Positions 1-64,000 of a DNA stretch of 64,000 nt are shown here, in pieces. The notes beneath the pieces were generated by a model that saw nothing but the letters and a program-made list of their open reading frames with translations, had not been told where the DNA came from and did not search any database. Each line of letters opens with the position of its first letter. The stretch's first letter is position 1. The stretch comes from Desulfosporosinus youngiae DSM 17734 (GTDB taxonomy: Bacteria > Bacillota > Desulfitobacteriia > Desulfitobacteriales > Desulfitobacteriaceae): the NCBI RefSeq assembly GCF_000244895.1, contig NZ_CM001441.1, positions 992,001 to 1,056,000 on the forward strand, written 5' to 3'. The position numbers and the translations under genes are program-made.

Positions 1-211
1 CGGTTTAAACTTGGGTGAGACCCAATTCCAAGCGAAAAGCTTTGATTGCACAGGATGTGCCAATCGCTGTGAAGTTGTAGAGATCACTCAGGATGGAGAA
101 AGCCTGGCCCGATGGGGGGATCGCTGCGGCAAATGGTCGGCTGTAGGGGTGGCCGGCATTGCCCCGGGTACAAGTGAGGTAAACTTAAAGGAAGAACAAC
201 AGGGAGCTTAG
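1..211 (+). CDS. C-terminal end of an acyl-CoA dehydratase activase-like protein (partial)
   Basis: The frame is open from the first base and ends at the TAG at 209-211, so this is the last ~69 residues of a longer protein that begins outside the window. It has a cysteine pattern CTGCANRC followed by a GDRCGKW segment. Paired cysteines of this kind occur at the C-terminus of the large BadF/BcrAD-type activases, which energise electron transfer to 2-hydroxyacyl-CoA dehydratases through a 4Fe-4S cluster. The family call is recognition of this tail only; the ATPase domains cannot be seen. An intrinsic terminator follows at 285-318, so it ends its transcription unit. Confidence 0.5.
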   Translation, partial: GLNLGETQFQAKSFDCTGCANRCEVVEITQDGESLARWGDRCGKWSAVGVAGIAPGTSEVNLKEEQQGA

Positions 212-284
212 CAATAATTAATAGTTTAGCTGCAGTCTCATTAGCTTGGTTCAAATCCTAAGTAGAACGTGAAGAAATCATGTG

Positions 285-318
285 ACAGAGTCCAATAAAA
301 AGGGGCTCTGTTTTTTTT
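285..318 (+). terminator. Intrinsic terminator
   Basis: ACAGAGTCC pairs with GGGGCTCTGT across an A-rich loop, followed by eight T residues. It closes the transcription unit of the activase tail and insulates it from the metal ATPase promoter downstream. Confidence 0.85.
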
Positions 319-375
319 ATGGGCAACTGACCTTTCAATGTTCTTCTCATTACACACCATTTTTTAGTTTGATTA

Positions 376-426
376 TTGACAGGGTATACCCATAGGGGTA
401 TAATCTACCCATACCCCTATGGGTAG
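376..426 (+). promoter_or_regulatory. Consensus sigma-A promoter with two CsoR-type dyad operators
   Basis: TTGACA at 376-381 and TATAAT at 399-404 are separated by exactly 17 bases. A dyad ATACCC-ATAG-GGGTAT (386-401) fills the spacer and enters the -10. A second, longer dyad CTACCCATA-CCCC-TATGGGTAG (405-426) covers the expected transcription start. The second core is nearly the reverse complement of the first. G/C-tract dyads flanked by AT are typical of operators for CsoR/RcnR-family metal-sensing repressors. No csoR gene is in the window, so the repressor would act from elsewhere. Confidence 0.75.
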
Positions 427-441
427 AAAGGATGGTGTAAT

Positions 442-2304
442 TTGGTACAATTATTTAAAGATGAGGAGAAACGAACAATTTTATTCCTTGTGATATCCTT
501 GGTCTCAGTCATTGTCAGCTTCTTTAATATCGGGAATTTACCTATTAACCCTGCATGGGTGGCAATTTTACTTTGCGGCATACCCATTATCAAGGGGGCT
601 ATTGTCGGTCTTGTTACCGAATTTGATATCAAAGCAGATGTGTTGGTATCTATCGCCTTAATCGCATCGGTTATAATCGGTGAAATCTTTGCCGCCGGCG
701 AAATAGCCTTTATCATGGCACTCGGCGCGTATTTAGAAGAACGCACTGTAGCGAAAGCCCGTGCAGGTATTGAAAAGCTGGTCCATCTCACCCCGACGAC
801 AGCAAGAGTTATCAGGAATGGAGAAGAAAGCATTGTCCCTGCCGAACAGATTAAGGTCGGCGATATCCTGCGTGTGCTCGCGGGAGAAACCATTGCCGTG
901 GACGGTATCATAGTAAGCGGTCAAACCTCTGTCAATCAGGCGGTGATGACCGGAGAGTCCCTGCCGGTTGACAAGAATGCTGGAGATGAGGTTTCCAGCG
1001 GTACGGTGAATCAGTTCGGAACCTTTGAAATGGAAGCTACAAGGGTTGGCGAGGACAGTTCTTTGCAAAGAATGATCAGGCTCGTCCAGTCGGCCGATGC
1101 CAGCAAAGCAAAAATCGTTGGAATTGCGGACAGATGGGCTACCTGGATCGTTGTAATCGCGCTTATTTCCGCTGTCGCCACATGGCTTATTACAGGTGAA
1201 ATTATACGTGCCGTGACGATATTGGTTGTGTTCTGCCCCTGTGCGTTGGTGTTGGCAACGCCTACGGCTATTATGGCCGGTATCGGCAATGCCACAAAGT
1301 TTGGCATCCTGATCCGTGAGGGCGACGCCCTGGAAAGGCTTTCTGAGGTCAAGTGTATTGCCCTTGACAAAACCGGCACGCTTACTTACGGAAATCCCGC
1401 TGTTGCGGCCGTCGAGAGCTTTGATTCCGGCCTGTCCGGTGAAGCATTGTTATCCCTGACAGCCTCCGCGGAGTTACGTTCCGAGCATCCTTTGGGAAAA
1501 GCAATTGTCGCCCATTATAAGGCTTCTTCAAGCGCATCCTTGCAGGAACCCAGTGATTTTCAAATGCTGGCTGGGCGCGGTGTTTCCGCAGTTGTAGAAA
1601 GCCGCGGCGTGCTGGCGGGCAATATGGAAATGCTGCGCGACAATTCTATCCCGCTGCCCCAAGCTATAATAAATAAAGCTGATCAATACAGAAATGACGG
1701 CTGTACCGTCATCTATATTTCTGCGGACGGCCATGCGGTGGGCTTCATTGCTTTGTCGGACACCTTAAGGGCGGATACCGTCGATATGATAAAAGGCGTT
1801 GAGAAAATCGGCGTGAAAAGTGTGCTGCTCACAGGTGACAATTGCCACGCAGCTTCCCATATCGCAAGGATTGCAGGCATCAGTGGTGTCCATAGCGATT
1901 GCCTGCCTGAAGATAAGATGGCTGTCATCGAGCAATATCAAAGTCGTGGTGATAGGGTCTGCATGGTAGGCGACGGTATAAACGACGCACCCGCCCTGAA
2001 AAAAGCGTATGTCGGCATAGCGATGGGGGGTGTTGGCAGCGACATTGCCGTAGATGCTGCCGATATTGTCCTGGTTGGTGATGATATTAAGTACATTCCC
2101 CATCTGTTGGCCTTGTCTAAAAAAACCATGAATACCATTAAATTAAATATGGCACTTTCCATGGTTCTGAACTTTGCCGCTATTCTTCTTGCCATAACAG
2201 GGATTCTCAATCCTGTTATGGGTGCGCTGGTGCATAATGTTGGTTCGGTCGCAGTGATTATAAACTCATCCCTGTTATTAAAATGGAAGGAGACTAAAAA
2301 ATGA
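442..2304 (+). CDS. Heavy-metal P1B-type ATPase (CPC motif, no N-terminal metal-binding domain)
   Basis: Membrane pump that exports or imports a soft metal ion using ATP. Hallmarks in order: TGES actuator motif near residue 170, CPC in the transport helix at 265-267, the phosphorylation motif DKTGT at 309-313, the HP dipeptide at 349-350 and GDGIND near 510. The protein is 620 residues and starts directly with membrane segments, with no CxxC heavy-metal-associated domain. CPC fits Cu(I) or Zn/Cd transporters. The C-terminal HNVGS segment resembles the Zn/Cd side, while the CsoR-like operator favours copper, so the metal is unresolved. The TTG start at 442 follows an AAGGA site nine bases upstream. 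Confidence 0.9.
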   Translation: MVQLFKDEEKRTILFLVISLVSVIVSFFNIGNLPINPAWVAILLCGIPIIKGAIVGLVTEFDIKADVLVSIALIASVIIGEIFAAGEIAFIMALGAYLEERTVAKARAGIEKLVHLTPTTARVIRNGEESIVPAEQIKVGDILRVLAGETIAVDGIIVSGQTSVNQAVMTGESLPVDKNAGDEVSSGTVNQFGTFEMEATRVGEDSSLQRMIRLVQSADASKAKIVGIADRWATWIVVIALISAVATWLITGEIIRAVTILVVFCPCALVLATPTAIMAGIGNATKFGILIREGDALERLSEVKCIALDKTGTLTYGNPAVAAVESFDSGLSGEALLSLTASAELRSEHPLGKAIVAHYKASSSASLQEPSDFQMLAGRGVSAVVESRGVLAGNMEMLRDNSIPLPQAIINKADQYRNDGCTVIYISADGHAVGFIALSDTLRADTVDMIKGVEKIGVKSVLLTGDNCHAASHIARIAGISGVHSDCLPEDKMAVIEQYQSRGDRVCMVGDGINDAPALKKAYVGIAMGGVGSDIAVDAADIVLVGDDIKYIPHLLALSKKTMNTIKLNMALSMVLNFAAILLAITGILNPVMGALVHNVGSVAVIINSSLLLKWKETKK

Positions 2305-2340
2305 AATCATTGATATTTCATCGCAGGAGGTACATATTAC

Positions 2341-2520
2341 CTGATAAAAGAAAAGGACGATAAAGAATCCGTTAAAATATACGGAACATTTATCGCCATT
2401 GGTGCGGTGATAACAATTGCATTGGTTATAAAAATATTTATTTACTGGCTATTTGCCTATGGTTTAACCGTTCAGGTAAAACATCATTACGCAACAAGTC
2501 CGAATGGGTTTCACGTTTGA
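2341..2520 (+). CDS. Possible small membrane protein downstream of the metal ATPase
   Basis: An AGGAGG site at 2325-2330 has no ATG/GTG/TTG in range. A frame starting at the CTG at 2341 stays open for 59 codons. It begins with a charged Lys/Glu/Asp stretch, followed by one hydrophobic segment of about 22 residues (FIAIGAVITIALVIKIFIYW) and a short tail. The last 83 bases overlap the convergent lysA gene. The charged head followed by a single membrane segment, and the strong ribosome site right after the ATPase, support a real small membrane protein. The non-standard start and the overlap are against it. No family recognised. Confidence 0.35.
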   Translation: MIKEKDDKESVKIYGTFIAIGAVITIALVIKIFIYWLFAYGLTVQVKHHYATSPNGFHV

Positions 2521-3772
2521 CGATTACATCCGCGTGGCCGTCCTTAACCAGGACAACTCCCGGTCGTGGAAGCCGATTGTAGTTTGATGACATGGAATAA
2601 TTGTAAGCTCCCGTCGATAAAACCGCCAGTAAGTCCCCTGGCTTTACTTTCGGCAAATTAATATCCCAAATTAACATATCTCCGGACTCACAACATTTAC
2701 CAGTAATCGAAACGGATTCTTTTACTTCCTCATTTAAACGGTTTGCCACAACCGCTTCATAACGAGCCTGATAAAGGGAAGGCCGGGGATTATCTGCCAT
2801 ACCTCCATCAATTGCGACATATTTGCGAATCCCGGGTATTTCTTTAATTGAACCAATCGAATATAGAGTTGTTCCGGCAGTTCCTACGATCGAACGCCCT
2901 GGCTCAATAATAATTTTAGGCCACGGAAAACTATGCCTTTGACAGGCTTCGTCTAATGCGTTCCGGACTGTTTTAGCATAATCCGAAATTTTAGCGGGTT
3001 CATCGCCAGAGGCATAATATATTCCGAATCCGCCGCCAAGATTCAATTCCTGCAAACGATAATCTGTACGTACTTGGGAATCAGCCATATATTTGACCAT
3101 GATTTCAACTTCATGGCGAAAAGAATCCAATTCAAAGATTTGTGATCCGATGTGAGCATGAAGCCCCTTGAGCATGAGGTTGGAGGAAGATAACGCTAAG
3201 TCAATTGCTTGGTCCGCAGTACCGTTTGATAATGTAAAACCAAATTTAGAATCAATCTGGCCGGTCTGAATATACTCATGTGTATGTGCTTCAATCCCTG
3301 GGGTTATACGAAGAAGAATGTTTATTTGTTGATTTCTCTCTCTGGCTAAATCATTTAGTAAGCTCATCTCGTAGAAATTATCAACAACAATTCGCCCCAC
3401 TTCAGCGTTCAAAGCCATCGACAATTCTTCCCGTGATTTATTATTGCCATGAAAATAAATATTCTTCGGCGTAAACTCTGCTTGAAGAGCCGTATAGAGT
3501 TCCCCCCCTGAGACAACATCTAAACCCAATCCTTCTTCTTCAATAATCCGACACATAGCCAAGGTCAAAAATGCTTTAGACGCATAAACAACCTCAGTGT
3601 TTTCCATACCCTTAACAAATGAACTATGGTATTGCCTGCAAATCTCCCGGATATGGGCTTCATCCATGATATATAAAGGAGTGCCAAATTGACTTGCCAG
3701 TTCTACTGTATCACATCCGCCTATTTCCAAGTGACCCTGCTGATTCATGACTTGAGTTCCGTGCAGCCTCAA
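2438..3772 (-). CDS. lysA: Diaminopimelate decarboxylase
   Basis: PLP enzyme converting meso-diaminopimelate to L-lysine and CO2, the last step of lysine synthesis. The pyridoxal lysine is in YASKAF (about residue 66). The HIGSQ, GGGFG, EPGR and CESGD motifs of the alanine racemase-like barrel and C-terminal domain follow in the usual order, and 444 residues is normal. The TTG at 3772 is chosen because a strong AAAGGAGG lies a few bases upstream on the minus strand; an internal ATG nine codons in is the alternative. It stands alone, convergent with the ATPase unit, and its 3' end overlaps the possible small membrane ORF. Confidence 0.95.
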   Translation of the reverse strand: MRLHGTQVMNQQGHLEIGGCDTVELASQFGTPLYIMDEAHIREICRQYHSSFVKGMENTEVVYASKAFLTLAMCRIIEEEGLGLDVVSGGELYTALQAEFTPKNIYFHGNNKSREELSMALNAEVGRIVVDNFYEMSLLNDLARERNQQINILLRITPGIEAHTHEYIQTGQIDSKFGFTLSNGTADQAIDLALSSSNLMLKGLHAHIGSQIFELDSFRHEVEIMVKYMADSQVRTDYRLQELNLGGGFGIYYASGDEPAKISDYAKTVRNALDEACQRHSFPWPKIIIEPGRSIVGTAGTTLYSIGSIKEIPGIRKYVAIDGGMADNPRPSLYQARYEAVVANRLNEEVKESVSITGKCCESGDMLIWDINLPKVKPGDLLAVLSTGAYNYSMSSNYNRLPRPGVVLVKDGHADVIVKRETHSDLLRNDVLPERLNHRQIASK

Positions 3773-3907
3773 AATTTATCCTCCTTTTTCTTAAAATAGA
3801 CTCCCGGTATTTGATGAACTACTAAAAACCCATTATTACGCCGCATTATAAAGTGTATCAAGATTTTATCATCGAAACAACTGTAACGTCGTTACTCCGT
3901 CCCTTCT

Positions 3908-4315
3908 TCACAGAATCGCGGACCTCGCTTTCAGCGGCCGAACAATGACCAGGTCGAGGGCTACCAAGACAAGGGTTGCGATGAGGACAATGACTAAGCC
4001 TTTAGAAGAAACAGTTGGCGGATAAGAATAGGCCGGAACAGAATAAGGAGAGAACTGAAGAGGTGCAGGACTCGGGAATCTTGAGGAAGTAGGATAGTAA
4101 GGATAAGATTGTGGTGAATAAGGTAAGTTGGAGGGAACGATGTAAGGTGATTGGCGGGCATAGAGGGATGGAGCAGGAAGATTGGCATTGATTGCCGGCG
4201 GAGCGGCGGGTCGTTGAGCGGGATAATAGGTGGGAGCAGAGCGTGTGGTGTATTGATGGAAGAGGCATGAATTCTTTAGACCCGGTGTATAGTAGCGGGA
4301 GTATCCATGATTCAA
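3908..4315 (-). CDS. Pro/Tyr/Ser-rich protein with one C-terminal membrane segment
   Basis: No family recognised. From the TTG at 4315, placed seven bases after an AAAGGGGAG site, the product is 135 residues. Residues ~25-100 are low-complexity sequence rich in Pro, Tyr, Ser and Ala with repeated PY/YP pairs. A single hydrophobic helix (GLVIVLIATLVLVALDLVIV) then precedes a short basic tail. This looks tail-anchored, or a membrane-tethered disordered domain. The frame can be extended to 4351, but the ribosome site then falls inside the gene. It lies between lysA and a divergent LCP gene. Confidence 0.6.
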   Translation of the reverse strand: MNHGYSRYYTPGLKNSCLFHQYTTRSAPTYYPAQRPAAPPAINANLPAPSLYARQSPYIVPSNLPYSPQSYPYYPTSSRFPSPAPLQFSPYSVPAYSYPPTVSSKGLVIVLIATLVLVALDLVIVRPLKARSAIL

Positions 4316-4472
4316 TGCGGGTCTCCCCTTTCTGGAGTTCAGCTTTAACAAAATACTTGGATAAGCTCTAGGACCAAGAATCTTTGTTGGTATTATATGT
4401 AAATTAATGTTGTAATGCTACTTTTTTAATCCTTAGATGAGTGAGGTTACTAAATACTGTTTAAGAAAGAGA

Positions 4473-4500
4473 AAAGTCTTCACAAGGCTTTTTTTCTTTA
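4473..4500 (+). terminator. Small hairpin with T-tract upstream of the LCP gene
   Basis: AAAGTCTT and AAGGCTTT form an 8-bp stem with one G-U pair and a three-base loop, followed by TTTTCTT. No plus-strand gene ends nearby, so it could be a leader attenuator of the LCP gene rather than a gene-end terminator. Confidence 0.3.
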
Positions 4501-4582
4501 TTTTTCTAAATTAATCCTAGAATATTTTAGGGAAGATTGTTTGATGCTAAAGGAAAGAATTTAGAAATGGAGTGGGCTTGGG

Positions 4583-5734
4583 ATGAAAGAAAAAAAGAAT
4601 CGATTTGAACTACTTTTCCGGGTCGTTAAAGTCCATAAAAAAACCCTATTTCTTGGATTCTTTTTGGGAATAAGTCTAGTGTTAGGGGTTAGTCTGGCTA
4701 ATCAGGTGATCGGAAATGAAACCCCCATTACCCTTGCAAAGGCGGGAGAAGGATCAAGCCAGGCGGAAAAAGAAATTCCCACAATAGATATAAGCGCGAG
4801 CAATCAAGTCAATGAGACAACGATTATCGCCGAAACCTTAGATGCTCAACAGGAGGCTGCAGACGAACAGACTGAAGATGCGTCTCAAAACAATAACTCT
4901 GACCCGGCTGCTAATAGTGTTAATGACTTGATTGACGAGGCTATTCCTACGTTTAATAAGAAACATTTTACGGTACTTTTAGTAGGTGTGGATCAAAGGC
5001 CCAGAGAAAAGTCGATTAGTAATACGGATACTCTTTTAGTCGCCGATGTCAATACGATCAACGGTCAGGTGACTCTCCTTTCTATCCCCCGTGATACACA
5101 AGTAATGATTCCGGGCTATGGGAAGGAAAAAATCAATGCCGCCGCCCGGCTGGGTAAGGGCCTTAAAACCACAACAGCTTTAGTTGAAGAAATAACTGGT
5201 CAGCCTATCGATGGTTATGTTCTGACAAATTTCACAGGCTTTAAAACGATTATCGATACTCTGGGGGGGATTACTCTCACTGTAGAAAAAGATATGTATT
5301 ACATGACTGGAGATAAGGAAGATGGGATCATTAACCTTAAAGAGGGAACACAACGCTTAAATGGGACTCAAGCTCTACAATATGCGCGGTTTCGCCAGGA
5401 TGCTTTAGCAGATATATCAAGAACATCCCGCCAGCAGGCGGTTCTGAAAGCTATGGGAAAAGAGTTTCTCCAAGTTAAGACCTTACCTAAATTGCCGGCG
5501 CTGATTTCTCAGATAACCAAATGTACAGAAACTGACCTTACGGCAGGGGAATTATGGTCTATGGCTAATATTCTCCTTCGTTTTAAGAACCCCAACATTA
5601 CCTCTCAGACACTGCCGGGTAATTTTCTCATAGAAGATAATATTAGTTATTGGAAAGTAAATCCTAAAAAGTCACAGGCTTTAGTTAAAAAGTTGATCGA
5701 AGAGGGAAAAACGTCGTCAGTTTTTTTTCAGTAG
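4583..5734 (+). CDS. LytR-CpsA-Psr (LCP) family cell-wall glycopolymer transferase
   Basis: Membrane-anchored extracytoplasmic enzyme of the family that moves polyprenyl-phosphate-linked teichoic acid or capsule polymers onto peptidoglycan. It has a short cytoplasmic head, one membrane helix at residues ~21-39, and an Asn/Gln/Glu-rich linker to ~125. The LCP core follows, with the conserved Asp and Arg residues visible in GVDQR (~135-139), NTDT (~147-150) and IPRD (~168-171), then the QYARFR motif. The 383-residue length is typical. The ATG at 4583 follows a GGAG. Monocistronic by context. Confidence 0.9.
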   Translation: MKEKKNRFELLFRVVKVHKKTLFLGFFLGISLVLGVSLANQVIGNETPITLAKAGEGSSQAEKEIPTIDISASNQVNETTIIAETLDAQQEAADEQTEDASQNNNSDPAANSVNDLIDEAIPTFNKKHFTVLLVGVDQRPREKSISNTDTLLVADVNTINGQVTLLSIPRDTQVMIPGYGKEKINAAARLGKGLKTTTALVEEITGQPIDGYVLTNFTGFKTIIDTLGGITLTVEKDMYYMTGDKEDGIINLKEGTQRLNGTQALQYARFRQDALADISRTSRQQAVLKAMGKEFLQVKTLPKLPALISQITKCTETDLTAGELWSMANILLRFKNPNITSQTLPGNFLIEDNISYWKVNPKKSQALVKKLIEEGKTSSVFFQ

Positions 5735-5844
5735 AACGAACGACATAGAGTTTCATACACCCTCCACAGGTTCTTGTCATTTGGGGAAAACGGTTATATA
5801 CTATATAGGATTCATTTAGACGGTAAATTTTTGGAGGGTGAACA

Positions 5845-6186
5845 TTGGATAAGCTGCTTGAGAAATTGAAAGAATACTTACACATGGAAACGGAAATCCC
5901 ATTTGAAGAGTTTTCCGAGTATTACCACAAACTAATTGCGGAATTGAACCAGACGTTCAACGACCTTGACAATGACGCTCGCGTAAAGGCTCTTTATATT
6001 TGTTCAATTGTACAATCTAATGCCGACGCCAGAGCAAAAGCGAGTAAAGTTAATGCCAAGGCCTTTAAAAAGATGAGTTCAAAATGTGCTTTCTGGGCCG
6101 ATGCTATTAAGTTTAACTTAGGCAAAAGCGGAATGTCTCCTGAGGAGATTGAACAGGCAACAGAAGAGATCAATGAGAACATCTAA
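5845..6186 (+). CDS. Uncharacterised small soluble protein
   Basis: Not recognised. It is 113 residues, rich in Lys, Glu and Ala, with no membrane segment or signal peptide, and probably all-helical. There are only two cysteines, spaced too far apart to suggest metal binding. The TTG at 5845 is set by a GGAGGGTG site at 5832-5839; no better start exists. It sits between the LCP gene and the PspC pair, with gaps of 110 and 150 bases, so it may be transcribed alone. Confidence 0.6.
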   Translation: MDKLLEKLKEYLHMETEIPFEEFSEYYHKLIAELNQTFNDLDNDARVKALYICSIVQSNADARAKASKVNAKAFKKMSSKCAFWADAIKFNLGKSGMSPEEIEQATEEINENI

Positions 6187-6336
6187 GCAGGGATAATTTA
6201 TGAATGGATAGAAGAAGTCTTTGCCTTTACAGGTTTTAAGTTTTCTTCTATTTTTTTATAAAAAGTGAAACAATTGAGGCACTTGAAACGTAATAATTAA
6301 CGTGTAAACAATCTTAAAAGATGAGGAGGAATGAAC

Positions 6337-6762
6337 ATGCCTGAAAGAGTTTATCGATCGGTACGGAATAAGATGATTGGAGGAGTTTGCGGAGGACTTG
6401 CCGATTATTTCCGGGTTGATGTCACTTTAGTCCGGCTCATTGCATTGGTTGCTTTATTTGCCGGGGGAGTGGGTTTTTTGGCCTATTTAGCAGCTTGGGT
6501 GATCATTCCGATCAATCCTGAGGAGGAAGATGTCAAAGACGTGGTCCCGGATGTGAATGAAGAATCCAGGGAATTCAGAAAACCTGAGAACCACGAAAGG
6601 CACGATAACCGCACTAAAATTGCGGGAGCGATTTTGATCGTTGTAGGTGCCGTATTTTTGCTGGAAAGCTGGTTCCCGTACTGGTTTGATATGAGTAAAA
6701 TGTGGCCGCTCCTACTTATTTTCATAGGACTCTTTGTCATTGTGCGGGGGGGAAGGAGATGA
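6337..6762 (+). CDS. PspC-domain membrane protein
   Basis: The PspC domain occupies residues ~1-60 ([19 protein letters not shown], then a hydrophobic helix ending in VIIPINP). A charged linker and two C-terminal membrane helices resemble the LiaF/DUF5668 transmembrane region. PspC proteins act in envelope-stress sensing; a role here is inference. The second ATG at 6337 is preferred because the GAGGAGG site ends one base before the ATG at 6331 but seven before this one. The stop overlaps the next start by four bases (ATGA), so the two genes are translationally coupled. Confidence 0.85.
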
Positions 6763-7076
6763 AAAAAATCTATGATAGCCTTAGCCGGGGATTGCTCTTA
6801 ATAGGGATAGGGATTGTCTTCTTCCTGCTCAATTATGGGTTTTTATCCTGGGGCCTATGGAGACACGTCATCGACCTATGGCCTTTAATCCTTATTCTGG
6901 CCGGAATCAGTTTGCTGTTTAACCGGCGGATTTCTTTTAGCGTTATTTTGTTAATCTTTTTATTGTGCATCGTAGGGTATTCAATCGCCATAGGAGATAA
7001 GCCTGCACCGGGGCACATCAATAATTCGTTTCCTAATGAATGGCACAATAGAAATGGAATCCATATTGAGTTGTAG
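6759..7076 (+). CDS. DUF5668/LiaI-like small membrane protein
   Basis: A 105-residue protein with three hydrophobic helices, including a [14 protein letters not shown] segment like the one ending the upstream PspC protein ([14 protein letters not shown]). The two genes therefore share a membrane module and probably act together at the membrane. The start at 6759 overlaps the PspC stop. The purine-rich GGAAGGAG abuts the ATG, so coupling rather than independent initiation is likely. It ends 79 bases before the nucleotidyltransferase fusion. Confidence 0.75.
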
Positions 7077-7154
7077 AATCCTTTCAGTGTTGTGAACGGC
7101 CTAAAGATGGTATACTATAAGAATAATCATTAAGAAGGAGTTTGGAGAGTAGAT

Positions 7155-9704
7155 ATGGATATCATTTTGGCTCATCGCCAAATCGATTTTGATGCGTTAG
7201 CTTCCATGGTGGCTGCTCAGAAAATTTATCCCAACAGTGTTTTGGTCATGGACGGGAAACCAAACGTCAATGTTCAGGACTTTTTGGCGTTATCCAGGGA
7301 TACCCTGAGATTTCGAAAGGCTCAAGATATTAATCTGGATAAGGTTTCCCGGGTTATCCTGGTAGATACTCATGATCTTCATCGGGCAGGCTCAATGGGG
7401 GAAAAGGTCTCGAAAATTCCCGGAGTTCAGATAGAAATCTATGACCATCATCCCTATGCAGGTAAGCTCAGAGAGGGCATGGTGATCGAGCCGGTCGGAG
7501 CCTGTGCGACCCTTCTGGTTGAAAAACTGGCTGGGCTGGGGTTGCCCTTAAGTAGTTTTGAAGCCACCTTAATAGCCATAGGAATCTATGATGATACTGG
7601 GAGTTTATTGTTTGACAATACCACAGTACGTGATGTGCACGCTGTGGCTTATTTATTAGAGCAAGGTGCGAATTTAGGAGTAATTTCTAAGAATTTGCGC
7701 CGTCCTCTTGCTGAAGAACAGAAAGACCTGCTGCAGGAATTATTAGATCGAGGACAAACTGAATTCTTTGAGGGACTGCCGGTTTATATCTCATATGCCG
7801 AGATAAAGGATTATGTGGGCGGGCTTGCTCTTTTAGCTCATCGAGTAGGAGAGCTTGAAGGCGCTGATACTTGGTTTCTGTTAGTTAAAATGGAGAACCG
7901 AGTTTATGTTGTCGGACGATCAAGAGGCAGGGGCTTGCCGATCAATGGAATAGTACGGCTATTTGGGGGTGCGGGTCACGAGAGGGCTGCTTCTGCCACC
8001 ATTAAGGATGCAGAGCTCTCAGAGATATTAAAACAACTGCGTTCGGCGATCCGGAGTCGCGCCAAACGCCCTCATCTTGTTAAAGATATAATGAGCTTCC
8101 CGGTTAAGACTGTATCTCCTGAGACACGGCTAGGTGAAGTGGAGCAAATATTATTGCGCTACGGACATACAGGAGTGCCGGTCACGGAGGATAAGAATCT
8201 CGTGGGGATTATTTCCAGACGTGATGTGGATAAGGCCATTAAACACGGATTAAGACATGCTCCTGTAAAAGGGTTTATGACCACAAAGGTTTCTACAGTG
8301 GAAGCTGATGTGCCTTGGGATGAAGTTCGCCGCCTAATGGTTCAGCATGATATTGGACGTCTGCCTGTAGTAGAAGATGGGGATCTCGTCGGCATTGTAT
8401 CGAGGTCAGACGTTTTGCGTCTGGTTCATGGCGGGTCTGTTCCTATTGAAACCCAACTCGCCCGGGAACGCAGTGCCGCCATGCGTCAGGATATCCTGGA
8501 TTTGATAAACCTTCTGCCTGAAGATGTCCGAAAGCTCCTCGAAGCGGTGAGAGACACTGCAGGTGAGGAAGGGTGCTCAGTTTATCTTGTGGGAGGGTTT
8601 GTCAGGGATTTATTGCTGTCCGTTCCCACGCAGGATTTAGATTTTGTTGTAGAAGGCAGCGGCGGTCAATTTGCCCAGGCTTTGATGCGTCGTATGCCGG
8701 ATGGAAAACTGACTCAGCATTTTAAGTTTGGAACTGCCCAGATTAGTTTCCCTGATGGAAGCCATCTGGACATCGCCAGTACGAGATGGGAACACTATTC
8801 TTTCCCGGGCGCACTTCCTCAAGTAGAGGAATCCTGTCTGCGTGATGATTTATTCAGACGGGATTTTACGATCAATTCCATGGCAATTTGTCTTAACACA
8901 GAGCGTTACGGTGAACTTGTCGATTATTATGGCGGTAAACAGGATTTACAGCAAAGAAAAATTCGTTTTTTGCATAATCTTAGTTTCATAGATGACCCTA
9001 CCCGTATGCTGCGTGCTATACGTTTTAAAGAACGCTATCAGTTTGACTTTGCCAAGGAAACTCTGGACGCTTTACATACTGCCATAGAGACGGGCGTTCT
9101 TTCCAAGCTTAGTGTGGAACGTTTCACAGAAGAAATCCTCCTTATTTTTAAAGAAGCAAATTATCTGGCCATGGGTCAGATCCTGGTTAAAAGTGGTTTG
9201 TTTAAAGCCTGGTTTGGCGAGGAGCTTGCTTGGAATTTTGACTTGGATAATGCTGAGGAGAGTCTGGATTGGTCCCTGAACATGCGCTGGTTAATCTCGG
9301 TTTCTCAAATGGAATCGGCCGGAATTGAACAGTTGCTTGAACGAGTAAGCCTGAACAAATCTCTTCGGGATGATACAATCGCCTATCTAAACTTGCGTGA
9401 GTCTTTAATGAAACCCTTAACCCTGGGCGAAATGGATCGATTGTTAAACAAGTCCCCCAAGGAAGTTGTAATGGCTTTAGCACGGGATGAGCGGTTTAAA
9501 AAACAGATCACGGGATGCCTGGAGGCCGCTCAAAGGATTAACATGTCCCTTGATGGAAAGGCTCTTATAGAAATGGGAGTAAAGCAAGGCCCGGAGATCG
9601 GAGAAATTCTGGATTGGGTGCGAACGGCTTGGCTCGAGGGTAAGATCAGCTCATCAGAAGAAGAGCAGGGAATTGCTCGTCAGTGGGTTAATAGTCTGCG
9701 ATAG
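7155..9704 (+). CDS. DHH/DHHA1-CBS-CBS-tRNA nucleotidyltransferase fusion protein
   Basis: An 849-residue multidomain enzyme. Residues 1-150 carry a DHH phosphoesterase domain (DFDA at 11-14, DTHD at 71-74, DHH at 97-99). Residues ~215-295 form DHHA1 with GRSRGRG and GGAGHERAASA. Two CBS domains lie at ~308-425. A class II nucleotidyltransferase core starts near 475 (VGGFVRD, DLDFVV with the two catalytic Asp, then RRDFTINSM and DDPTRMLRAIRF), followed by the helical tRNA-binding region. The back half should add A or CCA to tRNA 3' ends; the front half resembles nanoRNase-type exonucleases. This architecture is known in anaerobic bacteria, but which nucleotides are added cannot be read here. 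Confidence 0.9.
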   Translation: MDIILAHRQIDFDALASMVAAQKIYPNSVLVMDGKPNVNVQDFLALSRDTLRFRKAQDINLDKVSRVILVDTHDLHRAGSMGEKVSKIPGVQIEIYDHHPYAGKLREGMVIEPVGACATLLVEKLAGLGLPLSSFEATLIAIGIYDDTGSLLFDNTTVRDVHAVAYLLEQGANLGVISKNLRRPLAEEQKDLLQELLDRGQTEFFEGLPVYISYAEIKDYVGGLALLAHRVGELEGADTWFLLVKMENRVYVVGRSRGRGLPINGIVRLFGGAGHERAASATIKDAELSEILKQLRSAIRSRAKRPHLVKDIMSFPVKTVSPETRLGEVEQILLRYGHTGVPVTEDKNLVGIISRRDVDKAIKHGLRHAPVKGFMTTKVSTVEADVPWDEVRRLMVQHDIGRLPVVEDGDLVGIVSRSDVLRLVHGGSVPIETQLARERSAAMRQDILDLINLLPEDVRKLLEAVRDTAGEEGCSVYLVGGFVRDLLLSVPTQDLDFVVEGSGGQFAQALMRRMPDGKLTQHFKFGTAQISFPDGSHLDIASTRWEHYSFPGALPQVEESCLRDDLFRRDFTINSMAICLNTERYGELVDYYGGKQDLQQRKIRFLHNLSFIDDPTRMLRAIRFKERYQFDFAKETLDALHTAIETGVLSKLSVERFTEEILLIFKEANYLAMGQILVKSGLFKAWFGEELAWNFDLDNAEESLDWSLNMRWLISVSQMESAGIEQLLERVSLNKSLRDDTIAYLNLRESLMKPLTLGEMDRLLNKSPKEVVMALARDERFKKQITGCLEAAQRINMSLDGKALIEMGVKQGPEIGEILDWVRTAWLEGKISSSEEEQGIARQWVNSLR

Positions 9705-9718
9705 AAGGGGGTAGGAAT

Positions 9719-10369
9719 TTGTTCGATTTCAATTTAACGACCATTATCGCAAATATTCCCGCGTTAATGATCGGGTTTGCCTTTCATGAGTTTGCCCATG
9801 CTTGGGTCGCGGATCGTTTAGGAGATCCGACACCGCGAAGCCAGGGTCGTTTAACCTTAAACCCTTTCGTGCACTTGGACCTTTTTGGAACTCTTATGGC
9901 TCTCTTATATCGTTTCGGCTGGGCTAAGCCTGTTATGACGAATCCCCATTACTTCCGGGGGGATAAACGGCGGGGACAGATGCTGGTTGCTGTAGCAGGA
10001 TCAGTCATGAATTTGATCACAGCCTTTGTTTTAATGTTCCTATGGTTTTTGACTATGCTCGGGGTTCAGGCTTCGGAATGGAGTGGGATTATCTCACTGG
10101 TATTTCAATCCGCCGTTTTAATGAATCTCGGCTTAGGAATATTCAATCTCTTGCCGATTCCGCCGCTTGATGGGTTTGCGGTTCTTTCAGGATTATTGCC
10201 TGTACGATTTGCTCCTCAGTTGCGGATCATAGAACAGTATGGAATGATTATTTTAATCATACTTCTCTTTACAGATATTTTTGGAAAGGTTCTTTCACCT
10301 GCGGTGATTGGGATATTCTACACGTATCAAAAAATTATTTCACTGATACTAACCCCTTTTCTAGGGTGA
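9719..10369 (+). CDS. Site-2 protease family (M50) membrane metalloprotease
   Basis: Intramembrane zinc protease family, YwhC/FtsH-like branch. The zinc motif HEFAH is at residues 23-27 inside the first membrane helix, and the third ligand motif PPLDG is at ~148-152. About five to six hydrophobic helices fill 216 residues. TTG at 9719 follows a GGGGGTAGG stretch. It sits 15 bases after the nucleotidyltransferase fusion and 39 before trpS, in the same orientation; in related genomes this protease usually heads the trpS-scpAB cluster. The substrate is unknown. Confidence 0.9.
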   Translation: MFDFNLTTIIANIPALMIGFAFHEFAHAWVADRLGDPTPRSQGRLTLNPFVHLDLFGTLMALLYRFGWAKPVMTNPHYFRGDKRRGQMLVAVAGSVMNLITAFVLMFLWFLTMLGVQASEWSGIISLVFQSAVLMNLGLGIFNLLPIPPLDGFAVLSGLLPVRFAPQLRIIEQYGMIILIILLFTDIFGKVLSPAVIGIFYTYQKIISLILTPFLG

Positions 10370-10408
10370 AGTGGATAAATTATAGAATTATTTTAAGGGG
10401 TTGTTATT

Positions 10409-11383
10409 ATGAAGGGGAAAATATTTAGTGGAATGCGTCCCACGGGGGCATTGCATATTGGACATCTGAGTGTCATTCAGAATTGGGTAAACTTACAGGA
10501 TGACTATGAAAGCTATTTTTCAATTGTCGATTTGCATGCCCTGACAACCGGGTATGAAGATAAATTAAACTTCCCTGAGCTAAGAAGAGAAATTGCTTTA
10601 GACTGGCTCAGTGTGGGGATTGATCCCCAAAAAAGTTCAATCTTTATGCAGTCGGCCGTTAAAGAGCACGCCGAACTTCATTTGCTTTTTTCCATGTTTA
10701 CCCCTTTGTCCTGGTTGGAACGTGTTCCTACCTACAAGGATCAAATTCAACAGTTAAGTCTCCAAGGCAAAGATTTAGCGACTTATGGATTTTTAGGATA
10801 TCCTCTCCTGCAGGCTGCTGATATTTTAGTGTATAAAGCAAACGTGGTACCTGTTGGAGAAGATCAGCTTCCGCATATTGAGCTTTGCCGGGAAATTGCC
10901 CGTCGCTTTAATCATCTATTCGGAACGGTCTTCCCGGAGCCTCAGGCACTTGTGGGGAAAATACCTCTCTTGCCTGGAGTTGACGGGCGGAAAATGAGCA
11001 AAAGTTATCATAATGCTATTTCCCTGGCCGCGTCTGCTGAGGAGATTAAAACCCGTGTACAACAAATGGTAACTGATCCGGCCCGGCTCCGTAAAGATGA
11101 TCCGGGACATCCGGAGGTCTGTATTGTGCATAAGTTCCATCAAATCTACACGCCGGAAGTTGCCGAAGTGGAAGAAAAATGTCGTGCCGGAAAAGTGGGT
11201 TGTGTCGCGTGTAAACGGCATCTGGCGGAAAATTTAGAGAAGCTGATAGGTCCCTTTAGAGAGCGGCGTGCTTATTGGGAAGAACCTGGCCGGGTAGAGA
11301 ACGTTTTGGAAGAAGGTGCCCAGCGTGCTCGGGCGACTGCCTCGGAGACCATGAAAGAAGTTCGCTGTATCATGGGGCTGTAA
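10409..11383 (+). CDS. trpS: Tryptophanyl-tRNA synthetase
   Basis: Class I aminoacyl-tRNA synthetase charging tRNA-Trp. HIGH is at residues 16-19 and KMSKS at 195-199, with GEDQ and the AAD segment of the Trp enzyme in between; 324 residues matches bacterial TrpS. It directly abuts scpA (stop at 11381-11383, next ATG at 11384), so the two are co-translated. There is no room for a T-box leader immediately upstream, which fits cluster-driven rather than tryptophan-specific expression. Confidence 0.97.
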   Translation: MKGKIFSGMRPTGALHIGHLSVIQNWVNLQDDYESYFSIVDLHALTTGYEDKLNFPELRREIALDWLSVGIDPQKSSIFMQSAVKEHAELHLLFSMFTPLSWLERVPTYKDQIQQLSLQGKDLATYGFLGYPLLQAADILVYKANVVPVGEDQLPHIELCREIARRFNHLFGTVFPEPQALVGKIPLLPGVDGRKMSKSYHNAISLAASAEEIKTRVQQMVTDPARLRKDDPGHPEVCIVHKFHQIYTPEVAEVEEKCRAGKVGCVACKRHLAENLEKLIGPFRERRAYWEEPGRVENVLEEGAQRARATASETMKEVRCIMGL

Positions 11384-12160
11384 ATGGAACGTACGGAACG
11401 TGAGACTATCAGTCCTCAGGTTGAACTTCCTGCCTACCAGGGTCCTCTGGACCTGTTGTTAACTCTTATTCAACAGGAAAAGGTGGATATATATGATATT
11501 CCAATTGCGCGAATTGCCGACCAGTTTGTGGAAGTCTTACGCCGGATGGAATCTATGGACATGGAAGTCACAACGGAATTTCTGGTGCTTGCAGCCCAAT
11601 TACTCTATATTAAGTCCAGAGAGCTTTTGCCTAAGCCCCCTAAAAACGAACAAAGCCCGCTTGAAGAGGAAGATTTACGCCAGGAATTAGTAGAGCGCTT
11701 AATTGCTTATCGGGCCTTTAAACAAGCTGCTAAAGTCTTAGAAGGGCTGGAAACCTCCTCAGGACGATCCTATGACCGTGAGGTTGATGTCGCGGGGTTA
11801 TTAGCTGATGTCAAGCCGGAAGATCCCCTTAAGGGGATAACCTTTGATGATCTTTGGCAAGCATTCCGCAGAGTTATTGACCGTGCTGAAAAAGGGGAAG
11901 AGATCAAATATGTTGAACCCGACGAAATTGCCATCGAAATGATGCTGGCGGATGTTTTGCGCCGTGTTATTCTGCATCCGAAAGGGATGCGGTTTAATCA
12001 GCTCATGAGAATCGGATCTCGTATGGAGATAATTGTCTCTTTCCTGGCCTTGTTGGAACTTTTAAAATCCGGAAAGGTACGTGCTGAACAAGCCGCATGG
12101 GTAAGTGATATCCTGCTCTTTCCAACGAAAAAAGCCTGGGAATTTACCGTAGAGGAGTAG
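11384..12160 (+). CDS. scpA: Segregation and condensation protein A
   Basis: Kleisin subunit that bridges SMC dimers for chromosome condensation and segregation. The N-terminal YQGPLDLLLTLIQQEKVDIYDIPI block and the C-terminal winged-helix region are characteristic; 258 residues is typical. The ATG follows the trpS stop without a gap. scpB follows after six bases. Confidence 0.95.
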   Translation: MERTERETISPQVELPAYQGPLDLLLTLIQQEKVDIYDIPIARIADQFVEVLRRMESMDMEVTTEFLVLAAQLLYIKSRELLPKPPKNEQSPLEEEDLRQELVERLIAYRAFKQAAKVLEGLETSSGRSYDREVDVAGLLADVKPEDPLKGITFDDLWQAFRRVIDRAEKGEEIKYVEPDEIAIEMMLADVLRRVILHPKGMRFNQLMRIGSRMEIIVSFLALLELLKSGKVRAEQAAWVSDILLFPTKKAWEFTVEE

Positions 12161-12166
12161 ATCAAA

Positions 12167-12718
12167 TTGCTGTTTAGGGAACCGGAAACGGCTGCCTTAG
12201 AGGCCCTTCTATTTGTTGCCAAAGAGCCGTTAACGCCGGAACTGCTCAGCGGAATTTTGGAGCTGGACCCAGAGTTTATAGAAGAGCTTCTGTATGAGCT
12301 TCGTAGTCGGTATGCCGCAGATTCCTGCGGGTTAACCCTTCTGGAGATTAATGGGGGCTATAAATTAGGAACAAAGCCCGAAGTTGCCCGTTATATCGAG
12401 ACTCTTTATAAGCAGCCTGCTCAAGCCCTCTCTAATGCGGCTCTGGAAGTGCTTTCAATTATTGCTTACAAACAACCGGTGACGCGAGGAGAAGTGGATT
12501 TCATCCGGGGAGTTCAATCCGACCGTGCTTTGGCAACGTTAGTGGAAAAGGGTTTAGTGAAAGAGGTCGGCCGCAAGGAGGGTCCGGGGCGCCCCATTCT
12601 TTATGCCACGACAGAACAGTTTCTGCTTCATTTTGGCTTGAGTTCTTTAGATGATATGCCTGACTTGGAAGTGGGATCTCTCAGTGATGCTGAGGTGGCA
12701 AGTGCAGTAGAAGATTAG
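12167..12718 (+). CDS. scpB: Segregation and condensation protein B
   Basis: Winged-helix partner of ScpA in the SMC complex. The ALLFVAKEPLTPELL start and the EVLSIIAYKQPVTRGEVDFIRG plus GRKEGPGRP blocks identify it; 183 residues is normal. The TTG at 12167 is supported by AGAGGAG at 12151-12157. A strong bidirectional terminator follows immediately and ends this operon. Confidence 0.96.
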   Translation: MLFREPETAALEALLFVAKEPLTPELLSGILELDPEFIEELLYELRSRYAADSCGLTLLEINGGYKLGTKPEVARYIETLYKQPAQALSNAALEVLSIIAYKQPVTRGEVDFIRGVQSDRALATLVEKGLVKEVGRKEGPGRPILYATTEQFLLHFGLSSLDDMPDLEVGSLSDAEVASAVED

Positions 12719-12724
12719 AGGATA

Positions 12725-12766
12725 AAGCAATCTCCATCATGCTTTTGCTGATGGAGATTGCTTTTA
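12725..12766. terminator. Bidirectional intrinsic terminator
   Basis: AAGCAATCTCCATCA and its perfect complement form a 15-bp stem with a nine-base loop and T/A tracts on both sides. It serves scpB on the plus strand and the DUF4474 gene on the minus strand. Confidence 0.9.
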
Positions 12767-12768
12767 AA

Positions 12769-13686
12769 TTATTTATCACTGTTATAAGTTAATGCCCTAT
12801 AGGAAAGATAGACTGCGAGCATAACCAGTACAACGGTTATTAATGAATCATAGATCTCAGATAATGGTTTGGCTTTCCCTATATTCATGATTTTACGATA
12901 CATTTCCGGCGACTCTTTCTCAAGAGCTCTCAGTTTATCCTGGAGATTATCAAAGGCTTGTGTCATTTCCTGATATTTATCGCATAATAGTTTGTTTTTC
13001 GCTTGTATAAGCCGGTCAGTTGCGGGCCTTCGGGTTATGGGCTGGGGTGTTTTCGGAATATCGTATCTAAAGCTTACGGTATTGTAATAAATCGAAAATT
13101 GATTATCGGAATAGCCGGCATTTCTGAGGCCTGATACGAACGCGTCTCGCATAAGCGCATCTTTTAAAGTAATACTAATATCCATGATAAGCTCTGAAGG
13201 CTCTGAAAATTCCCCTAGCTTGAAACCTGTAAGCCACCAGTGTGTGCCTTCTCTGGTAAAGAGGGTCTCACCGTTCTTCTTTAAAGTATAAGACATTTGC
13301 AAGAGATCATTATCGCCCGCACAACTGTAGAAGGTACCATCAAAAAGCCCGGGGATTTTAAGATCTAATGCTCCGATGTAGACTCCGATTTCGCCGCCGG
13401 TAACTAAGTCATATTGGCCTTTCCACAAGCCAATCATCCATTTTTTTGCATTGTATTCAAAGTAAATGGGTTCACTATCTATAATCATCCCCATAGGGGC
13501 TGCCGCCTCATCATAGAGACGACAGTAACCAACCTTTCTCTGCCAGGGGTCCAAGGTAGAATAGAAAATATCCTGCAGAGAATCATAGGAATAGCCTGCA
13601 ATTTCAATGAATTTTTCCAGATCTTCATAATAGTCATCATTTTTTTTGATGCTCATTTCGGCTGAAGATCCTGTCTGAACGGACAT
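12769..13686 (-). CDS. DUF4474 domain protein with C-terminal membrane helix
   Basis: Function unknown. Residues ~20-195 match my recollection of the DUF4474 domain: EPIYFEYNAKKWMIGLWKGQ, GEIGVY, LFDGTFYSC and HWWLTGFKLGEFSEPSEL are its signature blocks. A basic, coiled-coil-prone stretch (~225-270) leads to one membrane helix near the C-terminus, so the domain is probably cytoplasmic and tail-anchored. The ATG at 13686 has AAGGGGGG seven bases upstream. It is an opposite-strand insertion in an otherwise co-directional condensation/sporulation cluster. Confidence 0.75.
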   Translation of the reverse strand: MSVQTGSSAEMSIKKNDDYYEDLEKFIEIAGYSYDSLQDIFYSTLDPWQRKVGYCRLYDEAAAPMGMIIDSEPIYFEYNAKKWMIGLWKGQYDLVTGGEIGVYIGALDLKIPGLFDGTFYSCAGDNDLLQMSYTLKKNGETLFTREGTHWWLTGFKLGEFSEPSELIMDISITLKDALMRDAFVSGLRNAGYSDNQFSIYYNTVSFRYDIPKTPQPITRRPATDRLIQAKNKLLCDKYQEMTQAFDNLQDKLRALEKESPEMYRKIMNIGKAKPLSEIYDSLITVVLVMLAVYLSYRALTYNSDK

Positions 13687-13858
13687 ACATATCCCCCCTT
13701 CTTATATAGTATTGGGGGTATGCATAGTGTGGTGCATAAAATAGCAAATTCAATTGTCAAAATTTAAGTTATTCAGTGCATAATTGTAGTTAAAATGGGG
13801 CATCTTACCTATTTAGGGTCAGCCGGTAAGGGGATGTATGAAGTACGGAGGGGTTTAG

Positions 13859-14503
13859 GTGCGGGTTTTAGCGTTTTTACTCGCTATGGTTATATTAATA
13901 GTAATCAGCTTTGTATTTAAAGTACAGGTGGATTTTCGCTATCGACGTATGCAGGAGAAAGATCATATTGATATTGATTTTCGCGCTTTCAAGGGCTTAT
14001 GGCGGGCGAACTATCAAATCCCAACCCTTCAATTGGAATGGGAAAAAGGGCCGCAGGTGGAATTTGAGCAGGTTTCAGAAGTAAAAAGCGGAGTACGTAA
14101 GACAAAGACCAAGGCGCGTATGCGTTATATACGGTTTGGCTGGTTAAGTCGGCTCTGGCTGAATATTCCGCTGCTGATCGACCATTTGACGCGGATTAAG
14201 AGGATGTTTTATCGGGGAATCCACTGTACATTAATTAATTGGCGAGCGGAAATTGGCTATAAGGATGCATGTCAGACAGCGCTGGCAGCAGGGTCCTTTT
14301 GGACGATGTTTGGTTTTGCCCTGTCTCATCTTCATAAACACGTAACCATGGAAGTCCGGTCTCCTGCGCTGGCAGTTGTTCCACAGTTTAAAAAAGAAGG
14401 TTTTGTTTGTGATCTTCGATGCATATTCCATTTAAGAATCGGTCATATTATTTTCGTAGGGTTGAGATTATTACGATTATTTAAGTGGGGTATAAGGGGG
14501 TAG
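13859..14503 (+). CDS. DUF2953 protein (YtfI-like)
   Basis: An N-terminal membrane helix (residues ~3-20) is followed by a basic, beta-rich region and a second hydrophobic stretch. DUF2953 proteins sit immediately upstream of ytfJ in spore formers, as here (seven-base gap), and a sporulation link is inferred from that. The GTG at 13859 follows GGAGGGG at 13847-13853. No enzymatic motif is visible. Confidence 0.75.
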   Translation: MRVLAFLLAMVILIVISFVFKVQVDFRYRRMQEKDHIDIDFRAFKGLWRANYQIPTLQLEWEKGPQVEFEQVSEVKSGVRKTKTKARMRYIRFGWLSRLWLNIPLLIDHLTRIKRMFYRGIHCTLINWRAEIGYKDACQTALAAGSFWTMFGFALSHLHKHVTMEVRSPALAVVPQFKKEGFVCDLRCIFHLRIGHIIFVGLRLLRLFKWGIRG

Positions 14504-14510
14504 ACGATGC

Positions 14511-14954
14511 ATGGGGAATCATCCTATTGAATCATTAATGAAGACAGCAATGGAAAGCATCCAACAAATCGTTGACGTAAACACGATCGTGGGCGATGCC
14601 GTGGAGGCCCATGATGGCTCGGTGATTATTCCAATTTCAAGGGTTTCTTGTGGTTTTGCAGCAGGCGGCAGTGAATTTGCCCCACCGGACGATAAGGAGA
14701 TGGGAAATTCAGGAGGGGGTACACCTGGTCAAGGTCCGTCTCTGCCCTTTGGCGGCGGTGCCGGAGCCGGGGTTTCAGTACAGCCGGTTGCCTTTTTAGT
14801 GGTTGGTAATGGGACCATACGGCTTCTTCCAGTTGATAGTAATGTGGTCGTTGATCGACTGATTGATACTGTCCCGGATCTGTTAGAGAGAATCGGGGGA
14901 ATGTTTCAGAAGAAAAAAAAACCATCGGATGACATAGTTATTGCCCGCGACTAA
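14511..14954 (+). CDS. ytfJ: Sporulation protein YtfJ/GerW family
   Basis: The family block NTIVGDAVEAHDGSVIIPISRVSCGFAAGGSE is followed by a Gly-rich region and a hydrophobic segment ending in GTIRLLPV, as in YtfJ, which in Bacillus is a forespore-made protein needed for normal germination. 147 residues is typical. The ATG at 14511 has AAGGGGG ten bases upstream. An intrinsic terminator follows, partly separating it from spmA. Confidence 0.92.
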   Translation: MGNHPIESLMKTAMESIQQIVDVNTIVGDAVEAHDGSVIIPISRVSCGFAAGGSEFAPPDDKEMGNSGGGTPGQGPSLPFGGGAGAGVSVQPVAFLVVGNGTIRLLPVDSNVVVDRLIDTVPDLLERIGGMFQKKKKPSDDIVIARD

Positions 14955-14986
14955 ACAGTCGGGATATAAGTTGTGGACAAAGAGGA

Positions 14987-15014
14987 AAGAACGGGATGAT
15001 CTCGTTCTTTTTTG
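14987..15014 (+). terminator. Intrinsic terminator between ytfJ and spmA
   Basis: AAGAACG pairs with CGTTCTT, with three further inner pairs (about 10 bp in all), followed by six T residues. spmA therefore probably relies on read-through or its own promoter. Confidence 0.75.
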
Positions 15015-15051
15015 TTTGTCCGTATCATACATTTTAGGCAGGAGGTGGGAA

Positions 15052-15633
15052 ATGGTTAATCTCATCTGGCTGTTAATGTTGGCTATTGGCATAGTCGTTT
15101 CTGCGCTGAACGGACATATTGAAAATGTAACCACATCCGCAATGAAAGCGGCAGAACTTGGAGTAGAAGTTGCCATTGAACTGATCGGAGTTATGAGTTT
15201 ATGGTTGGGTATCATGCGCTTGGCAGAGGAAGCCGGTCTTATTAAGGGGATTGCCCGCCTCTTTGGGCCTGCAATTCGTCGCTTATTTCCATCTCTTAGA
15301 CCGGACAGTCCGGCAATGGGTGCAATTATCATGAACTTGAGCGCCAATATACTCGGGCTGGGAAATGCGGCAACTCCCTTTGGACTTAAAGCAATGCAAG
15401 AACTCCAAAAGGAAAACCCTACCCCTGAAGTGGCAAGCCCTGCCATGATTACGTTTTTGGCCCTGAATACTTCATGTATCACCCTAATACCGGCAACGAT
15501 TATTGGAGTGCGTTTAAAAGCCAATTCGGTTAATCCAACCGAAATCATTGGGACGACGATTGTAGCGACAGGAACGGCAATGTTCGCGGCGATCGTTGTA
15601 GATTACTTTATTCGCCGCAGGAGGGGAACATGA
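15052..15633 (+). CDS. spmA: Spore maturation protein A
   Basis: Integral membrane protein of the nucleoside-recognition/gate family needed for spore core dehydration. Conserved blocks are LNGHIENVT near the N-terminus and NLSANILGLGNAATPFGLKAM. The ATG at 15052 is chosen because AGGAGG lies at 15040-15045; the frame is open further upstream but only through terminator sequence. 193 residues is the family length. The stop overlaps the spmB start by four bases. Confidence 0.95.
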   Translation: MVNLIWLLMLAIGIVVSALNGHIENVTTSAMKAAELGVEVAIELIGVMSLWLGIMRLAEEAGLIKGIARLFGPAIRRLFPSLRPDSPAMGAIIMNLSANILGLGNAATPFGLKAMQELQKENPTPEVASPAMITFLALNTSCITLIPATIIGVRLKANSVNPTEIIGTTIVATGTAMFAAIVVDYFIRRRRGT

Positions 15634-16169
15634 ACGTAATAGCCGAGATTTCCCGTTGGGCCATTCCCTTAATCTTGTTATTGATTCCCTTAGTAGCCTA
15701 CCTTCGCAAAGTCCCTGTCTATGAATCCTTTGTGGAAGGAGCGGAGGAGGGTTTTAAAACAGGCGTCCGGATTCTGCCGTTCTTAATAGGGATGCTGGTT
15801 TCGATTAGAGTATTTGTTGATTCCGGGGCCCTGACGATTCTTTCAAACTGGCTGCAGCCGCTTTTCAAGCTTTTAGGCTTAGGACCTGATTTTGCTGCCA
15901 TCATTCCCTTAGCAATCATGCGGCCGTTAAGCGGATCTGGCGCTTTAGGGGTAGCAACCCAGTTAATCAATCAGTATGGACCGGATTCCTTTATCGGACG
16001 TTTGGCCTCAACCCTTCAGGGAAGCACAGATACTACCTTCTTTGTGTTAACCGTGTATTTTGGCTCGGTAGGAATCAAAAAATATCGCTACGCTCTTAAA
16101 TTAGGCTTACTGGCAGATATCATCGGGTTAATTGTCTCAGTTTGGATTGTCAGTAAAGTGTTTTATTGA
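15630..16169 (+). CDS. spmB: Spore maturation protein B
   Basis: Membrane partner of SpmA with the same gate fold: EGFKTGVRILPFLIGML, PLAIMRPLSGSGALG and GSTDTTFF blocks; 179 residues. Its start overlaps the spmA stop (ATGA), so the pair is translationally coupled. In Bacillus the pair is made in the mother cell or forespore during sporulation. Confidence 0.95.
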   Translation: MNVIAEISRWAIPLILLLIPLVAYLRKVPVYESFVEGAEEGFKTGVRILPFLIGMLVSIRVFVDSGALTILSNWLQPLFKLLGLGPDFAAIIPLAIMRPLSGSGALGVATQLINQYGPDSFIGRLASTLQGSTDTTFFVLTVYFGSVGIKKYRYALKLGLLADIIGLIVSVWIVSKVFY

Positions 16170-16217
16170 TCCATACTTTGAGCATACTAACAGTGAACCG
16201 AAAGGGGGCATGTTAGT

Positions 16218-17018
16218 ATGCTGTATATTGTTTTACCCGCCTATAACGAAGACGAAGCACTTCCGGTATTACTCGAAGAAATAGAACAGAGTTGTGCCGC
16301 TATTCCTCATCAGATCGTTGTCGTCAATGATGGAAGTACAGATAGCACTTTGGATGTTGTTCAGAACTATGCTCAAACCCATGGCAATGTCCACGGAATT
16401 AACCATGAGCAAAACCAAGGTCTTGGGGCAGCCATTAATAGTGGCTTTCAATATGTCCTAAGTCGTAACGGCGGAAAGAACTTCTCTGAAAATCCTGATC
16501 AGGAGATAAAAGCAGTTCCGGATATTGTTATTACCATGGATGCAGACAATACCCAGCCTGCAGACCATATTCCCCTGCTTTACCGGGAGATCTGTTCGGG
16601 GGCAGATCTTGTGATAGCTTCACGCTATGTACAGGGCGGGGAACAGCATGGACTTTCCATAGGGCGCAGGAGTCTATCCTGGGGAGCCGGGAAAGTAATG
16701 CAGTTTTTCGCACCCATCAAAGGAGTCCGGGATTATTCATGTGGTTATCGAGCTTATCGGCTTAAGCTGTTAGCCGAGGGAACCCGGCAATATGGACCCA
16801 ATATTATTAAGAGTAAAAATTTCTCAGGGATGGTTGAACTATTGCTGAAAGTCGCTCCTTATGCGGAACGTGTCAGTGAAGTTCCTTTGAAACTTCATTA
16901 TGAACTCAAAAAAGGTGCCAGTAAAATGAGAATTTGGCCAACGATCTTAGGATATTTGCAGCTGATCTATCAGTTAAAACGCAAAAAATGGAGTACCGTG
17001 GAATGGGTCGAGGAATAA
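16218..17018 (+). CDS. Family 2 glycosyltransferase (dolichyl-phosphate mannose synthase-like)
   Basis: GT-A fold enzyme: the nucleotide-sugar binding start IVLPAYNEDEALP, NDGSTDST at ~35-42, and the DADNTQP metal motif near residue 112, followed by SRY and CGYRAY blocks. It probably transfers a sugar to a polyprenyl phosphate at the membrane, because the next gene, overlapping by 16 bases, encodes a GT39-like transferase that uses such lipid-linked sugars. There is no C-terminal membrane domain. The final target is unknown. Confidence 0.85.
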   Translation: MLYIVLPAYNEDEALPVLLEEIEQSCAAIPHQIVVVNDGSTDSTLDVVQNYAQTHGNVHGINHEQNQGLGAAINSGFQYVLSRNGGKNFSENPDQEIKAVPDIVITMDADNTQPADHIPLLYREICSGADLVIASRYVQGGEQHGLSIGRRSLSWGAGKVMQFFAPIKGVRDYSCGYRAYRLKLLAEGTRQYGPNIIKSKNFSGMVELLLKVAPYAERVSEVPLKLHYELKKGASKMRIWPTILGYLQLIYQLKRKKWSTVEWVEE

Positions 17019-18397
17019 AGTGGGTATCTTTAACAGCAATTCTGCTGATCGCCTTAGTACTCCGTCTGCGCGGGATTTCCAATCCATTATTGGATGATCA
17101 AGCCTGGAGGCAAGCAGATACGGCAAGTATGGCTATCCATATGCTGGGGCATTTAACCGATTTTCCAGATGTTTTCCTGCCCAAGCTTAGTTATGATGGA
17201 GTTATTCCTCAAAATGTTGAGTTAGAGTTTCCTTTTTTACCTTATCTTTTGGCCTGGGCCTGGACTTTTTTAGGTTGGTCAGATCTTTGGGGACGTCTGT
17301 GGTCGGTTGCCTTATCCTTGATTACGGTGGCTGGAATCTATGACTTGGGGCGCAATATGTTTACTGAACGTGCCGGGCTTTTTGCGGCGGCTATCTATTC
17401 CTTAATGCCCTTATCCATTTATTATGGACGGGTTGTTATGCCTGAACCAATGGCCCAAGCCTGGAGTATCTGGGCATTGGCTATGATTTGGCGCTGGAGG
17501 GCTGCGGGCGAAGAAAGAGGAATTTGGAAAATAGCTTTCTTAATGGCAGGAGCAGTATTAGCCAAGCTCCCTCAGCTCATGATTTTTCCGGTGGCTCTTC
17601 TCTTAGGTTTTTGGCCTTTTAAGCTTCGGCGGTTAAGGCAGTTTATCCATTACAGTATGATTGTACTTATTCCGCCAATAGTATATTATTTATGGGTACA
17701 TTTTAATGTCGCGGCATCGAGTCAGTTTGTTTCCGGGATATTAACCGGACAAGTAGCTGATTCCACGAACCTGAACTGGGAAATATTGACCAAAAATATT
17801 CAACAAGGGTTTACTGGAAGCGTACTGGTTCTTTCGGGAGTGGGTATGATCCGCCTCTGTTTTTTTCGGTCTCCGGTTCGTGCAGCCCTTATAGCCTGGG
17901 CTGGGATCAGTCTTTTATACATTGCGGTGGTTTGTGCCCGTATTCCCTTAGATTATTATTTAGTACCGGTTCTGCCTTTAACAGCTTTATTGAGTGCCTA
18001 TGCCCTCGATGGGATTGCATCCTTTCCGGGAACAGCGGCCGCAATCGTGATCTTGCTGCTGATCAACAAAGGTTCTTATGCCGATTTGACCCCCAAGTAT
18101 CAGTGGAATCAGGAATATCTTAGTCAGGCCCAATGGCTTAAAGAGCATACAGCAGCTTCGAGTATTTTAGTATTAAGTGATCCGCCGCCGATGACGTTTT
18201 ATTATGCACAGAAGGTTGGATATCGTTTAATCACCGTATTAGAGGATGAAAGCCCCTCTGCAGTATTGCAGCGAATACCGGGGGACTACCTTGTGCATCT
18301 TCCTCAAAGCGGGCAGAAAGAATCATTCTGGGAAAAGGTTCAGGGAAGTTATCCTGAAATCGGGCCGGGAATTTATGATTTGAAACATTCAAAATGA
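17003..18397 (+). CDS. GT39-like (PMT family) membrane glycosyltransferase
   Basis: Polytopic membrane protein with about ten to twelve helices. The N-terminal lumenal motif region SNPLLDDQAWRQADTA has the acidic residues expected of PMT-type transferases that move lipid-linked sugars onto proteins or glycans. A C-terminal soluble part follows residue ~380. The ATG at 17003 is chosen because GGAG lies nine bases upstream; an in-frame ATG at 16988 is possible. It overlaps the GT2 gene by 16 bases, suggesting a donor-maker/transferase pair. Confidence 0.75.
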   Translation: MGRGIKWVSLTAILLIALVLRLRGISNPLLDDQAWRQADTASMAIHMLGHLTDFPDVFLPKLSYDGVIPQNVELEFPFLPYLLAWAWTFLGWSDLWGRLWSVALSLITVAGIYDLGRNMFTERAGLFAAAIYSLMPLSIYYGRVVMPEPMAQAWSIWALAMIWRWRAAGEERGIWKIAFLMAGAVLAKLPQLMIFPVALLLGFWPFKLRRLRQFIHYSMIVLIPPIVYYLWVHFNVAASSQFVSGILTGQVADSTNLNWEILTKNIQQGFTGSVLVLSGVGMIRLCFFRSPVRAALIAWAGISLLYIAVVCARIPLDYYLVPVLPLTALLSAYALDGIASFPGTAAAIVILLLINKGSYADLTPKYQWNQEYLSQAQWLKEHTAASSILVLSDPPPMTFYYAQKVGYRLITVLEDESPSAVLQRIPGDYLVHLPQSGQKESFWEKVQGSYPEIGPGIYDLKHSK

Positions 18398-18436
18398 AAT
18401 CAGTGAACTTGTTCACTAGATCTGGAAGGAAAGATT

Positions 18437-19201
18437 ATGGTTCAAGATAAAGATAGCGGAGAACGTTTGCAGAAAGTGCTTGCCCAGGCTGGAGTAGCCT
18501 CACGGCGGCATGCCGAGCAGCTTATCCTCGCAGGCCGGGTCTCTGTCAATGGAGTCAAGATTGCCGTTTTAGGGCATAAAGTAGGGATAGAGGATCATAT
18601 CGAGGTCGATGGAAAACCAGTTGAACGATCCGAAAGGCTGCACTATTATCTTCTTAATAAACCTGTCGGTGTGATTACCAGTGTTTCAGACCCACAGGGC
18701 AGACCTACTGTTCTTGATTTATTAAACGATGTTCCGGTACGCGTTTATCCGGTTGGAAGGTTGGATTTCGATACATCGGGGGCCTTACTCCTGACCAATG
18801 ACGGAGAACTTGCCCATCGCTTGATGCATCCTTCATATGGAGTAGAGAAAACTTACCGGGTCTGGGTACAAGGTCCGGTCGGGATAAACGCCCTTGAAAA
18901 TCTCCGTCAGGGAGTTCTGCTGGAAGATGGAAACACCGCACCGGCTAAAGTTGAGCGCGTGAGCGGTGTTTCAAAGTTCAATAAGACGAAAGGGAAGCCT
19001 TTAGAAATCCTGGAAGTGACGATTCATGAAGGACGAAATCGCCAAGTTCGCCGGATGTTTGCAGCGGTCGGATATCCTGTGCTTAAACTTGATCGGGTCC
19101 GTTTTGGACATTTAAGTCCGGGAAATGCCCTTCCTCCAGGTGCTTACAGAGCGTTAAGCAAAGAAGAAATTAAAGAATTACGTTCCTGCGTAGGATTATG
19201 A
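18437..19201 (+). CDS. rluB: Ribosomal large subunit pseudouridine synthase B
   Basis: Modifies 23S rRNA uridine near the peptidyl-transferase centre. An S4 RNA-binding domain (residues ~8-60: RLQKVLAQAGVASRR) precedes the RsuA-type catalytic domain with GRLDFDTSG at 107-115, Asp110 being the nucleophile. 254 residues fits. It follows spmAB and two glycosyltransferases; in other spore formers rluB sits directly after spmB. Its stop abuts the end of the convergent gene with no spacer. Confidence 0.95.
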   Translation: MVQDKDSGERLQKVLAQAGVASRRHAEQLILAGRVSVNGVKIAVLGHKVGIEDHIEVDGKPVERSERLHYYLLNKPVGVITSVSDPQGRPTVLDLLNDVPVRVYPVGRLDFDTSGALLLTNDGELAHRLMHPSYGVEKTYRVWVQGPVGINALENLRQGVLLEDGNTAPAKVERVSGVSKFNKTKGKPLEILEVTIHEGRNRQVRRMFAAVGYPVLKLDRVRFGHLSPGNALPPGAYRALSKEEIKELRSCVGL

Positions 19202-19714
19202 TTATGCTTTGGGATAAGTAGGATGATCAAGTTCTTTATTCCATTTCTCAATATCTCTCCCGCCGAAATTTCCTAAAGTATTACAAACGGAATTGATTTT
19301 TTCATGGTCTGTTTGAATGAGAACGAACCAATGCCCTGTTCGTACCTCATGCTCGTAATGCCGGGCCCGTATTTCGGAAAGCCCGTAGCTGAGAAGGACT
19401 TCAGTGAGTCCGCGCCCTTTAGGTTGATGCATCAGCTGACTGGCGATCGGACCGGCAGCAACCACTTCTCCTAGATTAGGAATGATGAACGGCGGTGCTT
19501 GGACAAGCCAGGCGTTAAATTTGTCTAAGTTAATTTCACTGGGATAATAGGCTAATTCGTTAGCGATTTCTTCCCGGAATTCTCCCTGGTGGAGGTACTC
19601 TTTTCGAACGACCACGGATATTTTGCTATTTGCCAAGGATTCCCCTTGAATTTCTTCAATTGCCTCTTTAGTTTGCTGAGGTCCTTTGAAAATTGCAACG
19701 GCGGTTTTTAGCAT
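19202..19714 (-). CDS. Uncharacterised protein, possibly YflT/GS17M-like
   Basis: A 170-residue protein without membrane segments. The N-terminal MLKTAVAIFKGPQQTKEAIEEIQ followed by a short beta-strand resembles the start of YflT/general stress protein 17M domains, but the Gly-rich central part of that family is not obvious, so the assignment is tentative. The C-terminal half repeats an alpha-beta pattern (HWFVLIQTDHEKINSVCNTL). The ATG at 19714 is fixed by AAAGGAGG eight bases upstream; the frame is open to 19783 without a site. It ends exactly where rluB ends on the other strand. Confidence 0.6.
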   Translation of the reverse strand: MLKTAVAIFKGPQQTKEAIEEIQGESLANSKISVVVRKEYLHQGEFREEIANELAYYPSEINLDKFNAWLVQAPPFIIPNLGEVVAAGPIASQLMHQPKGRGLTEVLLSYGLSEIRARHYEHEVRTGHWFVLIQTDHEKINSVCNTLGNFGGRDIEKWNKELDHPTYPKA

Positions 19715-19887
19715 GTACTTATCCTCCTTTGAACGGACGTTTATTATCCTTTGCAGTTTTCTTAGTATGTCCATAAATTCCAACCCTAAAGCAAGGCTTG
19801 CAGGAGAAATTTAAACTCATGAAGAATATTTTAATGACGATAATATAGATAGAAATGCTTGAAATGAGGAAACGGAGAGAACTGGTA

Positions 19888-20352
19888 ATGAAGATTCGAA
19901 TTGGGAATGAGCTTCTTACAGAACACATTCGCGTACGGATTCGATTGGATTTTCGTGGTGAATCGAAGAACGGGCGCTTTTTCTTCGGGGGTAAGAGTAA
20001 GGAACTAATGGCCGAAACAATGCGAGAGCAGCAAGTTGCCTTACTTCGCAATGTTCCGCTCCAAGGAGTCATTATTGAAGACGTCGATTTGAGTCTGGAT
20101 GTTTATACAGTAAATGAAGAGAATGGGCGGCGTAACCGTGAGGTAGCTTATGCGCCGATTATTCTCACCCTGCGCATTGAAAACATTGATGATTTGCTGC
20201 CGCTGTTAATTAAACCAGAGTTTCGTAAGATTGAGTTTTTAAGTCCTGAAAACATATCTCATCACCGCTTGGATATGGAGAGATTACTTTATAGATTGAG
20301 CCAATCCTTTCAGCAAGAGCTGAAATTGATCGAACAAAAATATTTTCGCTAA
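19888..20352 (+). CDS. Uncharacterised soluble protein
   Basis: Not recognised. It is 154 residues with alternating basic beta-strands (MKIRIGNELLTEHIRVRIRLDF), an acidic middle and a helical C-terminus. No membrane segments, cysteine motifs or nucleotide-binding loops. The ATG at 19888 has GGAG at 19874-19877; in-frame ATGs at 19855 and 19864 lack a good site. It stands alone, divergent from the preceding minus-strand gene. Confidence 0.5.
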   Translation: MKIRIGNELLTEHIRVRIRLDFRGESKNGRFFFGGKSKELMAETMREQQVALLRNVPLQGVIIEDVDLSLDVYTVNEENGRRNREVAYAPIILTLRIENIDDLLPLLIKPEFRKIEFLSPENISHHRLDMERLLYRLSQSFQQELKLIEQKYFR

Positions 20353-20509
20353 TTAAACTAGCTGCGATTCCCCGGATTTACCCTCCAAATGGTGCATCGA
20401 TGCAACATTTGAACTATCGCCACAGTAGGAATCAATGTCCAATTATTAATTAATGGAAGGGTTTTAAATGAGCCCTTCCTTAATAGTTTGAAAGATTTTG
20501 TTTTACATG

Positions 20510-20558
20510 TTGAAATTTAAAGATAATTGCATTAATATATGGTTAGGTGGTCTGACAG
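20510..20558 (+). promoter_or_regulatory. glcDF promoter with candidate GntR/FadR-family operator
   Basis: TTGAAA at 20510-20515 and TAATAT at 20533-20538 are spaced by 17 bases. Just past the expected start, TGGTCTGACAG (20548-20558) matches the TNGTNNNACNA consensus of FCD-type GntR regulators at six of seven fixed positions. An FCD-type GntR gene lies directly downstream of the operon, which makes autologous control likely. Confidence 0.55.
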
Positions 20559-20598
20559 TCAGTCATAATTATAAATTTCACAAATAGGGGGTAGATGG

Positions 20599-21987
20599 AT
20601 GTTAGCTCGTGAAGTCTTACAAGAACTAATTAAAGTGCTGGGTGAGGAGAACGTTCTCACAGAGCAGGAAGACTTAATGACCTATGCTTATGACGCGACA
20701 GCCGCGATGAAACATCACAAGCCGGATGTTGTGGTTTCGCCTAACTCGACTGAACAAGTGGCAGAGGTCGTCAAAATAGCTGCAAAGAACAATATTCCGG
20801 TCTATCCACGTGGTTCAGGCACAAATCTAAGTGGAGGAACGATTCCCATAAGTGGGGGTATCGTTCTTTCGATGCTCAATCTCAATAAAATCATAGAAGT
20901 GGACCAAGATAACTTAACGGCTACAGTTCAGCCTGGAGTAATCATTCAGACACTCAATAATGAAGTGGTTAAACATGGTTTGTTATACCCGCCGGATCCT
21001 GGGACTGTCGCCACAGCAACGATGGGCGGCTCGCTTTCAGAGTGCTCAGGCGGACTGCGCGGTCTGAAATACGGGGTAACCAAGCATTATATCATGGGAC
21101 TGCAAATTGTCTTAGCCAATGGGGAAGTCATCCGTTGGGGCGGAAAAACGGTTAAAAATGTCACCGGATATGATTTGGTGGCTCTCTTTACCGGAGCTGA
21201 AGGAACACTTGGAATTATTACAGAAATCATTGTTAAATTAATACCTGCTCCCGAGGCCCGGAAGAGTATTTTAGGAGTTTTTGATGACGTTGATAAAGCC
21301 GGAAAGGCTATCGCTTCGATCATCCGCAATAAGATTATTCCGGCAACCCTGGAAATCATGGACAATGTAACCATTCAAACGGTCGAAAACTTTGTGCATG
21401 CCGGCCTTCCCATGGATGCTCAAGCAGTCCTCTTGATTGAAGTTGATGGATATAGAGAAGTTGTCGAACGGGAAGCAGTTCTGGTCGAACAAATTCTAAA
21501 GGAAGAACAAGCTATTGAGATAAAAATCGCTAAGAATGACCAGGAGCGCGATCTTATCTGGCTGGCTCGCCGCAGGGCACTTCCCGCTCTCGCCCAGAAA
21601 AGACCAACCACAGTGCTCGAGGATGCTACGGTTCCCAGAAGTAAAATTCCCGATATGATTAAAGCGATTCGTAAGATCGCTGAAAAACATAATCTCCAAA
21701 TTGCCACATTTGGACATGCAGGAGACGGGAATCTGCACCCTACAATTCTGACGGATGAGCGGGATCAGGATGAAATGAAACGAGTTCACCTGGCGGTCGA
21801 TGAAATCTTCAAAACAGCAATATCCCTGGGTGGAACTCTTTCAGGAGAGCACGGGATTGGGATTGCTAAAATGGGATATCTTGATTGGGAGTTTGGAGAA
21901 GCCGGTGTCGCAGCAATGCGAAGAATGAAAGAAGCCCTGGATCCCAACTATTTGTTGAACCCTGGGAAGATAGTAAGGAGGGACTAA
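20599..21987 (+). CDS. glcD: FAD-linked glycolate/D-lactate oxidase subunit (GlcD-like)
   Basis: Flavoprotein of the vanillyl-alcohol oxidase fold that oxidises a 2-hydroxyacid. The FAD loop YPRGSGTNLSGG is at residues 69-80, with the FAD-oxidase C-terminal domain ending in FGHAGDGNLHP and GEHGIG. 462 residues is typical. The ATG at 20599 has AGGGGG seven bases upstream. The iron-sulfur partner starts two bases after the stop, so the two work as a membrane-associated or electron-transfer-coupled complex. Glycolate versus D-lactate cannot be decided from sequence. Confidence 0.9.
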   Translation: MLAREVLQELIKVLGEENVLTEQEDLMTYAYDATAAMKHHKPDVVVSPNSTEQVAEVVKIAAKNNIPVYPRGSGTNLSGGTIPISGGIVLSMLNLNKIIEVDQDNLTATVQPGVIIQTLNNEVVKHGLLYPPDPGTVATATMGGSLSECSGGLRGLKYGVTKHYIMGLQIVLANGEVIRWGGKTVKNVTGYDLVALFTGAEGTLGIITEIIVKLIPAPEARKSILGVFDDVDKAGKAIASIIRNKIIPATLEIMDNVTIQTVENFVHAGLPMDAQAVLLIEVDGYREVVEREAVLVEQILKEEQAIEIKIAKNDQERDLIWLARRRALPALAQKRPTTVLEDATVPRSKIPDMIKAIRKIAEKHNLQIATFGHAGDGNLHPTILTDERDQDEMKRVHLAVDEIFKTAISLGGTLSGEHGIGIAKMGYLDWEFGEAGVAAMRRMKEALDPNYLLNPGKIVRRD

Positions 21988-21989
21988 TC

Positions 21990-23279
21990 GTGTCCGTATA
22001 TAATTCACTGGATTCGATTACCGAAGAACTCCATAACTGTATGAAATGCGGAAACTGCATGGAGGTTTGTCCCATATACAAGGAAACCCGCCAGGAAGTA
22101 GGAGTTGCAAGAGGAAAAATCAGTTTAGTTCAGTATCTCCTTTCCGGCGAGCTTGAGATGACAGAGAAGCTGGCTGATCGCTTTTCCTTGTGCACAACCT
22201 GTATGGCTTGTAACACGAACTGTCCATGTGGGGTTCGATTTGATAAAATAATCCTGGCAGCGAGGGCAGAAGCCGTTCGTAAAAAAGGATTGCACCCTGT
22301 CAAGAAAATTGCGTTTACTGCCCTTAAAATGCAGCGCATGTTTGATTTTGGCATGAAAACAGGCAGCGTTTTCCAGGGTCTGGCCTTAAAGCACGTACCT
22401 CATAAAAGTGATCGTATTGCCCGGATGCGCTTTGACATCGGGATAGGAACCGATAAGGTATTCCCGATGTTAGCCAGCAAGACCTTGCGCTCTGAATTTC
22501 CGGAAGTGATTAAGGTCCAAAAACCAAAGATGAGAGTAGCTTTTTTCACGGGATGTATGATCAACTATTTCTATACGGATATTGGAAAAGCTGTTGTCGA
22601 GGTGTTAAAGGAGAACGACATCGAGGTAGTGATTCCAAAAGGTCAGGGCTGCTGTGGTATTCCAGCCTCGGTGAATGGCGATGTACACTCTGCTACAGCC
22701 TTAGCAAGACGTAATTTAAGAGCGTTTGAGAAGCTGGGAGCTGATGCACTGGTTGTGGCTTGTTCATCCGGAGGAACTGCTTGGAAGCATGTCTTTGGCG
22801 AGTTGCTGGATAATGATCCGGAGTTTAAAGCTTTGGCTGATAAATGGGCCGGTAAGTCGTATGATATTTCTGAGTTTCTTATTCACAAAGTTCCCTTCAA
22901 AAAAGAAGGTCTGGGCCGGGTGGACCGCAAAGTGACTTACCATGATCCCTGCCACTTAAACCGGGGACAGGGGATTAACAAAGAACCCCGGGAAATTTTA
23001 AAGAGTATCCCTGGTGTGGAATTGATTGAAATGAAAGAGCCTGGGCGCTGTTGCGGGATGGCTGGATCGTTTAGTCTCGTTCATCCGGATCTCTCCGTAC
23101 AGATTTCGGATCGTAAAATAGCTGATATCGAGCTGACACATACCAATACAGTCGCAACGGGTTGTCCCGCGTGCCGCTTACAGTTGAAAAGCGGGGTGGA
23201 AAATGCCGGAATCGAAGAAGAGGTAATGCATACTGTCCAGATTTTAGCAGAGTCTTATAGAGCGGGTAAAAAGAACTAA
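21990..23279 (+). CDS. glcF: Iron-sulfur heterodisulfide-reductase-like subunit (GlcF-like)
   Basis: Electron-transfer subunit. Two 4Fe-4S motifs (CMKCGNCMEVCP and CTTCMACNTNCP) lie in the first 75 residues. Two CCG-domain motifs (GCCGIPA, RCCGMAG) follow, which bind further clusters. GTG at 21990 is preferred over the longer open frame from 21885 because AAGGAGG lies at 21976-21982 and the extra residues would only overlap glcD. 429 residues fits GlcF. It is the likely electron acceptor from GlcD. Confidence 0.92.
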   Translation: MSVYNSLDSITEELHNCMKCGNCMEVCPIYKETRQEVGVARGKISLVQYLLSGELEMTEKLADRFSLCTTCMACNTNCPCGVRFDKIILAARAEAVRKKGLHPVKKIAFTALKMQRMFDFGMKTGSVFQGLALKHVPHKSDRIARMRFDIGIGTDKVFPMLASKTLRSEFPEVIKVQKPKMRVAFFTGCMINYFYTDIGKAVVEVLKENDIEVVIPKGQGCCGIPASVNGDVHSATALARRNLRAFEKLGADALVVACSSGGTAWKHVFGELLDNDPEFKALADKWAGKSYDISEFLIHKVPFKKEGLGRVDRKVTYHDPCHLNRGQGINKEPREILKSIPGVELIEMKEPGRCCGMAGSFSLVHPDLSVQISDRKIADIELTHTNTVATGCPACRLQLKSGVENAGIEEEVMHTVQILAESYRAGKKN

Positions 23280-23294
23280 ATAGGCTCTTTAAAA

Positions 23295-23365
23295 GTGGGA
23301 TATCCCACGACTTGAGATTTTCTCTGAATATGGGAACACTTTCATTCATAAAGTGTTCCCATATT
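23295..23365. repeat. Two adjacent perfect palindromes between glcF and the GntR gene
   Basis: GTGGGATATCCCAC at 23295-23308 is a perfect 14-base palindrome. A second inverted repeat follows at 23327-23365: 16-base arms (23327-23342 and 23350-23365, core GGGAACACTTT) around a seven-base loop. The second could terminate the glc operon, though the T-tract is poor. The first has no loop and looks more like a protein site. Confidence 0.6.
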
Positions 23366-23428
23366 TCATATGGAGGACAGCTATGGTACACTTAGGTTAT
23401 ACTAATCGTTTGTGTGAGGAGTGAAAAA

Positions 23429-24148
23429 GTGATATTAAAACCCATTAGAACTCGAAAAATCTATGAGCAGATTGTCGATCAGATCGGTCAATTGGTTGCT
23501 CAAGGGCACCTAAAACCTGGCGATCGTCTGCCCTCAGAGCGAGAATTAGTTGAACGGTTTCAGGTTAGCCGGGCATCCATACGAGAAGCTATCAGTGCAC
23601 TTGAGATGATGGGACTGATCGAAGTTCGTTCCGGTGAAGGAACTTACATTAGGCAGGTTAACATAGAATCTGTAGTTACTCCCCTGGCCTGGATGTTATT
23701 TATCGAAAAAGATACAGACCTGGAGCTTTATGAAACACGTAAGATTCTTGAGGTGCAAGCCGCGGGATTAGCGGCCGAAAGAGCTGAAGAAGATGAAATC
23801 AGCGATATGTTTGAAGCTCTCGAAATCATGCGTAAAGACCTCGAATTGCAGCACTTGGGGGAAGATGCGGACCATCATTTTCATTATGCAATCGCCAGAG
23901 CAACCCATAACAAGATTCTATTTCAGCTTATGAACACACTTTCGGATACTATGAAAAAGTCCCTGAAAAGTAGTCGCAGTAAACTTTACGAACATAAAGA
24001 CACTCCCGAAAAGTTATTCAATGAGCATGTTGGCATTTATGAGGCGATTAAGAATCATGATGCAGCAAAAGCTCAGAAGCTTATGTTGGATCACTTGGTT
24101 GGGGTCGAGAACCATCTCGCGAAGTCAATACTTCTCGATAATCAATAA
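23429..24148 (+). CDS. GntR-family regulator, FadR/FCD subfamily
   Basis: DNA-binding repressor with an N-terminal winged helix (residues ~10-70: GDRLPSERELVERFQVSRASIREAISALEMMGLIEVRSGEGTY) and a helical FCD effector domain carrying the usual metal-binding Asp/His pattern (HFHYAIARATHN). The GTG at 23429 follows GAGGAG by seven bases. Its position right after glcDF suggests it senses a hydroxyacid, as GlcC and LldR do, and binds the site at 20548-20558. An intrinsic terminator follows. Confidence 0.9.
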   Translation: MILKPIRTRKIYEQIVDQIGQLVAQGHLKPGDRLPSERELVERFQVSRASIREAISALEMMGLIEVRSGEGTYIRQVNIESVVTPLAWMLFIEKDTDLELYETRKILEVQAAGLAAERAEEDEISDMFEALEIMRKDLELQHLGEDADHHFHYAIARATHNKILFQLMNTLSDTMKKSLKSSRSKLYEHKDTPEKLFNEHVGIYEAIKNHDAAKAQKLMLDHLVGVENHLAKSILLDNQ

Positions 24149-24187
24149 AGGAGGCGGAAACACCGCTAAAGTGTTTCCTGCCTCTTT
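24149..24187 (+). terminator. Intrinsic terminator after the GntR gene
   Basis: GGAAACAC/GTGTTTCC plus an outer AGGAGGC/GCCTCTT arm (one bulged T) form a stem of about 15 bp around CGCTAAA, followed by TTTT. Confidence 0.8.
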
Positions 24188-24300
24188 TGGTTAAAAGGTT
24201 AAATAAGTATGAGGGAGATAGTGAACGGTAATCCTAGGTTTATCATTAGGTGAAGGAGTAGAGCCCAATGCGGCTGAAGCGGCACCAGCAGGGGATGAAA

Positions 24301-24590
24301 ACGAGAGTGCTCCTGGGGCGGGCAGCTTCGTCCACATCCGTGCAAGATTAGTTAATTCGTGCGAAGACAGTGTCTTCGTACCGCAGCATCTCTCGGGTCG
24401 GGCAGCTTCTCCCACATCCGTTCACCCAGCACTCCGAGGCTCGCCCACTCGCCGGTGCGGGACTTCGCCAAACCTCCGGGTAATACCTGATGTGAACCCG
24501 TGGCTACGTTTCCCCGCACCGGCTTGTGGGCCTTTACTGCCTCTCCATGCAATGGGTTCACTCCTGTGGGAGAAGCTGCCTTCCTTTAAG
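24301..24590. repeat. GC-rich structured element with direct and inverted repeats
   Basis: No gene is convincing in 24189-24753. The segment is clearly richer in GC than its surroundings. Near-identical 24-base direct repeats start at 24321 and 24401 (three mismatches). A perfect 16-bp inverted repeat joins 24401-24416 to 24565-24580 (GGCAGCTTCTCCCACA). Inside it, GCCGGTGCGGG (24451-24461) pairs with 24513-24523, and GTGAACCC (24492-24499) pairs with 24554-24561. The last two are interleaved, as in a pseudoknot. A 10-bp hairpin sits at 24359-24381. It may be a structured RNA or a mobile repeat unit. Short open frames across it look like chance. Confidence 0.6.
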
Positions 24591-24753
24591 GTCTACAGAT
24601 TCTTTGAATGTTTTTGGGGTATTTTTCAGGCTAGACTTACATGTCGCAGCCGCAGCCGCTGCCGAAGCACTAGCAGATGATGAAAAGAGGAAGGAAATTC
24701 TTTATTAAAAGCGAATAGTCAAGTATAAGTACGGATTAAGTGAGGATAATGAA
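24591..24753. other. Non-coding stretch with GCC/GCA triplet run
   Basis: Between the structured element and the ferredoxin-like gene, a short run of CGCAGC-type triplets at ~24644-24665 gives Ala-rich or Arg/Ser-rich translations in different frames. None has a ribosome site and a plausible start, so no gene is called; a decayed gene interrupted by the repeat is possible. Confidence 0.3.
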
Positions 24754-25830
24754 ATGACATGTCAGATGGTATACCACAACGGGAATTGTTTAAATACGAA
24801 AAGAGCATATGCCCGTACGTGTAAATTATGTATAGAGAGTTGTCCGCATCAAGCTATCTCAGACTATCGGCAGCTGGATACTAAGCAGTGCACGGAATGT
24901 GGCGTATGTATGGCTGTATGTCCCAGTGATGGTTTTGTCGATCAAACCATGGATAAACTCCATAACTACCTTTTTGATGCGGAAGAAATCGTCTTATGTT
25001 GTCCCCAGGCAATGCCTGTTGGTTTCGAGATTCCTTGTTTAGGGATACTGGACCGGGATCTTTGGATGACTCTCATGCTCTTAGCGAAGGAAAAAACAGC
25101 TAAGATTATTACAGGAGTTTGTGCAGACTGTGAGGATCGAAAAGCGTGTGCTTCCAGTGTTCAGACCTTTAAACAAGTCCATGCGGACTGGCCGGAGCAT
25201 CCTGTCGTACAAATTCAAGTCCGGCCGGATCAAGGGGGTACTGTCGAGCCGGAGTTTAGGGAAGGTGCCGAACCCAAGTCCGTTCGTCTGCAGGATTCCC
25301 GGGCGGGCTGGAGACAAAAGAGCCGGGAGAAAATTGAGGAATGGCTGCCCAGCATGGCAGCTGATGAAACCTATCCTATTCCAAAGTCCCGTCAGTGGCT
25401 GATCGAAGCGTTCGGAGCCTCTTCACTAGATAAGATTCCCTTTCCTGCTTTAGCCATCGATGATTCGTGTACTAACTGCGGAGTATGTGCCGCAATTTGT
25501 CCGCAGGGTGCATTGCAGAAGCGGGAAGAAAGAAATTCGGACCAGCAAAGCTCAGATCCCACAAAAGAGGAAAAGATCACGTCTCTGAGACTCATTTTCG
25601 AACCTCAGAAGTGTGTGCAATGCCAGCGTTGTGTGGAAACTTGCCGTTCACAATCCTTGACCTTTAATAATAAGCCGTTGTCCCAGCGGCTGCTGACTGG
25701 TAAAATATTAATCCACGAAGGTGGTCCAAAGTATTGTAGCCAATGCGGCAAACGTATTTTTGACAATGGAGAACTATGTTTGGCTTGTGCTACCAGCGAT
25801 CCGGAGAAAAGGGGATTCTTCACTCTCTAA
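24754..25830 (+). CDS. Multi-cluster 4Fe-4S ferredoxin-domain protein
   Basis: A 358-residue cytoplasmic protein with no membrane segments. Two cluster motifs lie at ~23-30 (CKLCIESCP) and ~46-56 (CTECGVCMAVCP). A Cys-containing central domain includes VLCCPQA and CADCEDRKAC. A second ferredoxin pair follows near 238-250 (CTNCGVCAAICP) and ~287-297 (CVQCQRCVETC). A C-terminal zinc-ribbon-like CSQCG...CLAC closes it. It should relay electrons or assemble a redox complex; the partner is not visible. The ATG at 24754 follows a GTGAGGATAA. It overlaps the convergent next gene by four bases. Confidence 0.75.
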   Translation: MTCQMVYHNGNCLNTKRAYARTCKLCIESCPHQAISDYRQLDTKQCTECGVCMAVCPSDGFVDQTMDKLHNYLFDAEEIVLCCPQAMPVGFEIPCLGILDRDLWMTLMLLAKEKTAKIITGVCADCEDRKACASSVQTFKQVHADWPEHPVVQIQVRPDQGGTVEPEFREGAEPKSVRLQDSRAGWRQKSREKIEEWLPSMAADETYPIPKSRQWLIEAFGASSLDKIPFPALAIDDSCTNCGVCAAICPQGALQKREERNSDQQSSDPTKEEKITSLRLIFEPQKCVQCQRCVETCRSQSLTFNNKPLSQRLLTGKILIHEGGPKYCSQCGKRIFDNGELCLACATSDPEKRGFFTL

Positions 25831-26096
25831 GCATGGTGTCCGCCGCACCCGCAGTGGGCGCTGTGCTCGTGTGGTTTTTTCTTTGGGTCGCGGAAGATCT
25901 GGTCGGTTAAATGGCTTACATGAGAAATAGGTTGCTGCTGAACATCTTTAGCCAAGCGGATAACTTCTTGGATTTCTGCCTTAGTTAAACCTGCGTCCAA
26001 TCCTTCGGTAATCGCAAGACGGAGTGCGGCCAGGGCATTGCAGGCTACTGCTGCGGAAATCTGTGCTATAACTGTAGTACGTCGGTCAAGACTCAT
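25827..26096 (-). CDS. Small AhpD/carboxymuconolactone-decarboxylase-like protein with His/Cys tail
   Basis: An 89-residue protein. The helical block VACNALAALRLAITEGLDAGLTKAEIQEVIRLAKDV resembles the core helices of the CMD/AhpD fold, but the redox CxxC is reduced to a single cysteine. The C-terminus is a metal-binding-looking tail (HEHSAHCGCGGHHA). The ATG at 26096 has AGGAGGT eight bases upstream. It is convergent with and overlaps the ferredoxin-like gene. A metal or redox role is inference from the tail. Confidence 0.65.
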   Translation of the reverse strand: MSLDRRTTVIAQISAAVACNALAALRLAITEGLDAGLTKAEIQEVIRLAKDVQQQPISHVSHLTDQIFRDPKKKPHEHSAHCGCGGHHA

Positions 26097-26264
26097 TTAA
26101 ATTTACCTCCTGAATTAAGTTAATTCAATGTATAATAACTTATCCTCAATCTTAGCACAGAAAAGAATGAGGAGCAAAAATACAAGGGATATCCACTTAT
26201 ATTAGTGTGATTGAAAGACCATACTTTTAGTATGAAATCAAGGTCGGAAAAGAAAGGGATTGCG

Positions 26265-27512
26265 ATGAAGGAGTATCAAGTTATTGTAGTAGGCGGCGGA
26301 GCAGCCGGTATGATGGCTGCCGGTCAAGCTGCGAAAGGGGGCGCAAAGGTTCTATTACTGGAAAAGAAGGAACGCTTAGGCCGAAAGATTGCAATTTCAG
26401 GCAAGGGGCGCTGTAATATAACCAATGTAGAAAATGTATCGGATTTTATCAGCCATTATCCTGGGAATGGACGCTTCTTACACGGTATTTTGCGGGATTT
26501 TGATAATGTTGCCTTGCGCGAATTCTTGGCCGGCTATGGGGTCGAGACTAAAGTTGAACGTGGAGGACGTGTTTTTCCGGTCTCCGATGATGCAGAGAAA
26601 ATCGTTGAGGCTCTATCAACCTTTATAAAAGATATGGGAGTTGAGGTACAATCAGGAATCACTGTGGAGGAAATTTTAGTTGAGAATGGACATGTCATAG
26701 GGGTGAAAGGGGCAGGCTCTAAACGTTATTTAGCCCCGGCGGTGATTGTATGTACCGGAGGGGCTTCCTATCCTGCGACCGGATCTAACGGGGATGGGTT
26801 TCGATTTGCCCGAAAACTAGGTCACAGCGTGATTACCCCTCGACCAGCCTTAGTTCCTCTTAAAACTGCTGAAGAATGGGTGAAAGAGCTGCAGGGACTT
26901 GCCCTCCGAAATGTTGAGGCATCATTATGGATGGGCGGGAAGAAGCAGAAAACTGAATTTGGAGAAATGTTGTTCACGCATTTTGGGGTATCCGGTCCGA
27001 TTATTTTGACATTGAGCCGACAAGCGGGAGATGCTCTTCGTGAAGGGAAACAAGTCGAGCTTAGGATTAATCTGAAGCCTGCTCTATCCGCAGAACAGTT
27101 AGATAGCCGAGTTCAGCGGGATTTTCAAAAATATAGCAATAAGCTGTTTAAGAATGCCTTGGATGACCTTTTACCTCAAAGTTTGATTCCGGTTTTAATC
27201 CGTCTAAGTGGGATAAATCCTGAAGGGGTTGTACATCAAATTAGTCGTGAAGAACGTAAGTGCTTGGTCAGACTCCTGCAAGGGCTGTCTCTGACGATTA
27301 CAGAAACCCTTTCCATAGAAACCGCAATTGTAACAGCAGGGGGAGTAAACGTCAAAGAAATTAACCCAAAAACCATGGCTTCAAAACGTGTGGAAGGACT
27401 TTATTGGGCTGGCGAGGTTGTTGATGTTGACGGCATAACGGGTGGCTATAACCTTCAAGCTGCCTTCGCCATGGGGTACAGGGCAGGACAGGCTGCGGGG
27501 GATTTTGTTTGA
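26265..27512 (+). CDS. HI0933/YhiN-family flavoprotein (NAD(P)/FAD-dependent oxidoreductase)
   Basis: Rossmann FAD-binding start VIVVGGGAAGMMAAGQAA, then GRKIAISGKGRCNITN, the family signature, and a C-terminal GGVNVKEINPKTMASK...GLYWAGEVVDVDGITGGYNLQ block. 415 residues from the ATG at 26265, preceded by AAAGGG; the frame extends upstream without a ribosome site. The family's physiological substrate is unknown. It appears monocistronic. Confidence 0.9.
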   Translation: MKEYQVIVVGGGAAGMMAAGQAAKGGAKVLLLEKKERLGRKIAISGKGRCNITNVENVSDFISHYPGNGRFLHGILRDFDNVALREFLAGYGVETKVERGGRVFPVSDDAEKIVEALSTFIKDMGVEVQSGITVEEILVENGHVIGVKGAGSKRYLAPAVIVCTGGASYPATGSNGDGFRFARKLGHSVITPRPALVPLKTAEEWVKELQGLALRNVEASLWMGGKKQKTEFGEMLFTHFGVSGPIILTLSRQAGDALREGKQVELRINLKPALSAEQLDSRVQRDFQKYSNKLFKNALDDLLPQSLIPVLIRLSGINPEGVVHQISREERKCLVRLLQGLSLTITETLSIETAIVTAGGVNVKEINPKTMASKRVEGLYWAGEVVDVDGITGGYNLQAAFAMGYRAGQAAGDFV

Positions 27513-27585
27513 TTTTTACTGAACCGGTTCACCAGGAGGTCTGATTAATAAGCCTCCTGCATAAACTCTTCTCGAGGTGGTGTAC

Positions 27586-28065
27586 GTGCGTCGAAGAGGA
27601 AGCTTATTAGAATGGTTGTGGAATACGGTTCAGCAAGGGGAACGTCGAATTATCAGGGTTATGGTTCTGGCATCAGTGTTGCTGTTATTAATGCAGTTAA
27701 GTGCTGCAAGGGATCCGCTTGATTTCTATATGAAGGTAGCATCTGAGGTAGAAGCTCCGCCTTTAGAATTACCTGCACTCGCTAAGCCTGAACTTGAACA
27801 ATCGGTTAAAACATGGCAGGTAACCTTAAAAGCAACACCGGCTGCTCCAATTCGGGTGGTACAGAATGGCACGGTTATTGCCACGTTGGCAAACGGAGAA
27901 CAAAAAGTAGCGGTTAAATCCGGTCAAATCCAATTAGATGGAATAGGAATTGCTCAGACCGTTAAGGTTCAGGTGATTGATAAAGATGCCCAATTGCTTG
28001 AACCACGTCAGAACCAGATGTTCATATTACAAGGAAATATTCAGAACCTGATCGTGAAACCGTAG
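27586..28065 (+). CDS. Membrane-anchored extracytoplasmic protein of unknown function
   Basis: A basic N-terminus (RRRGSLLEWLWNTVQQGERR) precedes one membrane helix at residues ~24-40, then an extracellular domain with beta-strand character (WQVTLKATPAAPIRVVQNG, VKVQVIDKDAQLL). The GTG at 27586 is preferred because GAGGTG lies six bases ahead; 27577 is the alternative. No catalytic motif. It precedes the aromatic operon but is separated from it by a promoter. Confidence 0.6.
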   Translation: MRRRGSLLEWLWNTVQQGERRIIRVMVLASVLLLLMQLSAARDPLDFYMKVASEVEAPPLELPALAKPELEQSVKTWQVTLKATPAAPIRVVQNGTVIATLANGEQKVAVKSGQIQLDGIGIAQTVKVQVIDKDAQLLEPRQNQMFILQGNIQNLIVKP

Positions 28066-28067
28066 TG

Positions 28068-28096
28068 TTGCAAAGCGCTCATTGTCGTACTATACT
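28068..28096 (+). promoter_or_regulatory. Sigma-A promoter of the hutP-like/aroH/aroF operon
   Basis: TTGCAA (28068-28073) and TATACT (28091-28096) with a 17-base spacer. Transcription would start near 28103, giving a leader of more than 200 bases before the HutP-like gene. Confidence 0.6.
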
Positions 28097-28158
28097 GTAA
28101 TTGATGGTAAATATTGTTTGATTATTTTCTCATCAAATGATGAGAAAAGGAGGGTAGT

Positions 28159-28197
28159 ATGGCAGGACGGTTTAAGGTTTCCATAGGAATCTTATAA
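28159..28197 (+). CDS. Possible 12-residue leader peptide
   Basis: AAAAGGAGG is followed seven bases later by ATG and a 12-codon frame (MAGRFKVSIGIL) ending in TAA, upstream of the leader terminator. The ribosome site is excellent, but the peptide has no run of aromatic codons (one Phe only), so classical amino-acid attenuation is not supported. The ATG is part of the conserved TAGTATGGCAG element, so the apparent start may be a by-product of that element. Confidence 0.25.
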   Translation: MAGRFKVSIGIL

Positions 28198-28238
28198 TTG
28201 CATAGTTGAAGAATGGTGGGATGGTTTATAATAAAATC

Positions 28239-28263
28239 AAAGACACTGAAAGGTGTCTTTTTC
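28239..28263 (+). terminator. Leader terminator before the hutP-like gene
   Basis: AAAGACAC pairs perfectly with GTGTCTTT across TGAAAG, followed by TTTTT. It lies inside the presumed leader, 50 bases before the first gene, so it must be read through for expression. Confidence 0.85.
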
Positions 28264-28315
28264 TACCATTTATGACGTTATCCAACAAATCCATTAGGAG
28301 AGGAAGAAGGATAGT

Positions 28316-28732
28316 ATGGCACAAAGTAAAAAGATCGCACTTGCTGCCTTAAAGATGGCTATGACAGAAAGTCGGGAAGAAGAGATCCATTTAAAAGAGT
28401 CCTATCTGAAAATTGGTGTTAAGACTGCAGCAGTTGATTACGGCGGAGAATATGTCGCTTCGATCCGAAAGATTGTCGAACGTGCTATAGTAGCCGCTAA
28501 ACGCGAAGGGGTTATTCAAGAGACTCATGGAGATGAGGGAGCGGTAGCCGGAGCGACTCGGGAAGCGTTAACTCAGATAATGAACAAAGCCATGGGGTTG
28601 AATATTGGCGGAAAAATTGGGATCGCACGTCAGAGTGATCATTTGAGTGTTGCCGTATTTTTTGGAATTGGGCTCTTGCATTTAGATGAGGTAGCTGTCG
28701 GATTGGGACATCGCGTCGCTCCCAAGGAATAA
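28316..28732 (+). CDS. HutP-family (RNA-binding antiterminator-like) protein
   Basis: 138 residues. The pattern around RKIVERAIVAAKREGVIQETHGDEGAVAGATREAL and FFGIGLLHLDEVAVGLGHR aligns, from memory, with Bacillus subtilis HutP, which binds histidine, Mg and UAG-type triplets to read through the hut terminator. The two central HutP metal ligands His73 and His77 fall on Gly here, while His138 corresponds to His122, so the effector is probably not histidine. It heads an operon with aroH and aroF, 12 bases before aroH. The start codon overlaps a TAGTATGGCAC element, suggesting autoregulation. Confidence 0.8.
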   Translation: MAQSKKIALAALKMAMTESREEEIHLKESYLKIGVKTAAVDYGGEYVASIRKIVERAIVAAKREGVIQETHGDEGAVAGATREALTQIMNKAMGLNIGGKIGIARQSDHLSVAVFFGIGLLHLDEVAVGLGHRVAPKE

Positions 28733-28743
28733 GGGGGGAGAAC

Positions 28744-29112
28744 ATGGTTCGAGGAATACGAGGTGCCACAACGGTCAATAGCAATGATGCTCAAGAGATT
28801 CGCGAAGTAACTCAGGAGCTTTTACAAATGATTTTAAAGGAAAACGCACTTAGCCCTGAAGACCTGGTCAGTGTCATTTTTACAGTTACGCCGGATTTGA
28901 ATGCTGACTTTCCCGCTTCAAGCGCGCGAGCCATTGGCTGGCAGTTAGTACCGCTCTTATGTTCGACTGAAATTCCGGTGCCCAATGCACTTCCATTTTG
29001 TATTCGAGTGCTGATACACGTTAATACTAACCTTACACAGAGTGAAATCCGACACATCTTTTTGCGTAATGCTGCAATATTACGTAAAGATTTAGTAGAT
29101 ACTGATAGTTGA
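28744..29112 (+). CDS. aroH: Chorismate mutase, AroH type
   Basis: Converts chorismate to prephenate for Phe and Tyr synthesis. The short trimeric AroH fold is recognised from the start MVRGIRGATTV and the block IPVPNALPFCIRVLIHV; 122 residues matches. It lies 12 bases after the HutP-like gene behind GGGGGGAG and 44 before aroF, so substrate supply and branch point are co-expressed. Confidence 0.95.
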   Translation: MVRGIRGATTVNSNDAQEIREVTQELLQMILKENALSPEDLVSVIFTVTPDLNADFPASSARAIGWQLVPLLCSTEIPVPNALPFCIRVLIHVNTNLTQSEIRHIFLRNAAILRKDLVDTDS

Positions 29113-29156
29113 AGGACGTTATCCGCTAAGCTTTAATAAGGAAGAAGGGGAGTGCG

Positions 29157-29972
29157 GTGAAACTAATCGCTCGACGGAAGGATGAACAACAGGAAACCAC
29201 TACAGTTCGAGTGGGAGATGTTATCATCGGGGGTCCTCAGTTGGTTGTTATAGCTGGTCCGTGTGCCATTGAAAGCTATGAGCAGTTATTAAGTACAGCC
29301 TTGGAAGTTCAACGCCTTGGAGCAGTCATGCTCAGAGGTGGTGCCTATAAGCCAAGGACTTCTCCATATTCCTTTCGTGGTAAAGGGGAAACCGGTTTGG
29401 AAATGTTAGCCCAAATTAAAGCTTTAACCGGTCTTCCGGTGGTCACTGAAGTCATGGATGCGCGTGATATAGAGCGAGTTGCGAAAGTCGCTGATATGTT
29501 TCAGATAGGATCCCGAAATATGCAAAATTACACGCTGTTAAGTGAAGTCGGAAAAACCAAGCTTCCGGTTTTCCTAAAACGTGGTTTGGCCTCAACGTTA
29601 GAGGAATGGGTTTACGCAGCGGAGTATATCATGTCAGAAGGAAATGACCAGGTCGTTTTATGCGAACGAGGGATTAGAACGTTTGAAACCTATACCCGTA
29701 ATACGGTTGATATTACTGCGATACCCGCCTTAAAAGAGTTAACACATCTTCCTGTGTTTTTAGATCCCAGCCATGGTACCGGAAAATGGTCGCTGGTCAG
29801 CCCGGTTGCTTTAGCAGGGATCGCCGCGGGCGCAGATGGTCTAATGATTGAAGTACATCCCCAACCGAATCTGGCTTTAAGCGATGGAGATCAATCCCTA
29901 AACTTTGAACGTTTTGCCGAACTTATGGTTAGAGCAGAATCCTTGGGTAAAGCTGTCGGACGAGAAATTTAA
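29157..29972 (+). CDS. aroF: 3-deoxy-7-phosphoheptulonate (DAHP) synthase, core-only type I-beta
   Basis: First shikimate-pathway step, condensing PEP and erythrose 4-phosphate. Motifs: [49 protein letters not shown] and DPSHGTGKW. At 271 residues it lacks the N-terminal ferredoxin-like regulatory domain present in the second copy at 32701, so it should not show that domain's feedback control. Its regulation may be at the RNA level through the leader and HutP-like protein. The GTG at 29157 follows AAGGGGAG. Confidence 0.95.
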   Translation: MKLIARRKDEQQETTTVRVGDVIIGGPQLVVIAGPCAIESYEQLLSTALEVQRLGAVMLRGGAYKPRTSPYSFRGKGETGLEMLAQIKALTGLPVVTEVMDARDIERVAKVADMFQIGSRNMQNYTLLSEVGKTKLPVFLKRGLASTLEEWVYAAEYIMSEGNDQVVLCERGIRTFETYTRNTVDITAIPALKELTHLPVFLDPSHGTGKWSLVSPVALAGIAAGADGLMIEVHPQPNLALSDGDQSLNFERFAELMVRAESLGKAVGREI

Positions 29973-30042
29973 CATAACAGAGGGACAGTCCTTTCGACAT
30001 AATAACTGGATGTGTCAGGAGGATGGTTCTTCTGAAACTCTT

Positions 30043-30081
30043 AAAAGAGGGTGTCGTCATTTTGGTGACACTCTCTTTTTG
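30043..30081 (+). terminator. Intrinsic terminator after aroF
   Basis: AAAGAGGGTGTC and GACACTCTCTTT form a 12-bp stem with one G-U pair, followed by a T run. It ends the hutP-like/aroH/aroF operon. Confidence 0.85.
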
Positions 30082-30205
30082 TTCTTGTGGGGAGAGTATG
30101 CCGTATAATTTCTCGTAATAATCCTTCTAAATATGTGGACTTATATTTCAAATAAGTTAATCTTCAGCCTAAACATTTACGGTGATAATAATGATGATAA
30201 AGGTA
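30082..30205. other. AT-rich intergenic stretch
   Basis: Between the aroF terminator and the antiporter promoter. Very AT-rich, with no ribosome site plus frame combination that looks like a gene and no strong hairpin. Confidence 0.5.
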
Positions 30206-30236
30206 TTTGATAATATCTATCAAATTTGGGTATAAT
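30206..30236 (+). promoter_or_regulatory. Promoter of the antiporter operon with a dyad over the -35
   Basis: TTGATA (30207-30212) and TATAAT (30231-30236) with an 18-base spacer. The -35 lies inside an inverted repeat TTTGATA-N5-TATCAAA (30206-30224), a plausible repressor site. The half-site TTGAT is FNR-like but the spacing is seven, not four. The leader to the ATG is about 190 bases and AT-rich. Confidence 0.5.
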
Positions 30237-30429
30237 TTTCATTGTGTTATTTGGTTTTTATAACTTAATTATACGTTGATTGTATCTTAGAAATAAATGG
30301 GAGCGGATGCTCTACGAAATCGTTCGTTTAGCAACATTCCTATTTTTTAATTATTCAGAGACTAAAATCTATCGAATCTTGGTCGTTTGTTAATTAAAAG
30401 CTTAAGCCTATCGGGAGGGTAATAAATAC

Positions 30430-31623
30430 ATGGAAAATTTGGTCTTTCAGGTTGGAACGGCACTGTTATTAATTGCGATAGTATCTATGTTGGCGGCAAA
30501 GCTAAAGCTCTCAAATATACCGTTTTTAATTGTCCTTGGTATGCTGCTTGGTTCACATGCCCCAACTATCGGAATCTTTGATTTCTCATTTTCCGCAAGT
30601 AAAGAGATTATCGATTTTCTTGGAAAAATTGGAGTTCTTTTTCTTCTCTTTTATTTGGGATTAGAATTCTCTGTTCGGAAATTGATCTCACTGGGGAACA
30701 AAATTGTTTTTGGAGGAACCGTTTACGTTTTTTCAAATTTCTTACTTGGCTTAGCCTTTGGAATATTAGCTGGATTTCCGCTGTACGAAACCTTAATTAT
30801 TTCGGGTATGATGTCGGTATCCTCTACGGCAATGGTAGCTAAGGTTTTGATTGACTTAAAACGAACAGGGAACTCTGAGACAGAACTCATCTTAGGGATG
30901 ATATTATTTGATGATATTTTCCTGGCTGTATTTCTATCAATCATGTCAGGAGTGCTCCTTGGAGGGGCAACATCTTTGGGAGGACTCATTATTTCTGTAG
31001 CAATCTCACTTGGATACATGCTATTATTTTTCTTGATTGCCAGAAAAGGAACTCCATTTTTGAACAAGTTTTTAAATATCTCTTCAAGCGAGGTATTCGT
31101 TATTGTTATATTTTCTTCTTTGTTTTTCGTTGCTGGATTCTCAGAGAATTTGCATGTTGCAGAAGCTATTGGGGCTTTATTATTTGGGCTGGCCCTCTCT
31201 GAAACTGAGCACGTGAAGAGAATTGCCCATAATGTTGTTCCGTTTCGGGATTTCTTTGGGGCGGTGTTCTTCTTTAGCTTTGGTTTAGGCATTGACCCTA
31301 GAACCCTTGGAGGTGCAGTATGGATAGCACTGGCTGGGGCACTGATTACTATCATCGTAAATCTAGTATCCGGCATGATCGCAGGGAAGAACGCAGGACT
31401 GTCCCATAAGGCCTCAACCAATATAGGGCTTACTATTATGGTGCGGGGAGAATTTACGATTATCGTGGCAAATCTGGGGATAGCTGCGGGGCTTATGCCG
31501 TTGCTTAAATCGTTTACTGCTGTGTATGTCTTGATATTGGCCATTGTAGGACCTTTGATTGCAAAAGAGTCGAAACATATCTATAATGGGTTGAACAAAC
31601 TATTTAAATGGAATCAAGCATAA
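30430..31623 (+). CDS. khtU: CPA2-family monovalent cation:proton antiporter (KhtU-like)
   Basis: A 397-residue integral membrane protein with about 12 helices and the KefB-type Na/H-exchanger fold. It has the paired acidic region ILFDDIFLAVFLS in the middle and MVRGEFTIIVANLG near the end. There is no C-terminal RCK domain in the same chain; instead an RCK_C protein follows 46 bases later, as in the Bacillus KhtTU potassium efflux system. The ATG has GGGAGGG upstream. The assignment to KhtU rather than another CPA2 member rests on this neighbour. Confidence 0.8.
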   Translation: MENLVFQVGTALLLIAIVSMLAAKLKLSNIPFLIVLGMLLGSHAPTIGIFDFSFSASKEIIDFLGKIGVLFLLFYLGLEFSVRKLISLGNKIVFGGTVYVFSNFLLGLAFGILAGFPLYETLIISGMMSVSSTAMVAKVLIDLKRTGNSETELILGMILFDDIFLAVFLSIMSGVLLGGATSLGGLIISVAISLGYMLLFFLIARKGTPFLNKFLNISSSEVFVIVIFSSLFFVAGFSENLHVAEAIGALLFGLALSETEHVKRIAHNVVPFRDFFGAVFFFSFGLGIDPRTLGGAVWIALAGALITIIVNLVSGMIAGKNAGLSHKASTNIGLTIMVRGEFTIIVANLGIAAGLMPLLKSFTAVYVLILAIVGPLIAKESKHIYNGLNKLFKWNQA

Positions 31624-31669
31624 GAAGTTATAATATACTATGGGTAATTTAATGGAGGATGATTGAAAA

Positions 31670-32158
31670 ATGGCTACAATTAGAGAATCCGATCTTCCAG
31701 GTATAGGCAGAAAATTTCTGGTACAAACAATATCAGGAGATAAAATGGTTATTGTTATTCATGATGATGGCAGAAGAGATATTTATCATTTTGAAGAGAA
31801 TGATCCTGACGAGATCATCTCCTCAATCTCTTTAGATGATGCAGAGGCCAGGCAGATCGGCTCTATCATTGGTGGAATGAACTATATGCCCAAGGCATTG
31901 GAAACTATTGAAGTAGCACTGGATGAATTAATTATTGAATGGCTAAAGGTCGAGCCACATTATAAAAGCGTTGGCAAATGTATCGCTGATTTACAAGTTC
32001 GTGAAAAAACTGGTGCTACGATTTTGGCTATTGTAGAGAAGCATAAACAGAGAATTAATCCCGGGCCGGATGACATCATTGTAACAGATTCGACCATTGT
32101 TGCGGCTGGAGTGAGAAAGCAAATAAGGGCACTGAAAGAACTCTTAGTACAAGGATAA
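31670..32158 (+). CDS. khtT: RCK_C (TrkA_C) regulatory subunit, KhtT-like
   Basis: A 162-residue soluble regulator. An N-terminal alpha-beta domain (~1-70) resembles KhtT, and a TrkA_C domain spans ~75-160 (KTGATILAIVEKHKQRINPGPDDIIVTDSTIVAAG). In Bacillus KhtT gates the KhtU potassium/proton antiporter and its RCK_C domain binds cyclic di-AMP; that binding here is inference. The gene order (antiporter first) is reversed from khtSTU and no khtS is present. AATGGAGGATGATTGAAAA precedes the ATG. Confidence 0.8.
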   Translation: MATIRESDLPGIGRKFLVQTISGDKMVIVIHDDGRRDIYHFEENDPDEIISSISLDDAEARQIGSIIGGMNYMPKALETIEVALDELIIEWLKVEPHYKSVGKCIADLQVREKTGATILAIVEKHKQRINPGPDDIIVTDSTIVAAGVRKQIRALKELLVQG

Positions 32159-32174
32159 TTTAATACTCAACGTG

Positions 32175-32230
32175 ACAGGGGGAGGACCTTTTGACACACA
32201 GTTATGTATGTCAAAAGGTCCTCCCCCTGT
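32175..32230. repeat. Long perfect extragenic palindrome (REP-like)
   Basis: 22-base arms (32175-32196 and 32209-32230) are perfectly complementary around a 12-base loop. The outer arm begins TGACAGGGGGA, a core shared with palindromes at 62198 and 63375. It follows khtT but has no T-tract, so it is either an mRNA-stabilising hairpin or a dispersed repeat. Confidence 0.8.
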
Positions 32231-32356
32231 TATGCTTTCAAAGTTTAATCACTTCTAGATCATTGGGAACATACAGGTTGCGGTTAATAATACTCTTGAA
32301 CTGCTCAAAGGAACAGCTTCTATGGAGCATAACCTAAGTATAATTTTTCTGAGTCA

Positions 32357-32392
32357 GGGGGGTTGTGAGAACCTCCCTTTATATGTTAAGAT
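32357..32392 (+). promoter_or_regulatory. Weak hairpin and candidate promoter for the second aroF operon
   Basis: GGGGGGTT/AACCTCCC (32357-32377) forms an 8-bp hairpin followed by TTT, possibly ending the khtUT unit. Overlapping it, TTGTGA (32363-32368) and TAAGAT (32387-32392) with an 18-base spacer could drive aroF-tyrA-aroA. Both calls are moderate. Confidence 0.35.
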
Positions 32393-32458
32393 AGTTTAAA
32401 TTTTAAATTTTGGTATTAAACCATTAAAGGTAGTTAATAAGCTTTGTTTGGCAAAGTT

Positions 32459-32583
32459 TAGGGTAGGATGGCAGTCAGGGTTCCGGCAGGGGCTTCATGC
32501 AGAAGACTCTTCAAAAGATAGGTAGGATAGCAGGATGGGCGCGATTAGGAGTTAAAGCACCCTCTATTAAGGGTGCTTTTTTG
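32459..32583 (+). promoter_or_regulatory. TAG/CAG-rich attenuation leader of the second aroF
   Basis: Dense NAG triplets with two copies of the 11-base element: TAGGATGGCAG at 32464-32474 and TAGGATAGCAG at 32523-32533, plus TAGs at 32459, 32519 and 32546. A terminator closes the segment at 32554-32583. The first copy and its flank (GGGTAGGATGGCAG) differ by one base from the leader at 28152-28165. HutP proteins bind such UAG-type triplets, so this is the proposed target of the HutP-like protein. Confidence 0.5.
32554..32583 (+). terminator. Leader terminator upstream of the second aroF
   Basis: AAAGCACCC and GGGTGCTTT form a 9-bp stem with an eight-base loop followed by a long T run. It lies ~120 bases before the aroF start with no gene in front, so it is an attenuator rather than a gene-end terminator. 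Confidence 0.85.
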
Positions 32584-32656
32584 TTTTATCAAACAGACTC
32601 CTGGAAATGTAGGAGTAACTTAGCTCTATGAGCTAGTTATGAATAAATATGTGATG

Positions 32657-32695
32657 TAGGTAAAAAGTAGTAAGTAGGATGGTAGAAAGGGGCAG
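32657..32695 (+). promoter_or_regulatory. UAG ladder overlapping the ribosome-binding region of aroF
   Basis: TAG triplets at 32657, 32668, 32675 and 32683 and a CAG at 32693 bracket the AAAGGGG ribosome site. 32675-32685 reads TAGGATGGTAG, one base from the leader element. A protein bound here would block translation. Confidence 0.4.
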
Positions 32696-32700
32696 AAAAA

Positions 32701-33738
32701 ATGATCGTTGTTATGAAAATGGGTTCGACGGTAGAGCAGATTGAAGAGGTGTCCGCACGTTTAACGGAAGAAGGTTTCAAAGTTCATCTTTCCCAAGGAG
32801 TTGAAAGAACAATTATAGGGGCTATTGGGGACCGAACGCGACTCGAAGCCCTTGATTTAGAAGCACTGCTTTGTGTAGACAAAGTTGTGCCCATTCTGGC
32901 ACCCTACAAACTAGTTAGCCGGGAGTTTCACCCAACAGACAGTATTATTCGCATAGGTGATCAGGAAATTGGCGGGCGCAGGGTCCATGTTATGGCTGGT
33001 CCTTGTGCTGTTGAAAGTCGGTCTCAGATTTTAGAAACCGCGCAAGCAGTGCGTGAAGCAGGTGCCACCTTTTTGCGTGGAGGTGCTTTCAAGCCTCGTA
33101 CCTCCCCTTATTCCTTTCAAGGATTAGAAGAAGAAGGATTGCGTTATTTGGCTGAAGCTCGGGAGAAAACGGGTCTTTTGGTGATTACTGAGGTTATTGA
33201 TGCCCGGGACGTTCCATTGGTGGCTGATTATGCTGACGTTCTGCAAATCGGTGCTCGGAACATGCAGAACTTTATCCTCCTCAAAGAAGTAGCCAAGTGC
33301 GGGAAACCTGTTCTTCTGAAAAGAGGTCCTTCAGCAACTTTAGAAGAATGGATGATGGCAGCCGAATACATCATGGATGGCGGGAATTATCAAGTAATGT
33401 TCTGCGAACGGGGGATCCGAACCTTTGAAAGCTACACTCGAAATACTTTGGATTTAAGTATGGTCCCGGCCTTACATGCCCTTTCCCACTTACCGGTCAT
33501 TATTGACCCCAGTCATGGGACGGGAAAATGGCATTTAGTCCATCCTATGGCGAAAGCAGCTCTTGCCGCAGGAGCAGACGGTTTAATTGTCGAAGTTCAT
33601 CCCCATCCTGAAAAAGCTGTTTCAGATGGAAAACAGTCCTTAACACCTGAAAGGTTTCAGATGATGATGGCTGATCTGGTAAGGCTTACTTCCGCACTAG
33701 ATCGGGAATTGGGGGAAGTGGGTAAGCATGTGGAATGA
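32701..33738 (+). CDS. aroF: DAHP synthase with N-terminal regulatory domain
   Basis: Second copy of the first shikimate enzyme. Residues 1-~70 form the ferredoxin-like domain ([25 protein letters not shown]) known to mediate feedback inhibition in Thermotoga-type enzymes. The catalytic core follows with [44 protein letters not shown] and DPSHGTGKW. 345 residues. It overlaps tyrA by 11 bases, heading an aroF-tyrA-aroA operon. An attenuator leader and UAG ladder lie upstream. Two enzymes, one feedback-regulated and one not, imply a division of labour. Confidence 0.96.
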
Positions 33739-34645
33739 ATTTACAAATACGATAAATGAACAAAATTTGACACCAGGATGGGCAGGCCTTCGAATACCGA
33801 AGGCTTGCGTCCTTGGTTTAGGATTGATTGGCGGTTCTTGGGCAGGGGCTTTGCACCAAGCCGGTTGGGATGTTTGCGCGGTCGACCCGGAAAGAGCCAG
33901 CATTGATGAGGCGGTGAAGAGGGGGTGGCTGCAAACAGGATGGACAGCTATGCCGGGATTTTTAGATGTTGATTTAATCGTATTAGCCCTTCCCCTTGAG
34001 GCTTTGGAGGTGGGTCTGGATCAATTGGTGGGAAAGATTCCTAAGGGAACGGTTGTAACTGATGTGGGGAGCATAAAAGCAGAGATTTGTAACAAAATGT
34101 TAGCTAATCAAAGGGATTTTTGTAACTTCTATTTTATTGGCGGGCATCCTATGACGGGTTCGGAACAATCTGGTTTTAGAGTCTCTGATCCCGACCTTTT
34201 TAGAGGGTATCCGTATGTATTAACTCCTTCAGCGGATTGCCCGAAGCAAGTGGTTCAAAAACTAGCGGAAACCGTGCAGGGGTTTGGCGCTAAAGTTGTT
34301 TTTCGAAAGCCGGTCGATCATGATGCAGACGTAGCAATGGTCAGTCATATCCCTCATTTGTTAGCAGTAACTTTAACGTTAGCCGCCCAGGATGCTTCAA
34401 AAGAGGGGGAATCACCCTTGGCGTTAGCTGGAAGAAGTTTTCGGGATTTGACGCGTATTGCTGACAGTTCCCCGGAAATGTGGAAGGAAATTATGGTTAG
34501 GAATGCTGATGCAATCTTGGACGGTCTAACTCTTTGGGAACAACGAATTAGAGAATTAAAAACCTCCCTCCAGCAGGGAGACAGAGACACTATTGCGGAA
34601 GCGTTTCGCAAAGCCCATGCTGCGCGGAAAGAAACTTTAAATTAA
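33728..34645 (+). CDS. tyrA: Prephenate dehydrogenase
   Basis: NAD-dependent oxidative decarboxylation of prephenate to 4-hydroxyphenylpyruvate in tyrosine synthesis. The Rossmann loop [13 protein letters not shown] lies at ~28-40, [13 protein letters not shown] is the substrate-site block, and the helical dimer domain follows. The ATG at 33728 lies inside the end of aroF, indicating coupling. 305 residues, without the C-terminal ACT domain found in some Firmicutes. Confidence 0.95.
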
Positions 34646-34719
34646 GAGGTAGCTAAGTTTGTAGTTTATTTGCTATGATTAAAATCTAAAGAGTATTTAG
34701 CTTAGTAGGAGGATATCTT

Positions 34720-36006
34720 ATGGGCGGTGTGTTTATAAAGCCGGTTACTAAATTAGGCGGTGAAATCAAGGTTCCTGGCGATAAATCGATTTCTCATAGG
34801 GCAGCCCTCTTTGGTGGAATGGCCCATGGAGAAACCCATGTTTCAAATTTTCTCCTAGGGGAGGACTGTTTAAGTACGCTTCGTTGTTTGAAACAACTTG
34901 GTGTTTCCTGGGAGAGGCAGGAGACGGAGGTTTGGATTCGTGGTGAGGGCATGGGAGCGTGGCAAGAGCCGATAGATGTCCTGGATGCCGGTAATTCAGG
35001 AACGACATTAAGGTTAATGCTTGGAGCATTAGCCGGCAGTCCGTTTACTGTCACCATGAGTGGAGATGAGTCTCTTCGCTCACGGCCCATGCGTCGGGTC
35101 ACAGATCCTCTCAAACAAATGGGTGCTCAGATCATGGGACGCCGGGAAGGTAACTTGGCTCCCATCACGATGAAAGGCGGTCAGTTACAAGGGCAGAGCT
35201 TTCGGACCGCCGTTGCCTCGGCTCAAATCAAATCAGCTATTATCCTGGCTGGGCTAAGGGCGCAGGGCGAAACGAGCGTAGAAGAACCCGCTCTTTCTCG
35301 GGATCATACTGAACGTATGCTTAGGGGATTCGGAGTCGATGTCCAAAGCGATCGAACAGTGGCAAGAGTTCATGGGGGTGGACGCTTAAACGGCCAAGCA
35401 GTTTCCGTACCAGGGGATATCTCCTCAGCTGCCTTCTTTCTTGTCTTAGGAAGTTTAGTTGGACAAGGTGAGATCATCTTGCCGGATGTCGGTGTGAACC
35501 CAACTCGTACAGGAATCTTAGACGTATTAAGAGCCATGGGTGCAGATATTGAATTGCTTGACTCCTCTGAAATCTGTGGAGAGCCTAGAGCAACATTACG
35601 AGTCCGCCCTGCGAAACTTAAAGGGATTGAAATCTCAGGGGACATGATACCGCGATTAATCGATGAAATCCCTATTCTCGCTGTGGCAGCGAGCCTAGCC
35701 GAAGGAGAAACTGTTATTCGGGATGCCGCAGAACTAAGAGTAAAGGAAACGGATCGGATAAGTACAGTCGTCAAGGGATTAAATGCTCTGGGAGCTAAAG
35801 TTGAGGAACTCCCTGATGGAATGCGCATCCAAGGACAGACTACTTTGTACGGTGGTCAAGCCAGCAGCTTTGGAGATCACCGCTTGGCCATGGCGTGGGC
35901 TATCTCAGGTATGCTGTCTCGAGAAGGGGTCAGCGTAGAAGACATGGAGGCTGCGGATGTATCCTATCCTGAATTTTTAACTGTCATTAAGAAAGTAGCT
36001 GGGTAA
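34720..36006 (+). CDS. aroA: 3-phosphoshikimate 1-carboxyvinyltransferase (EPSP synthase)
   Basis: Adds the enolpyruvyl group of PEP to shikimate 3-phosphate. Conserved blocks: PGDKSISHRAALFGG, LDAGNSGTTLRL, SLRSRPM, SAQIKSA, PGDISSAAFF, IDEIPILAVAA, ELRVKETDRI and DHRLAMA. 428 residues. AGGAGG lies before the ATG. It follows tyrA after 74 bases and azlC starts five bases after its stop. Confidence 0.97.
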   Translation: MGGVFIKPVTKLGGEIKVPGDKSISHRAALFGGMAHGETHVSNFLLGEDCLSTLRCLKQLGVSWERQETEVWIRGEGMGAWQEPIDVLDAGNSGTTLRLMLGALAGSPFTVTMSGDESLRSRPMRRVTDPLKQMGAQIMGRREGNLAPITMKGGQLQGQSFRTAVASAQIKSAIILAGLRAQGETSVEEPALSRDHTERMLRGFGVDVQSDRTVARVHGGGRLNGQAVSVPGDISSAAFFLVLGSLVGQGEIILPDVGVNPTRTGILDVLRAMGADIELLDSSEICGEPRATLRVRPAKLKGIEISGDMIPRLIDEIPILAVAASLAEGETVIRDAAELRVKETDRISTVVKGLNALGAKVEELPDGMRIQGQTTLYGGQASSFGDHRLAMAWAISGMLSREGVSVEDMEAADVSYPEFLTVIKKVAG

Positions 36007-36010
36007 TCAA

Positions 36011-36766
36011 ATGCTTAAGGAAAAAGAAAAACAAGCTAAAAAGGCTGTGGACAAGAGCTTCTTTTACGGCTTGCATCAATCATTGACGATTGTCATTGGC
36101 TATACACCAGTAGCCATAACCTTTGGAATCCTAGCGACTCAGTTCGGCTTAACCTTTTGGGAAGCCGGGCTGATGTCTTTCTTTGTTTACGCAGGTGCCT
36201 CGCAATTTATTGCTATTGAAATGATTCATCAAGGAGCGACTCCTTTGATGATTGGCGTTACCACCCTAATTATTAATATACGGCATCTATTGATGAGCCT
36301 ATCGATTGTCCCTTTTTTTCCGCAAAGAACACTTCCCTGGTCTATGGGCTTAGCCCAAGGGCTAACGGACGAAACATTCGTGCTCAATACAAAAGTTTTA
36401 AAGGATGTGGACGGAGAAGAAAACCGCCGGCGAGTTATGTTAGGGGTCAATATAGGAGCTTTCGCTACGTGGGTCATCTTTACACTCCTTGGCGGTCTGA
36501 TTGGTAAATGGCTGCCTGTTCAGTTCTCGGGTTTTCAATTTGCTCTCTTGGCATTGTTCATTATACTAACCGCATCCTCTCTCTCTAAGCAAAACTTTAT
36601 GACGTACCTTATAGCAACATTACTTGCTGTTGTACTTAAACTCCTTATTCCAGGAAAAATTTATCTAATACTGAGTGTAGCTCTTGCCGCTGGTATTGGA
36701 GCATGGTGGCGTGGGAGAAAAGCAGATTCGCCGAGCCGGGTTTTACTCAAAAAGAGTATCTCATAA
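36011..36766 (+). CDS. azlC: AzlC family branched-chain amino acid exporter subunit
   Basis: Large subunit of an AzlCD-type permease. FYGLHQSLTIVIGYTPVAITFGILA at the start and the DETFVL block identify the family; about six to seven membrane helices in 251 residues. It follows aroA by five bases, so it is transcribed with the aromatic operon. Whether it exports aromatic or branched-chain amino acids here is open. Confidence 0.92.
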   Translation: MLKEKEKQAKKAVDKSFFYGLHQSLTIVIGYTPVAITFGILATQFGLTFWEAGLMSFFVYAGASQFIAIEMIHQGATPLMIGVTTLIINIRHLLMSLSIVPFFPQRTLPWSMGLAQGLTDETFVLNTKVLKDVDGEENRRRVMLGVNIGAFATWVIFTLLGGLIGKWLPVQFSGFQFALLALFIILTASSLSKQNFMTYLIATLLAVVLKLLIPGKIYLILSVALAAGIGAWWRGRKADSPSRVLLKKSIS

Positions 36767-36798
36767 GCTTTGATTAGAGAAGGAAAGGGAGGCAGGTC

Positions 36799-37119
36799 AT
36801 GTCTGTTCAATTATTAGCAACAATTATATTAATGACTTTAGTCACTTATGGTTCGCGTGTGTTACCTTTTCTCTTGTTTAAAGGAAAGAATGTTCAGGGT
36901 TATGCCCGGGATTTTATTGAACTTGTGCCTATTGCCTTACTCGCAGCCTTAGTTGTTCCAGAGTTAGTGACACCGTCAGGAACCATCGAAATAGTGCATA
37001 ATCCCTATTTATGGGCGGGAATTATGACCTTCCTCTTTTCTAGATTCGTTCCAAATCTTTTTTTAGGAATTGTCTTTGGAATGACTTTATTCTGGGGATT
37101 GGATATATTACTTGTATAA
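36799..37119 (+). CDS. azlD: AzlD family small permease subunit
   Basis: A 106-residue protein with three to four membrane helices and the TYGSRVLPFLLF start typical of AzlD, the partner of AzlC. It lies 32 bases downstream of azlC with AGGAAAGGGAGG ahead of the start. An intrinsic terminator follows at 37208. Confidence 0.92.
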   Translation: MSVQLLATIILMTLVTYGSRVLPFLLFKGKNVQGYARDFIELVPIALLAALVVPELVTPSGTIEIVHNPYLWAGIMTFLFSRFVPNLFLGIVFGMTLFWGLDILLV

Positions 37120-37207
37120 ATTAACAAGTTGTACTTATGCAAGAAAAAGCTCCATATCTATTTTCAGGGGCAGCGTATAACGCAAGTTTATATTTTTGAT
37201 AGTAAAT

Positions 37208-37243
37208 AAAAAGTTAGGATGCTTTGGCACCCTAACTTTTTTG
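37208..37243 (+). terminator. Intrinsic terminator of the aro-azl operon
   Basis: AAAAAGTTAGG and CCTAACTTTTT form an 11-bp stem with a 12-base loop and a T run. Confidence 0.9.
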
Positions 37244-37736
37244 TCTATAAAACATACATGATTTAGATATGAAAATTTGTTGAGGCTGATCAATTGATCA
37301 GAGCATTATTATTCTATTACGAGATTGCAGATATCTCAGACGACTATCAGGCTGTTTCCCAGAGGTGACTAATAAGTTTTAATTAAGGCATCTATAATTT
37401 AAAGTAATTGTTTCCTTAATTAAGAGAGTAAAGAGCTGGCCTTAGTGATTTTAAATCTTAACTGCATTCTTCATTTTGTATAATTTGTATACAGAAACTG
37501 GCCGGCAGTTGTTTTTTTGTCTCGATTCTAAACAAAAAAGTGCTCTATGAAGTTAATTTCGTTGATATAGAGGTAACTTTCGATAATGAAAATTGGTAGA
37601 ACAAGTTTAGGCGAATGCCTTCCATAGGTATGTAAGGAAACGGTATGAGCGCTCAGGGGCGTGTTGTTGAGATAAAGAATTGAATATACAGAATAGTTGC
37701 GTTAGTGAATAAATTACTGAATATTTACACCCAAAT
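37244..37736. other. AT-rich intergenic region with palindromes
   Basis: About 490 bases without a gene. Seen in it: a perfect 16-base palindrome CTGATCAATTGATCAG at 37286-37301, an inverted pair TTAATTAAGG (~37379) / CCTTAATTAA (~37413), and a small hairpin AACTG-GCCGG-CAGTT plus T7 at 37496-37518. No convincing short ORF was found. Confidence 0.5.
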
Positions 37737-37752
37737 TGGCATGGTTCTTGTA
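37737..37752 (+). promoter_or_regulatory. Candidate sigma-54 (-24/-12) promoter
   Basis: TGGCATGGTTCTTGTA fits TGGCAC-N5-TTGC with correct spacing; the -24 GG is intact but the -12 GC reads GT. It lies 165 bases before the acyl-CoA dehydrogenase start, and a sigma-54 activator gene lies at the other end of the same gene group. Confidence 0.45.
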
Positions 37753-37901
37753 ATAACAGTAAACATCAACTATTTACAAAGCCGCACAATAGGGCAAAGG
37801 CCTGCTAAGGAGGAATGAACTCGTTTAACAGAAGTTGAAAAATAAGACATTGAGTAATATGGCAAAGGGAAAAAATCATGTTTGGATTGGAGGGTATTCA
37901 C

Positions 37902-39716
37902 GTGGAATTCAAATATAATGTCCGTGATTTATTGTTTATTTTAAAAGAGTGGCTGCCAACCAAAGAAGTCCTGGAATTAGATCGATTCAAAGAATACTAC
38001 GACATGAACGATATTGATTCGATTTTGATAGAGGGATATAAAGTAAGCCGTGAGGTTGTAAGTCCTATTAATGCAATTGGTGACAAAAACCCTGTACGCT
38101 TTGAAAAGGGAGTAGTAATATCTCCTCCGGGATATAGAGAAGTCTATCAATTTCTCCAGAAAAATGGTTGGGGTTCCAGCAGTGAGTGTGTCGTCGATGG
38201 CGGAATGCCTTTAACTGTTTTCAAAGCTGCATCAGAGATGATTTCGGCGGCCTGCCCCGCTATGGGTTCTAATGTTAAACTAACTTCTGGTGCCGCCAAC
38301 GTGATTCTCCATTATGGCAGGGAGGAAGATAAAGAACGATTTATTCCTAAAATGCTGAATGGTGAATGGCAAGGAACTATGAACCTCACGGAACCCTCTG
38401 CGGGCTCAGATGTAGGAGATGCTTTAACGAAGGCTTTCCCAACGGATGACCCTTGGCTCTATAAGATTAAAGGAACTAAGATGTTTATCACGGCTGGTGA
38501 TGGCTCCATTTGTGATAATATCATTCATTTGGTTTTGGCACGTCCAACCGGAGGGTGCAAAGGATCGGCTGGTCTAGGGTTATACATTGTACCGAAATAT
38601 TGGGTCAACGAAGATGGAAGCATAGGCAGGCCAAATGATGTCACTACTATAGCCGTCGAACATAAAATGGGTCTTGGCGGATCTGCTACTTGTATGTTGA
38701 ACTACGGCGAGAATGATGAGTGCTACGGTATAAGGCTAGGGAATCCTCCTGACGAAAAGGGCCGATCTCAAGGGTTGGCTATGATGTTTCGAATGATGAA
38801 TGAATCTCGTATTGGTACGGGATTTAATGCTAACGCTCAGGCCTCTTCAGCCTATGCACAAGCTTCCCAATATGCGGTTGAAAGAGTCCAAGGCTATATC
38901 AAAGGAGAGAGAGTACTGATCATCAAACATGCTGATGTGAGAAGAATGTTAATGGATATGAAAGCTCACACAGAAGGTATAAGAGCGATGATCTACAAAG
39001 GATTTTACAATATAGATATGGCTGAAAACATTAAGGATAAGGCGAAGGCTAAGAAACATGACGACATCGCTGCAATACTTACTCCTTTGATCAAGTGTTA
39101 CAGTAGTGAAACTGCGGTTAATGTGACATGTGAAGCTGTGCAGGTATTGGGGGGAGTTGGTTACACCAAGGAATTTCCAATTGAGCAGTATGTGCGCGAC
39201 AGCAAAATATTAACCATCTGGGAAGGAACGTCTTTTATTCATGGGCAGGATCTTGTAAAACGCAAGATGAGAATGGGGGATGGAGTACCTTTTGCAAATT
39301 GGATGGGAGGAATATTGTCCTTTATTGAGGCCAACAAGGCTGCAGCTGGGTTGGAAAAGGAATTTAGAAACCTTGAAAAGGCCTATCGTTGTATGGAAGA
39401 TGTCAAGAGTTTATACGATGTATGGCATCTTAATAAGATGGATGATTTAATCGGCCTTTATGCCATAAGAACTCTCTTTGTATGCGCACAGGTGCAGGTA
39501 GCTGAGTGTTTGCTGGAGCAGGCTTTGATTGCTCAAAAGCAAATAGCCCAATTGGCGGCAGATCACTACGATATTAACTTCTATAAGGGAAAAATAGCGA
39601 GTGCCAGGTACTATGTTAATAATATTTTACCTAACGTATTTATCCTGAGTGAAATAATTAAAAATGCAGACCTATCTAGTCAGGAATGCCCTGAGGAATC
39701 TCTCGTGGTCAATTAG
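37902..39716 (+). CDS. Acyl-CoA dehydrogenase (large, DmdC-like branch)
   Basis: FAD enzyme oxidising an acyl-CoA to the enoyl-CoA. The chain is ~604 residues, longer than the ~380 of classical members and matching the branch with a C-terminal extension. Blocks: MNLTEPSAGSDVG, KGTKMFITAGDG, NESRIGTG, QVLGGVGYTKEFPIEQYVRDSKILTIWEGT. The GTG at 37902 (GGAGGG seven bases upstream, product beginning MEFKYNVRDL) is preferred to the ATG at 37878. It heads a transporter/CoA-transferase group, so its substrate is probably an imported short carboxylic acid. Confidence 0.9.
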   Translation: MEFKYNVRDLLFILKEWLPTKEVLELDRFKEYYDMNDIDSILIEGYKVSREVVSPINAIGDKNPVRFEKGVVISPPGYREVYQFLQKNGWGSSSECVVDGGMPLTVFKAASEMISAACPAMGSNVKLTSGAANVILHYGREEDKERFIPKMLNGEWQGTMNLTEPSAGSDVGDALTKAFPTDDPWLYKIKGTKMFITAGDGSICDNIIHLVLARPTGGCKGSAGLGLYIVPKYWVNEDGSIGRPNDVTTIAVEHKMGLGGSATCMLNYGENDECYGIRLGNPPDEKGRSQGLAMMFRMMNESRIGTGFNANAQASSAYAQASQYAVERVQGYIKGERVLIIKHADVRRMLMDMKAHTEGIRAMIYKGFYNIDMAENIKDKAKAKKHDDIAAILTPLIKCYSSETAVNVTCEAVQVLGGVGYTKEFPIEQYVRDSKILTIWEGTSFIHGQDLVKRKMRMGDGVPFANWMGGILSFIEANKAAAGLEKEFRNLEKAYRCMEDVKSLYDVWHLNKMDDLIGLYAIRTLFVCAQVQVAECLLEQALIAQKQIAQLAADHYDINFYKGKIASARYYVNNILPNVFILSEIIKNADLSSQECPEESLVVN

Positions 39717-39752
39717 TAACGATAACTAATTAACGATTCTTATAGAAATTCG

Positions 39753-39786
39753 TTGACCGTAATAAATTGAAGTTTGTTACGGTCCA
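39753..39786 (+). terminator. Hairpin after the acyl-CoA dehydrogenase
   Basis: GACCGTAA and TTACGGTC pair around a 14-base loop but no T-tract follows. The rest of the 39717-40024 gap is AT-rich with no gene visible. A weak terminator or processing hairpin. Confidence 0.35.
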
Positions 39787-40024
39787 CATGAATTCGGGCA
39801 AGTAACTATTTGTTTATGAAGTAAAAATTGTAGAAAGTAACCCTTCTTTTTTTGACCATAGATATTTGAAAATTAAAAATTGAACAAATATTAAAATAAA
39901 CCATGGCCTGCGGAGGTGGTTGCGGGATATTATTTAGACTTAAAGATTGGGAGTTTATTCATTTGAGAGTTCGAATTGATAGTCTGAAGTACGTTTACAA
40001 TGTATTAAAAGGGAGGTATGACGA

Positions 40025-41470
40025 ATGGTAGCCTTATTCGTATTTCTATATTTCGCATTAACAATTGGGATCGGTCTCTATATGGTAAGGCAGAAAAGTA
40101 GTGTCGCCGATTATTTTGTTGCCAAAAAGGGCCTGACCGCAGGTCTCATCATTCCGCTATTGTTTGCCGAATTGATTGCCGGTGCGGGTACAGTTGGTAA
40201 CGCTGCTACCGCATTTAATATAGGTATTTCGTCGGTCTGGGTAAACTGGGGGATGAGTATCGGCTGTGTCGCGGTATTCTATTTAGCAGGTAAACTGTAT
40301 CTCGGTTTTTCTAAAAAATATGGTGCAATGTCTGTTCCGCAAGTATACATGCATAGGTTTGACAGTAAAACCAGATCTGTCATGATGGTCATTCTGGTAG
40401 CCGTGTACATGATAATATTTGCCCAACAACCGGTAGCGGCAGCCGGAATACTGAGTCCTTTGTTAGGTTTGGATAAGATGATGATGGGATGGATCGTCGG
40501 AATAGTTTTTATCATTCTTACCTTAACGGGTGGAATGAAAGGGCTGGCCTGGATGAATGTTCTTCATTCCTTTGTGATGTATTTAGGATTAGGAATAGTC
40601 TGTGTTGTAGCAGTTACGGCAGCGGGTGGCCTGGGTCATATGCAAGCAGCGCTTCCGGCAAAAATGTTTGCCTTCACTCAGCCTGATATGCAGACAGTCA
40701 TTGGATGGGTTTTAGGTACTGCTTTGTCTTTCTTTGCTGCTTCGACAGTAGTGGTCGTTTTATTCGGCGCCCAAAGTCAAACTTCCGCAAGAAATGGTAT
40801 CCTTTGGGCTTCGGGTCTTGTGATAGTTTTTGCCCTGTTTCCGGCATTAATCGGTATGGCCGGAAAGGTTATTATGCCAACAGCAGCTGCCAATAGTATT
40901 CTTTATGTCGTAGCCAATCATTTGGGCTCTATGTATGCAGTTATGGCCTCCATGGGTATATTGGCAGCCATTTTGTCGACTGCTCCGGCTTTGTTGCTTA
41001 TAAGCATAACAATGCTTACTCAAGATATGGTTCGTGTAATTAAGCCGGGCATATCTGAGAAAGAAGAAATGAAATGGGCTAAGATCTTTACTATAGCACT
41101 AGGTCTAATGGCTACTTACTTTGGTATGCAGTCTACGTCTATACTTGCCCAGATGGCTGGCGCCTTTCAGATCCGGTCAGTCGCAGGAGTGGTATTGCTG
41201 GTTGCAATATTCTGGCCGCGTGTTGATAGCAGAGCTGCATTTTGGTCGATGTTAATAGGCGGTATTATAGCGGCAGGATGGCATTTTGCGGGTAATCCGT
41301 ATTGCACCTCTTTGTATCCATCACTAGCAGTCGGAATTCCTTTACTAGTAATCCTGACTTTGATGGCGGAGAAACCTATCGCAGATGGACACCAAAAATA
41401 TTTGTCAGCTATCGAGGATTTAGCAAAAGATGCCCTGGAAGAACAGACAAGACCACCTATCACCCACTAA
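40025..41470 (+). CDS. Sodium:solute symporter (SSS family)
   Basis: A 481-residue membrane protein with about 13 helices and the SSS start FLYFALTIGIGLYMVRQKSSVADYFVAKKGL, then AELIAGAGTVGNAA. Sodium-driven uptake of an organic solute; the neighbours (acyl-CoA dehydrogenase, CoA-transferase) point to a carboxylate, which is inference. AGGGAGG precedes the ATG. It lies 308 bases after the dehydrogenase and may have its own promoter. Confidence 0.9.
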   Translation: MVALFVFLYFALTIGIGLYMVRQKSSVADYFVAKKGLTAGLIIPLLFAELIAGAGTVGNAATAFNIGISSVWVNWGMSIGCVAVFYLAGKLYLGFSKKYGAMSVPQVYMHRFDSKTRSVMMVILVAVYMIIFAQQPVAAAGILSPLLGLDKMMMGWIVGIVFIILTLTGGMKGLAWMNVLHSFVMYLGLGIVCVVAVTAAGGLGHMQAALPAKMFAFTQPDMQTVIGWVLGTALSFFAASTVVVVLFGAQSQTSARNGILWASGLVIVFALFPALIGMAGKVIMPTAAANSILYVVANHLGSMYAVMASMGILAAILSTAPALLLISITMLTQDMVRVIKPGISEKEEMKWAKIFTIALGLMATYFGMQSTSILAQMAGAFQIRSVAGVVLLVAIFWPRVDSRAAFWSMLIGGIIAAGWHFAGNPYCTSLYPSLAVGIPLLVILTLMAEKPIADGHQKYLSAIEDLAKDALEEQTRPPITH

Positions 41471-41573
41471 CTGATTGATGGATAATGATTGCTAATTGTT
41501 GTTAAAGTAGATATTCTTTAATGCTAACCTATTAAAGGTTGCTGCACGAAAGACAAAAAGGAGGATGAAGATA

Positions 41574-42914
41574 TTGTTCGCTAATGAATATAGAAGTAAA
41601 TTGCGTACCCCGGAAGAAGCGGTCAAAGTTGTTAAATCCGGCGACTGGGTTTTTATGAGCCATTTTGCCATGTTCCCCCAGGCTTTAGATGAAGCTTTAG
41701 CTAAGCGGGTTGGTGAAGTGCGCGATGTTATGGTTAGAAGTGTGTGCGCTACTGTATCCCCAAAAATATGTGCTGCAGATCCGGAGAAAAAAAGTTTCAC
41801 ATATATGAGCGGCTATTTTAGTGGGCACGAAAGGAAACTGGGTCAGAAAGGACTCTGCTACTATTTGCCGGGGAATTATAGTGCCAGTCCTGTAAACATA
41901 CGCAATGGAAATATGTATCCGCCTGACGTAGCCCTGATTCAAACTACCCCCCCGGATAACAATGGTTACTTCAACTTTGGCACCTCGGTTTCCTATGCGC
42001 GGGCTATCTGTGAGAAAGCCAAACTTATTATTCTGGAAGTTAATGATCAAGTTCCTTGGGTTTTAGGCGGAGAGCAGGAATGTATTCACATTTCTGAAGT
42101 GGATTATATCGTAGAAAAAAGCTATCCGTTGCCTACTCTGCCGCCGGCTAAACAGGAAACTGAAGCTGAAAAGGCTATCGCCTCACTATTAATTGAAGAA
42201 ATCGAAGATGGAAGTTGCTTGCAATTTGGGATAGGGGGCATGCCTAATACCATAGCGAAGATGATAGCGGACAGTGATCTGAAAAATTTAGGCATTCATT
42301 CTGAAATGGCTACTACCTCATACATCGATCTGATTCTGAAAGGCAAAGTCAATGGAGCAATGAAGAATATTGACAAGTATAAGACGGTGTTTACCTTCGC
42401 CATGGGAACCCAGCAGCTTTATGATTTTCTCCACAGAAATCCGGCTTTTGCAAGCTTTCCGGTGGATATAACCAATCATCCGAACAGGATTGCCTTAAAT
42501 GACAAACAAATTGCGATAAATAATACGGTTGAAATTGATCTGTTTGGGCAGATCAGCTCAGAGTCATCAGGTATCCGACAGATATCAGGAACCGGTGGGC
42601 AAATGGATTTTACCATGGGAGCCGCCCAATCCAAAGGGGGTAAACCCTTTATTTGCTTGACTTCAACCACGATGCAAGGTGGGAAGTTAATATCTAGAAT
42701 CGTGCCCAGCATCAAGACGTTTTCTGCTGTTACTTGTCCTCGGACATTTGCTCCAACAATCGTCACAGAATATGGTAAAGCTCAGTTAACGGGTAAATCT
42801 ACGTTTAAGCGAGCAGAAATGTTGATCGAGTTAGCCCATCCGGATTTCCGGGAAGATTTGATAAAAGCTGCACAAGCACAGAACATCTGGACCAGGACTA
42901 ATAAGATTTCTTAG
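41574..42914 (+). CDS. Acetyl-CoA hydrolase/CoA-transferase family (4-hydroxybutyrate CoA-transferase-like)
   Basis: Activates a carboxylic acid by moving CoA from acetyl-CoA or another acyl-CoA. The LGIHSEM block carries the likely catalytic Glu (~244), and QFGIGGMPN and the C-terminal YGKAQLTGKS block are family features. The TTG at 41574 is chosen because AAGGAGG ends at 41564; the ATG at 41565 touches that site and is too close. 446 residues. With the upstream symporter and dehydrogenase it makes an import-activate-oxidise route. Confidence 0.9.
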   Translation: MFANEYRSKLRTPEEAVKVVKSGDWVFMSHFAMFPQALDEALAKRVGEVRDVMVRSVCATVSPKICAADPEKKSFTYMSGYFSGHERKLGQKGLCYYLPGNYSASPVNIRNGNMYPPDVALIQTTPPDNNGYFNFGTSVSYARAICEKAKLIILEVNDQVPWVLGGEQECIHISEVDYIVEKSYPLPTLPPAKQETEAEKAIASLLIEEIEDGSCLQFGIGGMPNTIAKMIADSDLKNLGIHSEMATTSYIDLILKGKVNGAMKNIDKYKTVFTFAMGTQQLYDFLHRNPAFASFPVDITNHPNRIALNDKQIAINNTVEIDLFGQISSESSGIRQISGTGGQMDFTMGAAQSKGGKPFICLTSTTMQGGKLISRIVPSIKTFSAVTCPRTFAPTIVTEYGKAQLTGKSTFKRAEMLIELAHPDFREDLIKAAQAQNIWTRTNKIS

Positions 42915-42980
42915 CTATTCTGAGGTATGGTCTATAACAAGAAGTTACTAAAAAGTCATTTAAGTTAATATAAGTGATAA

Positions 42981-43033
42981 TAATTGCAAGATAGGCCAAG
43001 CCAAAAGACAGGGCCTATCTTGTAATTATAATT
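42981..43033 (+). terminator. Intrinsic terminator after the CoA-transferase
   Basis: 17-base arms (42981-42997 and 43012-43028, core AAGATAGGCC) with one G-U pair, followed by a T-rich stretch. Confidence 0.8.
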
Positions 43034-43163
43034 TTGGTGATATCCACTTGACAATGATAGATTATTTTAATGCAACCCTGGTGAATACCTTTGGTAAAGC
43101 ATATGTCTGGTCTCGATATGGAGAAGACAAGAATAACAAATTAATTGGTCAGGAGGTTATATT

Positions 43164-43985
43164 TTGAAACTAGATTCTTTTTTAGAAGTTGCAGATATAA
43201 TACAAAACCTCTATGATACAGAGGTAGCTGTCACACTGTTAGATACAGAAAAGGTATTGGCTGCTTATCCCGGACCACGTATTAACTTAAAGCTCAAACC
43301 AGGAGATCTTTTCAAAACAAAAGGTACAGCTGCTTATGAAGCCCTAACAACCGGTCGCCGTATTGTCAAACGTGTTTCGAAATCGGTTTTTGGTGTACCT
43401 TATGTGGGAATTGCCCAGCCAATCATAGAAAATGGAACTACAGTTGGGGTTATTTCTGTAAGTGTATCAACCGAGGAATACGATAATATTTTAACGATTG
43501 GGAAAGAGATACTTACTGCAGTGGAAGAAATCTCTGCTACGTCTGAAAATTTCTCCGCAAATGCCGAGGAACTTGCAGCAACAGCTAAGATGATGATTGA
43601 AGAAACAAATAAGGTTATTGCGGATGTCAAACATACTAATAATGTGACCACTCGAATTGGAGAAATTTCAGCACAAAGTAATATTCTCAGTCTTAATGCA
43701 TCGATCGAGGCTGCACGGGCAGGGGAACATGGTCGAGGTTTTTCTGTGGTTGCTAATGAGATCGGAAAGTTAGCTGAATCTACAAAGAGCTCGACTCGTG
43801 AAATTTCATCAGATCTCAATAGAGTCAAAGAGTCTGTTAGTAGTTTAATAGAGTCCATAAGACAACTTAGTGGAGTTACAGATTCTCAAGCTATCTCAGC
43901 TACTGAATTATCCCATGCTATATTACACATTACACGAATGGTGGAGCAACTTGTTAAGCAAGATGAAAAAGATTTTAATAATTAA
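43164..43985 (+). CDS. Soluble methyl-accepting chemoreceptor-like protein
   Basis: A 273-residue protein with no membrane helix. An N-terminal sensor domain (~1-115, ending in [26 protein letters not shown]) is cache/GAF-like. A short MCP signalling hairpin follows, with the conserved tip [36 protein letters not shown]. It is a cytoplasmic sensor, plausibly of the acid or CoA intermediate handled by neighbouring genes. The TTG at 43164 has AGGAGG seven bases upstream. A terminator follows. Confidence 0.85.
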
Positions 43986-44016
43986 TCCAACTTTCACATA
44001 GCGAAAGTTGGATTTT
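43984..44016 (+). terminator. Intrinsic terminator after the chemoreceptor-like gene
   Basis: AATCCAACTTTC and GAAAGTTGGATT form a perfect 12-bp stem around a seven-base loop, followed by TT and, after CATGG, a second T7 run. Confidence 0.8.
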
Positions 44017-44187
44017 CATGGTTTTTTTGTATTTATTGGCTTGATTGTCGAGACCCATAACAAAAAGGCCATCATTGTTTATGGAAATGTCGACAGGATC
44101 CTCATTGACACTATTGACCATCCTCCTAATCCGATGATTTCAATTGTTCCAGCCTTGACCAAAATTATCTGATTATTTTAAAAATAC

Positions 44188-44217
44188 TTTACAAAAGCAA
44201 TGTTGCCCTTGTATAAT
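44188..44217 (+). promoter_or_regulatory. Sigma-A promoter of the sigma-54 activator gene
   Basis: TTTACA (44188-44193) and TATAAT (44212-44217), 18-base spacer, 32 bases ahead of the ATG. The activator itself is thus made by the housekeeping polymerase. Confidence 0.6.
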
Positions 44218-44249
44218 GTTTACAAAAGATACAAAAATGAGGTATATAT

Positions 44250-45650
44250 ATGGGGAACTGTACACATGCGGTTACAACTAGCTCTTTTCCTAAATGGGAT
44301 CGAGAATTGTTATTTGAAATCCTTAATCATATTCATGATGTGGTACTGGTTATAGATTCCAATACAACCATTGTGTATGCTAATGAGGCTTATGCCAAAA
44401 TTTTAGGGGTACCCATCTCTAAAGTCTTAGGACGCAGGTTGGATACCATTGAACCTGGTGCCAAGACAATCGAAGTTTTGCATACAGGCAAGACTAGTCA
44501 CGATCGACGAAGCTATCTGGATTCTCTTGGTATAGATGTGATAGGAAGTACGTTTCCATTATATAATGGAAGGAAAATAATCGGCTGCGTTTCGACCTTT
44601 AAGAATATCACTGACGTTGTCGAACTCAATCGTGAGTTGACGCAAACAAAGGGAGTCACTGACTATCTGAAAGAACAATTAGAACAAGATAAATATTTGC
44701 CTAACTCTTTTAGTGAATATGTAGGTCAAAATCGTCGCTTGAAGGAAACCTTATTGTTGGCGGCTAAGGTAGCGAAAACAGATAGTACTGTATTGATTCT
44801 TGGTGAAAGCGGTGTGGGCAAAGAAGTATTGGCCAGGGCTGTTCACAATTGCAGCCGCCGTAAGCACAAGCCTATGATTAAGGTGAATTGTGCTGCCATT
44901 CCGGAGCATTTGATCGAAAGCGAACTCTTCGGGTATGAAACTGGAGCGTTTACGGGAGCAAAAAAAGGAGGCAAACTTGGTAAGTTTGAACTGGCTCATA
45001 ATGGAACGATTTTCATGGATGAAATTGGAGATATGAGCCTTACCATGCAGGCTAAGTTATTACGCGTATTGCAAGAAAAGGAATTTGAACGGATAGGAGG
45101 CACTAAGGCGACTAAAGTTGATATCCGGGTGATCGCCGCCACTAATAGAGATCTGGAAGGAATGATTGAAAAAGGGACTTTCAGAAGTGACCTTTATTAT
45201 AGACTAAATATTGTTCCCCTAAAGCTGACCCCGTTACGTGAGCGAAGAGATGATATAATAAGGCTGGCAAAAACATTTCTTAATCAGTTCTCTAAAGAAC
45301 TGGGCCGTGAGCTTATTTTGTCTCCCCAAGTAGTAAAGCATCTCAAGGCCTATGATTGGCCAGGAAATATCAGGGAACTCAAGAATATTATCGAACATGC
45401 CAGTATAGTTTGCAGCAGTGAGGTTATAAAACCTAATCATTTGCCGGATCATATCCTATCGAAAAAGAATTATTCAGGAGTTCAGGGTAGGTCCTACGAT
45501 GTAAAAGAAAGCGTCGCCAAGGTGGAAAAGGAGTTAATTTTAGCAGCTTTATCAGCATATGATAATAACCGCTCTAAAGCCTTAAGGGCATTGGGGATTT
45601 CTAGAAAATCGTTTTACGATAAGTTACACCGCTATGGAATAGAAAGATGA
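44250..45650 (+). CDS. Sigma-54-dependent transcriptional activator (PAS-AAA-Fis)
   Basis: Enhancer-binding protein. A PAS domain at ~20-125 ([23 protein letters not shown]) precedes an AAA+ domain with Walker A GESGVGKE (185-192), the sigma-54 contact loop GAFTGA (232-237) and Walker B TIFMDEIG (253-260). The C-terminus is a Fis-type helix-turn-helix ([21 protein letters not shown]). All catalytic elements are intact. It probably controls the dehydrogenase/symporter/CoA-transferase genes upstream through the -24/-12 element at 37737. There is no receiver domain, so it senses a ligand rather than a phosphorelay. Confidence 0.95.
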
Positions 45651-45659
45651 TTTCAATTA

Positions 45660-45705
45660 AAAAGCGGTCTGTTTCACTGCCGAAGTGGAAGAGACCGCTT
45701 TTGCT
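45660..45705 (+). terminator. Long intrinsic terminator after the sigma-54 activator
   Basis: AAAAGCGGTCT/AGACCGCTTTT outer stem plus inner TTTCAC/GTGGAA pairing makes one extended hairpin followed by a short T stretch. Confidence 0.85.
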
Positions 45706-45794
45706 TCACTATATTATGCAAAAAACAATTTAGCAACTGAGTAGGTGATATCATTTTCTGTGATGTGTAAAATAAACACCGTGTAAGGAAAGGA

Positions 45795-46634
45795 ATGAAG
45801 CAATTGACAAGCAAGCTTCGTATTGATTTTCATGTTCATATGGGGATATACACGTATCACCAGACGTGGGTGACTGAGTGGATGAAGCAATCTCATCCTG
45901 TGGGTTATGAGGACTATATAAAGCATTACAACGACCCGGGAGCTTTTGAAGAATTGTTGACGTCAGAAGGAGTCGATTATGCCTGTGTGCTTGCGGAATT
46001 GAGCCATATAACGACAGGGGTATGTACCAACGAGCAAGTGCGAGACTTTTGTCGAGGCCGGTCAAGGCTAATACCATTTTGTGATATTAATCCCTACATT
46101 TATACGAACTTGGGAGATGAACTGCGCAACAAAGTTGAAAACGAGGGTTTCCGGGGCGTGAAATTGTATCCCTCTTATCAACACTACTACCTTAACGAGC
46201 AGAGAATGTATCCCCTCTACCAGGCGGCCCAAGATTTAGATATCCCCGTCTTAATTCATACAGGGTCATCAGTGTTTAAAGGCTCACGCATGAAGTATGG
46301 CGACCCTCTGCACTTGGATGATGTAGCAGTCGATTTCCCCAAGCTGAAGCTGGTTATGGCCCACTCCGGTCGGGGGTTCTGGTACGACAAGGCTTTCTTT
46401 CTCTCCAGACTGCATGCTAATGTCTATATGGAGATTTCTGGTCTGCCTCCGGCTAAACTTCTGACGTACTTTCCCGAGCTGGCCCGCAATACGGATAAAG
46501 TCATTTTTGGAAGCGATTGGCCGGGCATGCCAAGAATTAAGCAGAATATGGATACTATTTGTAAGCTGCCTCTACCTTCCGAGGGTATAGAAGATATGCT
46601 TGGCGGTAATGCTGCTAAGTTATTGGGACTATAA
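45795..46634 (+). CDS. Amidohydrolase-2 family (ACMSD-like) metal hydrolase or decarboxylase
   Basis: TIM-barrel metal enzyme. The HxH motif is at DFHVHMG (~residues 11-17), VKLYPSYQ lies mid-barrel, a metal His is in MAHSG, and the Asp is in FGSDWPG near the end. 279 residues. The substrate cannot be told; members hydrolyse or decarboxylate cyclic acids. It follows the sigma-54 activator gene across a terminator and could still belong to the same catabolic group. The ATG has AAGGAAAGG upstream. Confidence 0.8.
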   Translation: MKQLTSKLRIDFHVHMGIYTYHQTWVTEWMKQSHPVGYEDYIKHYNDPGAFEELLTSEGVDYACVLAELSHITTGVCTNEQVRDFCRGRSRLIPFCDINPYIYTNLGDELRNKVENEGFRGVKLYPSYQHYYLNEQRMYPLYQAAQDLDIPVLIHTGSSVFKGSRMKYGDPLHLDDVAVDFPKLKLVMAHSGRGFWYDKAFFLSRLHANVYMEISGLPPAKLLTYFPELARNTDKVIFGSDWPGMPRIKQNMDTICKLPLPSEGIEDMLGGNAAKLLGL

Positions 46635-46680
46635 TTTGGGCTGACATAATAGAGAAACTTAACTCAATTTACAAGTAAAG

Positions 46681-46750
46681 CTTACCACGATGTATAATTT
46701 CAGCAATGCAAGGCATTGATCTGAAATCACCATGGTGAGTTATTTTTTTT
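46681..46750 (+). terminator. Extended multi-stem terminator hairpin
   Basis: Outer stem CTTACCA/TGGTGAG, an internal loop, then ATTTCAG/CTGAAAT with inner CAATGC-AAG-GCATTG, followed shortly by T8. It ends the amidohydrolase unit and is more elaborate than a plain terminator. A TATAAT (46693-46698) lies within the 5' arm. The remaining gap to 46894 holds no supported gene. Confidence 0.6.
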
Positions 46751-46894
46751 CTTATAGTTATTTTGTAATCTTTCAACCCTAAGAGCTATTTGCAGGAGAT
46801 TACTGCCTTGAAGGAGAATAGTTTGAAGGACGATTACTCGGGATCATTAGTTTATTATGTGTGACCCTGAATTAGCGAATTGGGGTAAATAAGA

Positions 46895-46920
46895 AAACTC
46901 CGAGGAATTCCTCGGAGTTT
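46895..46920 (-). terminator. Perfect palindromic terminator of the small minus-strand gene
   Basis: An 11-bp stem (AAACTCCGAGG) with an AATT loop. On the minus strand it lies 21 bases after the stop of the 46942-47133 gene and is followed by a T-rich stretch. Confidence 0.7.
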
Positions 46921-46941
46921 AAGTTGCCGTGAATATAGTGT

Positions 46942-47133
46942 TCACTGAGGATAGGTACTAGCTGATGGGGAATTGTCCATCATATCCATCTCATCATCTT
47001 CATAGCATCCGCACCCGCGTGATACAATAGAAAGACCATATCTTTCTGATTTTCGTCCCAGCAAAAATGCTACAATAAGACTAAGCAGAAAAAACATCCC
47101 ATGGCTATGATAGTGTTTTTGATGAAAAAACAT
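46942..47133 (-). CDS. Small membrane protein with acidic, Met-rich tail
   Basis: A 63-residue protein. A His-rich N-terminus (HQKHYHSHG) leads into one membrane helix (FFLLSLIVAFLLG) and an acidic tail with CGC and DEMDMMD. No family recognised. AAAGGAGGG lies on the minus strand before the ATG, and a perfect palindromic terminator follows, so it is a self-contained unit. Metal binding by the His/Cys residues is possible but unproven. Confidence 0.7.
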   Translation of the reverse strand: MFFHQKHYHSHGMFFLLSLIVAFLLGRKSERYGLSIVSRGCGCYEDDEMDMMDNSPSASTYPQ

Positions 47134-47218
47134 TTAATAATCCCTCCTTTAGTTTTATCATAGCCTCAATAAGTTAGATTCATCCGGGAAATTTAAGGAA
47201 AAAACTTGGAGGTTTGTT

Positions 47219-47884
47219 ATGCGTTATGAAGTATTGTTATGGGATCTGGATGGAACATTGACAGATCCTAAGGAAGGAATTACCCGCTCAGTTCAATACG
47301 CTCTAAATCAATTAGATTATCCCAGCCCAGAAGCGGATAACCTCGTTTGGGTAATCGGCCCGCCCTTGAAAGAAAGCTTTAAGACCTTGCTACAAACCAC
47401 GGATGAAGCGCTATTGAATCAAGCTGTCGGGTTTTATAGAGAGCGTTTTCAAGAGAAGGGGCTCTATGAAAATATTGTGTACCCGGGAATTTCCGAATTA
47501 CTGTTACAGTTAAAAGAAGAGGGTTGTAAGCATTTGTTGGCAACATCAAAACCCAGGGTCTTTGCCAAGAAAATCCTGCAGCATTTCTCATTAGATAAGT
47601 ATTTTGATGTTATCATGGGAAGTGAGTTGAATGGTCAATTTGTTGAAAAGGAAGCTTTAATCGAGGAAGTTCTAAAAAAAGCTCCGATAAGTTCAAGGTC
47701 CAGAACTGTGATGATAGGAGACCGCAAGTATGATGTTCATGGGGCCAGAGCTAATCATATAGATGTTATCTCTGTCGGATATGGATACGGTACGATTGAA
47801 GAATTACAGGCTGTGCACCCAGATTTTATCGTACCGAGTGTCCAGGAGTTAGGAAGACTGCTTTTTCAACAAGACATCCTGTGA
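47219..47884 (+). CDS. HAD-superfamily phosphatase (phosphoglycolate phosphatase-like)
   Basis: Haloacid-dehalogenase fold: the nucleophile motif DLDGTLTDPKEGI at ~9-21, a helical cap, motif II in LATSKP, and the metal motif GDRKYDVHGA. 221 residues is like Gph/PpaX/YsaA-type enzymes. The substrate, phosphoglycolate or a nucleotide, is undecided. TTGGAGG precedes the ATG. Confidence 0.88.
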   Translation: MRYEVLLWDLDGTLTDPKEGITRSVQYALNQLDYPSPEADNLVWVIGPPLKESFKTLLQTTDEALLNQAVGFYRERFQEKGLYENIVYPGISELLLQLKEEGCKHLLATSKPRVFAKKILQHFSLDKYFDVIMGSELNGQFVEKEALIEEVLKKAPISSRSRTVMIGDRKYDVHGARANHIDVISVGYGYGTIEELQAVHPDFIVPSVQELGRLLFQQDIL

Positions 47885-47930
47885 TTACTACATTCCCTAT
47901 CAGCGTTCTCTGACTGAACCATAGGATTGA

Positions 47931-48200
47931 TTATCGCGGCGTTATGGGTTTGTCAATGGGCATCTGTGTTGTCGGGTAACGGACAGCGGCATCTAAATAG
48001 ACATAATTTTCGTCTCTTTCTTGTCGGACCATGCCTACGATCCCTGAATCCTTAGTTTTTTTCAGATATTGATGAACAACAAATTGATAGGCACGCTCAT
48101 CCCAGGGGTCTAAAAAATCAGCAACTGTATTGAAATAGGTTTCAATGGGAATTTTAAGATGATGATGGTAAATTTGTAGGGTTGTATCCGGTGATTGCAT
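47931..48200 (-). CDS. Uncharacterised small soluble protein
   Basis: 89 residues, no membrane helix and no recognised motif. It has YHHHLKIP near the N-terminus and a GIVGMVRQERDENYVYLDAAVRYP beta-like C-terminal half. The ATG at 48200 follows AAAGGAGGAG; a longer open frame to 48314 lacks any site and would cross the divergent promoter. Divergent from the CPBP protease gene. Confidence 0.6.
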   Translation of the reverse strand: MQSPDTTLQIYHHHLKIPIETYFNTVADFLDPWDERAYQFVVHQYLKKTKDSGIVGMVRQERDENYVYLDAAVRYPTTQMPIDKPITPR

Positions 48201-48271
48201 AAAAACTCCTCCTTTAAGGTTTAGTCTAGGAATAAAGATCAAAAAATATGTACCAACTAAGGAGGGTGAGT

Positions 48272-48997
48272 ATGGAGAAAACAGTGACAGAGTCAGCCGA
48301 TGGGGAAGGCCCACGTCTGAATCGAAGATTGAATTGGGTAGATTTAGCTCTGGTTTTAGGTGGAGTTGGGGTCATATATGTCGTCTTGGCTTTCGGAACT
48401 CTTTGGCTAATGAAGCTATGGCCTCATGAGCGCATTCTGATGTATTTAAATGCGTTTATGACTCAGTTATCATTTGCATTATTGATCTGGATATTAAAAA
48501 AAGTCCGTCATTGGCAATGGTCGGATATGGGTTGGCGGGGCGTGCCGTTAAGAACGATTCTGTCGAAGGTTTTAGGATTATATGCAATGACTTGGGTCAT
48601 TAATATATGTTATGCTCTTGCCCTTTTTTACTATGGATTTACTCCGCCGGAAACGGATGTCTACTCTGAGTTATTAGGAAATGTTACTTGGCTGACATTA
48701 ATCCTTAATTTGCTTTTGGCGGGAGTTTTGGCACCCATTGTGGAAGAAACTTTATTTCGGGGAGTGATCTTTGGCAGCTTGCAGGCGTACTTGGGGAAAT
48801 GGACAGCAGCCGCAGTTAGTGCCGCAATTTTTTCCTCTCTGCATTTCCAAGCGTATGGATTTTTCCCGCGCTTTGTATTAGGGATAGTTCTGGTATATCT
48901 TTATGATAAATATAAATCTCTCTATCCTTCGGTTGCGTTACATGCCTTGAATAATATAGCGGCTACAGTGATTGCGGCTGGCTTATTAGTTGAGTAA
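48272..48997 (+). CDS. CPBP-family intramembrane metalloprotease (Abi-like)
   Basis: About seven membrane helices with the catalytic EExxxR in VEETLFRG, a His in SSLHF and a third motif HALNN. 241 residues from the ATG at 48272, set by AAGGAGGG six bases ahead. The family includes prenyl-protein and bacteriocin-related proteases; its target is unknown. The cmk gene starts 11 bases after its stop. Confidence 0.88.
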
Positions 48998-49008
48998 AGG
49001 AGCGGTAT

Positions 49009-49695
49009 ATGATGAAGAAAAGGCAGCATCAAGCATTGCAGATTGCGATCGATGGCCCTGCAGGTGCGGGGAAAAGTACAGTTGCCAAGATAGTAGCAAA
49101 ACAATTGCAGCTTTTCTATCTCGATACCGGTGCCATGTATCGTGCAATCGCTTATAAAGTCCTTAAAAGCGGAGTGTCGATGGAGGAGGAAGCTCGGGTA
49201 AGTCAAATTGCGAAACATACTGAAGTGGTTCTTGACCATTCAGAGGAACGGACGGTTTGGTGTGATGGAGAAGATGTTACTCAGCAAATACGCAGTCCTG
49301 AAGTATCGCGAGCTGTTTCTGTTGTAGCAGCTTATCCTGAAGTTAGAGAACGTTTGGTTGAACTTCAGCGCAGGGAGGCTGAACGCGGCGGAGTCGTAAT
49401 GGATGGGCGGGATATTGGCACACACGTTCTGCCGAAAGCGGATTTGAAAATCTTTTTAACAGCCACACCTGAAGAACGGGCCAAGCGACGATGGAAAGAG
49501 CTGAAGATGGCTGGCAAAGATGTCAGCTTCGAAGAGGTCGCTCAAGATATGGTGCAGCGTGACCGTGAGGATACTGAACGGGAGATTTCTCCGCTTAAAC
49601 CAGCTGGGGATGCAATTATACTTGATACAACGGGGTTAAGTGTCGATGAACTTGTAGCCAAAATTTTGATGTTGGCGCAGGAGGTAGTACCATGA
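49009..49695 (+). CDS. cmk: Cytidylate kinase
   Basis: Phosphorylates CMP and dCMP. P-loop [10 protein letters not shown] near residue 15, LDTGAMYRA and the MDGRDIGT block; 228 residues. It overlaps plsC by four bases, making the cmk-plsC-ispH cluster common in Clostridia. The ATG at 49009 has AAAGGAG in position; an ATG at 49012 is adjacent. Confidence 0.97.
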
Positions 49696-50288
49696 CGTTA
49701 TATGGTTTGGCCAAGAGACTATTTCGTCTCCAGTTCAAACTGATGAGATGGAAGGTACAAGGCTCGGAAAATATGCCGAATGACGGCCCTGTTATTTTGG
49801 TAATTAACCACCTCAGTATGTGGGATCCCGTAGTGGCTGCTTGTAGTGTCACTCGTCGGGTCTCCTTTATGGCTAAAGAAGAATTGTTTACTATACCTGT
49901 TTTAGGTAAGATTTTTTCCAGACTTGGTGCATTTCCTGTGAAACGTGGGCAGGGTGATATGAATGCAATTCGACAATCTTTGGCAATCTTAAAAGGAGGA
50001 GGGGTTTTAGGACTTTTTCCGGAAGGAACGCGAACTAAGACCGGAAAGATTCAGAAAGGTATGCCGGGAATGGTTCTTCTGATGGAAAAAAGCCAAGCGT
50101 CGGTTGTCCCCGTAAAGGTTGGCGGAACACCGAGTATGTTCATAAAAGGATGGGGAAAAATTTCAGTTGTTATTGGTAAACCTCTCACGGCTCAGATGCT
50201 AAAGGCTCCGGAAGGCGTGGAGAACCGCCGCGAATGGATTGCTGCCCGCATTATGCAGGCGATGACCGAATTACCTGAAGCAAAGTAA
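49692..50288 (+). CDS. plsC: 1-acyl-sn-glycerol-3-phosphate acyltransferase
   Basis: Makes phosphatidic acid from lysophosphatidic acid at the membrane. Acyltransferase motif NHLSMWD at ~38-44 and FPEGTR at ~113-118; 198 residues. It starts inside the cmk stop (ATGA) behind AGGAGG, so it is coupled. plsY and gpsA of the same phospholipid pathway lie further down. Confidence 0.95.
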
Positions 50289-50369
50289 TGTAAAAACTCC
50301 TATCATAGCAGGAATTTTGGAGCAGAATAGAGAATTAGTTCTTTACAATTTTTAGGGAGGTCCTTGCTT

Positions 50370-52349
50370 TTGAAAGTCAAACGTGCAGCAAAGGCCGGGT
50401 TCTGCTTTGGTGTGAAGCGTGCCCTTGATATGGCTGAACGAACAGCGGAAACGTCACATGCTGTATCACTTGGGCCGCTCATTCATAATCAACAGGTGGT
50501 AAAGCGCTTAGCAGAACGTGGTATTCAGGTTGTTGAAGATTTGGACGAGCTTACAAGCCGACAAGCCTTGATTATCCGATCCCATGGGGTAGCACCCCTT
50601 GTTTATCAAAAGGCTGAAATAAAAGGCATCCAAGTGGTAGACGCAACGTGTCCATTTGTTCAGAAGGCCCAGCGATTGGCGGCTGAGTCTTCTAAGATGG
50701 GGCAGCAAGTCATTGTTATGGGAGATAAACTTCATCCTGAGGTGCAGGGGATTCTGGGTTGGGCAGGGGAAGAAGCAATACCTATCCAAACAGTTGAAGA
50801 AGCCAAAGAACTGCCATTTTACCCTCATCTGGCAGTTTTGGCTCAGACAACCCAACTGGCCGAGAATTTTGCAGGAATTGTCGAAGAACTAAAATCTCAT
50901 ACGGAGGATTTAATTGTTCATAATACAATCTGTAATGCAACTGCAGAACGTCAAAAGGCTGCCCGTGAGTTAGCAGAAACAGTGGATATTATGGTGGTAG
51001 TCGGGGGGAGAAATAGTGCAAATACCCGAAAATTAGCGAGTATCTGTGCGGAACGTACAAAAACATATCTGATTGAAACCGCAGAAGAATTGGAAGACGT
51101 CTGGTTTAAAGAAGCAAAGATTGCAGGCCTGACCGCAGGGGCTTCTACCCCAGATTGGATAATCGAGGAGGTTTATAAAAAAATGACAGAAATGAATGAG
51201 CAGGAAATGGATATGTCGGCTTGGGTAGATAGCTGTCCGGAACTTCATCAGGGTACAAGGGTTACCGGCACTGTGGTGAAAATTACAAGAGAGGAAATCT
51301 TTGTTGATATTGGTTGGAAATGTGAGGGAGTCATACCGATAAACGAACTATCCGCGACGAAAAAAACCAGTCCTGAAGATACGGTTGCCATTGGTGATCA
51401 AATCACCGCCGTTGTTCTTCGTGTGGAAAATGAAGAAGGCCATACAGTTCTTTCAAAACGAAAAGCGGATGAAGAAGGAGCTAAGGAACGGTTAGAGAAA
51501 ATTGCGGAAAGTAAGGAAGAAATTCAGGCTGAAGTCGTTGAAGTCGTAAAAGGTGGACTAGTGGTAGATGTGGGTCTGCGTGGTTTTGTCCCTGCATCCC
51601 AAATTCAACCGGGGTATGTGGAGGATCTCAATCAGTTTTTAGGTCAGACTCTTCGCTTACGCATGATAGATTATGATCCTGCCAAGCGTAAAGTGGTACT
51701 TTCACAAAAAGTAATCTTGGAAGAGGAGCGGGCGATAAAACGCACACAATTACTGGAAACCCTTAAAGAGGGCGACGTGGTATCGGGAACTGTCCGGCGG
51801 ATGGCTGACTTTGGTGCCTTCATTGACATCGGCGGCATTGACGGACTGCTGCACATTTCAGATATGGCCTATACCAGAATTAAGCATCCTTCGGAGATTC
51901 TTACAATTGGGGACGAAGTGGAAGTACAAGTCCTTAAGCTCGAGCCTCAAAGCGGAAAGGTGTCCTTAGGACTGAAACAACTGAAGGAAAGTCCCTGGGA
52001 GCAGGCTTCTGTTAACTTTCCTGTAGGATCTATCGTTAATGGTAAAGTGGTACGTATTACTTCCTTTGGTGCGTTCGTGGGACTTGGAGAAGGAGTCGAT
52101 GGTTTGGTCCATATTTCCCAATTGGCTGATCACCGTGTCAATAAAGTTGAAGATGTGGTCAAAGTTGGGGATATGGTGTCTGTTAAGGTCATGGATTGTA
52201 AGCCGGAGGAGAAACGAATGAGTTTAAGTATTCGAGAGGCAATTGCAGACTCGAATAAGGAGATTGATAATCAGGCTTTAGCTTCGCAATCTGAGATCAA
52301 ACCTGTTACCATAGGCGATGCCTTAGGCGATAATCTTCCGACAGAGTAA
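50370..52349 (+). CDS. ispH: IspH-ribosomal protein S1 fusion (HMBPP reductase plus S1 domains)
   Basis: A 659-residue fusion. The first ~285 residues are HMBPP reductase, the last MEP-pathway step, with its three cluster cysteines in GFCFGV, DATCPF and [11 protein letters not shown]. After an acidic linker come four S1 RNA-binding repeats, each with an FVDIG/VVDVG/FIDIGG/FVGLG strand. The fusion is characteristic of Clostridia. TTG at 50370 is preferred since AGGGAGG ends nine bases before it and the product starts like other IspH proteins; TTG at 50364 is only three bases away. A terminator follows. Confidence 0.96.
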
Positions 52350-52421
52350 GGAATTGCTCAGTTCTTAGAATTGCTAAGTCGGTTAACCCTTAATTTTTAC
52401 TTATGACTCAAAATTAAGTTC

Positions 52422-52456
52422 AAATGACTTCCTGCTCAAAACAGGAAGTCATTTTA
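52422..52456 (+). terminator. Intrinsic terminator after the ispH-S1 fusion
   Basis: AAATGACTTCCTG and its perfect complement form a 13-bp stem around CTCAAAA. The T-tract is short (ATTTTA). Confidence 0.75.
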
Positions 52457-52536
52457 CTGGCATATCTGAGGAACGTGTCTTTGTTCGCATGAATGTTATG
52501 CCAACTTGGGATTAGGTTAAAAGGAAGGAGATCCAG

Positions 52537-53691
52537 ATGGCTAAACGACAACCGACGCGGCCAATCGATTTTCCAATCTTGTATATCTCTCTAGCAATTT
52601 TAGCCTTTGGCTTAATCATGGTATTGAGTGCGGGGGCAGTGCGTGGCTATAATGCAGAGCAAAATTCTTATTTGTATTTTTCCAAGCAATTGAAGTGGGC
52701 GCTTGTAGGGTTTGTTTTTGCTATCATAGCCATTAAATTCCCGTTTAAGTTAATCCGCCGTTTCGCGGGAATTGGGGTCTTTGTTAGTTTGGCATTACTT
52801 ATGGCGGTTGTGTTTACGGACGCAGGCATAACGGCAGGGGGATCAGCCCGATGGATTGAAATTGCGGGAATCACAGTCCAGCCTTCGGAAATTGCTAAAT
52901 TGGCTATGGTGCTTTTCTACGCCCATATTCTGGATCGATATCCGATTAAGCGAGGAAGCGACTGGCGTATCCCCTTAGGGATACTTCTGCCTACTACTGT
53001 GCTGGTCTTAGGACTCGTTTATAAACAGCCGGACTTAGGTACAACCATGGTTATTGCCCTAACCTGTGCTGTAATGCTGTTACAGACGGAACTTCCTACG
53101 ATCTGGTTCGTGTCTGCTGTTCCGACGCTCGGACTGCCTCTTCTATATTTTATTCATTCAACTACGTATCAATGGAAAAGGGTTTTAGTATGGTTAGATC
53201 CCTGGAAATATGCAATGGATGATGGATACCAGATTACAAATGCTGAGATAGCCTTTGGCTCAGGAGGTTTCTTTGGAGTTGGTCTGGGACGAAGTTTGCA
53301 AAAGTATGGTTTCTTGCCTGAAAACCATACAGACACAATTTTTGCAATTGTTGGCGAAGAATTTGGTTTGATGGGGACGCTTTTTTTGTTATTTCTCTTC
53401 GTCGCCTTGTATGCGCGTGCTTATCACGTTATCAGAGAATGTCCGGATCGCTTCGGCAGGTTGTTAGGTTATGGACTGACTTCTTCTTTAGCTATCCAGA
53501 CGACCATCAACTTAGCAGTTGTCACTGGAGTATTACCCGTAACCGGGATCACCCTGCCTTTAATTTCCTATGGCGGAGCATCCCTTGTCATAACCTTAGC
53601 CAAACTCGGATTAATATTAAACCTATCTCGATACCGAAAAAGCGCTCCTAAAAAGCAGGTTATTAAAAACCTCTCCAACTTTTCTGTGTAA
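52537..53691 (+). CDS. SEDS-family peptidoglycan polymerase (FtsW/SpoVE/RodA)
   Basis: Polytopic membrane glycosyltransferase with about ten helices. GGSARWIEIAGITVQPSEIAKLA and the GLPLLYF and ENHTDTIFAIVGEEFG blocks are diagnostic; 384 residues. It lies outside the division cluster, so whether it is FtsW, SpoVE or RodA is undecided; the ENHTDTIFA block favours FtsW/SpoVE. GGAAGGAG precedes the ATG. Confidence 0.92.
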   Translation: MAKRQPTRPIDFPILYISLAILAFGLIMVLSAGAVRGYNAEQNSYLYFSKQLKWALVGFVFAIIAIKFPFKLIRRFAGIGVFVSLALLMAVVFTDAGITAGGSARWIEIAGITVQPSEIAKLAMVLFYAHILDRYPIKRGSDWRIPLGILLPTTVLVLGLVYKQPDLGTTMVIALTCAVMLLQTELPTIWFVSAVPTLGLPLLYFIHSTTYQWKRVLVWLDPWKYAMDDGYQITNAEIAFGSGGFFGVGLGRSLQKYGFLPENHTDTIFAIVGEEFGLMGTLFLLFLFVALYARAYHVIRECPDRFGRLLGYGLTSSLAIQTTINLAVVTGVLPVTGITLPLISYGGASLVITLAKLGLILNLSRYRKSAPKKQVIKNLSNFSV

Positions 53692-53741
53692 ACCCCTCCT
53701 AAATGGGGATAATAGGAAAGGATCCTTTTAGGAGGGGTAAT

Positions 53742-54371
53742 ATGATTTTTCCTTATGGAGAGTGGGTTCTGTTATTCTTGACTCTTTTAACCTGGACCGA
53801 AAAGCGAGACTCACGGCGTTTTTTCCTCATATTGACGATCGCCTGGCTCCTAGGGAAAGGAGCAGAAATAGGTTTGGCCGTTACTGTGCCTTGGCACTGG
53901 AACTTGGCACGCTTAGCAGTTATGATGGTTTTTTGGGTTTGGGCGCTGCAACGAACTAAAAGGCGTTTTATACCGCTGTTCTTTACCACCATAATTGTTG
54001 GCGCAGAAACTCTGTTTGTGGTCAATGAACCAGGAGTTTTCCCCTATGTATCGTGGCTATTTGCGGTTGTATTAATCTCAGTGGCCTGGCTGACTACGAA
54101 ATCTTATTGGGGAACCGCCGCCGCTTTAACTGGAAGCGCGCTTTTGAATCTTGCTTTCGTCCGTTTTACGTATGATGGGATTATAAGATATGTCGACTTA
54201 CCCAGTGAGTTTGTTTGGAATCTTGGCGTAGGACTGTTTACAGTTTGGTCGGGACTAGGTCTTGGCCGGCAATTTTTTACCGAAAGAAAACTGCAGGCAG
54301 CGGATGCTGAGTTTGGGCCTTCAAATAGCGGAGGGAACTATGAGCAGTTAGAAGAAAGAAAGCTTCCTTAA
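53742..54371 (+). CDS. Uncharacterised membrane protein (YphA-like position)
   Basis: A 209-residue protein with about six hydrophobic helices and a polar Ser/Gly/Asn-rich tail. No motif recognised. The ATG at 53742 follows AGGAGGGG at 53730-53737; a longer frame from 53703 lacks a site. In Bacillus the region between ypfD (the S1 gene) and der holds YphA, a membrane protein of similar size; the match here is positional only. Confidence 0.6.
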   Translation: MIFPYGEWVLLFLTLLTWTEKRDSRRFFLILTIAWLLGKGAEIGLAVTVPWHWNLARLAVMMVFWVWALQRTKRRFIPLFFTTIIVGAETLFVVNEPGVFPYVSWLFAVVLISVAWLTTKSYWGTAAALTGSALLNLAFVRFTYDGIIRYVDLPSEFVWNLGVGLFTVWSGLGLGRQFFTERKLQAADAEFGPSNSGGNYEQLEERKLP

Positions 54372-54476
54372 ATAAAAGGTCTTGAGTATAGCTGAACGGG
54401 TTGACTTATAGTATACTTGTAACGATTGAGGCTGAGATAATAGGCCCTTGATCTGGAATGTCAGGAGGATGGGATT

Positions 54477-55808
54477 TTGTCTAAAGGGCTTGTGGTCGCA
54501 GCAGTCCATTCCGGGAGTATCGCTGAAGAAATGGAGATTGAAGTCGGAGATCGTGTTCTGGCAGTAAATGACGAAGAACTTAATGATCTCATTGACTTTC
54601 AGTTTGGAATATCTGAAGAGGACTTCCTGTTGCTTATTGAAAAATCGGATGGGGAACTATGGGAGCTTGAAATTGAAAAGGGACCAGGGGAGTTCCTGGG
54701 CTTAGAGGTCGAGACCGTAAGTGCAAAAGGCTTAAAAAAATGCTGTAATAATTGTAGCTTTTGTTTTGTCGCGCAAATGCCAAAAGGAATGCGATCTTCG
54801 CTATATGATAAAGATGATGATTACCGCTTATCTCTCACCCAAGGGAGTTTCATAACCTTATCAAATTTAAGTGAAGAAGAAATAACCAGGATTACCTCCT
54901 TACATCTTACTCCGATGTATGTTTCAGTTCATGCTTGGAACCCAGAAGTCCGCACTCAACTTATGAGAAATCCTCAGGCCGGGAAATTGCCGGAGCAATT
55001 TCAGCGTTTTGCAGAGGCGGGAATTGTGGTACATGCTCAAATTGTTCTGATTCCTGAGCACAACGACGGGGATGTCTTGAGAGAAACAATCGAACGGTTA
55101 GGTGAGCTCTATCCTTCCGTCCAATCCATTGCCGTCGTACCGGTAGGATTAACTCGTTATCGAGAGAAACTTACCCCCTTGCGTGGATTCACGGCGGACG
55201 AAGCGAGCCGGATTCTTGATCAGGCAGAAACCTGGCAGAAAGACTTCTTTACTCAAACGGGACGCCATCTCGTATATTTTTCAGATGAATTTTATGTATT
55301 AGCGGGAAGAGAGTTTCCGGAGCTTGAGATATACGACGATTTTCCGCAATTAGAAAACGGCGTAGGCATGGCGAGAAAGTTTATCAGTGAGATGGAAGCG
55401 GGTTGGGAAGGATTACCTCATGAAATTTCTGAACGATGTCTGCATCTCATAACCGGAGCAGCGGCCCAGGGATTTTTTGAGCGATGGGGAAATCGTTTAA
55501 TGAATCGAATTAAGGGCTTAAGACTTGCTGTACATAGCATACGCAATGATTTTTTTGGATTATCTGTCACTGCTGCCGGACTTCTGACAGCTCGGGATAT
55601 CGCTCAACAATTGGGAGATTTGCAGGGGGAAGAATTTCTGATTCCGCGTACGATGCTCAAGGCGGATGAAGACATCTTTCTTGACGATTTGAGCGTGGAA
55701 TGGTTAGAGCATGAGGTTAATGGCAAAGCGAGCATTGTTGAGAACGATGGTCTTGCATTTTTAGAGCATGTGGTTGGGTATTCGTTGGAGGTGGAACGCT
55801 TTGAGTAA
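54477..55808 (+). CDS. DUF512 family PDZ/radical-SAM-like iron-sulfur protein
   Basis: A 443-residue protein. An N-terminal PDZ-like domain (~1-75) precedes a cysteine motif [18 protein letters not shown] (~85-102) like a variant radical SAM site, then DUF512 ([36 protein letters not shown]). Function unestablished; the family is nearly always next to der, as here. TTG at 54477 has AGGAGG eight bases upstream. Its end overlaps der by eight bases. Confidence 0.88.
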
Positions 55809-57132
55809 ACCTATTGTAGCTATAGTCGGTCGGCCGAATGTTGGCAAGTCGACATTATTCAACCGCATTACGGGCGGACTGGTAGCTATTGTGGAAAATA
55901 TGCCGGGGGTAACAAGGGATCGGCTTTATCGGGACGCGGAATGGCTGGGGCGGAAGTTTTCCTTGATTGATACCGGGGGAATCGAATTTAAAGATGAAGG
56001 AACTCCGATTTCTTCGCAAATGAGAAGGCAGGCAGAAATTGCTATGGAGGAAGCGGATGTTATTATCTTCGTAGTGGATGCCCAAATTTCCCCGACGCCC
56101 GATGATGATATTATTGCCCGTACCTTACGCCGGTCTGGCAAACCTGTCTTGCTGGCTGCCAATAAAGTGGAGGACTTTGCCAAAATCGAAGGTCAGCTTT
56201 ATGATTTCTTAAGTTTAGGGCTGGGAGAAGCAATTCCTATTTCTGCAGTTCATGGAATGAATACGGGCGACCTGCTTGATTTGGTTATTTCAAACTTGCC
56301 GGAGGATGATGAGGAAGAGTACGATCCGGATGTCATCCGCATTTCGGTGATCGGACGTCCGAATGTCGGCAAATCATCCTTGGTCAACACCTTGCTTGGG
56401 AAAGAACGAGTCATTGTCAGCAATGTTCCGGGAACCACCCGGGATGCTATCGATACTCCCTTCGAACACGAAGGCAGGCATTATATCTTGATTGACACAG
56501 CTGGAATGCGCCGTAAAGCACGCATAGAAGAACTTACCGAGCAATATAGTGTTGTTCGTTCTCTGCGCGCCGTCGATCGCTCAGATGCGATCCTCATGCT
56601 TATTGATGCTGTAGATGGAGTCACAGAACAAGATAAAAAGATTGCCGGATATGCTGACGAAGCAGGTAAAGCGATTATTTTGATCGTCAATAAATGGGAC
56701 CTGATCGAAAAAGATGAAAAGACGATCAACAAATTTGAAAAGTCAATTCGTGAAGAACTAGGATTTATGCAATATGCGCCAACTATGTTTATTTCCGCAA
56801 AAACCGGACAACGGGTGAATAAGATTCTGGACCTTGTCGATTTCGTGGTCGAGCAGAACTCAACTCGTGTCACAACGGCGACGTTAAATACCTTACTTAA
56901 AGAGTGGATGCATCTTAATCCGCCTCCGACAGATAAGGGACGGCGCTTAAAGGTTCGCTACCTGACTCAAGTAGGGGTTAAGCCGCCAACGTTTGTTTTC
57001 TTCGTTAATGACCCGGAACTTATGCACTTTTCCTATAAACGATATTTGGAGAATCAGATGCGGAAACATTTTGGATTTGAGGGTACTCCAATCCGAATTG
57101 TGATTCGACAAAAAGACGAAGAGAAGGAGTAG
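55801..57132 (+). CDS. der: Ribosome-associated GTPase Der (EngA)
   Basis: Two tandem GTPase domains (GRPNVGKS at ~10-17 and again near 183, each with its DTGG/DTAG and NKxD motifs) and a C-terminal KH-like domain; needed for 50S assembly. TTG at 55801 is chosen for its GGAGGTGG site and the canonical start [12 protein letters not shown]; the frame extends upstream only into the DUF512 gene. 443 residues. Confidence 0.97.
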
Positions 57133-57135
57133 GTC

Positions 57136-57723
57136 ATGACACGTTACCTAATATTTATCTTGGCGTATTGCTTGGGTGCCATTCCTTTTGCATATTTAGC
57201 AGGTTCGTATAAAGGAATTGACGTACGTCGGCATGGTAGCGGAAATATTGGCACAACAAACGCCTTTCGCCTTTTAGGAGTGAAGCTGGGCATTATGGTG
57301 CTCCTCGGAGATTTCTTAAAAGGAGCAGTGTCCGCCTATCTGGGTTTATGGGCTTTTGGGCCTTGGGGAGGCATTCTTGGCGGGTTACTGGCCATGGCAG
57401 GTCATAGCTGGAATCCGCTTTTTGGCTTCCGGCCCAGTGGGAAAGGGGTCGCAGCGGGGTTCGGGATTATTACAGTCTTAATGCCGAAAATCACATTAAT
57501 TGCTATCATAGTCTTTGTACTTGTTGTATGGCTTACACGTTATGTTTCGATGGGTTCGGTTACTGGTGCACTCACGGTGCTGATCATGGTTTTTGTCTTT
57601 TCGCAGCCATTTGCCTACCGGGTTTTTGCAGTGGTCGCTGTTTTTGCAGTTCTGGTTCTTCATCGGGCTAACTTTAAGCGAGTATTACAAGGAACAGAAC
57701 ATCGATTTGGGGACAAGAAGTGA
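57136..57723 (+). CDS. plsY: Acyl-phosphate glycerol-3-phosphate acyltransferase
   Basis: First acylation of phospholipid synthesis. Membrane protein with five to six helices and the three motifs [21 protein letters not shown] and [14 protein letters not shown]. 195 residues. It starts three bases after der, behind GAAGGAG. Confidence 0.96.
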
Positions 57724-57832
57724 GCGAGGCTCAAAGTTCGAGGCGCTAGGTTCGAGATCTGAATTCTAAGTTTAATTCAGAGGTTCGTGTCTTGTGCATC
57801 GAGCATCGTACCTCGAATATAGGGGGAATTGG
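57724..57832. repeat. Short TTCGAG-type repeat cluster before gpsA
   Basis: The 109-base spacer holds GTTCGAG twice (near 57737 and 57751), its complement CTCGAA near 57811, and an 8-bp hairpin TCTGAATT/AATTCAGA between. It interrupts an otherwise tightly packed der-plsY-gpsA run. Confidence 0.45.
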
Positions 57833-58846
57833 ATGTCTAAAGTTGCAGTTTATGGGGCTGGGAGTTGGGGTAGTGCTCTGGCAGTCCTTTTGGCGAAAGC
57901 TGGTCATCAGGTTGCTCTTATCGGCCGTCACGAAGCTGAAATGGAACAAATGAAAAAACATCGTGAAAATGCCCATTATCTGCCGGGCGTTGTTTTGCCT
58001 CCAGGTCTTCTGCCCACAACAGATCTCAACCTCTTGAATACAGAGCTGGTTGTTTTCTGTGTACCCTCCCATAGTGTACGAGAAGCTGCTCGTTTGGTAA
58101 GGCCTTACCTAAGGGAAGGCTGTATCGTTGTCAATACAGCAAAAGGGATGGAAGAGGGAACGTATCTGCGCCTCTCCGAAGTATTGACTGAGGAGCTGCC
58201 CCAAAATCCGGTTGCCGTTTTATCCGGTCCTAGTCATGCAGAAGAAGTCGGCAGGGATATGCCGACGACAGTAGTTGTTGCCTCGGAGGTTGGGACTGCT
58301 CAAACCGTTCAAGATATGATGATGACACCGAAATTTAGGGTCTATACAAATCCTGATGTCATCGGTGTTGAGCTTGGTGGAGCCTTGAAAAATGTCATTG
58401 CTTTATGTACAGGTATTGCTGAGGGATTAGGGTTTGGAGACAATACAAAAGCTGCTTTAATGACCAGAGGATTAGCGGAGATTGCACGTTTAGGCGTGGC
58501 CTTGGGAGGAAATCCACTGACATTTGCCGGATTATCCGGGGTGGGTGATCTGATCGTCACCTGTACCAGTCTTCATAGCCGCAACCGCCGGGCTGGTGTC
58601 GCTCTCGGTCAGGGTAAGCCTTTAGAAACCGTGCTTGAAGAAGTTGGGATGGTCGTAGAAGGAGTGAGAGCAACTCGTATTGCCTATCACCTTGGAATTA
58701 AAAATAATATCCCTATGCCGATTACCGAGCAAGCGTATAAAGTTTTATTTGAAGGTGCAGATCCTAAAATTGCCGTCGCAGATTTAATGTTGCGAGGGAA
58801 ACGCCACGAATTAGAAGAAGTTGTCGAGATGAGTTGGTTAAAATAA
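57833..58846 (+). CDS. gpsA: NAD(P)-dependent glycerol-3-phosphate dehydrogenase
   Basis: Makes sn-glycerol 3-phosphate for phospholipids. Rossmann start VAVYGAGSWGSALAVLLA, then LSGPSHAEEV, GGALKNVIALCTGIAEGLGFGDNTKAAL and GLSGVGDLIVTCTS. The ATG at 57833 (AGGGGG upstream) is preferred over a longer frame through the repeat-like spacer. 337 residues. Confidence 0.96.
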   Translation: MSKVAVYGAGSWGSALAVLLAKAGHQVALIGRHEAEMEQMKKHRENAHYLPGVVLPPGLLPTTDLNLLNTELVVFCVPSHSVREAARLVRPYLREGCIVVNTAKGMEEGTYLRLSEVLTEELPQNPVAVLSGPSHAEEVGRDMPTTVVVASEVGTAQTVQDMMMTPKFRVYTNPDVIGVELGGALKNVIALCTGIAEGLGFGDNTKAALMTRGLAEIARLGVALGGNPLTFAGLSGVGDLIVTCTSLHSRNRRAGVALGQGKPLETVLEEVGMVVEGVRATRIAYHLGIKNNIPMPITEQAYKVLFEGADPKIAVADLMLRGKRHELEEVVEMSWLK

Positions 58847-58875
58847 TATACATATTTTTGGATTAAGTTACATAG

Positions 58876-58916
58876 ACGTAGAAGAGGTTGTTTAAAAGCC
58901 TTTTCTGCGTTTTTTG
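58876..58916 (+). terminator. Intrinsic terminator after gpsA
   Basis: ACGTAGAAGAGG and CCTTTTCTGCGT pair over 12 bp with two G-U pairs, followed by T6. Confidence 0.8.
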
Positions 58917-58923
58917 TTATGTT

Positions 58924-58953
58924 GTCATATTTGCCCCAAATAGCCAATATACT
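58924..58953 (+). promoter_or_regulatory. Candidate sigma-E promoter of spoIVA
   Basis: GTCATATT (58924-58931) matches the sigma-E -35 GKMATATT at all positions. AATATACT (58946-58953), 14 bases on, matches CATACAMT at six of eight. spoIVA is a classical mother-cell sigma-E gene. Confidence 0.55.
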
Positions 58954-59080
58954 TATACTGCTTAATGTGCTAGTCCAGTTATTGGGAAGCCACGTGTGTT
59001 ACAGGGAGGTGGAAGGGGAGATAAGGTGGAGGCCCTTCCCCAAATTTTGGGACAGCACTCAAAAGGGAGGGAAATTACTA

Positions 59081-60565
59081 ATGGAAAAGTTAGACATTTT
59101 TAGGGATATCGCAGAGAGAACTGGGGGCGATATCTACCTCGGTGTCGTTGGGCCGGTCCGTACGGGAAAGTCCACCTTTATCAAACGATTCATGGACCTC
59201 CTAGTCTTGCCCAACATCCAAGATGCATTTGAACGGGAACGAGCCAAAGATGAGCTTCCTCAAAGTGGGACCGGTAGAATGATCACCACGACGGAACCTA
59301 AGTTTATTCCATCTGAATCTGTGGAAATCGTGGTCAAAGATTCCATTCATATGAATGTTCGTTTAGTTGACTGTGTCGGATACAGTGTGGAGGGAGCCTT
59401 AGGGTACGAAGCAGAAGATGGCGAAGAGCCGCGCATGATGAAAACATCCTGGAGTGACGAGCCTATGTCTTTCCAAGATGCAGCTGAAATGGGCACTCGC
59501 AAAGTTATATCGGATCACGCTACGATCGGTATTGTAGTGACAACCGATGGATCAATTACGGATATACCCAGAGAAGCTTACCTGGAGGCTGAAGAACGGG
59601 TCATTTCCGAGCTTCGGCAGCTTGGCAAACCCTTCGTGGTTGTGCTAAACACCACCCGTCCCTATTCAGAAAGTACCCTCGAATTGAGCCGGTCACTTGA
59701 GGAGCGCTATGCAATTCCCGTTATTCCAGTCAATTGTCTCGAGATGGTACAGGAGGATATCACACAGATTCTAGAAGAAGTTCTTTACGAATTCCCTGTA
59801 GCTGAAGTAAATATTGATCTGCCGAAATGGGTTGAGGAACTCGATCCTTCTCATGCAGTCAGGGCTGCCTTTGAGGAAACGGTTCGCAAAGCGATTGATG
59901 GGGTGCGCCGCCTACGTGATATTGATCAGGCCTTAGATGCCTTATCAGAATGCCAATATGCCCAAGATGTTCTTCTTAAAGAGATGAACTTAGGCACCGG
60001 TGTAGCTAATGTCGAGATCACGGCAGTGGAAGGACTCTTCAAAACAGTTCTGCAAGATCTCACAGGAATTGAAATTGAAGGAGATCATTCCTTACTGCGT
60101 TTAGTTTTAGACTATAGTAAGGGCAAGAGGGAATGGGATAAACTCGCGGAGGCCATCGAAGAAGTCCGTGTCAACGGCTATGGTGTGGTTACGCCTCAAC
60201 TTGAGGAAATGTTCCTTGATGAGCCAGAGCTCGTCAAGCAAGGCGGACATTATGGAATTAAACTCAAAGCGAGCGCCCCATCACTGCATATTATTAGAGC
60301 CGATGTCACAACGGAAATCACACCCTTAATCGGCACGGAAAAGCAAGCTGAAGAACTTGTGAAGTTTATGCTGGATGAGTTTGAAAGTGATCCTAAGAAG
60401 GTTTGGCAATCGAACATTTTTGGTAAGTCTCTCCATGATTTGGTTCGTGAAGGAATCCAAAATAAGCTTTATAGGATGCCTGAAAATGCCCAAAATAAGC
60501 TGCAGGACACCCTCCAGAGGATTGTTAATGATGGCAGCGGAGGTCTCATCTGTATAATTATTTAG
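59081..60565 (+). CDS. spoIVA: Stage IV sporulation protein A (spore coat ATPase)
   Basis: ATP-hydrolysing protein that polymerises on the forespore surface as the coat basement layer. Walker A GPVRTGKST at ~24-32, FIKRFMDLLVLPNI and the conserved C-terminal end IVNDGSGGLICIII. 494 residues, close to the Bacillus protein (492). The ATG at 59081 is chosen because GGGAGG lies ten bases ahead and the product begins MEKLDIFRDIAERTGGDIYLG; the open frame upstream is leader. A terminator follows. Confidence 0.98.
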   Translation: MEKLDIFRDIAERTGGDIYLGVVGPVRTGKSTFIKRFMDLLVLPNIQDAFERERAKDELPQSGTGRMITTTEPKFIPSESVEIVVKDSIHMNVRLVDCVGYSVEGALGYEAEDGEEPRMMKTSWSDEPMSFQDAAEMGTRKVISDHATIGIVVTTDGSITDIPREAYLEAEERVISELRQLGKPFVVVLNTTRPYSESTLELSRSLEERYAIPVIPVNCLEMVQEDITQILEEVLYEFPVAEVNIDLPKWVEELDPSHAVRAAFEETVRKAIDGVRRLRDIDQALDALSECQYAQDVLLKEMNLGTGVANVEITAVEGLFKTVLQDLTGIEIEGDHSLLRLVLDYSKGKREWDKLAEAIEEVRVNGYGVVTPQLEEMFLDEPELVKQGGHYGIKLKASAPSLHIIRADVTTEITPLIGTEKQAEELVKFMLDEFESDPKKVWQSNIFGKSLHDLVREGIQNKLYRMPENAQNKLQDTLQRIVNDGSGGLICIII

Positions 60566-60604
60566 CCAAAACATTAAATGAATTGGACCAAACTTAAAAA
60601 TATA

Positions 60605-60646
60605 GGACGCATGGATCGCATCTGAGCGTATCCAGCGTTCTTTTTC
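60605..60646 (+). terminator. Intrinsic terminator after spoIVA
   Basis: GGACGC/GCGTTC, GGAT/ATCC and GC/GC segments stack into an extended hairpin followed by TTTTTC. Confidence 0.75.
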
Positions 60647-60851
60647 TTTGCTCAAATTTAACAAATTGTAAAAAGTTTAATGATGCCCCTTATAGATTAG
60701 ATGTAAGTCATTTTTACTTAAAAAGAAATTAAATAAAAAGGTTTGTGAATTATATAATTATTTGAGTAGAAGAGTTATAATGGGCTTATATCCTTTTGAA
60801 GAGTATCCCTGCGTTTGGATTAAGGTAATAAATCACAGTAGGAGGATGTTT

Positions 60852-61670
60852 ATGGCTAAAGCAATCAATGCTATGTATTTTAGCCCCACAGAAACTACTA
60901 AAAAAGTGGTATTGAGAATTGCAGAGAACATTTCAGAGAGTATGCAGAGTGGAACAACTATCAAAACAATTGATTTTACACTGCCGGATGTTAGAAAAGA
61001 ACCGGTGTCGTTCACAAAGGATGATATCCTGGTTTTAGGGATTCCGGTTTACGCAGGTAGGGTTCCCAATATATTATTGAACTATTTGAGCTCAATAAAG
61101 GGCAATGATTCATTGGCGATCGCAGTCGTTCTTTATGGAAACAGAAATTATGACGATGCTTTAATTGAACTAAACGATATTCTTGTACTAAACGGTTTCA
61201 AAGTTGTAGCCGGCGGGGCATTTATTGGTGAACACTCATTTTCGAAAATACTTGCCAAAGATAGACCAGATGAAAAAGATATGGCAATTGCAACTAATTT
61301 TGCCGGGCAAATATCAACAAAACTTAAAACTCAAGATGATATTCGAACGGTTAATGTCAAAGGGAATTCGCCGTACCGAAGCTATTACAAGCCTAAAAAT
61401 AAAGAAGGCCAGCCTGTTGATATTAGAAAGGTTACTCCTAAAACCAATAGTGATTGTACGGATTGTAAGATTTGTGTAAGTGTTTGTCCGATGGGTTCTA
61501 TCGATTATGAAGATGTCTTTAAACTAAATGGAATATGTATCAAATGTGGTGCTTGTATTAAAAAATGTCCCGCTCATGCAAAGTATTATGATAGTGAAGA
61601 TTATCTAAGACATAAATATGAGTTGGAAATTGAATTTGCTTCCCGAAGAGAACCGGAGTTATTCCTGTAA
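60852..61670 (+). CDS. EFR1-type flavodoxin-ferredoxin protein
   Basis: An N-terminal flavodoxin-like domain (~1-150: AMYFSPTETTKKVV, GIPVYAGRVPN) is fused to a C-terminal two-cluster ferredoxin (CTDCKICVSVCP and CIKCGACIKKCP). 272 residues. Electron carrier common in strict anaerobes; partner unknown. The ATG at 60852 has AGGAGG six bases upstream; the frame reaches back to 60762 without a site. Confidence 0.9.
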   Translation: MAKAINAMYFSPTETTKKVVLRIAENISESMQSGTTIKTIDFTLPDVRKEPVSFTKDDILVLGIPVYAGRVPNILLNYLSSIKGNDSLAIAVVLYGNRNYDDALIELNDILVLNGFKVVAGGAFIGEHSFSKILAKDRPDEKDMAIATNFAGQISTKLKTQDDIRTVNVKGNSPYRSYYKPKNKEGQPVDIRKVTPKTNSDCTDCKICVSVCPMGSIDYEDVFKLNGICIKCGACIKKCPAHAKYYDSEDYLRHKYELEIEFASRREPELFL

Positions 61671-61778
61671 CTATCAGAACACTCCTAGGTGTCAGACATT
61701 TCGCTTTAGTTTTTGTATGGTAACACTAAGTTATTATGATATAATTTTAGAATAGTTATTATTTGGAGATGATACATA

Positions 61779-62177
61779 GTGGTTAGAGTCGCAGATCTGG
61801 AGAAAGGTAATTATTGGAGACATCTTGGCATGTCAACTATCGTTGGTGCCGATGGAATAACTCGAGTACAATTAACAGTTAGTGATGAATTATTGCAGTT
61901 TTATGGAAATCTGCATGGAGGGGTTATAGCTTCTATCCTTGATTCAGCCATCGCAATAGCGGTTAATCAACAATTAGATCCGGAAGAAGGTGCGACCACC
62001 GTGGAACTTAAGATCAATTATTTGCGTGCAATAAGTGAAGGAACTCTTTGGGGCGAAGGAAAGGTGATCAAAAAAGGCAGAAACCTTGTGGTTGCCCAAG
62101 GTGAAATAAAGAACGATACAGGTGAAATACTGGCCATAGGCACTGCGACATTCATGGTCAAGCAAATGACTCGATAG
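61779..62177 (+). CDS. PaaI-type hotdog-fold thioesterase
   Basis: A 132-residue single hotdog domain. The FYGNLHGGVIASILDSAIAIAVN helix with its HGG motif is the PaaI/4HBT signature, followed by the LKINYLRAISEGTLWGEGKV strands. It should hydrolyse an acyl-CoA; substrate unknown. The GTG at 61779 has GGAGA ten bases ahead. A terminator separates it from birA. Confidence 0.88.
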   Translation: MVRVADLEKGNYWRHLGMSTIVGADGITRVQLTVSDELLQFYGNLHGGVIASILDSAIAIAVNQQLDPEEGATTVELKINYLRAISEGTLWGEGKVIKKGRNLVVAQGEIKNDTGEILAIGTATFMVKQMTR

Positions 62178-62192
62178 TTCACGACTACGTGA

Positions 62193-62238
62193 AAAGCGTG
62201 ACAAGGGGACATGAAAAGCTGTTCCCTTGTCACTTTTA
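62193..62238 (+). terminator. Terminator-like hairpin with REP-like core
   Basis: GTGACAAGGGGAC (62198-62210) pairs with GTTCCCTTGTCAC (62221-62233), flanked by AAAAGC and TTTT. The arm shares the GACA-R-GGGGA core with palindromes at 32175 and 63375. Confidence 0.75.
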
Positions 62239-62261
62239 TAATATCAAGGGGGTGAAGATAA

Positions 62262-63242
62262 ATGGCTATGCGCGAAGCAGTATTGCAGGCCTTAAAAGAA
62301 AAAAATGGAGAATGGCTTTCGGGAGAAATGTTAAGTGAAAGCTTAAAAGTATCTCGCACGACCGTCTGGAATCAGATTAAAGCGTTGCTCGCAGAGGGAT
62401 ATGAAGTGGAATCATCCCCTAGAAAGGGCTATCGCCTTAGTTCTCCTCCGGATATACTGTCACCTGCGGAAGTTTGTCCCGGATTGACAGCGGAGGTATT
62501 TGGCCGGAAGGAGTATTTATATTACCAGGAAATTGATTCTACTAATAGCCAAGCCAAAGCATTAGCCTCCAAAGGGTACCCTGAGGGAACCCTGGTAGTT
62601 GCGGATATGCAGACGGCTGGGCGGGGGCGCCGCGGGCGGAGTTGGTACTCTCCGGGAAGCCAGGGTATATATATGTCCATAATTCTGCGGCCGGTCTTAC
62701 CATTGAAGGAAATTTCCCGTATATCTCTCTTAGTCGCTGTGGCTGTAGCCGAAACACTGGCAGAGGAACTAAATTTGCCGGCCTGCATTAAGTGGCCTAA
62801 CGATATATTAATAGACAACAAAAAAATTGCGGGTATCCTGTCCGAAGTGGTAACTGACATGGACGGTATAGAATACATCGTCGTCGGAATCGGTTTAAAT
62901 ATAAACAATCAACCGCAGGACTTTCCCAGCGATTTTCGTACGCCCGCTACCTCTGCGATGGCTGAAGACCGGTGTCTCGTTTCCCGGGTCAAGGTACTCC
63001 AAGGTCTGCTGGCAAGGTTAGAAAGCCATTATTTAGACTTACTGGCAGGCAGGTTTGCAGGCACCCTTGAAAAAGGGAAAAGTCTGTCGGTAGTAATCGG
63101 ACAAGAGCTAAAATTAGATACAATTAATGGTGTTCTTCAGGGTCAGGCCGTCGATATTGATGATCATGGATTTCTCCTGCTTCGGGATCAATCGGGCATT
63201 ATCCACACTATAATGTCTGGTGAGATAACAATCCTATCTTAA
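62262..63242 (+). CDS. birA: Biotin-protein ligase and biotin repressor
   Basis: Bifunctional. An N-terminal winged helix (~residues 3-60: LSGEMLSESLKVSRTTVWNQIKAL) binds operators when biotinoyl-AMP is bound. The ligase core has GRGRRGRSW at 120-128 and KWPNDI, and attaches biotin to carboxylase subunits. 326 residues. The ATG at 62262 follows GGGGGTG. A matching BirA operator lies 34 bases after its stop, in front of bioY. Confidence 0.96.
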   Translation: MAMREAVLQALKEKNGEWLSGEMLSESLKVSRTTVWNQIKALLAEGYEVESSPRKGYRLSSPPDILSPAEVCPGLTAEVFGRKEYLYYQEIDSTNSQAKALASKGYPEGTLVVADMQTAGRGRRGRSWYSPGSQGIYMSIILRPVLPLKEISRISLLVAVAVAETLAEELNLPACIKWPNDILIDNKKIAGILSEVVTDMDGIEYIVVGIGLNINNQPQDFPSDFRTPATSAMAEDRCLVSRVKVLQGLLARLESHYLDLLAGRFAGTLEKGKSLSVVIGQELKLDTINGVLQGQAVDIDDHGFLLLRDQSGIIHTIMSGEITILS

Positions 63243-63275
63243 TCCCAATTCTCAATAAATCGGGCACTGGTGATA

Positions 63276-63329
63276 TGTCAACCTAATATTGGATTTATGG
63301 TTGACAATGAAAATGGATAACATTATAAT
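63276..63329 (+). promoter_or_regulatory. BirA operator overlapping the bioY promoter
   Basis: TGTCAACC (63276-63283) and GGTTGACA (63299-63306) form a perfect dyad with a 15-base spacer, the BirA-box pattern. The right half contains TTGACA (63301-63306), the -35 of a consensus promoter with TATAAT at 63324-63329 (17-base spacer). Bound BirA would exclude polymerase. Confidence 0.88.
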
Positions 63330-63374
63330 TATGGCAAGATATACCGTTACTCAAAACTATGAAATTCAAGAGTC

Positions 63375-63421
63375 ACAGGGGACTTGCGACAGGGGAAAGT
63401 TTTCTGTCGCAAGTCCCCTGT
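63375..63421. repeat. 18-bp perfect palindrome in the bioY leader
   Basis: Arms 63375-63392 and 63404-63421 (ACAGGGGACTTGCGACAG) around an 11-base loop. No T-tract. It is transcribed in the bioY leader, 26 bases before the start codon, and shares its core with two other intergenic palindromes in the window. Confidence 0.8.
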
Positions 63422-63447
63422 CGTCTTATGGAGAGGAGATTAAGAAG

Positions 63448-63984
63448 ATGGATGAAACTAATAATTCTTTACGGCGCATGGTCTACGCCGCTATGTTCGG
63501 GGCCTTGACGGCAATCGGTTCCTTAATAGTCATCCCCTTGCAGCCATTGCCCATTACCCTGCAGACGCTTTTTACAGGTTTGGCAGGGGTTCTGTTGGGT
63601 GGGGCTACAGGTGCGTTGAGCCAGATCGTTTACGTACTTTTGGGTGTAATCGGTTTACCCGTCTTTGCCGGTGGTAAAGCTGGTCTTGGGACGCTGATGG
63701 GTCCTACCGGCGGTTACCTGATTGGCTTTATTATAGGAGCTTACGTAATCGGTAAACTCGTTGAAGCAAGGAAGGAACCGGGTTTAGTATGGTTAGGATT
63801 TTCCTTGGTTGTAGGAAATCTAGTGATTTATGCCTTAGGAGTTGCACAGCTTTCGTTTGTTGCACACTTATCCGTAGCAAAGGCCTTGATGGTAGGTGTA
63901 GTACCTTTTATAATTGGTGATCTTCTCAAGCTAGTGGCTACTGTTTTGATCTCCCTTAAATTACGTAATATTATTAAACGATAG
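63448..63984 (+). CDS. bioY: Biotin transporter substrate-binding subunit BioY
   Basis: S component of an ECF-type importer. Six membrane helices and the start MVYAAMFGALTAIGSLIVIPLQPLPITLQTLF, then LLGVIGLPVFAGGKAGLGTLMGPTGGYLIGF. 178 residues from the ATG at 63448, which has GAGAGGAG upstream; a longer frame runs through the palindrome and is rejected. Repressed by BirA through the operator at 63276. Confidence 0.95.
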   Translation: MDETNNSLRRMVYAAMFGALTAIGSLIVIPLQPLPITLQTLFTGLAGVLLGGATGALSQIVYVLLGVIGLPVFAGGKAGLGTLMGPTGGYLIGFIIGAYVIGKLVEARKEPGLVWLGFSLVVGNLVIYALGVAQLSFVAHLSVAKALMVGVVPFIIGDLLKLVATVLISLKLRNIIKR

Positions 63985-63993
63985 GGAGCGGTC

Positions 63994-64000
63994 ATGATCA
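63994..64000 (+). CDS. Start of a following gene (partial)
   Basis: AGGGAG followed by ATGATC at the window edge, ten bases after the bioY stop, looks like the start of the next gene in the biotin operon. Only two codons are visible. A type III pantothenate kinase (coaX) often follows birA in Clostridia, but nothing here can confirm it. Confidence 0.3.

Follow-up and report, generated by a model that had tools for sequence, protein, structure and literature searches.

The window, by which we mean the whole 64,000-nucleotide stretch of Desulfosporosinus youngiae DNA analyzed here, carries on its + strand two groups of aromatic genes, the first of which is headed by a gene of the HutP family. 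This gene (28316–28732, Pfam HutP) encodes an aro-type HutP paralogue of 138 amino acid residues, a proposed RNA-binding regulator, and is followed by aroH (28744–29112), coding for a type I chorismate mutase (Pfam PF07736), and by aroF1 (29157–29972), coding for what Pfam identifies as a DAHP synthase without a ferredoxin-like domain. The HutP-family gene lies about 3.7 kb upstream of the leader of aroF2 (32701–33738), which encodes a DAHP synthase with a ferredoxin-like domain and is followed by tyrA (33728–34645) and aroA (34720–36006). Positions 30430–32158, in the interval separating aroF1 from aroF2, contain a gene of the Na+/H+ exchanger family and a TrkA_C gene; a comparison with 40 stretches from relatives, in which hutP-aroH often lies close to aroF2, detected neither of them. 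A long, near-perfect inverted repeat (32178–32232, GGGGGAGGACCTTTTGACA...TGTCAAAAGGTCCTCCCCC) separates the TrkA_C gene from the aroF2 promoter and exceeds the attenuator stem in length. Upstream of the cluster, positions 26211–28065 contain a flavoprotein-like gene (recognized by eye) and a gene for a protein of 162 residues without a Pfam match (27577–28065), which were matched in 45 and 28, respectively, of 80 HutP-like loci.

Organization of the aroF2 and hutP-like leaders

The aroF2 leader is composed, in order, of a promoter-like sequence, a 5′ stem-loop, a first triplet box (box A), a variable middle region, a second box (box B), 12 nt, a terminator and a box next to the Shine-Dalgarno (SD) sequence, all on the + strand. 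The promoter-like TTGTGA-N18-TAAGAT (32363–32392) was read directly, the stretch before the leader being alike in relatives of the genus, and transcription would begin near position 32399. The stem-loop (32440–32458), located just upstream of box A, comes from the RNAalifold consensus of 24 leaders. Box A (32463–32474, GTAGGATGGCAG, an exact match) has the form YAG-N5-YAG, with first nine bases that are near-invariant in the 24-leader genus alignment. Box B (32523–32541) consists of three triplets spaced 8 nt apart, TAG at 32523, CAG at 32531 and GCG at 32539, the last of which is GAG, GCG or GGG in relatives, giving the pattern YAG-N5-YAG-N5-N(A/C/G)G. The terminator that a first-pass annotation of this DNA had reported after the triplets is indeed present (32554–32583), with a 10-bp stem (32554–32563/32570–32579) followed by a T run. 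Finally, the SD-proximal box (32674–32692, GTAGGATGGTAG) abuts the aroF2 SD sequence AAAGGGG and was matched in 24 of the 27 genus loci; it also occurs in the family members L056, L059, L060 and L062, which have no terminator in the 280 nt upstream of aroF2.

The hutP-like leader shares this plan of promoter, box A, box B and terminator. It comprises a promoter-like TTGCAA-N17-TATACT (28068–28096, + strand), read directly and similar in relatives, a box A (28154–28170, + strand, GTAGTATGGCAGGACGG), a box B with degenerate triplets (28208–28224, + strand, GAAGAATGGTGGGATGG) and a terminator (28239–28264, + strand), likewise read directly, whose hairpin and T run recur in relatives. Short frames start at an ATG inside the boxes of both window leaders. 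A leader-peptide attenuator was rejected: no aromatic run was seen by eye in the short frames of either leader, and many relatives have ACG in place of the ATG in the box of the hutP leader (by eye).

A dense and phased tract of YAG triplets

The first-pass annotation had drawn attention to this leader by its dense TAG and CAG triplets and by two TAG-N5-CAG elements 59 bases apart, and both observations hold. The 101 nt from 32459 to 32559 contain six TAG (32459, 32464, 32519, 32523, 32528 and 32546) and five CAG (32472, 32476, 32487, 32500 and 32531) among a total of 15 NAG triplets, and the TAG-N5-CAG element begins at 32464 and again at 32523. With 11 YAG per 101 nt, the tract has the highest YAG density of the 64 kb, both strands scanned: a fraction of 9.4e-5 of the 101-nt segments reach this number, and every one of them lies at the aroF2 leader. 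At least six TAG per 101 nt are found in a fraction of 0.0012 of the segments, at six places of the + strand. Exact copies of GTAGGATRGYAG number three in the window, the third being at 32674 next to the aroF2 SD sequence; with two mismatches allowed, there are 12 matches against 10.9 in shuffled sequences, that is, no excess. In the 5.66-Mb genome, the 16-mer YAGNAYNGYAGRAYGG has two matches, at window positions 28155 and 32523 of the same cluster, and the reversed pattern has one. The pattern GTAGKATRGYAG has seven genome matches, three of them outside the cluster, and is without genome-wide weight because its reversed control also gives 7.

The richness in triplets could in principle be due to chance in a leader that is rich in A and G and has an ordinary terminator, and TAG-N5-YAG alone is indeed common in the window, with 18 occurrences on the + strand and 7 on the − strand. 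Since this element by itself is not rare, density and position carry the weight, and the comparison with related leaders speaks against chance.

Conservation in the genus and beyond

The boxes, the 5′ hairpin and the terminator, including its loop, are strongly conserved in 24 aligned leaders of the genus, and the middle region varies in length and sequence. The alignment covers 24 of 27 loci, those left out being L094 (no leader), L101 (leader visible, missed by the search expression) and L104 (masked). The leaders show two triplet clusters at N5 spacing, of which box A frequently contains two good triplets and box B contains three. The spacing of triplets in related leaders, which the first-pass annotation had set as a refutation test, proves to be conserved.

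Conservation of the 5′ hairpin, boxes and terminator loop could also be expected from a riboswitch or another structured RNA with direct ligand sensing, the triplets being part of its fold. We consider this highly improbable given that RNAalifold, applied to the 24 genus leaders, yields no structure besides the 5′ hairpin and the terminator (2 of 18 pairs changed on both sides), that no Rfam family reaches its gathering score in the window (T-box included) or in 12 distant loci, the sub-threshold matches in the leader being far below gathering scores, and that the boxes also appear at SD sites and differ in their spacers.

At least 497 relatives of the window HutP-like protein were confirmed in species genomes, with hosts that include Desulfosporosinus, Acididesulfobacillus, Moorella, Pelotomaculum, Desulforamulus, Desulfoscipio, Thermincola and Petroclostridium. 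The 80 relatives' loci that were kept contain aroH in 62 cases, aroF2 in 35, and tyrA and aroA in 27. A matrix of 16 positions derived from 63 boxes (62 from the genus and one, from L110, from outside it) was applied to 71 of these 80 loci (L120–L190, 750,822 nt), in which the protein is at most 83% identical to that of the window; one of the 71, L122, bears the name Desulfosporosinus. At a score of at least 16, the coding strand gave 27 matches, and the reverse strand and shuffled sequences gave 0 each; at a score of at least 12, the corresponding numbers are 58, 6 and 5.6. All but one of the 27 matches are located 26–270 nt before aroF2, 94–158 nt before hutP or 7–87 nt before aroH, and the remaining one lies just inside aroH. 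At the lower score, 35 of the 71 distant loci have at least one match and 36 have none. An analysis of the same 71 loci that does not use the motif gives a similar picture, since the largest excess of YAG pairs upstream of hutP, aroH and aroF2 is at 8 nt (81 pairs), with 1.84 pairs per kb against 0.62 elsewhere, about threefold. Some distant leaders, such as that of L173, repeat the plan of box A, hairpin, box B and terminator. No box was seen by eye upstream of hutP in nine loci of the order-level family f3; in this family, L064, L066, L067, L068, L070, L071 and L073 keep the aro-type HutP, and tblastn found no aro genes in the fetched stretch of the f3 loci.

Conservation, strand bias, position and the lack of shuffled matches at a score of 16 bear out the first-pass view that the pattern is unlike ordinary spacer. 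As far as computation goes, they refute an origin by chance, to which we attach next to no probability.

A HutP-family protein without the histidine ligands of HutP

The protein encoded at 28316–28732 matches the Pfam profile PF09021 with an E value of 3e-49 and 167 bits (cut-off 25), its residues 7–133 covering positions 1–128 of the 128 in the profile. A phmmer search of the PDB with this protein gave 0 matches, so the structural match was obtained via an AlphaFold2 model (mean pLDDT of 86). The first 10 rows of a Foldseek search with this model are all HutP; the model aligns to 1vea_A with a Z score of 17.7 and an rmsd of 2.0 over 127 aligned residues, HutP structures overall give Z scores of 15–18, and the best non-HutP fold reaches 7.2. 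By analogy with HutP, the protein is probably a hexamer. In an alignment with 1wmq, the positions of His73, His77 and His138, which we take to be the metal and L-histidine ligands of HutP, are occupied by G75, G79 and L123, all three invariant in the 11 orthologues aligned; the last assignment could be off by one residue, given that an invariant H122 adjoins L123. Moreover, the window protein matched 0 families at an E value of 0.001 in the comparison with the NCBIfam equivalog NF002838, on which the paralogue P0001 scores 182.6 (cut-off 155). Profile and fold thus place the window protein in the HutP family, and two tests indicate that it is not a histidine HutP. Its next genes are aroH and aroF1, and no histidine utilisation genes lie next to it.

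The genome contains three HutP-family genes, one of them within the window. The canonical copy, located elsewhere in the genome, keeps the three histidines and adjoins a Lyase_aromatic gene, presumably hutH. The third (L002 1492–1935, genome C1:4989410–4989805) also keeps the histidines and lies directly upstream of two P-II-type genes that are nifI1-nifI2-like by eye. Many members of the genus have proteins that match the window protein weakly and are probably relatives of this P-II-linked copy.

The first-pass annotation had likened the tract to the binding tracks of HutP- or TRAP-type proteins. The HutP part of this suggestion agrees with the presence of a HutP-family gene in the window, with the qualification that the probable partner is the aro-linked paralogue lacking the histidine and metal ligands and not the histidine HutP; a canonical HutP site is an improbable reading of the tract. 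The TRAP part had to be abandoned: a search of the genome with PF02081 found no mtrB (0 of 1 genome, the Bacillus subtilis control being positive), and the triplets are spaced in register by 8 nt, instead of forming the 11 G/UAG triplets 2–3 nt apart of a TRAP site.

Co-occurrence and candidate regulon

Of 398 genomes of the phylum, 99 contain a match to a strict 19-mer, YAGNAYNGYAGNAYGGNAG. Because it misses the genome of the window itself, this number is a lower bound for true elements, and boxes or elements found to be missing are in part false negatives. Some of the 99 are matched by chance, as in the genome G089, where a tandem array of the CAGAACGG octamer (L192) matches through its repeat content; this array is probably unrelated, since the genome is without a HutP-like match. 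The aro-type protein, called by overall similarity at E < 1e-30, is found in 89 of the 99 genomes with the element and in 139 of the 299 others, kinship being ignored; for a reversed-pattern control, the numbers are 16 of 27 and 212 of 371. In total, close relatives of the aro-type protein occur in 228 of the 398 sampled genomes at the same threshold.

The three HutP-family genes of the genome leave room for another binder, either one of the other copies (the histidine HutP or the P-II-linked one) or an unrelated RNA-binding protein. This is very unlikely in view of the distribution of histidine HutP and the aro-type protein: histidine HutP was found in 41 of the 398 genomes (21 of them strongly) and in only 11 of the 99 with the element, and the aro-type protein, present in 89–92 of those 99, is physically linked to the targets.

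We examined the genes that follow 90 strict matches, which are part of all those listed. According to blastp, aroF2 comes after 33 of them, aroH after 5, tyrA after 2 and hutP after 1; 7 lie inside long frames, and 42 precede other genes, meaning that blastp detected no aro gene within 700 nt. Pfam typing of 29 of these 42 identified 9 TrpX-type ABC substrate-binding proteins, 6 DctP, 3 SSF and 1 SNF proteins, 3 GHMP kinases, 2 acyl-CoA ligases, 1 POR/TPP enzyme, 1 prephenate dehydratase, 1 shikimate kinase, 1 prismane protein and 1 HisC-like aminotransferase whose gene is followed by aroF. Four of the TrpX-type proteins were tested and scored 328–357 on the NCBIfam TrpX model, below its cut-off of 390. 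Among the 13 without Pfam typing, L265 is AroH by eye. The targets of the element include aroF, aroH, tyrA, hutP, pheA, aroK and TrpX-like transporter genes; the DctP, SSF, lactate permease, GHMP kinase and prismane targets are not evidently aromatic. The lactate permease case comes from one of the three GTAGKATRGYAG matches outside the cluster (L074 1490–1570, genome C1:743724), a YAG-octamer box with a terminator before a lactate-permease-family gene. Boxes were seen before 6 of the 16 strong genus members of this gene, the copy of the present genome and the near-miss L291 (by eye) included, and it is possibly a transporter of the same regulon.

Possible antiterminator pairing and proposed mechanism

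Pairing is possible between the 5′ arm of the aroF2 terminator (GCACCC) and the 3′ end of box B (GGGCGC), and the two fold onto each other when the window RNA is cut before the 3′ arm. In distant leaders, the 3′ end of the element is often NAGGAG or NAGGGAG and tends to mirror the terminator 5′ arm (CUCCU and variants), which suggests a competing antiterminator. We evaluated this pairing in 69 distant leaders collected by script, 12 of which were dropped on viewing for a wrong hairpin or a spacer of more than 60 nt, leaving 57 in 43 clusters. The duplex between the flank and its own arm averages −9.47 kcal/mol over the 43 clusters, against −8.30 with the arms of other leaders (sd 0.31; 0 of 5000 permutations; kinship ignored) and −7.89 with shuffled flanks (0 of 200). 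The signal is one of averages, the own arm being better than the median foreign arm in 29 of 43 clusters, worse in 13 and tied in 1. When box and spacer were used, 1 of 5000 permutations did as well, and the best duplex starts within the element in 40 of 43 clusters. Within the genus (24 leaders), the 3′ half of box B pairs with the arm at a mean of −10.3 against −8.6 for shuffled sequences, not better in every leader, and this comparison is no covariation test because the pairing hardly varies. An antiterminator formed by the middle region in the genus was rejected, its pairing with the arm (−9.78) being no better than that of shuffled sequences (−9.68). Equilibrium folding favours the terminator.

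Since the 3′ end of the box tends to match the terminator arm, a protein on the box and the antiterminator should exclude each other, and binding is therefore predicted to terminate transcription. Boxes next to SD sites point to repression as well. The opposite sign, in which the HutP paralogue would, like histidine HutP, antiterminate by hindering the terminator, for instance with an aromatic precursor high or an end product low, is in keeping with the two triplet clusters that are also seen in aro leaders. We nevertheless regard it as unlikely, because the boxes are upstream of the terminator stem and not in it, with a 3′ end that tends to fit the antiterminator partner, and because those next to the aroF2 and aroH SD sites fit repression.

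Taken together, these results make the tract look like an RNA docking site for a relative of the histidine-sensing HutP that is encoded nearby and that many anaerobic bacteria appear to have re-purposed as a switch for genes of aromatic amino acid synthesis and uptake. Specifically, sequence comparison and the structural model lead us to propose, with a probability of roughly 0.7, that the tract is the binding track of the aro-linked HutP-family protein (28316–28732) and serves TRAP-like attenuation before aroF2-tyrA-aroA. The binding of the protein to this RNA, the nature of its ligand and the direction of its effect, which would be termination rather than antitermination, are what we infer here. 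An aromatic amino acid or a metabolite of the shikimate pathway is the candidate ligand because of the target genes and the loss of the histidine site. According to this model, aro-type HutP would recognize YAG triplets arranged in rows with 8-nt spacing (YAG-N5) and, when an aromatic end product is plentiful, would occupy boxes A and B. The bound protein would keep the 3′ end of box B off the 5′ arm of the terminator, which would then form before aroF2-tyrA-aroA, and protein at the third box, next to the SD sequence, may block the translation of aroF2 too. The same arrangement before the hutP-like gene would provide autoregulation.

Beyond this locus, we consider it rather probable that the element defines a class-wide and apparently undescribed aromatic regulon of anaerobic Bacillota, in which a HutP-fold protein that has lost its histidine/metal pocket would sense either an aromatic amino acid or a metabolite of the shikimate pathway and take the role of TRAP, attenuating by masking an antiterminator and obstructing ribosome sites. 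It would act on YAG tracks with octamer spacing upstream of aroF, aroH, tyrA, pheA, aroK and TrpX-like transporter genes. No paper tying HutP to aromatic genes was found within the open-licence PMC literature, covered for the longest result lists in their best-ranked part. If this interpretation is true, the HutP fold would be a general amino-acid-sensing RNA regulator, TRAP-like control would have a second, independent solution, and a function would be suggested for the family of close relatives counted above. It would also offer a clean system to study the change of ligand and sign within one RNA-binding fold.

Comparison with known systems

Leader control of aromatic genes is known in Gram-positive bacteria from T-box leaders, for example that of trpX in Streptococcus suis (PMC9382623); the aro leaders resemble them in this respect and differ in that the window has no T-box match at gathering score. 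HutP, the histidine-dependent antiterminator of the Bacillus hut operon (PF09021), has the same fold as the aro-type protein and, like it, is encoded by a gene linked to the genes under its control, which in the aro case is a proposed control. As in the aro leader, the NAG triplets that form its target are clustered close to a terminator (PMC7430163). The two proteins share about 25% identity, and they differ in the replacement of the histidine ligands by G75, G79 and L123, in their linkage to aro and hut genes, respectively, and in the N5 spacing of the aro triplets. The sign of regulation is probably opposite to that of HutP as well, because the aro boxes overlap the apparent antiterminator. 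In this last respect the proposed logic is that of TRAP (MtrB), the tryptophan-activated attenuator of the Bacillus trp genes, whose triplet track overlaps an antiterminator and which also exerts translational control (PMC7430163). Both systems concern aromatic amino acid genes, and they differ in that the protein belongs to another family and the aro track has few triplets 8 nt apart, against the 11 of TRAP spaced by 2–3 nt.
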